Of a stretch of DNA of 40,893 bases, positions 1 through 40,893 are shown piece after piece. A program made the translations under genes and the position numbers. Origin of the DNA: Candidatus Mediterraneibacter pullicola (GTDB lineage Bacteria; Bacillota; Clostridia; Lachnospirales; Lachnospiraceae). The notes under the pieces were generated by a model that saw nothing but the letters and a program-made list of their open reading frames with translations, ran no database searches and was not told the DNA's origin. Numbering within the stretch: position 1 is the stretch's first letter; every line of letters begins with the position of its first letter. The DNA is taken from positions 1-40,893 of the forward strand of contig DXAK01000028.1 in NCBI GenBank assembly GCA_019117065.1, written 5' to 3'.

Positions 1-1070
1 CCAGGCATGCACATCTCTGTGCCTTCCGGAAGCTCGCAAACACCTGTAACGTCTGTTGTTCTGAAGTAGAACTGCGGACGATAGTTGTTGAAGAACGGTG
101 TATGACGTCCACCCTCATCCTTTGTCAGAACGTATACCTGGCATGTGAATTTTGTATGGCATGTAACTGTGCCTGGTTTAATAAGAACCTGACCTCTTTC
201 GATCTCTGTTCTCTGGATACCACGAAGCAGAGCACCGATGTTGTCACCAGCCTGAGCCTCATCAAGAAGCTTACGGAACATCTCGATACCTGTTACAACT
301 GTCTTCTTAACATCCTCGTGGATACCGATGATCTCAACTTCGTCAGATACGTGAAGTGTACCACGCTCTACTCTACCAGTAGCAACTGTACCACGTCCTG
401 TGATAGAGAACACGTCCTCTACCGGCATCAGGAACGGCTTATCTGTGTCACGCTCCGGAGTCGGGATCCACTCGTCAACAGCATCCATGAGCTCCATGAT
501 CTTGTCGCCCCACTCGCTGTCCGGATCCTCAAGAGCCTTCAGAGCAGAACCCTGGATAACCGGTGTGTCATCTCCCGGGAACTCATACTCGTTGAGTACT
601 TCACGGATCTCCATCTCTACAAGCTCAAGCAGCTCCTCATCGTCTACCATATCACATTTGTTCATGAATACAACGATGTACGGAACGTTAACCTGACGGG
701 AAAGAAGGATATGCTCTTTTGTCTGAGCCATAACACCATCAGTAGCAGCAACTACGAGGATAGCGCCGTCCATCTGAGCAGCACCTGTGATCATGTTCTT
801 AACGTAGTCAGCATGTCCCGGGCAGTCAACGTGTGCGTAGTGACGTTTCTCTGTCTCATACTCAACGTGTGCTGTGGAGATCGTGATTCCACGCTCTCTC
901 TCTTCCGGAGCTTTATCGATGTTATCGAAAGCAACCTCTGCGTTACCGGATACTCTGTGAGAAAGTACCTTTGTAATAGCAGCTGTCAGAGTTGTTTTAC
1001 CATGGTCAACGTGGCCGATGGTACCAATATTACAATGCGGTTTTGTTCTTTCAAATTTAGCTTTTGCCAT
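1..1070 (-). CDS. tuf: Elongation factor Tu, 3' end cut by window edge
   Basis: EF-Tu is the GTPase that carries aminoacyl-tRNA to the ribosomal A site. The reverse complement from ATG at 1070 reads [20 protein letters not shown], followed by the P-loop HVDHGKTTL and the switch region ERERGITI. The last visible residues include [20 protein letters not shown], which belong to domain 3. About 356 codons are present, so some 40 C-terminal residues lie beyond position 1. A clean AAGGAGG (1080-1086) precedes the ATG. The gene follows fusA on the same strand and has its own good promoter in the 118-bp spacer, so it can be expressed apart from the str operon. The long open frame on the opposite strand (102-1088) is a codon-bias shadow. 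Assignment is secure; only the 3' end is missing. Confidence 0.98.
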
Positions 1071-1144
1071 TTTGAATGTCCTCCTTAAAATTACCACCCG
1101 TTTTCGGGCCCTTAATTGGTTTCGATTTTACTCGGCTAAGTCTG

Positions 1145-1173
1145 ATTATATTTCAAACCTAGCCGATTTTCAA
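1145..1173 (-). promoter_or_regulatory. Promoter of tuf
   Basis: On the minus strand TTGAAA (1168-1173), a 17-nt spacer and a perfect TATAAT (1145-1150) lie about 75 nt upstream of the tuf ATG. An inverted repeat TCGGCTA/TAGCCGA (1132-1138 and 1160-1166) straddles the -10 box. The transcription start would fall near 1138. This is pattern recognition only. Confidence 0.75.
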
Positions 1174-1188
1174 GCCTTTTTGTGCGAT

Positions 1189-3306
1189 TTACGCATTTTT
1201 ATTGGATAACACTTTTTCCTGTACAGACTTCGGTACCTGCTCATATTTCTCAAAGAACATGGAGTAGTTACCGCGTCCCTGTGTTCTGGAACGGAGGTCT
1301 GTGGAATATCCGAACATCTCGGAAAGCGGAACGAATGCGCGTACGATCTTTCCGCCGCCTAAGTCATCCATACCCTCAATGCGTCCGCGGCGTGAGTTCA
1401 GGTCGCCGATGATATCGCCCATATATTCCTCAGGCATTGTTACCTCTACCTTCATGATCGGCTCAAGCAGGACCGGAGCACCCTGTTTCATAGCATCCTT
1501 AAATGCAAGAGAACCTGCAATGTGGAATGCCATTTCTGAAGAGTCGACTTCATGGTAGGATCCGTCGTAGCAGTTTGCGTGAACGCCTACTACCGGGAAT
1601 CCACCGAGGATACCGGACTTCATAGCGTCCTGGATACCTTCGTCCACCGCCGGGATATACTCTTTCGGAATAGATCCGCCGACAACAGTAGACTCAAAGG
1701 CGTATGTCTCCTCACCGTTTGCATCCATTGGCTCAAATTTAACTTTACAATGTCCGTACTGACCACGTCCACCGGACTGTTTTGCATATTTGCTGTCAAT
1801 ATCCGCAGCCTTGGTAATTGTCTCTTTGTAAGCAACCTGAGGCGCACCTACGTTAGCCTCTACCTTGAACTCACGGAGAAGACGGTCAACGATGATCTCC
1901 AGGTGGAGCTCGCCCATTCCGGCGATGATCGTCTGCCCTGTCTCAGGATCTGTATGAGCGCGGAATGTCGGGTCCTCCTCAGCAAGCTTTGCGAGAGACT
2001 CGCCAAGTTTACCCTGGGAAGCCTTTGTCTTCGGCTCGATCGCGAGCTCGATAACCGGATCCGGGAATTCCATGGACTCAAGGATAACAGGATGACGCTC
2101 GTCACAGATCGTATCACCTGTTGTGGAGATCTTAAATCCGATCGCCGCAGCGATATCTCCTGAATAAACCTTATCCAGCTCTTCACGCTTGTTGGCATGC
2201 ATCTGAAGGATACGTCCAACACGCTCTTTCTTATTCTTTGTAGCATTCAGTACATAAGAACCGGAGTTCATTGTACCTGAGTAAACCCTGAAGTAAGCAA
2301 GCTTACCTACGAACGGGTCTGTCATGATCTTGAACACGAGTGCAGAGAACGGCTCTTCGTCAGAAGAATGTCTCTCAACCTCGTTGCCGTCCTCGTCAAC
2401 ACCCTTGATAGCCGGGATATCTGTCGGAGCAGGCATGAACTCAAGAACTGCATCCAGAAGTTTCTGGACACCTTTGTTTCTGTACGCGGAACCGCAGCAT
2501 ACCGGAACAGCTGTACATTCGCATGTAGCTTTTCTCAGTGCGGCTTTCAGCGCGTCTACGGACGGTTCTTCACCCTCCAGGTATTCCATCATCAGGTCAT
2601 CATCGAGCTCACAGATCTTCTCGATCAGCTCTGTGTGATACAGTTCTGCCTCATCCTGCATTTCCTCCGGGATGTCGCACACTGTGATATCATCGCCCTT
2701 ATCATCGTTGTAGATATAAGCCTGCATCTCGAACAGGTCGATGATTCCCTTGAACTCGTCTTCTTTTCCGATCGGAAGCTGAAGACAGATTGCGTTTTTA
2801 CCGAGTCTTGTCTTGATCTGATCTACCGCGTTGTAGAAATCAGCTCCAAGGATGTCCATCTTATTGATGAATGCCATTCTCGGTACATTGTATGTGTCTG
2901 CCTGACGCCATACGTTCTCTGACTGAGGCTCAACGCCGCCCTTTGCACAGAAAACACCTACAGCGCCGTCAAGTACACGGAGTGAACGCTCAACCTCTAC
3001 GGTGAAGTCAACGTGTCCCGGAGTATCGATAATATTGATACGATGCTCAAGTGCACCCGGCTTCGGTTTCGTCTTCTCTTCCAAAGTCCAGTGACATGTC
3101 GTAGCGGCTGAAGTGATCGTGATACCTCTCTCCTGCTCCTGCTCCATCCAGTCCATGGTAGCAGTACCTTCGTGTGTATCACCAATCTTGTAGTTAACAC
3201 CGGTATAGTAGAGAATACGCTCTGTCAGCGTTGTCTTACCCGCATCGATATGCGCCATGATACCGATATTTCTGGTTCTCTCTAATGGATATTCTCTTCC
3301 AGCCAA
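1189..3306 (-). CDS. fusA: Elongation factor G, TTG start
   Basis: EF-G is the GTPase that drives tRNA/mRNA translocation and, with RRF, ribosome recycling. The 705-residue product has the usual length. The G1 motif [14 protein letters not shown] is near residue 20, followed by the switch-[10 protein letters not shown] and NKMD of the G domain, and by the C-terminal EF-G IV/V domains (for example GGRGQYGH and [18 protein letters not shown]). The start codon is TTG: GAGGAGG followed by eight bases leads into TTG-GCT-GGA, giving [16 protein letters not shown], which matches EF-G proteins. No in-frame ATG is placed as well. It sits between rpsG (188-bp spacer) and tuf in normal str-operon order. 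The spacer toward rpsG carries a repeat shared with the rplA-rplK spacer. Confidence 0.98.
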
Positions 3307-3340
3307 GGTTTTTTCCTCCTCATTATGGTAGTTCTTCGAG

Positions 3341-3488
3341 ACTAGGCTCGCATGAGGATACTCTCCGTTATACTTCGAGTATCTGCGTTCTCACTAGGCT
3401 CGATAATACCTCGCCAAGTGTTCACTGCATCGCCAAGTTCCGAAGAACAGGCTTCGCACTAGATTCGAAAACACCTCATCAAGTGCTC
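3341..3488. repeat. Intergenic repeat, copy X (fusA-rpsG spacer)
   Basis: Most of the fusA-rpsG spacer is a repeat that also occurs in the rplA-rplK spacer (37478-37580). Shared exact blocks include GAGTATCTGC (3377-3386) and TGCATCGCCAAGT (3426-3438), joined by similar sequence in the same order and orientation over about 100 bp. This copy also carries an internal degenerate duplication: 3392-3423 and 3457-3488 agree at 25 of 32 positions by my hand alignment. An outer inverted pair GTTCTTCG (3331-3338) / CGAAGAAC (3441-3448) and a small ATACT-TCG-AGTAT hairpin suggest a folded RNA. No open frame is plausible here. Function unknown. Confidence 0.65.
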
Positions 3489-3493
3489 TAGCC

Positions 3494-4006
<513 letters not shown>

Positions 4007-4207
4007 TTAATTCATCGGTACTCACATGTGTCTCTCTATGGAATCGCATAGCATGTGCTCGTGGCGCGGGACTATCTATTCAGATCCGCAACCTTACGAT
4101 AATCATAGTTCTGTTTGTGATACGATTTAACTACTTAGTTACATCTGATCCAACGGCTCAAACCCAGCCTGCTTACGCAGCCTGCGTGCTTATACACTCA
4201 AAGATTC

Positions 4208-4627
4208 CTATTTGGCGTCTTTCGGTCTCTTTGCGCCGTACTTGGAACGAGCCTGTCTTCTCTTCGCAACGCCTGCTGTATCCAGTGTACCACGGATAAT
4301 GTGGTATCTTGTACCCGGCAGGTCCTTAACTCTTCCTCCGCGGATCATAACAACGCTATGCTCCTGAAGGTTGTGGCCTTCTCCCGGAATATAGCTTGTC
4401 ACCTCGATCCCGTTAGAAAGACGGACTCTGGCGATCTTTCTCAGAGCTGAGTTAGGCTTCTTCGGAGTCGCTGTCTTAACTGCTGTGCAAACACCTCTCT
4501 TCTGCGGTGCAGATACGTTGGTCGCGCGTTTCTTCAGGGAATTGTATCCTCTCTGAAGCGCCGGTGCAGTGGACTTTTTCTCGGAAGTCTGACGTCCTTT
4601 TCTAACTAACTGGTTAAATGTTGGCAT
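4208..4627 (-). CDS. rpsL: 30S ribosomal protein S12
   Basis: S12 lies at the decoding centre and affects fidelity. The 139-residue product shows the family hallmarks QLVRKGR at the N terminus, the loop [19 protein letters not shown] and the second conserved loop [25 protein letters not shown]. The lysines of the two loops linked to streptomycin response are present, so the sequence looks wild type. Start ATG follows AGGAGGTG by a normal distance. It is the first gene of the rpsL-rpsG-fusA unit here; rpoC, its usual upstream neighbour, lies 18 kb away. Confidence 0.98.
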
Positions 4628-4751
4628 TCTTTTTCACCTCCTATGAATTATTCGTTACCTTACGGCTCATGCCGCAAGGGGCTGCGGATAATTATGTCAT
4701 TATCCATTTGGGCGCACAAAAAGAACGATGCCTTTTCGTGCACGCCAGATT

Positions 4752-4780
4752 ATTTTATTACGTTTGATATGGAAAGTCAA
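4752..4780 (-). promoter_or_regulatory. Promoter of rpsL-rpsG-fusA
   Basis: Minus strand TTGACT (4775-4780), 17-nt spacer, TAAAAT (4752-4757). The predicted start is near 4745, giving a leader of about 118 nt. The leader has an imperfect hairpin beginning GGCGTGCAC (about 4708-4745) and a second around CCGCA/TGCGG (about 4673-4688), which may be autoregulatory structures. The promoter lies between the IS remnant and rpsL, so it would let the str operon work without rpoC read-through. Confidence 0.72.
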
Positions 4781-4837
4781 GGGATTTTCGGTAAATGAGG
4801 GGAGAATCTTATTATTATAGAAAGAATGATGCACTAC

Positions 4838-5468
4838 TCGTCAAGAGGACAACAAAAAATAATAAATTTTTCTCCGTCAACCGATAGTCGACTGGCAGTA
4901 TTTTTATGCTGCCTGTAATGCAAGTTCATGAAATGCCATTGGTGTCATTACATGTAGCTTACGTTGTAGACCTTCATTATTATAGTATTCAATATAATTC
5001 CGAGTACTTTGGATTAATTCTTTTCTTGATGTAAAGCGTTTCCCATAATACATTTCCCGTTTTAAAATTCCCCAGAATTCTTCCATTGGTCCATTGTTTA
5101 TACAGTGTGTGACTCTGGACATGTTTTGTTTCATATGATGTTTTTCAGACGAATATAAAAAGCATGGCTGGTATGTTCGAATCCTCGGCCTGAATGAAAA
5201 AAGAATGCACATCCAGCTCTATCTTTATCGCCTGATCAAATGTATCCATAACAAAAGCATTATCATTATCATTATGATCACTGATACGAGACAATCCTGG
5301 ACACTACGCTTATTTACACCCCATATTTTTGCGGCGCCTTTTTGACCGAGTTCTCCATTCAGGTGCTGCTCTATAATTTTTACCTTTTTTGCCGCATCAA
5401 TTTTACTTTTTCTGGACATAAAATACCTCCAAGTAGGTTTTTATATTTTAGTGTCCTACTTGAAGGTA
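4838..5468 (-). mobile_element. IS3/IS150-type insertion sequence remnant
   Basis: About 630 bp flanked by imperfect inverted ends: TCAAGAGGACAACAAA on the left (4841-4856) resembles the reverse complement of the right end (5447-5464), which reads TTCAAGTAGGACACTAAA. Intact IS150-group elements are about 1.3-1.5 kb with two frames. Here only the start of ORF A and the end of ORF B remain. The element lies between rpsL and proS. No target-site duplication was evident by eye. The right end also forms a 16-bp hairpin (5422-5470). Confidence 0.75.
4904..5419 (-). pseudogene. IS3-family transposase, ORF A start fused to ORF B end, frameshifted
   Basis: The 5' part (ATG at 5419, MSRKSKIDAAKKVKIIEQHL, then GAAKIWGVNKRSVQD) is the helix-turn-helix start of an IS3/IS150 ORF A. 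After about 40 codons it runs directly into ORF B-like sequence in another frame (HNDNDNAFVMDTFDQAI...). A further frame then carries the integrase-core end SRVTHCINNGPMEEFWGILK, with the last acidic residue of the DDE triad, and YIEYYNNEGLQRKLHVMTP. The first two catalytic acids and most of both proteins are missing. At least two frameshifts plus a large internal deletion make it inactive. AGGAGG-like bases precede the ATG. Confidence 0.85.
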
Positions 5469-5470
5469 TT
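5422..5470. repeat. 16-bp inverted repeat at the IS remnant right end
   Basis: AATACCTCCAAGTAGG (5422-5437) and CCTACTTGAAGGTATT (5455-5470) pair with one mismatch around a 17-nt loop. It overlaps the IS right end and the ribosome binding site of the ORF A remnant. It also lies 29 nt past the proS stop codon, so it could shape the 3' end of the proS transcript, though no U tract follows. Confidence 0.6.
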
Positions 5471-5498
5471 ATATCATTCAGAGGGTTATAAGTATTTT

Positions 5499-6941
5499 TT
5501 AATACGCTCTTCCCCAGTACACCATATGCTTCGCCGGTTTCCCACAGCATACGCACACATCTGAAAGTTGTTCCTCTTCCATCGGGATACATCTGGATGT
5601 CACTCCGCCTGTCTGTGCCTTGATCTCGTCCTCGCACGTTTCCTCGCCGCACCACATTGCCTTTATAAAGCCTTTCTTCTCTGTGACAGCGGCTTTCATC
5701 TCCTCCATGGTCACTGCCGAGCTAATGTGATCGTCGAGAAACGCCTTTGCCTTTGCGTACAGATCCTTCTGAATCGTCTCGAGAATCTCGCCCAGCTTTG
5801 TTCCAATCTCATCGATTGCCACAACGATCTTCTCTCTCGTATCCCGGCGTACGACTACGACCTGCCCGTTCTCAATATCCTTCGGCCCGATCTCGATACG
5901 TGTCGGAATTCCCAGCATCTCCTGTTCGCTGAACTTCCAGCCCGGACTCTTCTCTGAGTCGTCGATCTTCGCACGATAACCCGCCGCTTTCAAAGCATCC
6001 AGCAATTCATTCGCCTTGTCGAGTACGCCCTCTTTGTGCTGCGCAATCGGGATGACCCTAGTCTGCACCGGAGCAATCCTCGGCGGAAGGACAAGCCCGC
6101 TGTCGTCGCCGTGCACCATAATAATAGCCCCGATGATCCTTGTGGACAGTCCCCATGACGTTTCATATACACTGTGCAGCTCATTGTTCTTATCTGCGTA
6201 TTTAATCCCAAAAGCATCCGGGAAGGAATTGCCGAAGAAATGGCTGGTTGCTGACTGAAGGGCCTGTCCGTCATGCATCAGCGCCTCTATCGTATAAGTA
6301 TCCTGCGCACCGGCGAACTTCTCACTCTCGGTCTTGCACCCTGCAACTACCGGGATCGCCAGATCTTCCTCCACAAAATCCTTATACACCTCCCACATCT
6401 GCTTTGTGCGCTCCTCCGCTTCCTCGTAGGTCGCATGAATTGTATGTCCCTCCTGCCAGAGAAACTCTCTGGAGCGCAAGAATGGCCTCGTCGTTTTTTC
6501 CCAGCGCAGCACTGAGCACCACTGGTTCCATACTTTCGGCAGGTCACGGTAAGACTGCACGGTTTTACTCCACACATCACAGAACAGTGTCTCGGATGTG
6601 GGGCGGATGCAGAATCTCTCTTGGAGCCGTTCAGCGCCGCCGTGGGTTACCCATGCCACCTCTGGCGCAAATCCTTCAATATGATCCTTCTCTTTCTGGA
6701 GCAGACTCTCCGGGATCAACACTGGGAGGTAAACATTCTCCACTCCTGTGTCTTTAAAACGTTTGTCCAGATCTGCCTGGATATTCTCCCAGATCGCATA
6801 ACCGTTTGGCAGATAGTTTAGACATCCTTTTACACCGGAATAATCGCACAGTTTCGCCTCACGGACAACGTCCGTGTACCACTGCGCGAAGTCTTCGTCT
6901 CTGGAAGTAATCGACTGTACCAGTTTCTTTTCCTTTGCCAT
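5499..6941 (-). CDS. proS: Prolyl-tRNA synthetase, short archaeal/eukaryotic type
   Basis: Charges tRNA-Pro with proline. The product is 480 residues ([20 protein letters not shown]...), typical of the type without the large editing insertion found in E. coli ProRS. Class II motifs are visible: [12 protein letters not shown] (motif 2 neighbourhood), [22 protein letters not shown], and the C-terminal zinc-like region with paired cysteines (CGEETCEDE... VCVCCGKPA) ending in YWGRAY. I chose ATG 6941 because AAGGAG lies 8 nt upstream; an adjacent ATG at 6944 is equally possible, while the longer frame to 7007 would start inside the T-box terminator. Expression is controlled by the T-box leader upstream. 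Confidence 0.95.
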
Positions 6942-6944
6942 CAT

Positions 6945-7309
6945 TTTCTCTCCTTTGCCACATTTCATCATTTTAAAATGCGTCCGCAATAACAAACGCC
7001 GGGACATTCAGCCCCCGATAATAAGGGACCGGATCTCCCGGCGGTACCACCCTAATTAACTGTGTATCTCCATCTGCCATCGCTGCAATTGTACGAATAG
7101 CAAGCACATCTCATACACAGTTCACTCTTGCGCCTTTAACGCAGGCATACGCCGCACTTTCATGCGGATGCTCCCGGGCCGGTTCTATATGTTTCTGCGG
7201 AGGCTTTCACCAGCCGCCTCCTCTCTGCGGCATTCCTTCATATATACTAATCCCGTTCATCGCGTTTTTGCTCTCCTTATGGAGCACAGAGCGCTTTGGT
7301 CTAAACGCT
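6945..7309 (-). ncRNA. T-box leader controlling proS
   Basis: Uncharged tRNA-Pro should bind this leader and prevent termination. The hallmark AGGGTGGTACCGC lies at about 7041-7053 on the minus strand. It overlaps a terminator stem GCCGGGA/TCCCGGC whose 3' side is followed by a T-rich stretch (about 6985-6998). The Stem I apical part is recognisable from AGAGAGGAGGCGGC and GGTGAAAGCC. In the expected specifier zone the sequence GAACCGGCCCGGGAG offers the proline codons CCG (7182-7180) or CCC (7178-7176). I cannot choose between them without folding. The rest of the region 7008-7415 holds only this leader and its promoter. Confidence 0.93.
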
Positions 7310-7315
7310 AATGAG

Positions 7316-7344
7316 ATTCTAGCTGAAAACAAGGCTTCTGTCAA
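7316..7344 (-). promoter_or_regulatory. Promoter of the proS T-box unit
   Basis: Consensus TTGACA (7339-7344), 17-nt spacer and TAGAAT (7316-7321) on the minus strand, about 375 nt upstream of the proS start. Such a near-ideal promoter fits a gene regulated by antitermination rather than by initiation. Confidence 0.85.
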
Positions 7345-7415
7345 GACATGGTATTTCCTTGGCTGGTTCTTCTATCCAAAAAAAATTTCCCCACTCTTTT
7401 TATTTCCATGTTTCC

Positions 7416-8552
7416 TTACCCCTGTATCTGAAGCAGCTTATTCTTAAGCTCTGCTTCCATGTTTCTCAGCTCCGCCTCCGCTGCCTGTCTCTTCTCCCTT
7501 CCCTCTCTCTGGATATTCATCACTTCATCCAGAGTGGAGATCAGAGATTCATTTGTAGTTTTCAGCGTCTCAATATCCACAATGCCACGCTCGGACGCCT
7601 TTGCGGTCTCCACAGTGGCCATCTTTAACTTCTCCGCATTTTTCTTTAGAAGCTCATTCGTCATGTCTGTGACCTTGCGCTGTGCCTCCACCGCCTGCGC
7701 GGAGTGCTCCACTCCGAGAGCCAGCACCATCTGGCTCTTCCACAGAGGGATCGTGTTCACAATGGTGGACTGGATCTTCTCCACCATCTGCGTGTCATTA
7801 TTCTGTACAAGACGGATCTGGGGAGCGGTCTGGATAGAGATCATCCGCGTCAGTTCCAGATCGTGTATCTTTTTCTCGAACCGCAGGCACATAGACTCTA
7901 AGTCGCGGGCTGCCTGTGCGTCTTCCGGGAGTCCGGATAACTGTGCTTTCTGTGTCAGCTCTGCAAGCTGCGTGCCGCGTACCTCTTCTAATTTCTTCTT
8001 TCCCGCCAGAATGTACATGGACAATTCTTTAAAATATGTGAGGTTCAGCTCGTACATTTTATCCAGCAGAGCCGTATCTTTCATAAGCTGCACCTGATGT
8101 TTTTCCAGCACCTTTACGATCTCATTCACATTTGCTTCTGCCTTTGCATACTTTGCCTTCATGGACTCGATCTTGTTGGAAGCTTTCTTAAAGATTCCAA
8201 ATAAACCTTTTTCCTCTTCCTCATCAAAGCTTTTCAGCTCTGTCACAACGCCTGTGAGCAGGTCTCCCACTTCGCCAAGGTCTTTTGACCGTACATTTTC
8301 CAGTGCAGACTCTGAGAAATCCGCCATTTTCTTCTGCGTTCCTGCGCCGTACTGGAGTACCATGGCAGAGTTCGTCAGATCAATCTGCCCTGCGAATGTA
8401 TCCACCATCCTGCGCTCCTCTTCTGTCAGTACACTGTCGTCTAATGCCTGTTCTTCAGCCTGCGCTACAGGCGTTTTTTTCTCCTCCTGAGCCGCAAAAG
8501 GCTCCAGTGTCAGCGTAGGTGACGTATCCATGTCCTTAAATTCATTGCTCAT
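7416..8552 (-). CDS. TelA/YaaN family protein (toxic anion resistance family)
   Basis: Member of the TelA family, named for tellurite resistance; the biochemical role is not settled and is often linked to envelope stress. The 378-residue product is soluble and mostly alpha-helical, with the family's central stretch (LDKMYELNLTYFKELSMYIL, then AGKKKLEEV, then IRLVQNNDTQMVEKIQSTIV, then IPLWKSQMVLALG) and a long charged C-terminal helix. The start at 8552 (MSNEFKDMDTSP) is preferred: GGAGG lies 8 nt before it, inside the slightly longer frame beginning at 8567. It is downstream of xpaC on the same strand, 52 bp away, the same pair as B. subtilis xpaC-yaaN, so the two likely act together. Confidence 0.9.
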   Translation of the reverse strand: MSNEFKDMDTSPTLTLEPFAAQEEKKTPVAQAEEQALDDSVLTEEERRMVDTFAGQIDLTNSAMVLQYGAGTQKKMADFSESALENVRSKDLGEVGDLLTGVVTELKSFDEEEEKGLFGIFKKASNKIESMKAKYAKAEANVNEIVKVLEKHQVQLMKDTALLDKMYELNLTYFKELSMYILAGKKKLEEVRGTQLAELTQKAQLSGLPEDAQAARDLESMCLRFEKKIHDLELTRMISIQTAPQIRLVQNNDTQMVEKIQSTIVNTIPLWKSQMVLALGVEHSAQAVEAQRKVTDMTNELLKKNAEKLKMATVETAKASERGIVDIETLKTTNESLISTLDEVMNIQREGREKRQAAEAELRNMEAELKNKLLQIQG

Positions 8553-8604
8553 TCGCTCTTCCTCCATTTAATTTTATATTCTTGCAAAACCGTGTTCTGT
8601 GCAA

Positions 8605-9858
8605 TTATTTCCTATCCGTCTTATTCCCGCTGGCCTTCAACCCATCCTCGGTCAGCCCTTCCTGCGCCAGCATCGTATTCAAAACAGAAATATCTGTGGA
8701 TACATCCCATGCCGTATCTTGAAAAAGATCATCTAAAAGTTTCTCAAACGCGATATTCAACGTATCCAGCGTTTTCTCGATCTCCCGCTTTGAAGATAAA
8801 ATATTCTCGCCTTGGATCGGCTGGGCATCTAATTCCTCGTATGCCTCAAGAAGTTTGATCGTAGTTGGCAGATAATATTCCATCAGCTTCCTAATATCAT
8901 CTACACTATCTGGATTCTCCTCCACCCGGTCAAAGATACGGTCAACCAGCATTTCCATCCGGGAAATCTTAGCTGAGATCTCCTCGCCGGGTATAACGTC
9001 ATTCGCCTCGCGGATCTTCCTCACATAATCGTCCCCCGCCTTTACAATGTTCTGAACTTCAGGCGAAAGCTTCTCATATTCCTGCCGCTGTCTTTCCTCT
9101 GCCGCTTCTTTATCCGCCTTTTCTTTGCTCATCCTCTCCATAAGCGCAGTATACTGGGCATACGCTTCATTGCTTACCATCAGGCATGTTCCCTTGTCAT
9201 CCAGATGCCCCTGAAGGAACCAGCCTTTACGTATCATTTTTTTCAGATCTTTCACAACCGCTTTCACCGTCCGCCCGGTTTTTTTCGCCAGCTCTTCCGT
9301 ATTGCAGTATTCCCGTGTACCCAGAACTTTCACATAATTACGAAAACGCCCCACGCTGCACACCATACCGGTTCCTTTATACGCCATTGCCGCAAAGATA
9401 ACCGCCGCGGCGCCAAGCAGCCCTCCGGCAATCCTTATTCCTAATTCCAAGCCGGTCTTCATTCCGATCAGAAAGAGAATGAACAATACTAAGAGTGAAG
9501 CAACCCCAAACACATACCCCGTAGCGGCCAGAAAAATGCCGCCCACTTTCGGTGCAGTTCCTCTTAAATACAGCATCTTCGCCCGCGACTTTATCGCTCC
9601 TGCACGGGGGACTCCCTGAGCAAAGCCTCCTGCGGCACTGCCCTTGGTCTGCTGCCCGTTTTCTGCTCTGCTTGCGCTTCCTTCGCCTGGTCCTTTATAC
9701 CATCCACCATTGCGCAGCCCGTCGGACACCGCATCCATCGCCCTGCCCACTGTATCTGAAACTGTCTGATTCAGTCTCCGAAAATCCTGATTATCCACTG
9801 CGTCCTGTATGGTTCTGCGGATCTCTTCTCCGAACCGCTCCCAGTCATTATTTATCAT
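8605..9858 (-). CDS. XpaC-like 5-bromo-4-chloroindolyl phosphate hydrolysis family protein
   Basis: The 417-residue membrane protein starts at ATG 9858 after AAGGAGG (6-nt gap), giving MINNDWERFGEEIRRTIQDA. A charged N-terminal region with a Gly/Ala/Ser-rich linker (about 50-92) precedes two membrane spans (about 106-132 and 137-159). A long cytoplasmic domain follows, with a winged-helix-like stretch (EYCNTEELAKKTGRTVKAVV) and helical segments including MEYYLPTTIKLLEAY, characteristic of the XpaC family. The family name comes from an indirect phenotype in B. subtilis; the true function is unknown. It is first in a unit with the TelA-family gene and has a promoter overlapping that of divergent rluA. 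Confidence 0.82.
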   Translation of the reverse strand: MINNDWERFGEEIRRTIQDAVDNQDFRRLNQTVSDTVGRAMDAVSDGLRNGGWYKGPGEGSASRAENGQQTKGSAAGGFAQGVPRAGAIKSRAKMLYLRGTAPKVGGIFLAATGYVFGVASLLVLFILFLIGMKTGLELGIRIAGGLLGAAAVIFAAMAYKGTGMVCSVGRFRNYVKVLGTREYCNTEELAKKTGRTVKAVVKDLKKMIRKGWFLQGHLDDKGTCLMVSNEAYAQYTALMERMSKEKADKEAAEERQRQEYEKLSPEVQNIVKAGDDYVRKIREANDVIPGEEISAKISRMEMLVDRIFDRVEENPDSVDDIRKLMEYYLPTTIKLLEAYEELDAQPIQGENILSSKREIEKTLDTLNIAFEKLLDDLFQDTAWDVSTDISVLNTMLAQEGLTEDGLKASGNKTDRK

Positions 9859-9877
9859 GGAATTCCTCCTTAAATGC

Positions 9878-9906
9878 TTGACCCAGAAAATCATTTATAT
9901 GATAAT
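9878..9906 (+). promoter_or_regulatory. Promoter of rluA-like gene
   Basis: Plus strand TTGACC (9878-9883), 17-nt spacer, GATAAT (9901-9906); predicted start near 9913, 38 nt before the ATG. It shares the same DNA as the divergent xpaC promoter. Confidence 0.55.
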
Positions 9907-9907
9907 C

Positions 9908-9936
9908 AGTTTAGCCGTAATACGCCGAAAAGTCAA
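9908..9936 (-). promoter_or_regulatory. Promoter of xpaC-telA unit
   Basis: Minus strand TTGACT (9931-9936), 17-nt spacer, TAAACT (9908-9913); predicted start near 9901. Its -10 box abuts the -10 box of the opposite promoter, so only one polymerase could occupy the site at a time. Confidence 0.68.
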
Positions 9937-9950
9937 GAAAGGTACGCCAC

Positions 9951-10697
9951 ATGAAAACAGATGTAAACAGCCACATCATATATGAAGACTCACAGATTAT
10001 TGTTTGTCACAAACCTGCGGGGATCGCTGTGCAGAGCGCCCGTCTCGGAGAAAAAGATATGGAAAGCCTCTTAAAAAACTATCTCGCCACGCCTCTGGCA
10101 CAAAATGTCCGTACGGATCATGCCCGCAAAGCGCCGCACCCAAAACGCAAGCCTTCTGTCGCCGCGCCCTATCTCGCAGTGATTCACCGCCTTGATCAGC
10201 CTGTGGAAGGTCTTCTCGTATTTGCCAAGACGCCAGAATCCGCGAAAAAATTAAACGCACAGCTTACCTCCTCGGGATTTGCAAAATACTACCGCGCCAT
10301 TGTATCTGGCACGCCGGCTCCGCCAGAAGGAACGCTGGAAGACTATATGGTAAAAGACGCACGCACAAACTCCTCCCACGTCTGTAAGAGAGATACACAT
10401 GGCGCGAAACTGGCCCGTCTTCACTATAAGACCCTAGAGGCTTATCCGGCTGTCAGTCCATTGGACAACAGCACATCTCTCGTAGAAATAAAACTGGACA
10501 CAGGGCGGCACCATCAGATACGCGTACAAATGTCCCATCTGGGATGCCCCCTTGCCGGAGATCGGAAGTACGGGTATAACGCTTTGGGGGACAGAAAAAA
10601 CGCAGAGCCTTTACGGCTCTGCGCATATAAATTATGTTTTAAACATCCTTCCAGCGGAAGAGAGATGGTGTTCGAGCTGCCACGGCTTCCATTCTGA
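9951..10697 (+). CDS. RluA-family pseudouridine synthase
   Basis: Converts uridine to pseudouridine in structured RNA. The 248-residue product has the RluA catalytic motif HRLDQPVEGLLVFAK, with the catalytic aspartate at residue 82, the N-terminal IVCHKPAGIAVQ strand, and the C-terminal RHHQIRVQMSHLGCPLAGDRKYGY motif. Target RNA cannot be told from sequence. No S4 domain precedes the catalytic domain, and the length is that of the short RluA subfamily. Weak ribosome site (GAAAGG). It is convergent with the antiporter gene: only 24 bp separate the two stops, and the antiporter's terminator lies inside this gene's last 100 bases. Confidence 0.9.
   Translation: MKTDVNSHIIYEDSQIIVCHKPAGIAVQSARLGEKDMESLLKNYLATPLAQNVRTDHARKAPHPKRKPSVAAPYLAVIHRLDQPVEGLLVFAKTPESAKKLNAQLTSSGFAKYYRAIVSGTPAPPEGTLEDYMVKDARTNSSHVCKRDTHGAKLARLHYKTLEAYPAVSPLDNSTSLVEIKLDTGRHHQIRVQMSHLGCPLAGDRKYGYNALGDRKNAEPLRLCAYKLCFKHPSSGREMVFELPRLPF
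10595..10623 (-). terminator. Intrinsic terminator of the antiporter gene, inside rluA coding sequence
   Basis: On the minus strand a perfect 9-bp stem CGCAGAGCC/GGCTCTGCG (10601-10623, 5-nt loop) is followed by six Ts (10600-10595). It lies about 100 nt past the antiporter stop, within codons of the convergent rluA-like gene (encoding KNAEPLRLCA). Orientation of the T run shows it serves the minus-strand transcript. Confidence 0.8.
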
Positions 10698-10721
10698 TCC
10701 CATGCAATAACAATCGTGTTC

Positions 10722-12317
10722 TCATCCCGCTTGTCTTCTAAGTACCAGTACATCATCCCTGCATATTCTTGTATCGCCGTTGGGGATCAGAATATTGTCT
10801 CCCCTCTTGACCATAATGATCAGCAGGCCCGCGTTCTGATCCAGCTCCTTTATCTGTTTATCTCTCCACTTGTGATTTTTCCCAATGCTAATCTCATGAA
10901 GCGTCAGATTCTCCCTGTCCTCAAAAGCCGGAGCCGCACAAACAATCACATCCCCGCTGTATAGCCGGGTGTCTCCGTTTGGCGTAATGGACATATCGTC
11001 CCGGAACACAAGCACCACAAGGAATCCCGGCGGCAAGACGGCTTCTTTCAACGTCTTACCCGCAAACGGGTGATCCTCAGTCACCTTAATCTTGATGAAT
11101 GAGACCTCGTTCTCCTCCTGATAATCATTAAAAGTACGGAGCACATTGGTATTCTTATCGATCATCTTAAGCTTTTCTGCCACTGTGGGGAGAAGGGTTC
11201 CCTGTCCTGCAAGGGAAAGAAGAACGATCACGAACACAAGATTGAACAAATTGTATGTCATTGGAATATCCGCGAGCACCACATAGATAGAGAACACAAT
11301 GGACGCCACTCCCCGAAGTCCCGCCCATGACACAAGTCCGATCTGCGCCATGGACGCTCCGAACGGTTTCAGCACAAGGAATACGGCGGCAGGCCGTCCG
11401 ATAAACGTCATAAACAAGCACACTGCCAGCGCCGGAAAAAACACCTCCGGCAGATGGACTGGGGTGACGAGTAAGCCAAGCAGAAAGAAGATAACCATCT
11501 GTGCAATTTCTGTCACAATGTCAAAAAAGCGTACCATATCCTTCTTGTCTTGGATAAACCCATTGCCCATAAAGATCCCGCAAAGATATACGCTCAGATA
11601 TCCATTTCCCCCGACAAGCGATGCCAAGGCATATCCCGCGATCGCCACGGCAAATACGAATACAGTCCTGCCCTGTTTCATACGGAAGTCTATATTATCC
11701 ATGATATACAGAGCCACTTTACCGATTAGCAGGCCGCACACAATTCCGAATAATATCTGCTTTGTCAGCATAACTGGCACGGATATCTCGTCCCCGGATA
11801 TAAGGGATACCATAAGGATCGTCAACATGTAAGAAATTGGATCGTTGGAGCCTGATTCCAGTTCCAGCATAGAATCCGTATGGTCTTTCAAAGACAACTT
11901 TTTCGAACGGAGTACATTGAACACCGATGCCGCGTCCGTAGAAGCGACCACAGAACCCATGAGCAGACCTTCTTTCCATCCAAGACCAAGAAAATAATGC
12001 GCCCCGGCTCCGGTAAGAAGTGCGGTCACAACGACTCCCACCGTTGACAGTACAAATGATCTTGCCATAACAGGCCGGGCAGTCTTTAAGTTTGTTCCAA
12101 AACCGCCATAGAACATGACGAAAATCAAGCTGATCGAACAGATAGCTTCTGATATCTCATAGTTGTCGAAAGGAATCCGGAAGAACCCGTTCTCTCCGAA
12201 ACACATTCCCAGAGCAATGAACATAAGAAGCGATGGTATTGGAAGTTTCGCCGCAATCCTGTTCATCAGGATACAGAGTATTAGCACAGTAGCGGCAAGA
12301 AATAATAAATGATTCAT
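10722..12317 (-). CDS. Cation/proton antiporter, CPA1 family, CvrA/NhaP2 type
   Basis: Predicted K+(Na+)/H+ antiporter of the cytoplasmic membrane, 531 residues. About 12 hydrophobic spans fill residues 1-385, including the CPA core motifs VVASTDAASVFNVL and ELESGSNDPISYML, whose acidic residues carry ions. The cytoplasmic tail holds two TrkA-C-like (RCK-C) domains, at about 405-470 (DHPFAGKTLKEAVLPPGFLV... SGDVIVCAAP) and 480-531 (KQIKELDQNAGLLIIMVKRG...), which in relatives bind nucleotides or cyclic di-AMP. AGGAGG precedes the ATG by 5 nt. It is monocistronic, with a terminator buried in rluA. A role in potassium or pH balance is inferred. Confidence 0.9.
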   Translation of the reverse strand: MNHLLFLAATVLILCILMNRIAAKLPIPSLLMFIALGMCFGENGFFRIPFDNYEISEAICSISLIFVMFYGGFGTNLKTARPVMARSFVLSTVGVVVTALLTGAGAHYFLGLGWKEGLLMGSVVASTDAASVFNVLRSKKLSLKDHTDSMLELESGSNDPISYMLTILMVSLISGDEISVPVMLTKQILFGIVCGLLIGKVALYIMDNIDFRMKQGRTVFVFAVAIAGYALASLVGGNGYLSVYLCGIFMGNGFIQDKKDMVRFFDIVTEIAQMVIFFLLGLLVTPVHLPEVFFPALAVCLFMTFIGRPAAVFLVLKPFGASMAQIGLVSWAGLRGVASIVFSIYVVLADIPMTYNLFNLVFVIVLLSLAGQGTLLPTVAEKLKMIDKNTNVLRTFNDYQEENEVSFIKIKVTEDHPFAGKTLKEAVLPPGFLVVLVFRDDMSITPNGDTRLYSGDVIVCAAPAFEDRENLTLHEISIGKNHKWRDKQIKELDQNAGLLIIMVKRGDNILIPNGDTRICRDDVLVLRRQAG

Positions 12318-12365
12318 CCGATCCTCCTGTCGTTTTACAAAAACACTTTATATTCTGATTGCAAA

Positions 12366-12415
12366 AACACATCAGCGTCAGTGTACGCACATATAAACAC
12401 CGTACACTGACGCTG
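12366..12415 (-). terminator. Perfect 15-bp hairpin between spoVG and the antiporter gene
   Basis: CAGCGTCAGTGTACG (12373-12387) and CGTACACTGACGCTG (12401-12415) pair perfectly around a 13-nt loop. On the minus strand the stem is followed by ATGTG and five Ts (about 12368-12364), so it most likely ends the spoVG transcript, 114 nt past its stop. The stem is unusually long for a terminator and the T run is offset; an operator or mRNA-stability element for the antiporter gene is the alternative. Confidence 0.6.
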
Positions 12416-12528
12416 TCAGTTTACCACAATATTTTTAGACCATGCAAGGTTTGACTCTTCATGACATCCTGCATATCAGCCCCAAATGTCCTGCGCTTTT
12501 GACTTCTGTTCCGCTTTGAAATCCCAAT

Positions 12529-12816
12529 TTATGCCTCTTCCGCTGCTGGTTCATCCTCCTCTGCAAGGGACTGCTCATATTTCTTTAGGATCGTTGTCTG
12601 GATCCTCTCTCTTGTCCCCGAGTTGATCGGATGTGCGATATCCCGATACTCTCCGTCCAGTGATTTTTTGCTCGGCATTGCAATGAACAATCCCTTTTCG
12701 CCTTCTATCACTTTGATATCATGGACGACAAACTCTTCGTCGATAGTGATAGATACCACTGCCTTTAATTTTCCCTCTTTCGCAACTTTGCGTACACGTA
12801 CATCTGTGATCTGCAT
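12529..12816 (-). CDS. spoVG: Septation/regulatory protein SpoVG
   Basis: Small nucleic-acid-binding regulator linked to sporulation, septation and cell-envelope genes in Firmicutes. The 95-residue product has the family core [42 protein letters not shown] and [15 protein letters not shown], then an acidic tail ([13 protein letters not shown]). AAGGAG lies upstream of the ATG. It sits 97 bp downstream of glgD on the same strand, so it may be co-transcribed with glgCD. I did not find a convincing sigma-H-type promoter. Confidence 0.97.
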
Positions 12817-12913
12817 ACTCTCAGGTCTCCTTTCTCTGCCGCATTATTCCGGGTGTTCCCATACAGGCACCGCCTCTATGACCCTGTCTCTTCCTCCTGT
12901 CATTCTCACAGGA

Positions 12914-14032
12914 TCATAATGCGTATCTTTCATTTTTTTCAATCACTACTTTGACACCATTTTCTCCGACATGCCTTGTATTAGCCCTAATTGTGTCACG
13001 GCTCTCGACAATACAGTTTTCAATATACGTGTTGTCGCCAAGGTATACATCATTCAAAATAATGGAATTCTTGATCACACAGTTATTTCCAACGAAAACC
13101 TTCTTGAAGATGACGGAATTCTCTACCATACCGTTGATGATGCTTCCGCTTCCTACAAGACTGTTTTTCACAACTGCCCCCGGATTGTATTTTGCAGGAG
13201 GCTGATCGCTCACCTTGGAAAATACCGCCGGTAATTCCTGGAAGAAGTAATTGCGCACTTCCGATTTCAGGAAATCCATGTTCGTCTGATAATATGCGTC
13301 TACCGTTGAGATGTTGTTCCAGTAGCTGTTTATTTTATAACCATATATCTTTTTCAGGTTCTTGTACCTGATCAGGATATCGGTTACAAAATCATGTCTC
13401 TCTTCCTCTGCACAGTGCTCTACAAGATCAATAAGCAGCCTTCTGCGGATTACATAGATCCCTGTGGATATCGTCTGTGAGTGGGCCACCATAGGCTTCT
13501 CCTCAAACTCCTCGATTCTGGAATTCTCGTTCATGCGGATTGTGCCGAACCGAGTCGCGTCTTCTTCAGGGGCCAGTTCCTTACATACCACTGTGATATC
13601 CGCTTTCTTTTCGATATGATATGCAAGCACATCGTTGTAATCCAGCTTGTACACCGCGTCCCCTGACGTAATAATCACATACGGCTCATGGCATTTTCTT
13701 AAGAAATCCAAATTCTGATAGATCGCGTCCGCAGTCCCTCTGTACCAATAACCATTGTCTGCAGTGATCGTAGGGGTAAACACATACAAACCGCCCTGCT
13801 TACGCCCGAAGTCCCACCACTTGGAGGAATTCAAATGCTCGTTTAACGATCTCGCATTATACTGGGTCAGCACAGCAACTTTCTGAATATGAGAATTTGT
13901 CATATTACTGAGCGCAAAGTCAATCGCCCGGTAACTCCCCGCGATTGGCATCGCCGCAACCGCGCGCTTTGCTGTCAGCTCGTGCATCTTCCTGTTATTG
14001 CCGCCCGCTAAGATAATACCTACTGCTCTCAT
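12914..14032 (-). CDS. glgD: GlgD, non-catalytic ADP-glucose pyrophosphorylase subunit
   Basis: Partner of GlgC in Firmicutes. The 372-residue product has the nucleotidyltransferase fold ([21 protein letters not shown], then [15 protein letters not shown]) and a left-handed beta-helix C terminus ([20 protein letters not shown]). The usual nucleotide-binding loop GGxGxRLxPLT is altered to [11 protein letters not shown], as in GlgD proteins, which are thought to support or regulate GlgC rather than catalyse. The ATG overlaps the glgC stop (ATGA), showing translational coupling. Confidence 0.95.
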
Positions 14033-15303
14033 ATCCTGTCACCTGCCTTTATCAATGTCTCACCGCTCTCGAGCACGCCGTCATGGTAATCTTCCGGCAG
14101 CGTCACGCCGCTGATTGCGGTATTCTTTCCAATCTGTATATTCGGCGGGATCACGGAATTCTCTCCGATCGTGGCAAGACCGCCGCTGTATATATTGGGC
14201 TTCGTTCTGTTCTCCACCTCAGCTCCAATGCCGATAACAACATTGCTTCCGACAACTGTGTCTTCAGCGATAATCGCCTTTTCGATCACGCAGTTCTCAC
14301 CGATAGTCACTCCCTGCATAATGATTGAGCCGCGCACCACGCTTCCTTTTCCGATGGTGACTCTTCCTCCCAAGACAGAGCTGTGCACTTCACCATAGAT
14401 CTCGGATCCGTTACTGATGATACAGCGATCCACCACAGCCTCCTCGGAGATATACTGAGGCGGAAGGCTTGCACTGTTCGTATAGATCTTCCAAAATTCT
14501 TCATACAAGTTAAACTCCGGGATTATATCGATCAGCCCCATGTTCGCTTCCCAATAGGAACTGAGCGTCCCTACATCTTTCCAATATCCGTTGTACTCAT
14601 AGGCGAACAGCCTGTCCCCTTTTTCGTGGCAGTAGGGGATGATATGTTTTCCGAAATCGCAATTCGGCTGATCTTTCAGCTTAATCAGCGCCTCTTTTAA
14701 TACCGGCCAGCTAAAGATATAAATCCCCATGGATGCAAGGTTACTGCTCGGCTTCTCCGGCTTCTCCTCAAACTCACAGATTCTGCTGTCACTGTCTGTC
14801 ACCACGATACCGAAACGGCTCGCCTCCTCAATCGGCACCGGCATGGCCGCAATGGTCACGTCCGCATTGTTCGCCTTGTGAAAATCAAGCATAACTTCAT
14901 AATCCATCTTATAGATATGATCCCCGGAGAGGATCAACACATAGTCCGGATTATATGTCTCCATGTAATTTAGATTCTGATAGATTGCATTTGCCGTCCC
15001 CGTGTACCACTCGCTGTTCGAACTCTTCTCATAGGGCGGCAAGATAGATACCCCTCCGACGTTTCTGTCCAGATCCCATGGGATCCCAATCCCAATATGT
15101 GTGTTCAAGCGTAAAGGCTGATATTGTGTCAGCACACCCACTGTGTCGATTCCTGAATTGATACAATTACTCAGGGGAAAATCGATGATCCGGTACTTAC
15201 CTCCGAAAGCTACGGCAGGTTTCGCAACCTTCGCCGTAAGAACACCGAGCCTGCTGCCTTGTCCTCCCGCTAGTAACATAGCGATCATTTCCTTTTTGAA
15301 CAT
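14029..15303 (-). CDS. glgC: Glucose-1-phosphate adenylyltransferase GlgC
   Basis: Makes ADP-glucose from ATP and glucose 1-phosphate, the committed step of glycogen synthesis. The 424-residue product contains the intact loop [21 protein letters not shown], the sugar-nucleotide motifs [13 protein letters not shown] and [16 protein letters not shown], the EFEEKP motif, and a C-terminal left-handed beta-helix of hexapeptide repeats. The first gene of a glgC-glgD(-spoVG) unit, it has GAGGTGG before the ATG and a promoter about 30 nt upstream. No glgA, glgB or glgP lies in this window, so the pathway's remaining genes are elsewhere. Confidence 0.96.
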
Positions 15304-15334
15304 TGCGCCACCTCATTTCTAGTTAGATGTAAAC

Positions 15335-15362
15335 ATTATACCATATATTTATCTTTAGCCAA
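15335..15362 (-). promoter_or_regulatory. Promoter of glgC-glgD
   Basis: Minus strand TTGGCT (15357-15362), 16-nt spacer, perfect TATAAT (15335-15340). The surrounding spacer is extremely A/T rich. The murC gene is read divergently from the same 222-bp interval. Confidence 0.6.
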
Positions 15363-15449
15363 TCATTTTTTACAATTTTTTTTTACAATTTGTTCACTTT
15401 TTGTTAATTTCCCACAAAAAGAACTTCTTTTATTTTTTATCATATATAG

Positions 15450-15455
15450 TATAAT
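15450..15455 (+). promoter_or_regulatory. Candidate -10 box for murC
   Basis: A perfect TATAAT on the plus strand 71 nt before the murC ATG. No good -35 element is found 16-18 nt upstream (best CTTTTA), so this is tentative. Confidence 0.35.
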
Positions 15456-15525
15456 ATAGTAGGCTGAGACGATTTATTACTAAAACTTGAGAAAAATAAA
15501 AATAATAGAGAGAAGAGGTATCCAT

Positions 15526-16902
15526 ATGTATAAGATTGATTTTGGACACCCGATCCATATCCATTTCATCGGTATCGGGGGCATCAGTATGAGCGGACTG
15601 GCAGAGATCCTGCTCAAAGAAGGCTTTACCGTATCCGGTTCCGACACGAAAGAATCCCCTCTCACAAAAAAACTTGAAACAGAAGGCGCACGCATTGCCT
15701 ACGGGCAGAAAGCAGACAATATCACCCCAGACATAGGCTGCGTTGTGTACACGGCCGCTATCAGCCGGGGCAATCCCGAGCTAATCGAAGCAGTCGCGCA
15801 AAAGATCCCTATGCTGACACGGGCGGAACTCTTAGGACAGCTGATGAAAAACTATGATACACCCATTGCCGTATCTGGCACTCACGGAAAGACAACCACC
15901 ACTTCCATGATCTCGCACATTCTTCTGGAAGCGGATTTAGACCCGACCATTTCCGTGGGCGGTATCCTAAAAGCCATCGGTGGCAATATCCGGGTGGGAA
16001 ACTCCGGCACGTTTATTACAGAAGCGTGCGAATATACGAACAGTTTTCTGAACTTTTTCCCGAAAATCAGCGTTATTTTAAATATAGAGGAGGATCATCT
16101 GGACTTCTTTAAAGACCTTGAAGATATCCGCCATTCTTTCCGGCAGTTTACCGCGCTTCTTCCTGAGGGCGGAACCCTGATTATCAACGGGGAGATCTCG
16201 AATTATCAGGAAATCTACGAAGGCCTTCCCTGCACGGCGGTCACCTACGGTACAAAGAGGGATTTTGATTACAGCGCGTCCAATATTACTTATGATCAAA
16301 ACGGAAATGTCTCCTTTGACCTGTTCCGCCACGGAGAGTATGCTGACCGCATCGTCCTCTCTGTCACTGGGGATCACAATGTGTCCAACTCCCTGTCCGC
16401 TATTGCTGTGGCAGATCTTCTGGACATCCCTATGGACGTCACGAAAAAAGGGCTCCTTTCTTTCACAGGAACAGACCGCCGTTTTGAGTACAAGGGAGAG
16501 TGGAACGGTGTAACCATCGTGGATGATTATGCCCACCATCCAACGGAGATTGAGGCAACGTTAAAAGCAGCGCAGCACTCCCCGCACAATGCAGTATGGT
16601 GTGTATTCCAACCCCATACCTACACCCGCACGAAGGCATTCTTCCGCGAGTTTTCAGAGGCGCTCTCCCATACAGATCACCTTGTGCTGGCTGATATCTA
16701 TGCCGCCCGGGAAACAGACACTCTCGGAATCTCTTCAAAAGATCTGGCTGAGGAGACCGCAAAACTGGGAACGGACACCCATTATTTCCCAAGTTTTGAA
16801 CAAATCGAGTCGTTCTTAAAAGAAAACTGCCGACCGGGTGACCTGCTCATCACAATGGGCGCGGGTGACGTGGTAAAAATCGGTGAAGACCTGCTTAGAT
16901 AG
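15526..16902 (+). CDS. murC: UDP-N-acetylmuramate--L-alanine ligase
   Basis: Adds L-alanine to UDP-MurNAc in peptidoglycan precursor synthesis, in the cytoplasm. With ATG at 15526 the protein is 458 residues, the usual MurC length, and begins MYKIDFGHPIHIHFIGIGGI with the GIGGISMSGLAE nucleotide loop. The ATP loop GTHGKTTTTSM is at about 118-128 and the Mur ligase signature EACEYTNSFLNFFP follows. TDRRFEYKGEW and DDYAHHPTEIEATL mark the C-terminal half. An upstream in-frame ATG at 15487 has no ribosome site and adds 13 residues absent from MurC proteins; AGAAGAGG precedes the chosen start. It is divergent from glgC and upstream of the dnaD-dnaI-prs genes. Confidence 0.96.
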   Translation: MYKIDFGHPIHIHFIGIGGISMSGLAEILLKEGFTVSGSDTKESPLTKKLETEGARIAYGQKADNITPDIGCVVYTAAISRGNPELIEAVAQKIPMLTRAELLGQLMKNYDTPIAVSGTHGKTTTTSMISHILLEADLDPTISVGGILKAIGGNIRVGNSGTFITEACEYTNSFLNFFPKISVILNIEEDHLDFFKDLEDIRHSFRQFTALLPEGGTLIINGEISNYQEIYEGLPCTAVTYGTKRDFDYSASNITYDQNGNVSFDLFRHGEYADRIVLSVTGDHNVSNSLSAIAVADLLDIPMDVTKKGLLSFTGTDRRFEYKGEWNGVTIVDDYAHHPTEIEATLKAAQHSPHNAVWCVFQPHTYTRTKAFFREFSEALSHTDHLVLADIYAARETDTLGISSKDLAEETAKLGTDTHYFPSFEQIESFLKENCRPGDLLITMGAGDVVKIGEDLLR

Positions 16903-16951
16903 ATTCGGTCTCCGCCTCCTTGAATACCAGAAAACACAAGGGCTGCGGGAG

Positions 16952-17004
16952 TTATCCACATGTTCTGCACAAAGTTATCTACAAAAAACCCGGAGTTACC
17001 CACG
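16952..17004 (+). promoter_or_regulatory. Cluster of three DnaA-box-like sites upstream of dnaD
   Basis: TTATCCACA (16952-16960) is a perfect consensus DnaA box. TTATCTACA (16975-16983) has one mismatch and TTACCCACG (16996-17004) two. All point the same way, with start-to-start spacings of 23 and 21 bp, about two helical turns. They lie in the 189-bp murC-dnaD spacer, 88-140 bp before the dnaD ATG. DnaA control of a primosome operon is inferred. Confidence 0.6.
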
Positions 17005-17091
17005 AAAAAATGCTTTTTATCCCGGGAATAAAATGATATATTAGTTGTACACTTTACAGAGGACAATGAGAGAAAGTAGGACGGGATAGCT

Positions 17092-18168
17092 ATGAAGACA
17101 TTAACTCTAAAAAATAAGTTTCAGACGAACGCAACTCTGCTGCCGAACGATTTTATCGACAACTATATGATCGACGCTAACGGCGAGTTTGTGAAGGTAT
17201 ATTTGTTTCTTCTGCGCCATTTGGACGATCCCTTTTCATCCTTGACGCTCACAACGATTGCGGACTGCCTGAATAATACGGAAAAAGATATTCTCCGTGC
17301 GTTCCGCTACTGGGAGAAGAAGGGACTGCTCCGTGTGGAGCGCGACGGAGAAGGAAGGATTACCACGCTGGAACTCCAGAAAACCGCTCTTATACGCGGT
17401 GCAGAAAACGAGACTTCTCAGGCTGTACCCACTGAGCCCGCTGAAAACATGCCTTCCCAGCGACAGGATAGTATACCTGCAACACCCGCACAGGCTGCTC
17501 ATACCGGAAAAGCAATATCAATCGATACTCTCCGGGCCCAGAAGGAAATCAAATCTCTTTTATTCATTGCAGAGCAGTACCTTGGCAGGACACTGAACCA
17601 CTCTGATATGGAGACAATCACTTATTTCTATGATACTCTGCATATGTCGGCGGATCTGATTGAATACTTAATCGAGTCCTGCGTGGAAAACGGGCATAAG
17701 AGCATGCACTATATCCGCAAAGTCGCTTTCTCATGGGCAGATGAGGGCATTGAGACAGTGGCACAGGCAAAAGAACAATCCGCCCTATATAACAAAAACT
17801 GTTACACTGTGCTGAACGCGTTCGGCATCAAGAATCGCGCTCCGGCGGCATCAGAGCTTACATATATCCGAAAATGGAACGAAGACTATGGGTTTTCCTC
17901 TGATATTATTGAGGAAGCATGCCGCCGCACCATCTCCGCGACACATCAGCCAAGCTTTGAGTACGCGGATTCCATCCTGACAAAATGGCATGATAAAAGC
18001 GTCCGCCATCTTAAGGATATCGAAACTCTTGACGAAGAATACCAGAAAGAGCGCGCTTCAGGAAGAGCCGCCACACGTACAAAAGCCACAGCAAGAAACC
18101 TAAACAATTTCGAGCGGCGCAGCTATGATATGGAATCTCTGGAAGAACAGTTATTGAACAGTAATTAG
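17092..18168 (+). CDS. DnaD-domain replication initiation protein
   Basis: Probable primosome component of the DnaD/DnaB family that helps load the replicative helicase. The 358-residue product has an N-terminal winged-helix domain (about 1-105: GEFVKVYLFLLRHL, then TIADCLNNTEKDILRAFRYW). A Pro/Ala/Gln-rich linker (about 110-145) follows, then two DnaD/DnaB_2 repeats at about 150-230 (TITYFYDTLHMSADLIEYLI, then YIRKVAFSWADEGIETV) and 235-315 (YIRKWNEDYGFSSDIIEEAC, then YADSILTKWHDKSVRHL). The second carries the YxxxIxxxW-type signature. A basic tail ends the protein. The downstream helicase-loader gene starts 13 bp after the stop, so the two form a unit. Confidence 0.9.
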   Translation: MKTLTLKNKFQTNATLLPNDFIDNYMIDANGEFVKVYLFLLRHLDDPFSSLTLTTIADCLNNTEKDILRAFRYWEKKGLLRVERDGEGRITTLELQKTALIRGAENETSQAVPTEPAENMPSQRQDSIPATPAQAAHTGKAISIDTLRAQKEIKSLLFIAEQYLGRTLNHSDMETITYFYDTLHMSADLIEYLIESCVENGHKSMHYIRKVAFSWADEGIETVAQAKEQSALYNKNCYTVLNAFGIKNRAPAASELTYIRKWNEDYGFSSDIIEEACRRTISATHQPSFEYADSILTKWHDKSVRHLKDIETLDEEYQKERASGRAATRTKATARNLNNFERRSYDMESLEEQLLNSN

Positions 18169-18181
18169 AAGGAGTATATCC

Positions 18182-19183
18182 ATGGCACTCAAAAATTCAC
18201 AATACTATGCGATCATGCGGGAGTATGAGCAAAAGCAGCTCAAAAGCCGGGATATCCAAAACGCCCGTTATGAAGAAGTATATAAAAAACTCCCAGAGTT
18301 TAAGTCGCTGGACGAGTCCATATCCATTCTCTCCGTCCAGTACGTTAAAAAGCTATTGGATGGGGAGGCACGGGCTCTGGATTCATTAAAGGAAGAGCTT
18401 GAGATCCTTCGGGAGAGCAAAAAAAATCTACTTATTTCAGCAGGTTTTCCCGCAGATTATCTGGATCCTGTCTATGAATGTCCGGACTGTAAAGACACCG
18501 GATATATCGGTAATGAAAAATGTCACTGCTTCAAGCGGGCGGTCATCCGCCTTTTATATGAACAGTCAAATATTAGAGAATTTCCGACAGAAGCTTCTTT
18601 TGACAATTTTAAGCTTGATTTTTATTCGCCTTCACTTTATGATAAAACAACCGGGCGCAGCGCACGTACGATGATGGTGGATACACTTAAGATCTGCCGC
18701 CGCTTCATTGACGGCTTTGGGAAGGAGTTTCAGAATCTCTTCTTCTACGGAGACGTAGGTGTCGGAAAGACCTACCTTTCCACATGTATCGCCAGGGAGA
18801 TTATGAACCGGGAATACTCCGTTCTCTACTTTTCTGCCCCCCGGCTCTTCTCAATGCTTTCACAGTCAAAATTTGACCGGAATGATGTGGACGCCAAAAA
18901 CATGAGTGATTACACTTTTGGTTGTGATCTTCTGATCATCGATGATCTGGGAAGCGAATACACAAACGCCTTCATTGCGTCACAGTTTTTTACCTGTATC
19001 AACGAACGGCTTATACACCGAAAATCAACGATTATCTCAACAAATCTCTCTCTGGATTCGATCGCCGATCTCTATACAGAGCGTTCGTTTTCCAGAATCA
19101 CCAGCAACTATGCGATGTTGAAGATCATCGGTGATGATATACGAATTAAGAAAAAGATAGAACACAGGGAGGAACGTAAATGA
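18182..19183 (+). CDS. DnaI/DnaC-type helicase loader ATPase
   Basis: AAA+ ATPase predicted to load the DnaB-type replicative helicase. The 333-residue product has a helical N terminus and then a zinc-binding cluster, with cysteines at 100, 103, 114 and 116 (CPDC...CHC), as in DnaI-like loaders. The AAA+ core follows, with Walker A GDVGVGKTYLS (190-200), Walker B LLIIDDLGSE (250-259), and sensor and arginine-finger region TIISTNLSLDSIADLYTERSFSRI. AAGGAG lies 7 nt before the ATG. It overlaps the next gene by 4 bp (ATGA). Placement behind a DnaD-domain gene supports the replication role. Confidence 0.93.
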   Translation: MALKNSQYYAIMREYEQKQLKSRDIQNARYEEVYKKLPEFKSLDESISILSVQYVKKLLDGEARALDSLKEELEILRESKKNLLISAGFPADYLDPVYECPDCKDTGYIGNEKCHCFKRAVIRLLYEQSNIREFPTEASFDNFKLDFYSPSLYDKTTGRSARTMMVDTLKICRRFIDGFGKEFQNLFFYGDVGVGKTYLSTCIAREIMNREYSVLYFSAPRLFSMLSQSKFDRNDVDAKNMSDYTFGCDLLIIDDLGSEYTNAFIASQFFTCINERLIHRKSTIISTNLSLDSIADLYTERSFSRITSNYAMLKIIGDDIRIKKKIEHREERK

Positions 19184-20364
19184 TACGTCGAACAGAACGG
19201 ATTCTGGAGAACATACCGGTAGGTAGCCTCGGCCTCGTAGCTTTAGAAGGCTGCGAGGAGCTTGGACAGAAAGTGAACGATTACCTTGTCAAGTGGCGGC
19301 ATGAAAGTGTCGGCGAATATAAAGACGACGTCGCTTTCGCAGGATATGAGAAGGACACCTACCTTATCAATTCCCGTGTACCCCGTTTTGGCTCTGGGGA
19401 GGCAAAGGGAATTCTCGGAGAATCCGTGCGCGGAAAAGATCTCTACTTGATGGTGGATGTATGCAATTACAGCGTAACTTATTCACTGTCCGGAAGGACA
19501 AACCACATGTCTCCGGACGATCATTTTCAGAATCTAAAAAGGATTATTGCTGCCATCGGCGGCAAGGGACGCCGTATCAATGTGATCATGCCCTTCCTAT
19601 ACGAAAGCAGGCAACACAAAAGAAGCTCCCGTGAGTCTCTGGATTGCGCGCTGGCGCTTCAGGAACTAGTCCGCATGGGCGTGGACAATATTATCACCTT
19701 TGACGCCCACGATCCCCGGGTGCAGAATGCAATCCCGTTAAGCGGTTTTGAAACGGTTTCTCCAACCTATCAGTTTGTCAAGGGGCTTCTTCGCAATGTG
19801 AAGGACCTCCAGATCGACAGCGATCACATGATGGCGATCAGCCCGGACGAAGGCGGTACAAACCGAGCCGTCTATCTCGCCAACGTGCTGGGACTGGACA
19901 TGGGGATGTTCTACAAGCGCCGTGACTACACAAGAATTGTAAACGGCCGGAACCCGATCGTGGCTCACGAATTCCTCGGAAGCTCCGTGGAGGGTAAGGA
20001 CGTCATCATTATCGACGATATGATTTCCTCGGGAGACAGTATCATCGACGTTGCGACAGAGTTAAAGCGCAGAAAGGCAAAGCGCATTTTTGCCGCCGCT
20101 ACTTTTGGTCTGTTCACAAACGGTATGGAAAAATTTGACAATGCGTATGAGGAAGGCATCATCCACGGCATTCTCACAACAAACCTAATCTATCAGACGC
20201 CGGAGCTTCTGTCCAGACCATATTATATCAACTGCGACATGAGCAAATACATCGCTCTCATCGTAGATACACTGAATCATGACGGCTCGATCAGTACATT
20301 CTTAAACCCGAATGAGAGGATTCAGCATGTCATTAAAAAGTATAAAAGCGGAGAGCCTGTTTAA
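19180..20364 (+). CDS. Ribose-phosphate pyrophosphokinase-like protein, long divergent form
   Basis: PRPP synthetase homologue of 394 residues, clearly longer than the roughly 315 of the standard enzyme. Family features are present but changed: the metal/ATP segment reads TFDAHDPRVQNAIP instead of DLHAGQIQGFF, the flexible-loop basic patch FYKRRDYTRIVNGRN is retained, and the PRPP loop reads IIIDDMISSGDS rather than DDMIDTAGT. An N-terminal extension (about residues 1-60) has no recognised domain. It may make PRPP or be a regulatory paralogue; I cannot tell. Translation is coupled to the helicase loader. A hairpin overlaps the stop codon. Confidence 0.8.
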   Translation: MIRRTERILENIPVGSLGLVALEGCEELGQKVNDYLVKWRHESVGEYKDDVAFAGYEKDTYLINSRVPRFGSGEAKGILGESVRGKDLYLMVDVCNYSVTYSLSGRTNHMSPDDHFQNLKRIIAAIGGKGRRINVIMPFLYESRQHKRSSRESLDCALALQELVRMGVDNIITFDAHDPRVQNAIPLSGFETVSPTYQFVKGLLRNVKDLQIDSDHMMAISPDEGGTNRAVYLANVLGLDMGMFYKRRDYTRIVNGRNPIVAHEFLGSSVEGKDVIIIDDMISSGDSIIDVATELKRRKAKRIFAAATFGLFTNGMEKFDNAYEEGIIHGILTTNLIYQTPELLSRPYYINCDMSKYIALIVDTLNHDGSISTFLNPNERIQHVIKKYKSGEPV

Positions 20365-20377
20365 TTAGGGGCTCTCC
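20350..20377 (+). terminator. Weak terminator or attenuator at the end of the prs-like gene
   Basis: GGAGAGCC/GGCTCTCC (8 bp, 12-nt loop) spans the stop codon at 20362-20364. Only a broken T stretch follows (CTTGTTTTAC), so partial termination before the histidine kinase gene is the most that can be claimed. Confidence 0.4.
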
Positions 20378-20411
20378 TAACTTGTTTTACTCCGGTTTTT
20401 GAGGAGGACTT

Positions 20412-21491
20412 ATGAAGAAAGCATTTTTTTGTGATATCACATTCACCATATTTATGATGATTGCCGCCACCGCGATTTCTTTTTGTTTTTTTCAGTTCGG
20501 TAACAAAAACGTGGCGAATATCACTGTGATCTACACCCTCGCCCTGATCCTGACCGCCCTGCGCACTTCCGGTTATCTCTACGGTATTGTCACAGCATTG
20601 TTCTGTGTGTTTGCCGTAAATTATTTCTTCTCATATCCTTATTTTAAATTTAACTTTTCCCTTGACGGATACCCCCTCACTTTCATCGGGATGCTTACCA
20701 TCGCGTTGATCACCAGCACTGCAACCACTTCTCTGAAGCAGCAACGACGTGCTATTGCGGACAGGGAGAAGGCACTGGCTGAAGCAGACCGGGAGAAACT
20801 GAGGGCAAACCTTCTGCGGGCGGTCTCCCACGACTTAAGGACGCCTTTGACCAGTATTATTGGCTCCTCATCCTCCTATCTGGAACACTATCCGGAACTC
20901 TCCGACGCAGAGCGTACAGAACTCCTCTCCAATATCAAAGACGACTCCCAGTGGCTTCTTAACATGGTAGAAAACCTGCTCACTGTCACCCGGATCAACA
21001 ATGATTCCACGGATAAAGTAAAGAAATCACCCGAAGTCGTCGAGGAAGTTGTCTCAGAGGCGATACAGAGGTTAAAAAAGCGCCTGTCTGACATCCGCAT
21101 CCGTGTAGATATGCCAGACGATTTCCTGATGCTGTCCATGGATCCCACGTTGATCGAGCAAGTACTGATTAATCTTCTGGAAAATGCTTTTATTCACTCC
21201 GGAAGCACGGATCCCATTGATCTTTTCATCCGCAGCAAAGAAGATCGTATCACCTTCTGCGTCCGTGATCATGGCAAAGGCATCAAGGAATCTCAACTTC
21301 CCTATATCTTTGAAGGGCAGCAAGGCAGATCAGAAAACGCGGACAGCCACAAGGGGATCGGGATCGGGCTTTCGATTTGTAAGACGATCATTCAAGCACA
21401 CGGAGGACAGATTACAGCTTCCAATCACGCGGACGGAGCGGAATTTACCTTTACACTGCCAAAAGAAAAGGAGAATAGCGTCAATGCCTAA
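20412..21491 (+). CDS. KdpD-like sensor histidine kinase, short form without the KdpD sensor domain
   Basis: The 359-residue membrane kinase begins with four predicted spans (about 10-28, 36-52, 57-74, 89-107), matching the KdpD/DUF4118 transmembrane block. A coiled linker leads to the kinase core: H box RAVSHDLRTPLTSI with the phospho-histidine at 140, N box VLINLLENAFIHS, and G boxes RDHGKGI and GIGIGLSICKTII. Classical KdpD (about 900 residues) has N-terminal KdpD and Usp domains that sense potassium; both are absent. GAGGAGG precedes the ATG. It overlaps the response regulator gene by 8 bp. No kdpFABC genes follow, so the target is unknown. Confidence 0.88.
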   Translation: MKKAFFCDITFTIFMMIAATAISFCFFQFGNKNVANITVIYTLALILTALRTSGYLYGIVTALFCVFAVNYFFSYPYFKFNFSLDGYPLTFIGMLTIALITSTATTSLKQQRRAIADREKALAEADREKLRANLLRAVSHDLRTPLTSIIGSSSSYLEHYPELSDAERTELLSNIKDDSQWLLNMVENLLTVTRINNDSTDKVKKSPEVVEEVVSEAIQRLKKRLSDIRIRVDMPDDFLMLSMDPTLIEQVLINLLENAFIHSGSTDPIDLFIRSKEDRITFCVRDHGKGIKESQLPYIFEGQQGRSENADSHKGIGIGLSICKTIIQAHGGQITASNHADGAEFTFTLPKEKENSVNA

Positions 21492-22191
21492 ATTTACAGT
21501 ACTTATTATTGAAGACGAAAAAAACATACAGACCTTTATGGGGAAAGTGCTTAAAAAGCATGAATACCGTGTTCTCTGCGCAGATACAGGCGCGCAGGGT
21601 CTTGAGATCATACGCTCCCAGTGCCCGGACATCATCCTTCTGGATCTGGGGCTTCCTGATATGGATGGCGGTGAAATCATCCGGGAAGTCCGTACATGGA
21701 CGAGCACGCCGATCATTGTAATCTCCGCCCGCACTGCGGAGCACGAGAAAGTATCCTCACTTGATCTGGGAGCTGACGACTACATCACCAAGCCCTTTGG
21801 CACTTCAGAACTACTGGCAAGAATCCGCGCGTCCCTGCGCCACAGCAACCGACTGCTCACAGACAGCTCGCTGTATATCCGTCCCTACCGCCACGGGGAC
21901 ATGATTCTGGATTTCTCTAAGCGGCTGCTCACAATCGGGAATACTGTCGTCCATTTAACGCCAATCGAATACAAGATCGTGGCTTACCTCGCGCAGAACT
22001 CCGGCAAGGTCATCACCTACGCATCAATCCTGTCAAACGTATGGGGGCCCTACGCGGACGATGACAATAAAATCCTAAGGGTAAATATGGCGAATATCCG
22101 GCGAAAGATCGAGGAGGATCCGGCGCAGCCAAAATACATTTTCACAGAAGTCGGTGTAGGATACCGGATGGTAGAGGACGAAGAAGAATAG
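21484..22191 (+). CDS. KdpE-like OmpR-family response regulator
   Basis: The 235-residue regulator starts at ATG 21484 inside the kinase gene, 9 nt after AAGGAG: MPKFTVLIIEDEKNIQTFMG. The receiver domain has the acidic pair E10/D11, phospho-acceptor D54 in DIILLDLGLPDMDG, and the conserved K in YITKPFG. The C-terminal winged helix (LDFSKRLLTIGNTVVHLTPI, then ILSNVWGPYADDDNKILRVN, and IRRKIEEDPAQPKYIFTEVG) matches KdpE. The longer frame extending upstream to 21184 is rejected because it would overlap 300 bp of kinase sequence. Likely controls potassium or osmotic genes elsewhere. Confidence 0.92.
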   Translation: MPKFTVLIIEDEKNIQTFMGKVLKKHEYRVLCADTGAQGLEIIRSQCPDIILLDLGLPDMDGGEIIREVRTWTSTPIIVISARTAEHEKVSSLDLGADDYITKPFGTSELLARIRASLRHSNRLLTDSSLYIRPYRHGDMILDFSKRLLTIGNTVVHLTPIEYKIVAYLAQNSGKVITYASILSNVWGPYADDDNKILRVNMANIRRKIEEDPAQPKYIFTEVGVGYRMVEDEEE

Positions 22192-22353
22192 CGCCGCTAA
22201 GAATCTGCTAAGGACTCTTACTCCCTCATTCACTTGCACTCTCATCTGTTATAAAATGAAAAAAGATCGGATCCTGACCGCGAGGGCTCACTATTCTGAT
22301 CCCGCATATGAGAGGATCCCTATTATACAGTATGAAAAGGAGCGTGCAGTATC

Positions 22354-22497
22354 ATGAATATCGGTCTTATCCTGCTTATGATCATCGGGGGCTCTGTAGG
22401 TGTTTTCTCCACACTTTACATCATGATCAGCCTTCCGCTAACAATCATCCAAAAAATCTATCGGAAAACCCATTTCGGGACTTCTCTTTTCAAGTAA
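22354..22497 (+). CDS. Small membrane protein, 47 residues, function unknown
   Basis: A short gene read as MNIGLILLMIIGGSVGVFST and then LYIMISLPLTIIQKIYRKTH, ending FGTSLFK. One hydrophobic span (about residues 3-27) is followed by a basic amphipathic tail (KIYRK). AAGGAG lies 11 nt upstream, a rather long gap. It is 162 bp after the kdpE-like gene and just before a strong terminator, so it is the last gene of the unit. I do not recognise the family. KdpF is also a tiny membrane subunit next to kdp genes, but at about 30 residues and without this tail, so I do not assign it. Confidence 0.6.
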   Translation: MNIGLILLMIIGGSVGVFSTLYIMISLPLTIIQKIYRKTHFGTSLFK

Positions 22498-22535
22498 AAT
22501 TCTATTACTACTCTTTCTTCTGACGGTTGAGAAAA

Positions 22536-22572
22536 GACGCCCCGGGCAATTCAGCCCGCGGCGTCTTTTTTT
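22536..22572. terminator. Bidirectional terminator between the kdpE-side genes and rpoC
   Basis: GACGCC-C-CGGGC-AATTCA-GCCCG-C-GGCGTC (22536-22565) folds with one internal mismatch and is followed by seven Ts (22566-22572) on the plus strand. On the minus strand four Ts follow (22535-22532). It therefore ends the plus-strand unit strongly and the rpoBC transcript more weakly. Confidence 0.88.
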
Positions 22573-22608
22573 GCTGTCTCTATTTTTCACGATGAGAACT
22601 TTTCTATC

Positions 22609-25600
22609 TTACTCTTCTGTGATCTCTTCTCCCGCAAGTACGAGCTCTTCTTCCACATTTACATTTTCTGCGGATATGGATACTGTGTCATGGTCTTGCA
22701 GCATTTCTGGCAGCCCGCTCTCATCATCCATACTCAGGTCAATCTCTCCATTTAGGTGAAGGTCAGTATTGAGCGCCACATCGCGGTACTTCTTCATACC
22801 CGTACCAGCCGGAATATGTTTACCGATAATGACATTCTCTTTCAGACCCACAAGATGGTCTACTTTACCCTTAATAGCGGCTTCTGTGAGCACTTTGGTC
22901 GTCTCTTGGAAGGATGCCGCTGACAGAAATGAATCTGTTGCAAGGGAAGCCTTTGTGATACCAAGCATGATCTGCTCGCCCATCGCCGGAGCTTTGCCCT
23001 CTGCCTCCATCTGCTCATTGATCTCATTGAACTCAAGCACATCGACCATTGTCCCCGGAAGGAATTCTGTATCGCCCTTCTCCTCAATGCGGACCTTCTT
23101 CAGCATCTGGCGGACGATGACCTCGATATGCTTATCATTGATATCAACACCCTGCAGACGGTACACTCTCTGCACTTCCTGGAGCATATAATCCTGTACT
23201 GCCCGGAGACCTTTGATCTTCAGAATATCGTGCGGATTTACGCTACCTTCTGTAAGTTCGTCTCCAGCCTCCAGCATAGCCCCGTCCTGTACCTTGATCC
23301 GAGAACCATACGGGATGAGGTATGCCTTGGACTCTCCTGTCTCGTCATTTGTGACAATAACCTCGCGTTTCTTCTTTGTATCAGAAATTGCCGCCTTTCC
23401 GGCAAATTCTGTAATAATCGCAAGTCCCTTTGGCTTTCTTGCCTCGAAGAGCTCCTCGACACGGGGAAGACCCTGTGTGATATCATCTCCGGCAACACCA
23501 CCTGTATGGAAGGTACGCATGGTAAGCTGTGTACCCGGTTCGCCGATAGACTGAGCAGCAACAATACCGACCGCCTCACCAACCTGAACAGCTTCGCCTG
23601 TCGCCATATTCGCTCCATAACACTTCGCACACACTCCGTTTTTGCACTTACATGTGAGAATCGTACGGATCTTCACCTTCTCAAGCGGATTTCCGTTCTC
23701 GTCGACACCTCTCTTCATTACACGCTCCGCACGGCGCGGTGTAATCATGTGGTTCGCCTTTACAAGCACATTTCCGTCTTTATCCTTGATATCCTCGCAG
23801 GAAAAACGTCCTGTAATACGCTCCTGAAGGCTCTCGATTTCCTCGTTTCCATCCATGAATGCGCGCACATACATTCCCGGAATTTCCTGGCCCGGCTCCA
23901 CACAGTCGGAATCATGAATAATCAGCTCCTGTGATACATCAACAAGACGTCTCGTCAAGTATCCAGAGTCAGCTGTACGGAGCGCTGTATCAGACAGACC
24001 TTTACGCGCCCCGTGGGCAGACATGAAGTATTCCAATACGTCCAGACCCTCACGGAAGTTCGACTTGATCGGGAGCTCGATAGTACGTCCCGTCGTATCC
24101 GCCATAAGGCCTCGCATACCTGCAAGCTGTTTGATCTGCTTGTCAGAACCACGGGCCCCAGAGTCCGCCATCATGAAGATGTTGTTGTATTTGTCAAGAC
24201 CGGAAAGCAGGGCGTCTGTCAGCTTATCATCCGTCTCCTTCCATGTTTCTACGACTTCTTTGTAACGCTCTTCTTCTGTGATAAGACCGCGCTTATAGTT
24301 CTTTGTGATGCGGTCCACAGTGTTCTGGGCTTCCTCGATCATCTGTGGTTTCTCCGGCGGCACGGTCATATCTGAAATAGATACCGTCATAGCTGCCCTT
24401 GTGGAGAACTTGTATCCGATAGATTTTACATCATCCAGCACTTCCGCCGTCTGTGTAGCGCCATGAGTGTTGATGACTTTCTCGAGGATCTGCTTTAACT
24501 GCTTCTTTCCTACATGGAAATCCACCTCGAGCAGCAGCTCGTTGCCTTCCACCTCTCTATCCACAAAACCAAGATCCTGCGGAATGATCTCATTGAACAG
24601 CAGGCGTCCCAGCGTCGCGTCGATGACACCTGTCTTTTCTGTACCGTCCGGCATGGTCTTGGACACACGCACCTTAATCCGGGAATGGAGGGTAATATAT
24701 CCGTTCTCGTAGGCAAGGATCGCCTCGCTCACGCTCTTGAAGAACATACCCTCTCCCTTTGCTTCCGGTCTCTCCTGTGTCAGATAGTAGATACCGAGAA
24801 CCATATCCTGAGAAGGAACAGCCACCGGTCCGCCGTCTGACGGTTTCAGCAGGTTGTTCGGTGAGAGCAGGAGGAACCGACACTCAGCCTGTGCCTCCTG
24901 TGACAGCGGTACATGGACTGCCATCTGGTCGCCGTCGAAGTCCGCATTGTACGCCGTACACACGAGCGGATGCAGCTTGATCGCCTTACCTTCCACGAGG
25001 ATCGGCTCAAACGCCTGAATACCAAGTCTGTGCAGCGTGGGGGCACGGTTTAACATAACCGGATGCTCTTTGATCACTTCCTCGAGCACATCCCACACCT
25101 CCGGCTGGAGCCTCTCTACCATTTTCTTTGCATTCTTTATATTATGAGCCGTGCCGTTCGCAACCAGTTCTTTCATAACAAACGGCTTGAACAGCTCGAT
25201 CGCCATCTCTTTCGGAAGCCCGCACTGATAAATCTTCAGCTCCGGTCCTACGACGATAACAGAACGTCCTGAGTAGTCAACACGCTTCCCAAGCAAGTTC
25301 TGGCGGAAACGTCCGGACTTACCTTTGAGCATGTCAGACAGGGACTTCAACGCACGATTGCCCGGTCCTGTGACCGGTCTGCCGCGACGCCCGTTGTCAA
25401 TAAGGGCGTCCACTGCCTCCTGAAGCATACGCTTCTCATTGCGCACGATGATATCCGGTGCTCCCAGCTCCAACAGCCTCTTCAGACGGTTATTTCTGTT
25501 GATGATTCTTCTGTACAGATCGTTTAAGTCAGACGTAGCAAAACGTCCTCCATCCAACTGTACCATAGGGCGAAGATCCGGAGGAATCACTGGAATCGCA

Positions 25601-26310
25601 GAGAGGATCATCCACTCCGGGCGGTTTCCGGACTCACGGAACGCCTCCACAACTTCCAGGCGCTTCACAATTCTTGCCCTCTTCTGACCTGTCGCATTTT
25701 CAAGGGCCGCCTGAAGTTCTGTATACTCTTTCTCAAGATCAATTTTCTCAAGAAGCTCTTTGATTGCCTCAGCTCCCATTCCTACACGGAAAGAACCGCT
25801 TCCCCACTTTTCTCTCTGCTCCTGATACTCTGACTCGGACAGGATCTGCTTATTCTGCATATCTGTCTCTCCTTTGTCGAGCACGATATAGGAAGCAAAG
25901 TACAGCACTCTCTCCAGTGTTCTCGGAGAGATGTCAAGGATTAAGCCCATACGGCTTGGAATCCCTTTAAAATACCAGATATGAGATACCGGAGCCGCAA
26001 GAGCAATGTGCCCCATACGTTCACGGCGCACGCTTGCCTTTGTAACCTCTACTCCGCATCGGTCGCAGACAACGCCTTTGTAGCGGATTTTCTTATATTT
26101 ACCGCAGTGACACTCCCAGTCTTTGCTTGGTCCGAAGATTTTCTCACAGAACAGACCGTCTTTCTCCGGCTTTAACGTCCTGTAATTGATCGTCTCTGGT
26201 TTCGTGACCTCGCCTCTGGACCATTCCAGTATCTTTTCAGGTGAAGCCAGACCGATCCTGATTGCATCAAATGTTAACGGTTGGTATTGTTGTTCATTAT
26301 TATTTAGCAT
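22609..26310 (-). CDS. rpoC: DNA-directed RNA polymerase subunit beta'
   Basis: Catalytic subunit of RNA polymerase, 1233 residues, usual for clostridia. Visible hallmarks are the N-terminal zinc site [20 protein letters not shown], the DNA-binding stretch [20 protein letters not shown], the Mg2+-binding active site [16 protein letters not shown] (about residue 455), the bridge/trigger region ([19 protein letters not shown] and [20 protein letters not shown]) and the second zinc site [19 protein letters not shown] is 10 nt before the ATG. It starts 17 bp after the rpoB stop and is co-transcribed with it. It is followed by convergent genes rather than by rpsL. Confidence 0.99.
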
Positions 26311-26327
26311 AGATATGGCTCCTCCTA

Positions 26328-29300
26328 TTATTCTTCATCATAATCGGAATACTCGTCAAACCTGATGTTCCCCAGCTCACTGGCATCCAAATCTTCCTCA
26401 GGTTCCACATCCTCAAGCTCCTCACCTACGAACTCCTGTTCAGTAAATCCATGTTCACCGAAAGACTCGTTCTCATCGCGGTACTTTCTGTCTCCCTCGA
26501 TGATGTGGCGAAGATCTGTCTCACCATAGTCCACATTCTCCATGATCTCAACCTCTGTGTTGTCATCACGCAGCACGCGCACATCCAGAGCCAATGACTG
26601 GAGCTCTTTTAAGAGCACCTTGAAGGATTCCGGGATTCCCGGTTCCGGAATATTCTCTCCCTTGATGATCGCTTCGTAAGTCTTCACACGTCCGATCACA
26701 TCGTCGGATTTTACCGTCAGGATCTCCTGAAGTGTGTAAGACGCGCCATAAGCCTCAAGAGCCCAAACCTCCATCTCTCCGAAACGCTGTCCTCCGAACT
26801 GTGCCTTACCACCCAGCGGCTGCTGTGTGACAAGGGAGTACGGACCGGTAGAACGTGCGTGGATCTTGTCGTCAACGAGATGGTGGAGTTTCAGATAATG
26901 CATGTGGCCGATTGTAACCGGACTGTCGAAGAACTCACCAGTACGCCCGTCGCGGAGGCGGACTTTTCCGTCTCTTGAGAGCGGCACACCCTTCCAAAGC
27001 TTTCTGTGCTCTCTGTTCTCAGAGAGGTACTCAAGCACTTCTGGGAGCAGCTCCTGTCCGTGCTTTTTCTCAAACTCTTCCCACTCAAGGTTTACATAAT
27101 CATTCGCCAGATCGAGGGTATCCATGATATCAACCTCATTTGCACCGTCAAATACTGGCGTAGAAATATTAAATCCAAGCGCTTTTGCCGCAAGACTTAA
27201 GTGGATCTCAAGCACCTGCCCGATGTTCATACGGGAAGGCACGCCCAACGGGTTCAGCACGATATCCAGCGGACGTCCGTTCGGAAGGAACGGCATATCC
27301 TCCACTGGGAGCACACGGGAAACGACACCTTTGTTACCATGACGTCCCGCCATCTTATCTCCCACAGATATCTTTCTCTTCTGCGCGATGTAGATACGCA
27401 CCGCCTGATTCACTCCCGGAGACAGTTCGTCTCCATTCTCCCTTGTGAACACCTTGGCGTCTACTACGATACCGTATTCTCCATGGGGTACTTTCAGGGA
27501 CGTATCCCTTACTTCTCTCGCTTTCTCGCCGAAGATCGCACGGAGCAGCCTCTCCTCTGCTGTCAGTTCTGTCTCTCCCTTCGGAGTTACCTTTCCAACA
27601 AGGATATCCCCCGCACGCACTTCCGCGCCGATGCGGATGATACCTCTCTCATCCAGATCTTTCAGCGCGTCGTCGCCCACGCCTGGAATATCCCTTGTGA
27701 TCTCTTCGGGTCCAAGCTTTGTATCTCTGGCCTCTGCCTCATATTCTTCGATATGGACAGAAGTGTAAACATCATCCTGTACAAGCCGTTCGCTCAAGAG
27801 AACAGCGTCCTCGTAGTTGTAACCTTCCCATGTCATAAATCCAATAAGAGGGTTCTTTCCAAGAGCCATCTCGCCGCCAGATGTGGACGGACCGTCTGCA
27901 ATAACCTGTCCTGCCTCTACCACGTCACCTTTGTTCACGATCGGTCTCTGATTGTAGCAGTTGCTCTGGTTGCTTCTTTGGAATTTAGTCAGCTTGTATG
28001 TCCGCTTTGTACCGTCCTCGTGACGGATTACGATCTCCTTTGATGTAGAACTCTCGACCTCACCGCCTTGCTCTGCAACTACGCACACGCCTGAATCGAC
28101 AGCGGCCTTCACTTCCATACCCGTCCCGACTACCGGAGCTTCCGTAGTCAAAAGCGGCACCGCCTGGCGCTGCATGTTTGATCCCATCAGAGCGCGGTTC
28201 GCGTCGTCGTTCTCAAGGAACGGGATCAGCGCCGTTGCAACAGAAAACACCATCTTCGGGGAAACGTCCATATAGTCAAACTTGCTTCTTTCGTATTCCT
28301 GTGTCTCCTCGCGGTAACGTCCAGATACATTTTTATGAACAAAATGACCTTCTTCATCAAGCGGTGTATTCGCCTGCGCCACATGATAATTGTCTTCCTC
28401 ATCCGCAGTCATGTAGACAACCTCATCCGTAACAACCGGATTCTCCGGATCTGTCTTGTCAATCCTCCTGTAAGGAGCCTCAACAAAACCATACTGGTTA
28501 ATCCTTGCGTATGTCGCAAGAGAGTTAATCAGACCGATATTCGGCCCCTCTGGCGTCTCGATAGGACACATTCTTCCATAGTGAGAATAGTGCACGTCGC
28601 GGACCTCGAATCCCGCGCGGTCTCGGGAAAGACCTCCCGGTCCAAGCGCGGAGAGACGTCTCTTGTGAGTCAGCTCACCCAGCGGGTTGTTCTGATCCAT
28701 GAACTGTGAAAGCTGTGAAGAACCGAAGAACTCCTTCACCGCTGCCGTCACCGGCTTAATGTTGATCAATGACTGCGGAGAGATTCCCTCCTGATCCTGT
28801 GTAGTCATACGCTCGCGCACGACCCTTTCCAGCCTGGAGAGCCCTATCCTGTACTGATTCTGGAGCAGCTCGCCCACCGCACGGATACGGCGGTTGCCCA
28901 GATGGTCGATATCATCGTCATTTCCCATACCATACTCGAGATGCATATTATAATTAATAGAAGCTAAAATATCTTCCTTCGTAATATGCTTCGGAATGAG
29001 GTCATGAATATCGCGGCGGATCATGCTCTTGATCTCTTCGATATCCCCTGCGGCTTCCTCAATGATGCCTGCGAGCACTGGATAATACACCTGCTCCGTT
29101 ACGCCTACTTCCTTCGGATCAATGTCGACGACCGCCTGAAGGTCTACCATCATATTGGAAAGGATCTTGATGTTCCTTGACTCGTCCTCTCCTTCTACCC
29201 ACAGATACGGAACCGCAGAATTCTGGATCACATCCGCCAATTCACGGGTGAGTTTTGTCCCTTTTTCCGCCACCACTTCACCTGTCAGCGGGCTTACCAC

Positions 29301-30191
29301 GTCCTCTGCGAGGATCTGCCCGTTTACCCGGTTTCTGAACATGAGCTTCTTGTTAAACTTATAGCGTCCGACCTTCGCCAGATCGTAACGTCTCGGATCA
29401 AAAAACATGCTATTGATCAGGCTCTCCGCACTGTCCACCGCAAGCGGCTCTCCCGGGCGGATCTTTTTATACAGCTCTAACAGGCCCTCCTGATAGTTCT
29501 CAGCAGTGTCTTTTCCAAAGCTTGCGAGGATCTTAGGCTCCTCGCCAAATAAATCTATAATCTCTGCGTTCGTACCAATACCAAGGGCACGGATCAGGAC
29601 TGTGATCGGCACCTTCCTTGTACGGTCTACGCGCACGTAAAAAACATCATTGGAGTCAGTCTCATACTCAAGCCATGCGCCTCTGTTAGGGATAACAGTG
29701 GCCGAATAAAGCTTTTTCCCAAGTTTATCGTGGGAAATACCGTAATAAATACCCGGAGAACGCACGAGCTGGCTGACGATAACACGCTCTGCCCCGTTGA
29801 TGACAAAGGTTCCCGTCTTGGTCATCAGCGGAAGGTCTCCCATGAAGATCTCATGCTCATTGATCTCATCTGTCTCTTTATTGTGGAGCCTCACCCTGAC
29901 TTTTAAGGGCGCCGCATAAGTCGCGTCGCGCTCTTTGCACTCGTCGATCGTGTATTTCACATCATCTTCGCAAAGTGTGAAATCCACAAATTCCAGACTT
30001 AAGTGTCCACTATAATCAGCGATGGGGGAAATATCGTCGAACACCTCTTTGAGTCCCTCATCCAGAAACCATTGGTAGGAATCCTTCTGAACTTCAATGA
30101 GATTCGGCATCTCCAAGACTTCCTTCTGCCTAGAATAACTCATGCGGAAGCTTTTTCCAGTTTTAATGGGACGGATCCTGTTTTTCTCCAT
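26328..30191 (-). CDS. rpoB: DNA-directed RNA polymerase subunit beta
   Basis: RNA polymerase beta subunit, 1287 residues from ATG 30191 ([20 protein letters not shown]). The GTG at 30203 is rejected because the GAGGAG ribosome site touches it. The rifampicin pocket reads [20 protein letters not shown], then [16 protein letters not shown]. The residues that usually mutate in resistance (equivalents of D516, H526, S531) are wild type. The C-terminal [20 protein letters not shown] and an acidic tail ([20 protein letters not shown]) close the protein. It is preceded by a 467-bp spacer with its own promoter, a hairpin attenuator and a large quasi-palindrome. Confidence 0.99.
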
Positions 30192-30352
30192 TGACGTTTT
30201 CACTCCTCTGTTTTATTTTCAATCATCCACAAATTTGTCCAAACACTGGCGAATCCCGCGGATGAACTGAACCCCTATAATATGAAAAGAGCCATGTGAC
30301 AGTAATTTCTACTTACTAATATGGCATAGCTTTCCATAATAGTGCATTTTTT

Positions 30353-30382
30353 ACTATAACACACAGCTCTTTTCATTGTCAA
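30353..30382 (-). promoter_or_regulatory. Promoter of rpoB-rpoC within the rplL-rpoB spacer
   Basis: Minus strand perfect TTGACA (30377-30382), 18-nt spacer, TATAGT (30353-30358). The predicted start near 30346 gives a leader of about 155 nt. It would supply RNA polymerase subunits independently of ribosomal protein transcription. Confidence 0.75.
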
Positions 30383-30441
30383 CAATCTTTTTCAGATTAT
30401 TCTTGACATTTTTCCCCATATATGATATGCGTCCCCAGTCT

Positions 30442-30570
30442 GCCCATGCAGCTAAGAGGCATAGGACAGCCATCTGCAGACTTGTCTGCAAGGGGCTGTT
30501 CTATGTCTCTTAGACATATGGTGGATGCCATACAGCGAGAAAGCCCTCGGCTTTCGAGCTGGCATGGGCT
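30442..30570. repeat. Large quasi-palindromic element in the rplL-rpoB spacer
   Basis: CTAAGAG/CTCTTAG, CATAG/CTATG, ACAGCC/GGCTGT and TGCAGAC/GTCTGCA nest to form a 62-nt imperfect hairpin (30452-30513). A second hairpin GAAAGCC-CTC-GGCTTTC sits at 30539-30555. Both are enclosed by GCCCATGC-AGCT (30442-30453) pairing with AGCTGGCATGGGC (30558-30570). The result is a two-armed clover about 130 nt long, upstream of the rpoB promoter. No open frame is credible here. A mobile palindromic repeat or a structured RNA are the main options. Confidence 0.6.
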
Positions 30571-30600
30571 GTCCCAATCATGCAACGACATACCCTATAG

Positions 30601-30639
30601 GGAAGAAAGAGCCGCAGAAGAACTCATTCTCTGCGGCTC
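30601..30639 (-). terminator. Attenuator-like hairpin after rplL
   Basis: GAGCCGCAGA/TCTGCGGCTC (30639-30630 and 30618-30609 on the minus strand, 11-nt loop) followed by TTTCTTCC, 20 nt past the rplL stop. The broken T run suggests partial termination. A leaky terminator at this place is established in E. coli, where it sets the ratio of ribosomal protein to polymerase. Confidence 0.65.
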
Positions 30640-30658
30640 ACCCACTTTATCCAGTGTA

Positions 30659-31033
30659 TTATTTCATATTAACTTCAGCGCCCTCAGCCTCAAGTTTTGT
30701 CTTGATCTCCTCAGCCTCTGCCTTGGAAACGCCTTCTTTAATCACCTTCGGAGCTCCGTCTACAAGCTCTTTCGCCTCTTTAAGCCCAAGACCTGTGATC
30801 TCACGAACAACCTTGATAACCTTAACCTTAGAAGCGCCTGCAGATACAAGCTCTACATCGAACTCATCTTTCTCTTCTGCCGCTGCTGCCTCTCCGCCTG
30901 CTGCTGCAACTACAACGCCTGCCGCCGCAGACACGCCAAACTCTTCTTCACAAGCCTTAACAAGCTCGTTTAACTCTAATACTGATAACTCTTTGATCGC
31001 TTCGATCATTTCAGCTGTTGTCATCTTAGCCAT
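30659..31033 (-). CDS. rplL: 50S ribosomal protein L7/L12
   Basis: Forms the flexible ribosomal stalk that recruits translation factors. The 124-residue product has the N-terminal dimer/L10-binding helices ([20 protein letters not shown]), the Ala/Gly-rich hinge ([20 protein letters not shown]) and the C-terminal factor-binding domain with [20 protein letters not shown] and the ending [19 protein letters not shown] lies 9 nt before the ATG. The 87-bp spacer to rplJ contains only a small CGGGA/TCCCG hairpin (31100-31117). Confidence 0.98.
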
Positions 31034-31120
31034 TTTACATATCCTCCGTTTTTTTGTTTTATTTTTAAATCATTACATAACCCCTGCGGGTGATATCTCC
31101 GGGAAATAAAACTCCCGCTA

Positions 31121-31696
31121 TTATGCGTCTGCTTCCGGTGTCTCTGCCGGTGCTTCTGCTGTCTCGGCCTCTTCCGCCGGAGCGGCTGCAGCTTCTTCTG
31201 CCTCTACCGATGCGCCGCCCTGCTCTGCAATCTGCTTGATAACACGAGCAAAGTTTGTGATCGGTGACTGTAAACTTCCAAGAAGTTTGGAAAGAAGCTC
31301 TTCTCTTGACGGGATCTTAGAAAGTTCTGTAAGCCCTGCGACGTCATAGACTGTTCCTTCTACGACACCCCCCTTGAGTTCAAGTGCCTGAGCGTCCTTG
31401 GCAAACTTGCACAGGATTCTTGCCGGTGCTGTCGCGTCATCCTTGGAGATCGCGATCGCGCTCGGCCCTTCCAGACAATTCTCGAGACCTGCGAACTCAG
31501 TTCCCTCGAAAGCTCTCTTCATCATCGTGTTCTTATATACCTTGTAAATGATGCCCGCTTCTCTGAGCTGCTTACGCAGTTCTGTGTCCTGAGCAACAGT
31601 AAGTCCGCGGTAGTCAACAAGAACAACTGACTGAGCGTCTTTGATCTCTTCTGCGATTGCCTGTACAATCGGCTGTTTTAATTCAACTTTTGCCAC
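31121..31696 (-). CDS. rplJ: 50S ribosomal protein L10, GTG start, extended acidic tail
   Basis: Anchors L7/L12 dimers to the ribosome and represses its own operon through the leader. GTG 31696 gives MAKVELKQPIVQAIAEEIKD, the normal L10 start, 191 residues. The GTG at 31708 is rejected because it is part of the AAGGAGGTG ribosome site. Body motifs include VVLVDYRGLTVAQDTELRKQ and NTMMKRAFEGT. The last 30 residues are a low-complexity Ala/Glu/Pro tail (EAAAAPAEEAETAEAPAETP), longer than the usual 165-175 residue protein. It is first in the rplJ-rplL unit, with its own promoter and L10 leader. Confidence 0.97.
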   Translation of the reverse strand: MAKVELKQPIVQAIAEEIKDAQSVVLVDYRGLTVAQDTELRKQLREAGIIYKVYKNTMMKRAFEGTEFAGLENCLEGPSAIAISKDDATAPARILCKFAKDAQALELKGGVVEGTVYDVAGLTELSKIPSREELLSKLLGSLQSPITNFARVIKQIAEQGGASVEAEEAAAAPAEEAETAEAPAETPEADA

Positions 31697-31709
31697 TTTC
31701 TGGTACACC

Positions 31710-31909
31710 TCCTTATTATATTCGCGTGTACTGCCAAAGTCATTTACACGTCACGGCAGCACTTCCGCATGAACGCCGTGATATAAAAAATCTCCATGCC
31801 ATAAAGACACAGAGGTTTGTAAATTCATACTTGCGTAATAAATCTAACTTTCCTCGGCAGGCGGGAAATACCCTTACGCTTTACAGCGCCTGCTGTCTTC
31901 GGCAGTTGC
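31710..31909 (-). ncRNA. L10 autoregulatory leader RNA
   Basis: The rplJ leader carries the recognisable L10-binding sequence CTGCCGAAGACAGCAGGCG (31905-31887). It also has a GCAGGCG/CGCCTGC stem enclosing GCGCT-GTAA-AGCG, as in the Rfam L10 leader family. A later hairpin with CACGGC/GCCGTG (about 31751-31780) precedes the ribosome site. L10, with L12, is expected to bind here and reduce translation of rplJ-rplL. Confidence 0.85.
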
Positions 31910-31915
31910 TGTATA

Positions 31916-31944
31916 AGCATAGCACACTCCACGCTGAGTGTCAA
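31916..31944 (-). promoter_or_regulatory. Promoter of rplJ-rplL
   Basis: Minus strand perfect TTGACA (31939-31944), 17-nt spacer, TATGCT (31916-31921). It begins only 3 bp after the pgmB stop codon (31948), so the inserted sugar genes end exactly at the promoter edge. Confidence 0.85.
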
Positions 31945-31947
31945 GCC

Positions 31948-32601
31948 TTAAAATATCAATTCTATTTGAGAAAGTTCTGCCGTATTTTCTACGACAAGAT
32001 CTGCCTCTGCAAGGACGTCTCTGTCCCCAACTCCGATGCACTTCATTCCCCCGGCATGAGCCGCCCGGACGCCTGCTCCGGCATCTTCGATTACCACACA
32101 GTCCTCATACGGAATTCCCATTCTATCTGCAGCTGTGAAAAACACTTCCGGATCCGGCTTTGCCCTCGAGACCTGATTCCCGTCCACAACCACATCAAAC
32201 AATGAAATAATTCCTAGACGTTTCAATATCAGGCCTCCGCTCTTACTGGCGGAACCAAGCGCCGTTTTGTAGTTTCGCTCTTTTAGTTTTTTAATAAATT
32301 CTACTGTTCCTGGCAGGAGTTCCGAGGGACTGATCTCTTTTATCATCTCCTGATAATATCCGTTCTTACGTTGTGCCAGCCGTAGCTTTTCCTCTTGTGA
32401 GATCCCCCCAATACCTCCTGCCTGAAGAACAATCTCCAAAGAATCCATGCGGCTTACTCCTTTAAGTCTTTCATTGACGGACGAATCCAGCCGAAATCCC
32501 ATCTCACCTGCAAGCCTGTCCCAAGCAAGATAATGGTACTTCGCCGTATCTACAACTACCCCATCCAAGTCAAAGATGGCTCCCTTTGTCTTTTGTTCCA
32601 T
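31948..32601 (-). CDS. pgmB: Beta-phosphoglucomutase, HAD family
   Basis: Interconverts beta-glucose 1-phosphate and glucose 6-phosphate. The 217-residue product has the HAD nucleophile motif FDLDGVVVDTAKYHYLAW (D11 nucleophile, D13 acid/base). The cap region NERLKGVSRMDSLEIVL is typical of beta-PGM, followed by GSASKSGGLILKRLG and the metal site VIEDAGAGVRAAHAGGM. Its start lies 46 bp inside the GH65 phosphorylase gene, so the two are translationally coupled. The pairing supports a phosphorolysis route. No terminator separates it from the rplJ promoter, so its transcript probably runs into rplJ. Confidence 0.95.
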   Translation of the reverse strand: MEQKTKGAIFDLDGVVVDTAKYHYLAWDRLAGEMGFRLDSSVNERLKGVSRMDSLEIVLQAGGIGGISQEEKLRLAQRKNGYYQEMIKEISPSELLPGTVEFIKKLKERNYKTALGSASKSGGLILKRLGIISLFDVVVDGNQVSRAKPDPEVFFTAADRMGIPYEDCVVIEDAGAGVRAAHAGGMKCIGVGDRDVLAEADLVVENTAELSQIELIF

Positions 32602-34904
32602 TCTTCTCTGCCTTCTCTCTTCCTGCTGATGTTCAGATAACCTTGAAATTCATATTCTTTTCCTTCTGCCTCTACGTGGATCGAACTCTCTAATTTTGCC
32701 TCACTCTCCATAATGATCCCCTGATGGGAAATACAGAACCTGATCCTTATCCCCCTCACAATCAGTTTAAACTCCATCTCTTGCCATGTGTCCGGGAGAT
32801 GCGGTCGGACAGATAGTTTCCCTTTTTCATACCAGACCCCCGCAAATCCATAAATCAGGCAATTCCATACGCCTCCCATAGATGCTGCGTGAATGCCGTC
32901 TCCGCTGACTAGGGGATTGTCATTGAGATCCACAAACAGCGCGTTCTCAAAAAACTTCTCCGCAGCCTCTCTGTCTCCAATATGCGCGGAGGCTTGAGCA
33001 TACGCACAGTAACTCAGCGATGAGTCATGAACGGTTCTCTTCTCGTAAAATAACACGTTCTTTCGAACAGTCTCTTCCATGAAAAGCCATGGGAAGAGAT
33101 TCATCAGCATCACCACATCCGCTTGTTTAAGCACCTGCATATTCACAATCTCCTCCCGGGAGTAATCCAGCAGGATTGCCTGCTTCATCCGGGCGGACCT
33201 ATATTTCTCAATATTTTTGAGCATTGGTTTCGACAAAAATGTATCGTCCTGCGGTATGATTCCATTCCTGTCCGGCTGCGGCAAATAGATCCCTTTGAGA
33301 AATCTCTCCCATGTATCCAGTTCTCCTGACACTCCGGTCTTCTTATCCAGAGCTTCAAACAGCACAGGCTTCTCTTTCTTTAAGAGAACCGCGTACTTCC
33401 TCGCAATTTTCACACAGAAGGCCGCCATATAATTCGTGTACGCATTATTGTCCACATGTTCTGTATATTCATCCGGTCCGATCACATCACGGATAACATA
33501 CATCCCGGTCTTCTCGTCCTTTTCTGCGCAGGAGACCCAAAAACGCGCCGCCTCAAATATGATCTCATATCCTCGCTTTTCCATGAACTTCCAATTACCG
33601 GTTACTTCATAATACCGTTCCACCGCATACACAATGTCAGCCGTAACATGGTATTCTTTGATTCCAGACCATACTTTGTTAGCTTTGCCCGTATGGATAT
33701 TCAACGCGGCATACAGTGGTGTTTCCTCTTCGCCTGTCCCTGCGGCTTCCCATGGGAACATCGCACCTTTGTAACCGTAATCTTTTGCTTTCTTCCTCGC
33801 CCCATCCAGTCCGATATAGCGAAAACCCAGCAAACGCTTAGCCTGCTCTGGACAGACATGCAGCCAGAACGGGAACAAAAAGATCTCTGTATCCCAGAAC
33901 ACATGCCCTTTATAACCTTCACCTGTCAGCCCTTTGGCAGCAATACTAAATTCCTCTGTATCATACGGCGTCATACCGAAAATGTGGTACTGGGAAAAGC
34001 AGACCGCCGCTTCTTGCTCTACACTCATACCTCGGATACGGATTCCTGCCTGCTCCCAAAATTTCCGCATCGCGCTTACATGTTCGTGAAAAAGCCGGTC
34101 ATATCCTTTTTCCGATGCTCTGCGCACATGTCCGCAAGCTTTGTCTCCATCCATTTCCCCTGTCTGGAACACAACCGACACTTTACAAATCTCTACTTCT
34201 ATCACCCCGTCAAAACAATAGGTTCCGTAAATGCTCCTCCTTTTCAGGACAAAATCGGTCTTCGACGGTTTACTGTCTCCAGACGTACACTGTGTAAGCA
34301 CCACCACTGCATTCTTTTTCAATTTGCCTATGCTTTCCATAATCTCGCGGTCATATACCCGTTCTGACACAGAGTGAAAATGAGAAACACCGCTATTTGT
34401 AATCTGTCCATTGATCCCAGTACTAATCCGGATGTCTCCCGGTTCGCCGCCGTTTAAGCGCACCCGGTAAGATTGTAGGAATAGATGCCGGTCATCGGCC
34501 GAGGCGAACCGGCGGCACTCCACTTCAGCTTTGCGCCCCAGCGCCAGCTCAAACACATACCTAATCTGAAGTTCTCCGCTTAGGACATCCAGACGTCTCT
34601 CACATGAGAGCATCTTGGTACTGTCAGTATGCAGCTTTTCTTCGTTAATCTCTAGTCCGAACCAAGTCACATCCGGACAATTCACCAGTTCGGTCGCTTC
34701 ATCGTCATACGCTTTGTCAAAAGCGCCGCGTAAGAACATCCCCCTTTTTTCTTCAATCGACAGAAACGGGTGGGCTGCCCGTACCCCCATGTAGCCGTTG
34801 CACTGCGCGAAAATTGCCTCTGTCTTTTCTTCAAACAGCGGCGAGTAGGCGTCCTCGATCAGCCACAACCTGCCTTTTTCTTTCTCTATTTTATAATGCT
34901 TCAT
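32556..34904 (-). CDS. Glycoside hydrolase family 65 disaccharide phosphorylase
   Basis: Inverting phosphorylase that splits an alpha-glucosyl disaccharide (trehalose, maltose, kojibiose or nigerose type) with phosphate to give beta-glucose 1-phosphate. The 782-residue product has the N-terminal beta-sandwich and the (alpha/alpha)6 barrel with GHVFWDTEIFLFPFW (333-347). The general acid is Glu479 in DVIGPDEYTEHVDNNAYTN, KQADVV is at 596-601, and the phosphate-binding HDSSLS (629-634) and GIHAASMGG (673-681) follow. Substrate cannot be fixed from motifs. The ribosome site is weak. No transporter or regulator gene is present in the cluster. Beta-PGM follows directly. Confidence 0.93.
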   Translation of the reverse strand: MKHYKIEKEKGRLWLIEDAYSPLFEEKTEAIFAQCNGYMGVRAAHPFLSIEEKRGMFLRGAFDKAYDDEATELVNCPDVTWFGLEINEEKLHTDSTKMLSCERRLDVLSGELQIRYVFELALGRKAEVECRRFASADDRHLFLQSYRVRLNGGEPGDIRISTGINGQITNSGVSHFHSVSERVYDREIMESIGKLKKNAVVVLTQCTSGDSKPSKTDFVLKRRSIYGTYCFDGVIEVEICKVSVVFQTGEMDGDKACGHVRRASEKGYDRLFHEHVSAMRKFWEQAGIRIRGMSVEQEAAVCFSQYHIFGMTPYDTEEFSIAAKGLTGEGYKGHVFWDTEIFLFPFWLHVCPEQAKRLLGFRYIGLDGARKKAKDYGYKGAMFPWEAAGTGEEETPLYAALNIHTGKANKVWSGIKEYHVTADIVYAVERYYEVTGNWKFMEKRGYEIIFEAARFWVSCAEKDEKTGMYVIRDVIGPDEYTEHVDNNAYTNYMAAFCVKIARKYAVLLKKEKPVLFEALDKKTGVSGELDTWERFLKGIYLPQPDRNGIIPQDDTFLSKPMLKNIEKYRSARMKQAILLDYSREEIVNMQVLKQADVVMLMNLFPWLFMEETVRKNVLFYEKRTVHDSSLSYCAYAQASAHIGDREAAEKFFENALFVDLNDNPLVSGDGIHAASMGGVWNCLIYGFAGVWYEKGKLSVRPHLPDTWQEMEFKLIVRGIRIRFCISHQGIIMESEAKLESSIHVEAEGKEYEFQGYLNISRKREGREEWNKRQREPSLTWMG

Positions 34905-34948
34905 AACCGACTACCCCGTTCTTTTTATTTTCGCTGCCCGCGCTCTCC

Positions 34949-36010
34949 TCACAGCTTTCCGGATAATGACGCTCCGCAGATAACAGGAACCCCCGATTCC
35001 GCTGATTCATACAGCATCCCTATGAGCCTCTGCACATACGTTCCTTCCTCTGCTTTCACGAGCAATTCTTCTCTTTTGAGACATGCCATGACAAAATTCC
35101 GATCAAGCGCCCAATGGGGATCCCTATGCGCGGAAAATGGAAATGCCTTATCCCAAAGACATCCCTCATCCTCTCCATACAGTTCCAACGGAAATACTGA
35201 TGCCCCCTGTTCCGATCCGTACAAAATGATGTTTCTGCGGTCCCTCTCTTTCTGATTAAGGGCAAACGCAGTCTGGATCTCCAGACTGTACCCATTCTGA
35301 AACTTCACGAATCCAAACAGCCCGTCTTCTACGGTAAAACGGTCAGGATCCCATGTTCCCATCAGCCCCTTGCTACGGCTTCTACCGATGTAACTGCTGG
35401 ACGAAGCGTACACTCCAGATATCTCCGGGTACCCCATGAGATACAGCGCACTGTCCAACACATGAGCGCCAATGTCGATAAGGGGGCCTCCGCCCTGAAT
35501 CTCTTTATCCGTAAAATTTCCCCAGCCCGGGATCCCCCTCCTTCTGCACCATCTGGCCTCTGCATGATAGATCTCGCCCACTGCTCCTTTGAGGATCTCC
35601 CGCCGAAGGATCTGTACTTCTTCGCTGGCGCGCAGATGAAAACCATAAGATAAAAGTTTTCCTTTTTCTTTTGCCTTTTTCTCCATCTGCTCCGCCTGCT
35701 CTGCCGTCATTGCAGGCGGCTTCTCGCAGAGCACATGGCAACCCATATCAAGAGCGCTCATTGTCATCTCACAGTGATACTGATTGGGCACGCATATGAT
35801 CACCGCGTCCGGCCGCTCCTTTTCTATCATTTCTACATGGGAGCCATAATAATGTTGGATACCGCCCTCACGCGCCGTCTGCTGAGCAGCCTCTATGCGC
35901 GTGTCACAGATCCCTGTGATCTCTGTCTCTGGGATCTTCTTAAGATTGGGTATATGAGTCGTGCGAGCAATCTGCCCGGCTCCTATCAGTGCGATCTTTA
36001 AACGTTCCAT
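34949..36010 (-). CDS. Gfo/Idh/MocA family NAD(P)-dependent oxidoreductase
   Basis: Probable sugar or inositol-type dehydrogenase, 353 residues. The N-terminal Rossmann fold is marked by IALIGAGQIARTTHIPNLKK and the family motif HVLCEKPPAMTAEQAEQMEK. The C-terminal alpha/beta domain includes GGGPLIDIGAHVLDSALYLM, with the conserved active-site Asp and His. AGGAG lies upstream of the ATG, 9 bp past the truncated isomerase stop. It probably acts on the same sugar as the neighbouring isomerase and phosphorylase, though the exact substrate cannot be seen. Confidence 0.9.
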   Translation of the reverse strand: MERLKIALIGAGQIARTTHIPNLKKIPETEITGICDTRIEAAQQTAREGGIQHYYGSHVEMIEKERPDAVIICVPNQYHCEMTMSALDMGCHVLCEKPPAMTAEQAEQMEKKAKEKGKLLSYGFHLRASEEVQILRREILKGAVGEIYHAEARWCRRRGIPGWGNFTDKEIQGGGPLIDIGAHVLDSALYLMGYPEISGVYASSSSYIGRSRSKGLMGTWDPDRFTVEDGLFGFVKFQNGYSLEIQTAFALNQKERDRRNIILYGSEQGASVFPLELYGEDEGCLWDKAFPFSAHRDPHWALDRNFVMACLKREELLVKAEEGTYVQRLIGMLYESAESGVPVICGASLSGKL

Positions 36011-36019
36011 CTGTTTCTC

Positions 36020-36598
36020 CTATATAAATTGCCTTATAAACTCCGCAGACTTTCTGTATGCCTCCTTGGGATCTTCTGCCCTGACGCGGCCTTCGTTGAT
36101 AACCGGCCCGTCATACCCGATCTCTTTTAATGTCTTCATGTGCCGCTCCCAGTCTATGGATCCGATCCCCGGCTGATATCGGTGATTCTCCGCAATATGG
36201 ATGTGTCCGATATAGTCTTTATATTTCTTCAGAGACTGGGAGATATCATCTTCTTCTATGGACATATGATAGAAGTCGAACGTGGTCTTAACCCTCTTAA
36301 ACCCGCCTTTCTCAATAATAGCCACCGCGTCCTGCTGTGTGTTCAGCATATGGTCTTCATAGCGGTTGAGCGGTTCCAGATAAATATAAGTCCCCGTACT
36401 GTCTGCTGTCTTCTCCAGCTCCTCAAGAGATGTGAGCAGCGCCTCCACATCTCCCTCACGGCTCCGCGGAGATACCATCGGCGGAAGCCGGTAAGAGAAC
36501 ATTCCCCAAGCAGCCGGAGCCACGAATCCGCGGCCCCCCACCTGCTCCAATGCTTCCAGCATACGCTTAAGATCCTCCACTCCATTCTTCCTGCATAA
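36020..36598 (-). pseudogene. Sugar phosphate isomerase/epimerase (TIM barrel), 5'-truncated
   Basis: The coding homology begins abruptly around [20 protein letters not shown] and runs to the C terminus, about 186 residues. The AP-endonuclease-2-like barrel normally needs about 280, so the first 90 or so residues are gone. The remaining part has YIYLEPLNRYEDHMLNT with a metal-binding Glu, TTFDFYHMSIEEDD, and HIHIAENHRYQPGIGSIDWE. The only in-frame start nearby is GTG 36580, with no good ribosome site. Homology begins immediately after the rplA terminator, so this is a deletion or insertion breakpoint. A functional short protein is unlikely. Confidence 0.75.
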
Positions 36599-36602
36599 AT
36601 CT

Positions 36603-36648
36603 AAAAAAGAGCATTCTTCGGACTGCCTATGCAGTCCAAAAAATGCTC
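36603..36648 (-). terminator. Intrinsic terminator after rplA
   Basis: Outer stem GAGCATT/AATGCTC and inner stem GGACTGC/GCAGTCC with a 4-nt loop, then six Ts (36608-36603) on the minus strand, 22 nt past the rplA stop. It closes the rpmG-secE-nusG-rplK-rplA unit. Confidence 0.88.
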
Positions 36649-36670
36649 CTCATAAACAATATTTTATCGA

Positions 36671-37363
36671 TTACGCGAGCTTCAGCGGGTTGACCTTCAC
36701 GCCCGGACCCATTGTAGATGTAAGAGTTACGCTCTTAAGGTACTGGCCCTTTACCGCTGCCGGTCTTGCCTTGTTGATCGCGTCAATAAGCGTTTGGAAG
36801 TTGTCCGCTAACTGCTCCTCAGTAAAGGATGCTTTACCAATTGGCACGTGGATAATATTTGTCTTGTCAAGTCTGTACTCGATCTTACCAGCCTTGATGT
36901 CGTTGACAGCCTTTGTTACATCCATTGTAACTGTTCCCGCTTTCGGGTTCGGCATGAGTCCCTTCGGTCCGAGCACACGTCCGAGACGTCCTACAACGCC
37001 CATCATGTCCGGTGTCGCAACAACTACGTCAAAGTCAAACCATCCCTCATTCTGAATTCTTGGGATCAGTTCGTCACCACCTACAAAATCAGCTCCTGCT
37101 GCTTTCGCTTCCTCAGCCTTCGCGTCTTTAGCAAACACGAGGATACGGACTTTCTTACCTGTTCCATGCGGAAGAACAACCGCACCACGGATCTGCTGGT
37201 CAGCGTGGCGTCCGTCACATCCTGTTCTGATGTGAGCCTCAATGGTCTCGTCAAACTTTGCTGTTGCTGCTTTCTTTACTAATGCTACTGCTTCTTCCTT
37301 ATCATAGAGATTTCCTCTCTCGATCAGTTTTGCAGCTTCGATATATTTCTTTCCTCGTTTCAT
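36671..37363 (-). CDS. rplA: 50S ribosomal protein L1
   Basis: Forms the mobile L1 stalk at the tRNA exit site and represses its own operon by binding mRNA. The 230-residue product has the normal length, with [20 protein letters not shown] at the N terminus, [20 protein letters not shown] (the signature) and the ending [26 protein letters not shown] precedes the ATG, and directly before that lies a 30-nt stem-loop nearly identical to the one in front of rplK. It is followed by a terminator and then by the inserted sugar genes instead of rplJ. Confidence 0.98.
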
Positions 37364-37380
37364 TTTACAATAACCTCCTT

Positions 37381-37410
37381 GTGGTATTGGCGGGATCTTG
37401 CCCCTCCCAC
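37381..37410 (-). promoter_or_regulatory. L1-type RNA binding motif before rplA (copy 2)
   Basis: Reads GTGG-GA-GGGG-CAAGA-TCCC-GCCAATA-CCAC on the minus strand, directly abutting AAGGAGG. Two 4-bp helices are separated by an asymmetric internal loop, the general form of L1 mRNA sites. It is the same length and layout as the rplK copy. Confidence 0.65.
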
Positions 37411-37477
37411 TTGTTTATATGCTTCTAAGCTTCACTTCTATATGGTCAATGCCAAGATAGCTCCGGTGGAGTTCACA

Positions 37478-37580
37478 TTAGGCTCTAATGAGCACACCTC
37501 CTCGCTCCGCTCAGAGTATCTGCCTTCACACTAAGCCTCAAAATTTCTTGCTAATTGTTCAGTGCATCGCCAAGTGTTCT
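37478..37580. repeat. Intergenic repeat, copy Y (rplA-rplK spacer)
   Basis: About 100 bp matching copy X in the fusA-rpsG spacer. Exact blocks are GAGTATCTGC (37514-37523) and TGCATCGCCAAGT (37563-37575), with similar flanks and the same orientation. It abuts the rplK stop codon, as copy X abuts the rpsG stop. Only one unit is present here; the second, degenerate unit seen in copy X is absent. The rest of this 215-bp spacer holds the L1-type motif and nothing else I recognise. Confidence 0.65.
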
Positions 37581-38004
37581 ACTCTTCTACAACGACACCC
37601 ATGGAACGGCATGTTCCTGCTACCATACTCATTGCTGCCTCAACGCTTGCCGCGTTCAGATCCGGCATCTTCATCTCAGCGATCTCCTGAAGCTGAGCCT
37701 TTGTAATCGTTGCAACCTTATTTTTATTTGGTACGCCTGATCCGGACTGGATCTTGCATGCCTTCTTGATCAGAACTGCAGCTGGCGGTGTCTTTGTGAT
37801 GAAGCTGAAGCTTCTGTCATTGTATACCGTGATGACAACAGGGATAATCAGATCTCCCTGGTCTGCTGTTCTTGCGTTGAACTGCTTTGTAAATTCAACG
37901 ATATTCACACCGTGCTGTCCGAGGGCAGGACCAACCGGCGGTGCCGGAGTTGCCTTGCCGGCAGGAATCTGTAATTTGATATAACCTTCTACTTTTTTTG
38001 CCAT
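37579..38004 (-). CDS. rplK: 50S ribosomal protein L11
   Basis: Part of the GTPase-associated centre with 23S rRNA. ATG 38004 gives 141 residues, exactly the family length: [20 protein letters not shown], then [20 protein letters not shown]. The TTG at 38010 is rejected because AAGGAGG is 9 nt before the ATG. The central [19 protein letters not shown] and ending [12 protein letters not shown] are typical. It lies 52 bp after nusG, and the spacer holds the first L1-type stem-loop. Confidence 0.98.
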
Positions 38005-38020
38005 TTTCAATTACCTCCTT

Positions 38021-38050
38021 GTGGTACTTACGGGGACATGCCCCTCCCAC
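38021..38050 (-). promoter_or_regulatory. L1-type RNA binding motif before rplK (copy 1)
   Basis: Reads GTGG-GA-GGGG-CATGT-CCCC-GTAAGTA-CCAC on the minus strand, directly abutting AAGGAGG of rplK. L1 repression through the rplK leader is established in E. coli. Here the site sits in the nusG-rplK spacer, so nusG would escape control. Confidence 0.7.
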
Positions 38051-38056
38051 TCATCT

Positions 38057-38575
38057 TTAATTCATTTTCTTCACTTCTGAAAAACTAAGCTCAACCGGAG
38101 TCTCCCGGCCAAACAGCTCAACATTGATAGACAGACTCTTCTTCTGCTCGTTCATGCTCTGCACGGCCCCTACTGTGCCTTCCCATGCGCCGCTCGTAAC
38201 AACAATCGTATCTCCCACTCCGAAGTTAACGACAACATTGTCTCTCTTAATTCCGAGATTTTCCATCTCGCTTTCTTCCAGCGGCACTGGCTTGGAACCG
38301 GGTCCTACAAATCCTGTAACTCCACGGGTATTTCTCACCACATACCATGTATCATCGTTCATAATCATATGGATCATGACATATCCCGGGAACATCTTCC
38401 TCTGTACAGCTTTCTGGACGCCATTCTTAAGCTCCGTCACTTCCTCCATAGGAACGCGAACCTCAAGGATCTGATCTTCCAGATGGCGGTTCTCGATTGT
38501 CTTATCAATATTCGCCTTTACCTTGTTTTCATACCCTGAATAAGTATGAACTACATACCATTTTGCCTCTGACAT
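38057..38575 (-). CDS. nusG: Transcription antitermination/termination factor NusG
   Basis: Binds RNA polymerase beta' and affects pausing, termination and coupling to ribosomes. ATG 38575 gives 172 residues: MSEAKWYVVHTYSGYENKVK (NGN domain), QRKMFPGYVMIHMIMNDDTW, then the KOW domain GDTIVVTSGAWEGTVGAVQS. The upstream GTG at 38596 is not used, because AAAGGTGAT just before the ATG serves as ribosome site. It is 25 bp after secE. Confidence 0.97.
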   Translation of the reverse strand: MSEAKWYVVHTYSGYENKVKANIDKTIENRHLEDQILEVRVPMEEVTELKNGVQKAVQRKMFPGYVMIHMIMNDDTWYVVRNTRGVTGFVGPGSKPVPLEESEMENLGIKRDNVVVNFGVGDTIVVTSGAWEGTVGAVQSMNEQKKSLSINVELFGRETPVELSFSEVKKMN

Positions 38576-38600
38576 AAAATCACCTTTCTGCTGCACTTTC

Positions 38601-38798
38601 CTATCGCATCAGTAATTCGATTCCGAATTGCAGGATCGCATCAATAATCGCGATCAGCGCTCCGAGAATTAAAGATACCGCAACAACTGCCGTGGTCTGT
38701 CTTGCAAGTGTCCTCTTGTCCGGCCAAATGACTTTCTTAAACTCTGCCTGAAGCCCTTTGAACCAGCTTTTCTTCTGAGTCTTTGTGTTTTCACTCAT
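38601..38798 (-). CDS. secE: Preprotein translocase subunit SecE
   Basis: Small essential subunit of the SecYEG channel in the membrane. The 65-residue product is the short Gram-positive form: a charged N terminus, the conserved amphipathic motif WFKGLQAEFKKVIWPDKRTL, and one membrane span (about 36-58: TAVVAVSLILGALIAIIDAI). It lies between rpmG (21 bp) and nusG, the standard order. Confidence 0.96.
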   Translation of the reverse strand: MSENTKTQKKSWFKGLQAEFKKVIWPDKRTLARQTTAVVAVSLILGALIAIIDAILQFGIELLMR

Positions 38799-38819
38799 AA
38801 TGCCACTTCCTTCCGACGA

Positions 38820-38969
38820 CTACTTTGTCTCTTTATGCAGTGTGTGTGATTTACAGAATCTGCAATACTTCTTAGTCTCCATGCGGTCCGGATGAGCTTT
38901 CTTATCCTTCGTCATGTTGTAGTTACGGTTTTTACATTCCGTACACTCCAGTGTAATTCTTGTGCGCAC
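38820..38969 (-). CDS. rpmG: 50S ribosomal protein L33, GTG start
   Basis: Small zinc-ribbon ribosomal protein of 49 residues, too short for most open-frame lists. Translation from GTG 38969 gives [20 protein letters not shown], then [20 protein letters not shown] and SHTLHKETK. The cysteine pairs at 9/12 and 36/39 show that this is the zinc-binding (C+) form. GAGGTG lies 6 nt before the start. It is the first gene of the rpmG-secE-nusG-rplK-rplA unit. Confidence 0.95.
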
Positions 38970-39043
38970 AACTTCCACCTCGCTTTTTTCATATTTACCT
39001 GCGTGTTACTCTGATGGTTGCGAAGCCATCGATTTTTAGGCAT

Positions 39044-39111
39044 AAAAAAAAGACCTAACTTCCATTCGCCGTAGTATTGTACCATGGTGGGCAGATAGAA
39101 GTCAAGGTCTT
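39044..39111 (-). terminator. Terminator of the AI-2E gene enclosing the rpmG promoter
   Basis: On the minus strand AAGACCT (39111-39105) pairs with AGGTCTT (39056-39050), and ACTTC (39102-39098) with GAAGT (39062-39058). A T8 run (39051-39044) overlaps the end of the second arm. The 35-nt loop contains the -10 box of the rpmG promoter, and the first arm overlaps its -35 box. Read-through RNA from upstream can fold it; RNA started at the internal promoter lacks the first arm. Confidence 0.7.
39076..39105 (-). promoter_or_regulatory. Promoter of rpmG-secE-nusG-rplK-rplA
   Basis: Minus strand TTGACT (39100-39105), 18-nt spacer, TACAAT (39076-39081), start near 39069, leader about 100 nt. It is nested within the terminator hairpin of the upstream gene. 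Confidence 0.75.
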
Positions 39112-39139
39112 ACGTGGATTTTTTGTCTTACAGGATTTT

Positions 39140-40324
39140 TTAACGCGGGGAATCAGGCTCCTCTGGCTGCGCGGTCCTGATATCCCTATGTTTGCTCTTA
39201 AGCTTCTTATATACACTGGCACGGAATAGCGTATAGACAACAGATGTGATAGGGATGAAAATCAACATTCCAACAACCCCCATCAGGCTGCCGCCGATAG
39301 TCACTGCTGCCAGAACCCAGATTGATGGCAGTCCCACGGAATTCCCTACCACTTTGGGATAAATCAGGTTTCCTTCGATCTGCTGAAGCACAAGGAACAT
39401 AATTACAAAGATGAGCGCTTGTAGCGGATCCACCATCAAAATTAAGAATGCTCCTACGATACAGCCGATAAACGCGCCAAATATCGGAATCAACGCGGTA
39501 AACGCGATAAGTACTCCTACGAGCAGGGAATACGGCATGTTAAAGATGCTCATGGCAATAAAGAACATCATTCCCAGTATCAAAGCCTCTACACACTGCC
39601 CCGTCAGAAAACTCGAAAAGGATTTTGCCGCCAGTGAACATACCTCCAAGCACCACTCCACTTTCTTCTCCGGGAGAAACGCATACATCACTTTCCTCAC
39701 CTGTACGTTGAGTTTTTCTTTCTGCAGAAGTACATAGCACGCAAATACAAAAGCGATCACAAACGTCGCCACTCCGCTTACAATGGAACCGATGGCAGAC
39801 ATGGTGGAATTCAGTACATTCCCCGCCCCATTCTGGAAGAAGGACATCGCACTGTCCAGCAGTTTTCCTACATCAAGATTTAAGTTATCAAGCCATGCGC
39901 GGATCTCGCTGTTATCCATGAACAATTCTTCCAGCGTCCTCTGCGCCTGCGGAATGAATGTCTGGATATTCTTTCCCAAAGAGAGAATTGTCTGCGTCAG
40001 TTCAGGTATCACTACAAACATAACAAGAACAACCACACCGATCACAATCGCAATCGTCAGCACAAGGCTTAGCGGCCGGGCGAGTCTCTGGGCAATTTTC
40101 TTGTCTCTTAAACGTCTGTTCCCGAAAATCTTCTTCTCCAGAAATTTCATTGGAACATTGAGAACAAACGCGATTCCCCCGCCGAGTAGAAAAGGAAATA
40201 TAATGCCAAATGCAAACCCAATCCACTCAAACAGAATATTATAGTTCCACAATGCAATCAAAATAATAATCGTAAAAAGGATCAGTTCCTTCATTTTCCG
40301 CATATTTTCTTTGTCAAGCCTCAT
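39140..40324 (-). CDS. AI-2E/PerM family membrane protein
   Basis: The 394-residue integral membrane protein belongs to the AI-2E transporter/PerM superfamily, whose proven members include autoinducer exporters and Na+/H+ or lipid-related transporters; the substrate is unknown. About eight spans are visible: three in residues 12-112, a hydrophilic segment (113-175), then five more including GSIVSGVATFVIAFVFACYV, IGMKTG-free loops, PYSLLVGVLIAFTALIPIFG and GAFIGCIVGAFLILMVDP. The late motif QQIEGNLIYPKVVGNSVGLP is the family signature. AGGGAGG precedes the ATG by 4 nt, and those bases lie in the coding tail of the Rpn transposase remnant. Confidence 0.9.
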   Translation of the reverse strand: MRLDKENMRKMKELILFTIIILIALWNYNILFEWIGFAFGIIFPFLLGGGIAFVLNVPMKFLEKKIFGNRRLRDKKIAQRLARPLSLVLTIAIVIGVVVLVMFVVIPELTQTILSLGKNIQTFIPQAQRTLEELFMDNSEIRAWLDNLNLDVGKLLDSAMSFFQNGAGNVLNSTMSAIGSIVSGVATFVIAFVFACYVLLQKEKLNVQVRKVMYAFLPEKKVEWCLEVCSLAAKSFSSFLTGQCVEALILGMMFFIAMSIFNMPYSLLVGVLIAFTALIPIFGAFIGCIVGAFLILMVDPLQALIFVIMFLVLQQIEGNLIYPKVVGNSVGLPSIWVLAAVTIGGSLMGVVGMLIFIPITSVVYTLFRASVYKKLKSKHRDIRTAQPEEPDSPR

Positions 40325-40604
40325 AAATCCTCCCTATTCTTCCCGCTGAAGAATCTTTGCCAGCGGATAATATCTTCCTCGTCCCGCGCTTTCTTTGGGA
40401 GTTTCTTGAATTCTAAGCATGTATTTCCATCAGATCAGCGTATGGCTCCCCAGTCTTAGCATCACGTGATAGCATCTCTTGTCCTTCGGAAAATGGATAA
40501 AATCAAGGATACTTACATGAACACATTTTTCATTGTGCATCAACTCTTTAAAACAGGAAATCCACGGTGGGAAGCATTATAAAATTGTTCGTTTGTTTTG
40601 CCAT
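40321..40604 (-). pseudogene. Rpn/PD-(D/E)XK-type transposase remnant
   Basis: From ATG 40604 the sequence reads MAKQTNNFIMLPTVDF. One extra C then shifts the frame, which resumes as FKELMHNEKCVHVSILDFIH and FPKDKRCYHV. A second frame gives RDAKTGEPYADLMEIHA and a third LEFKKLPKKARDEEDIIRWQ then RFFSGKNREDL. These pieces match, in order, the N terminus and C-terminal half of Rpn-family recombination-promoting nucleases common in Lachnospiraceae, recalled from knowledge of the family. About 100 codons with the nuclease core are missing between NEK and CVHV. At least three lesions make it dead. It overlaps the AI-2E start by 4 bp. Confidence 0.75.
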
Positions 40605-40893
40605 ATGCGTTCTCTTTTCCTGCATGAAACGGAGTTCACCCGGAAAAGACTTCGCATTTGCTTCTTATTGTAAACATATCATCTGCGTCTGTAAAGGGTA
40701 AACCTGTTTTCTTTGCTATTTCGTTTATTGCCTATGGACGATTTCCCGAATACAGGTATGAAAAATAATGAGGTGTGATAGCGATAGCGGCAAAAAGCTA
40801 ATAAAATCAATGGTTTTGCGGACAGCGGATAGACAGGGAATGTGTTAAAAACTGAATACGCACACAAACGGCGTTACCTTAACCCCTTTGGGG
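40605..40893. other. No gene recognised
   Basis: The last 289 bases hold no open frame with a ribosome site or recognisable motif on either strand. A 62-residue minus-strand frame (40679-40867) looks random. The extreme end has CCCC-TTT-GGGG (40883-40893), possibly part of a hairpin cut by the window edge. Confidence 0.5.

Follow-up and report, generated by a model that had tools for sequence, protein, structure and literature searches.

Can one short stretch of DNA act as the promoter of an operon and, at the same time, as the terminator of transcription arriving from the gene before it? This question is raised by the region upstream of rpmG in Candidatus Mediterraneibacter pullicola, located on contig DXAK01000028.1 of assembly GCA_019117065.1; the whole stretch that was analysed, 40,893 nucleotides long, is called the window below. 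The rpmG-secE-nusG-rplK-rplA genes form an essential ribosome-and-transcription gene set, carried here by gut bacteria. A preliminary description of the window had placed both boxes of the promoter of this operon inside a stem followed by eight T, had read this stem as the terminator of the upstream AI-2E gene, and had proposed that the arrangement insulates the operon from upstream transcription.

The locus and the rpmG promoter

The gene names given in the preliminary description, AI-2E (PF01594), L33, SecE, NusG, L11 and L1, were all confirmed (Table 1). The NusG of the window is 96-97% identical to that of the first five relatives retrieved by a NusG search, which places the window in a Mediterraneibacter-like lineage. 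Eighty relatives were collected by NusG, 76 of which have a readable region upstream of rpmG and, together with the window (L001), form a set of 77 loci; L013 and L031 (rpmG unreadable) and L011 and L045 (cut) were left out. The addition of 30 further loci, drawn from 104 family genomes that match a leader pattern described below, resulted in 107 loci. Note that the group names used in what follows are labels by motif or locus number and not taxonomy.

Table 1. Features of the rpmG upstream region and of the flanking genes, in coordinates of the window.
Feature	Positions	Strand	Basis
AI-2E family transporter gene (co-directional upstream gene)	39140..40324	minus	ORF; PF01594 E=2e-50
5′ arm of stem, AAGACCU-U-GACUUCUAU, holds the -35 box	39095..39111	minus	fold
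-35 box TTGACT, within 5′ arm	39100..39105	minus	promoter scan; hexamers in 77 loci
-10 box TACAAT, TG one base upstream, within stem-loop	39076..39081	minus	promoter scan; 77 loci
Predicted transcription start, G of GCGA, 6 nt after -10	39069	minus	fixed spacing and abrupt onset of conservation, 77 loci
5′-terminal leader element GCGAAUGGAAGUUAGGUCUUUUUUUUAUGCCUAAA, small UUAGGU/GCCUAA stem around U8	39035..39069	minus	conservation; fold
3′ arm of stem, AUGGAAGUUAGGUCUU, also rpmG leader +5 to +20	39050..39065	minus	fold; conservation
T8 (U8): U-tract for read-through RNA, leader U8 for inner RNA	39044..39051	minus	77 loci
Second leader hairpin GAUGG-CUUCGCAA-CCAUC	39012..39031	minus	compensatory changes
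rpmG ribosome-binding region GAGGTGGAAGTT	38970..38981	minus	sequence; little changed in relatives inspected
rpmG (L33), first gene of downstream operon	38820..38969	minus	protein identification
secE	38601..38798	minus	protein identification
nusG	38057..38575	minus	protein identification; residues aligned to N81/T82 (RNT) present
rplK (L11)	37579..38004	minus	protein identification
rplA (L1)	36671..37363	minus	protein identification

The boxes TTGACT and TACAAT are separated by a spacer of 18 nt and together show 10/12 matches, and they are likely the promoter of rpmG-secE-nusG-rplK-rplA. The call is convincing because of conservation, since the match alone is not beyond chance: seven promoter-like sites were observed in 2.9 kb, compared with 4.7 in shuffles. 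The T, A and T of the -10 box and the preceding TG are 100% fixed (77/77 readable loci), the distance from the -10 box to a conserved GCGA is constant in all 77, and the three A directly 5′ of the -35 box are 84-96% conserved. The six bases between -10 and +1 vary, except for a partly kept G at -1. GCGA was taken as +1, from which a start at 39069 is predicted. It was also observed that TGGAAGT is common to the ribosome-binding region of rpmG (38981-38970) and to leader positions +6 to +12 (39064-39058), both on the minus strand.

A stem-loop that encloses the promoter

Read-through RNA of the window (39125-39030, minus strand) folds into a 62-nt stem (39111-39050) that leads into U8 at 39051-39044, with a minimum free energy (MFE) of -25.1 kcal/mol and a z of -4.1; none of the 200 shuffles was as good. 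For the comparison across the 107 loci, the folded read-through RNA spanned -50 to the third T, and the 200 shuffles of each locus kept the -35 box, the TG and the -10 box. The stem is built of 7 bp (AAGACCU/AGGUCUU), a 1-nt bulge, 9 bp (GACUUCUAU/AUGGAAGUU) and then 4 and 5 bp. The original observation of a promoter inside a terminator-like stem is thereby confirmed, as both boxes lie within 39111-39050 and U8 follows, and two details need correction: the arms, described as 7 plus 5 bp, are longer, and whereas the -35 box does lie in the 5′ arm, the -10 box is found in an imperfect inner part of the stem and not in an open loop.

To judge from its sequence, the window stem would qualify as an intrinsic terminator, presenting a stable hairpin directly before a U-tract. 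Its stem-loop of 62 nt is not compact, and a simple terminator scan did not list it; a common annotation pipeline accepts loops of 3-13 nt and stem-loops of at most 59 nt (limits quoted in an excerpt of PMC12207403). The 59-nt limit is an annotation limit and no mechanistic requirement. Simple scans found no separate terminator between the AI-2E stop and the promoter. In 346,925 bases of the window's genome, 3 of 483 T-runs have a stem foot enclosing a promoter-like site, and the site of the window is the strongest; the other two may be due to chance, because the scan had no shuffled control.

Stem strength and the orientation of the upstream gene

Most Mediterraneibacter-, Faecalicatena-, Blautia- and Dorea-like loci have a z of -3 to -9, and the values of the distant, mostly TTGACG group are mostly near 0, with the exception of L108 (-3.1). 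As judged by reading, the inner stem parts (spacer versus discriminator) differ in sequence between genera and often still pair. The consensus of fixed-length alignments contained the nested stem in a seven-locus set (spacer 18, leader 18) and, partly, in nine Blautia-type loci, and in the sets of 32 and 22 loci it gave a trivial GGAAG/CUUUU hairpin instead.

Codon usage gave the orientation of the upstream gene at 78 of the 107 loci, 29 remaining without a confident call. The median z is -5.1 in the 63 co-directional loci versus -0.8 in the 15 divergent ones (one-sided p=1.1e-5), and z <= -3 is reached by 47 of the 56 co-directional loci of the lineage versus 2/15 divergent loci. The joint conservation of arms and promoter, which the preliminary description had put forward as a check, thus holds in co-directional lineage loci; the opposite case, a kept promoter without the arms, which it had counted against its own reading, occurs in divergent and distant loci and tends to follow orientation and lineage. 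The contrast persists without the distant group (56 co-directional versus 9 divergent, p=1e-4) and when the Mediterraneibacter type is removed as well (34 versus 9, p=0.002); this type offers no contrast because all 22 of its called loci are co-directional. Within single types, p is 0.028 for Blautia (7 co-directional, 2 divergent), 0.013 for other TTGACT (20 and 3), 0.12 for Dorea (7 and 4; 0.036 by MFE) and 0.47 for the distant group (7 and 6). A cruder method based on the longest open frame covered 104 loci (75 versus 29, p=4e-5), leaving 3/107 uncalled, and once the distant and Mediterraneibacter groups were removed it gave p=8e-4 (42 versus 17). Calls by the two methods conflict at 8 of 78 loci, namely four with strong stems that the cruder method calls divergent (L012, L021, L022 and L081) and four without strong stems (L075, L077, L088 and L111).

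Independent pairs chosen on the NusG tree point in the same direction, the co-directional member having the stronger stem in 11 of 12, all but L052/L051 (sign p=0.003, Wilcoxon p=0.0012). In four of these pairs a locus of the distant group is matched with one of the lineage, and without them the count is 7/8 (sign p=0.035). When raw MFE replaces z, 10 of 12 pairs agree. One counted pair, L028/L035, is stemless on both sides. Strong stems beside a divergent gene are found at L052 (z -4.6) and L073 (z -3.4), and weak stems beside a co-directional gene, with no terminator found, at L041, L047 (and its near copy L112), L085, L088, L089, L105, L107 and L111. The MATE genes at L036 (divergent, stemless) and at L037/L049 (co-directional, with stem) were considered as one flipped gene and rejected, being only 33% and 23% identical.

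Outside the Mediterraneibacter type, counting pairs column by column in a fixed register gave no significant result, and therefore whole halves of the stem were swapped between loci. In the 56 co-directional loci, own 5′ halves gave -25.5 kcal/mol versus -20.9 for swapped ones, and 0/5000 permutations reached the own value. By type, this advantage was matched in 4/5000 permutations for Mediterraneibacter, 43/5000 for Dorea and 0/5000 for other TTGACT; own halves were no better than swapped ones in the Blautia type (2128/5000), and no effect was seen in the 15 divergent (1086/5000) or 22 distant loci (4480/5000). Sense RNA is more structured than antisense RNA in 51 of the 56 co-directional loci (p=3e-10), and a weaker preference for the sense strand is present in divergent loci (10/15, p=0.013). 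The fit of the halves, together with this strand bias, favours an RNA hairpin over a DNA operator.

An AI-2E gene lies upstream in only 13 of the 78 called loci, and the upstream proteins of the other 65 fall into 50 BLAST clusters; among 10 upstream proteins compared with Pfam, nine belong to different families (oxidoreductase, FTHFS, ABC transporter and aldose epimerase among them) and one has no match. This wide variation of upstream genes suggests an insulator rather than a gene-specific terminator, and the name AI-2E terminator is given up here. A separate terminator was found in 2/47 co-directional loci with z <= -3 versus 4/13 with z > -2 (p=0.017), a count that leaves out L029, L033 and L086 (z -3 to -2) and uses cut-offs set after the z values had been seen. 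The insulating mechanism is thus supported within one lineage by orientation dependence, by the fit of the halves and by the rarity of separate terminators next to strong stems.

The conserved leader of the operon

From +1 onwards, the 77 loci share a nearly invariant block consisting of GCGAAUGGAAGUAGGUC (with small variations), U8 and AUGCCUAAA, with AUGCC directly after U8. The T-run comprises exactly eight T in 74/77 loci and nine in the other three. The pattern GGAAG(1-7)GGTC-T8-ATG occurs exactly in 104 of 299 family genomes (one per genus), and once per genome among the matches listed; its reversed control was never found in these 299. In all 30 loci fetched from the 104 pattern genomes, an rpmG CxxC motif lies 55-152 nt downstream. 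The leader block (3′ arm and T8) is more conserved than the 5′ arm and is kept in loci that lack the latter.

Core forms of the block also stand before rpmG in nine other families of the same order (f2, f4, f5, f6, f7, f8, f17, f22 and f24), with different flanks and in some cases with a small closing stem; the remaining matches of that search lie away from rpmG. Outside the order, the exact 15-mer G[GC]TC-T8-ATG precedes rpmG in only 5 of 30 fetched loci, which are L182 (the window), L183 (same family), L189, L190 and L192. The motif-flagged L186 was rejected as an rpmG locus, its gene not being L33. At class level, a run of at least six T at +4 to +38 is present in 19 of 26 rpmG loci versus 1.84 expected (18/25 without L195, of the window's family), often after a tiny 5′ hairpin. 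This sample consists of 69 genomes searched and 30 loci, 29 without the window's own, 26 of them with a promoter call; on inspection, two of these calls seem mistaken, L205 (scored as a hit) and L210 (scored as a miss). In other classes of the phylum (61 genomes searched, 29 loci fetched, 22 with a promoter call), the T-run is found in 5/22 loci versus 0.96 expected. Because the leader persists without the 5′ arm and occurs beyond the family, 3′ arm and U8 look primarily like a leader element, older than the stem.

Several side observations were made. In other families of Clostridia, tiny 5′-terminal hairpins directly before the T-run, resembling mini-terminators, are seen by reading in L206, L213, L216, L218, L221 and in f2 loci such as L133. 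Outside class Clostridia (L224, L228, L232, L233, L234, L250 and L252), the start is often (G)GTAAC right after the -10 spacing, and these loci lack the T-run. In G306, a genome of the order (L144-L150), GGTC-T8-ATGCC is part of a dispersed repeat with eight exact copies, several near contig ends; since none of the copies that were read adjoins rpmG, the repeat was dismissed as unrelated.

A second hairpin follows in Mediterraneibacter/Dorea/Faecalicatena-like loci, its loop (yUCGCAA) being found in 58 of the 77 leaders. Among 49 distinct aligned sequences, each of the five pairs is formed in 48/48 sequences with letters at these positions, and three of the five occur as several pair types. 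The second hairpin has no Rfam match, and a search of 38500-39600 gave nothing above the gathering score (only two matches, E about 4). The G[GC]UCUUU part of the leader may resemble BoxA (NusB/S10); no second copy was found in the window's genome, which contains one perfect match and, elsewhere, one match with three mismatches. A leader peptide was rejected by reading of the sequences: the AUG at +5/+6 and another after U8 open short frames, indels shift the frame and lengths differ, and the AUG is absent in L075, L077 (ACG), L092 (TTG), L102 (CTG) and L106 (AAG).

NusG and the U8 leader

The RNT of the window's NusG aligns to positions 80-82 of the 177-aa NusG chain 8ehq_G, which we take to be the NusG of Bacillus subtilis, and N-T stands at these positions in 104/106 NusG examined. 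N81 and T82 of NusG recognise TTNTTT, and a T-rich motif alone is insufficient for NusG-dependent pausing (both from an excerpt of the review PMC12288461). With T8 as a T-rich non-template motif in 74/77 loci and a NusG of the N81/T82 type, the leader has the sequence features of a candidate site for such a pause. In L206 and similar loci, the 5′ hairpin, about 12 nt and the T-tract would fit, by their spacing, a hairpin-stabilised NusG pause with the 3′ end near +29.

Proposed mechanism and alternative explanations

Taken together, these results make it quite probable that a lineage-specific intrinsic terminator is wrapped around the rpmG-secE-nusG-rplK-rplA promoter. Polymerase coming from the upstream gene would transcribe the -35 region as the 5′ arm, the -10 region as the inner stem and loop, and the start of the leader as 3′ arm and U8, and the completed hairpin should end read-through transcription at U8. 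Polymerase from the inner promoter would start at 39069, past the 5′ arm, and run on into rpmG; its RNA could not form the hairpin because the start lies after this arm. Such an escape is plausible, since the inner leader RNA (from 39069) does not contain the 5′ arm and is no more stably folded than its shuffles (z +1.5). The leader (3′ arm and U8) would have existed before, and freely varying bases of the promoter upstream of it would then have evolved complementarity to it, insulation being the presumed benefit.

A two-layered origin is conceivable, and we put it forward tentatively: an old nusG-leader pause or mini-terminator of Clostridia, to which promoter complementarity, and with it an orientation-dependent stem, was added within the lineage. 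The old element would usually start with G and often carry a tiny 5′ hairpin; at a distance of about 12-25 nt from the start would come a T-run of 6-9, in many cases with (A)UGC behind it. Such an element might serve as a promoter-proximal NusG-dependent pause or as a mini-terminator, by which NusG could sense its own level. In Mediterraneibacter/Faecalicatena/Blautia/Dorea-like genomes, the added complementarity would let the U-tract terminate transcription from outside while leaving the operon's own RNA free, and the stem would be gained or lost with the direction of the neighbouring gene.

It is unlikely that the overlap exists for coupling, with polymerase ending at U8 being handed to the adjacent promoter. 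The effect of the Salmonella tufB-secE overlap on expression and fitness (excerpt of PMC7055797) lends this idea some weight, but the upstream genes are mostly unrelated between loci, which makes coupling to a conserved partner improbable. A generic recycling of polymerase is conceivable.

Disfavoured, and rather improbable, is the explanation that the rpmG leader RNA (GGAAG..GGUC-U8-AUGCC) alone is conserved and that the 5′ arm matches this leader by accident, through an A-tract (UP-like) and the TTGACTTCC context of the -35 box. The greater conservation of the leader block and its persistence without the 5′ arm would be expected under it, and the three conserved A before the -35 box could be a proximal UP element, by its consensus. 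However, against shuffles that keep not only the boxes but also the three A, a C and a T around the -35 box, the 47 co-directional loci with a strong stem still have z2 values of -2.2 to -8.0; moreover, the stem depends on orientation, and its halves fit each other only in co-directional loci.

That the stem serves to attenuate the rpmG operon itself is very unlikely: U8 does lie within the operon's own leader, but the 5′ arm is outside the transcript from the predicted inner start, and the inner leader folds no better than shuffles. Least credible of all is an inverted repeat that regulates the promoter as a DNA operator or cruciform around the -10 box, as several near-palindromic loci (e.g., CGCCGT..ACGGCG, by reading) might indicate, because sequences differ between genera while pairing is kept, the sense strand is the more structured one, and for an operator it should make no difference which way the upstream gene points.

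If the wrapped-terminator reading is right, one short DNA stretch would be promoter, leader element and directional insulator, and would provide a comparative case in which the orientation of neighbours is a natural experiment. The hairpin is large and encloses a promoter, which suggests that size-limited annotation misses some terminators. The strongly conserved 5′-terminal U8 leader of the nusG operon, for which the window gave no Rfam match, makes it directly testable how these bacteria set their NusG level.

Comparison with known systems

The leader resembles those subject to NusG-dependent pausing in B. subtilis in that a T-rich leader motif meets a NusG of the N81/T82 type. The excerpt of PMC12288461 mentions no autoregulatory NusG pause in NusG's own operon, whereas the candidate described here would lie in the leader of the nusG operon itself.

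A search of the literature for promoters in or over terminators returned a match only in PMC7055797; subscription papers were largely outside its reach, and the absence of others is unproven. In the Salmonella tufB-secE region, the terminator overlaps the secE-nusG promoter, and disturbance of this overlap affects expression and fitness (Brandis, Cao and Hughes, 2019, Mol Biol Evol, cited in PMC7055797, seen as an excerpt). As there, a downstream promoter shares DNA with an upstream terminator at our locus. However, tufB stands within a conserved operon order, as far as the excerpt goes, whereas the genes upstream of rpmG vary, no partner is conserved and the stem follows orientation. The tufB-secE gap of E. 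coli K-12 (L273) contains, within 243-285, a compact hairpin at 260-285 overlapped by a weak promoter-like TTGACG-18-CATCAT, the second hexamer of which lies inside this tufB-side hairpin; in the window, by contrast, the stem of 62 nt encloses both boxes, and the operon's own leader begins with its 3′ arm and U-tract. In E. coli, the frd operon extends over the promoter of ampC, and the frd terminator forms part of the downstream transcript (Grundstrom and Jaurin, 1982, cited in an excerpt of PMC11838884). Here, too, an upstream unit overlaps a downstream promoter and the terminator lies within the downstream transcript, but the frd terminator doubles, according to the same excerpt, as the ampC attenuator, whereas the inner RNA of our locus lacks the 5′ arm and should escape. 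Overlap of terminators and promoters is thus known; what sets the present element apart is that both boxes are enclosed, that the operon's own leader serves as 3′ arm and U-tract, and that the stem follows the direction of mostly unrelated neighbours.
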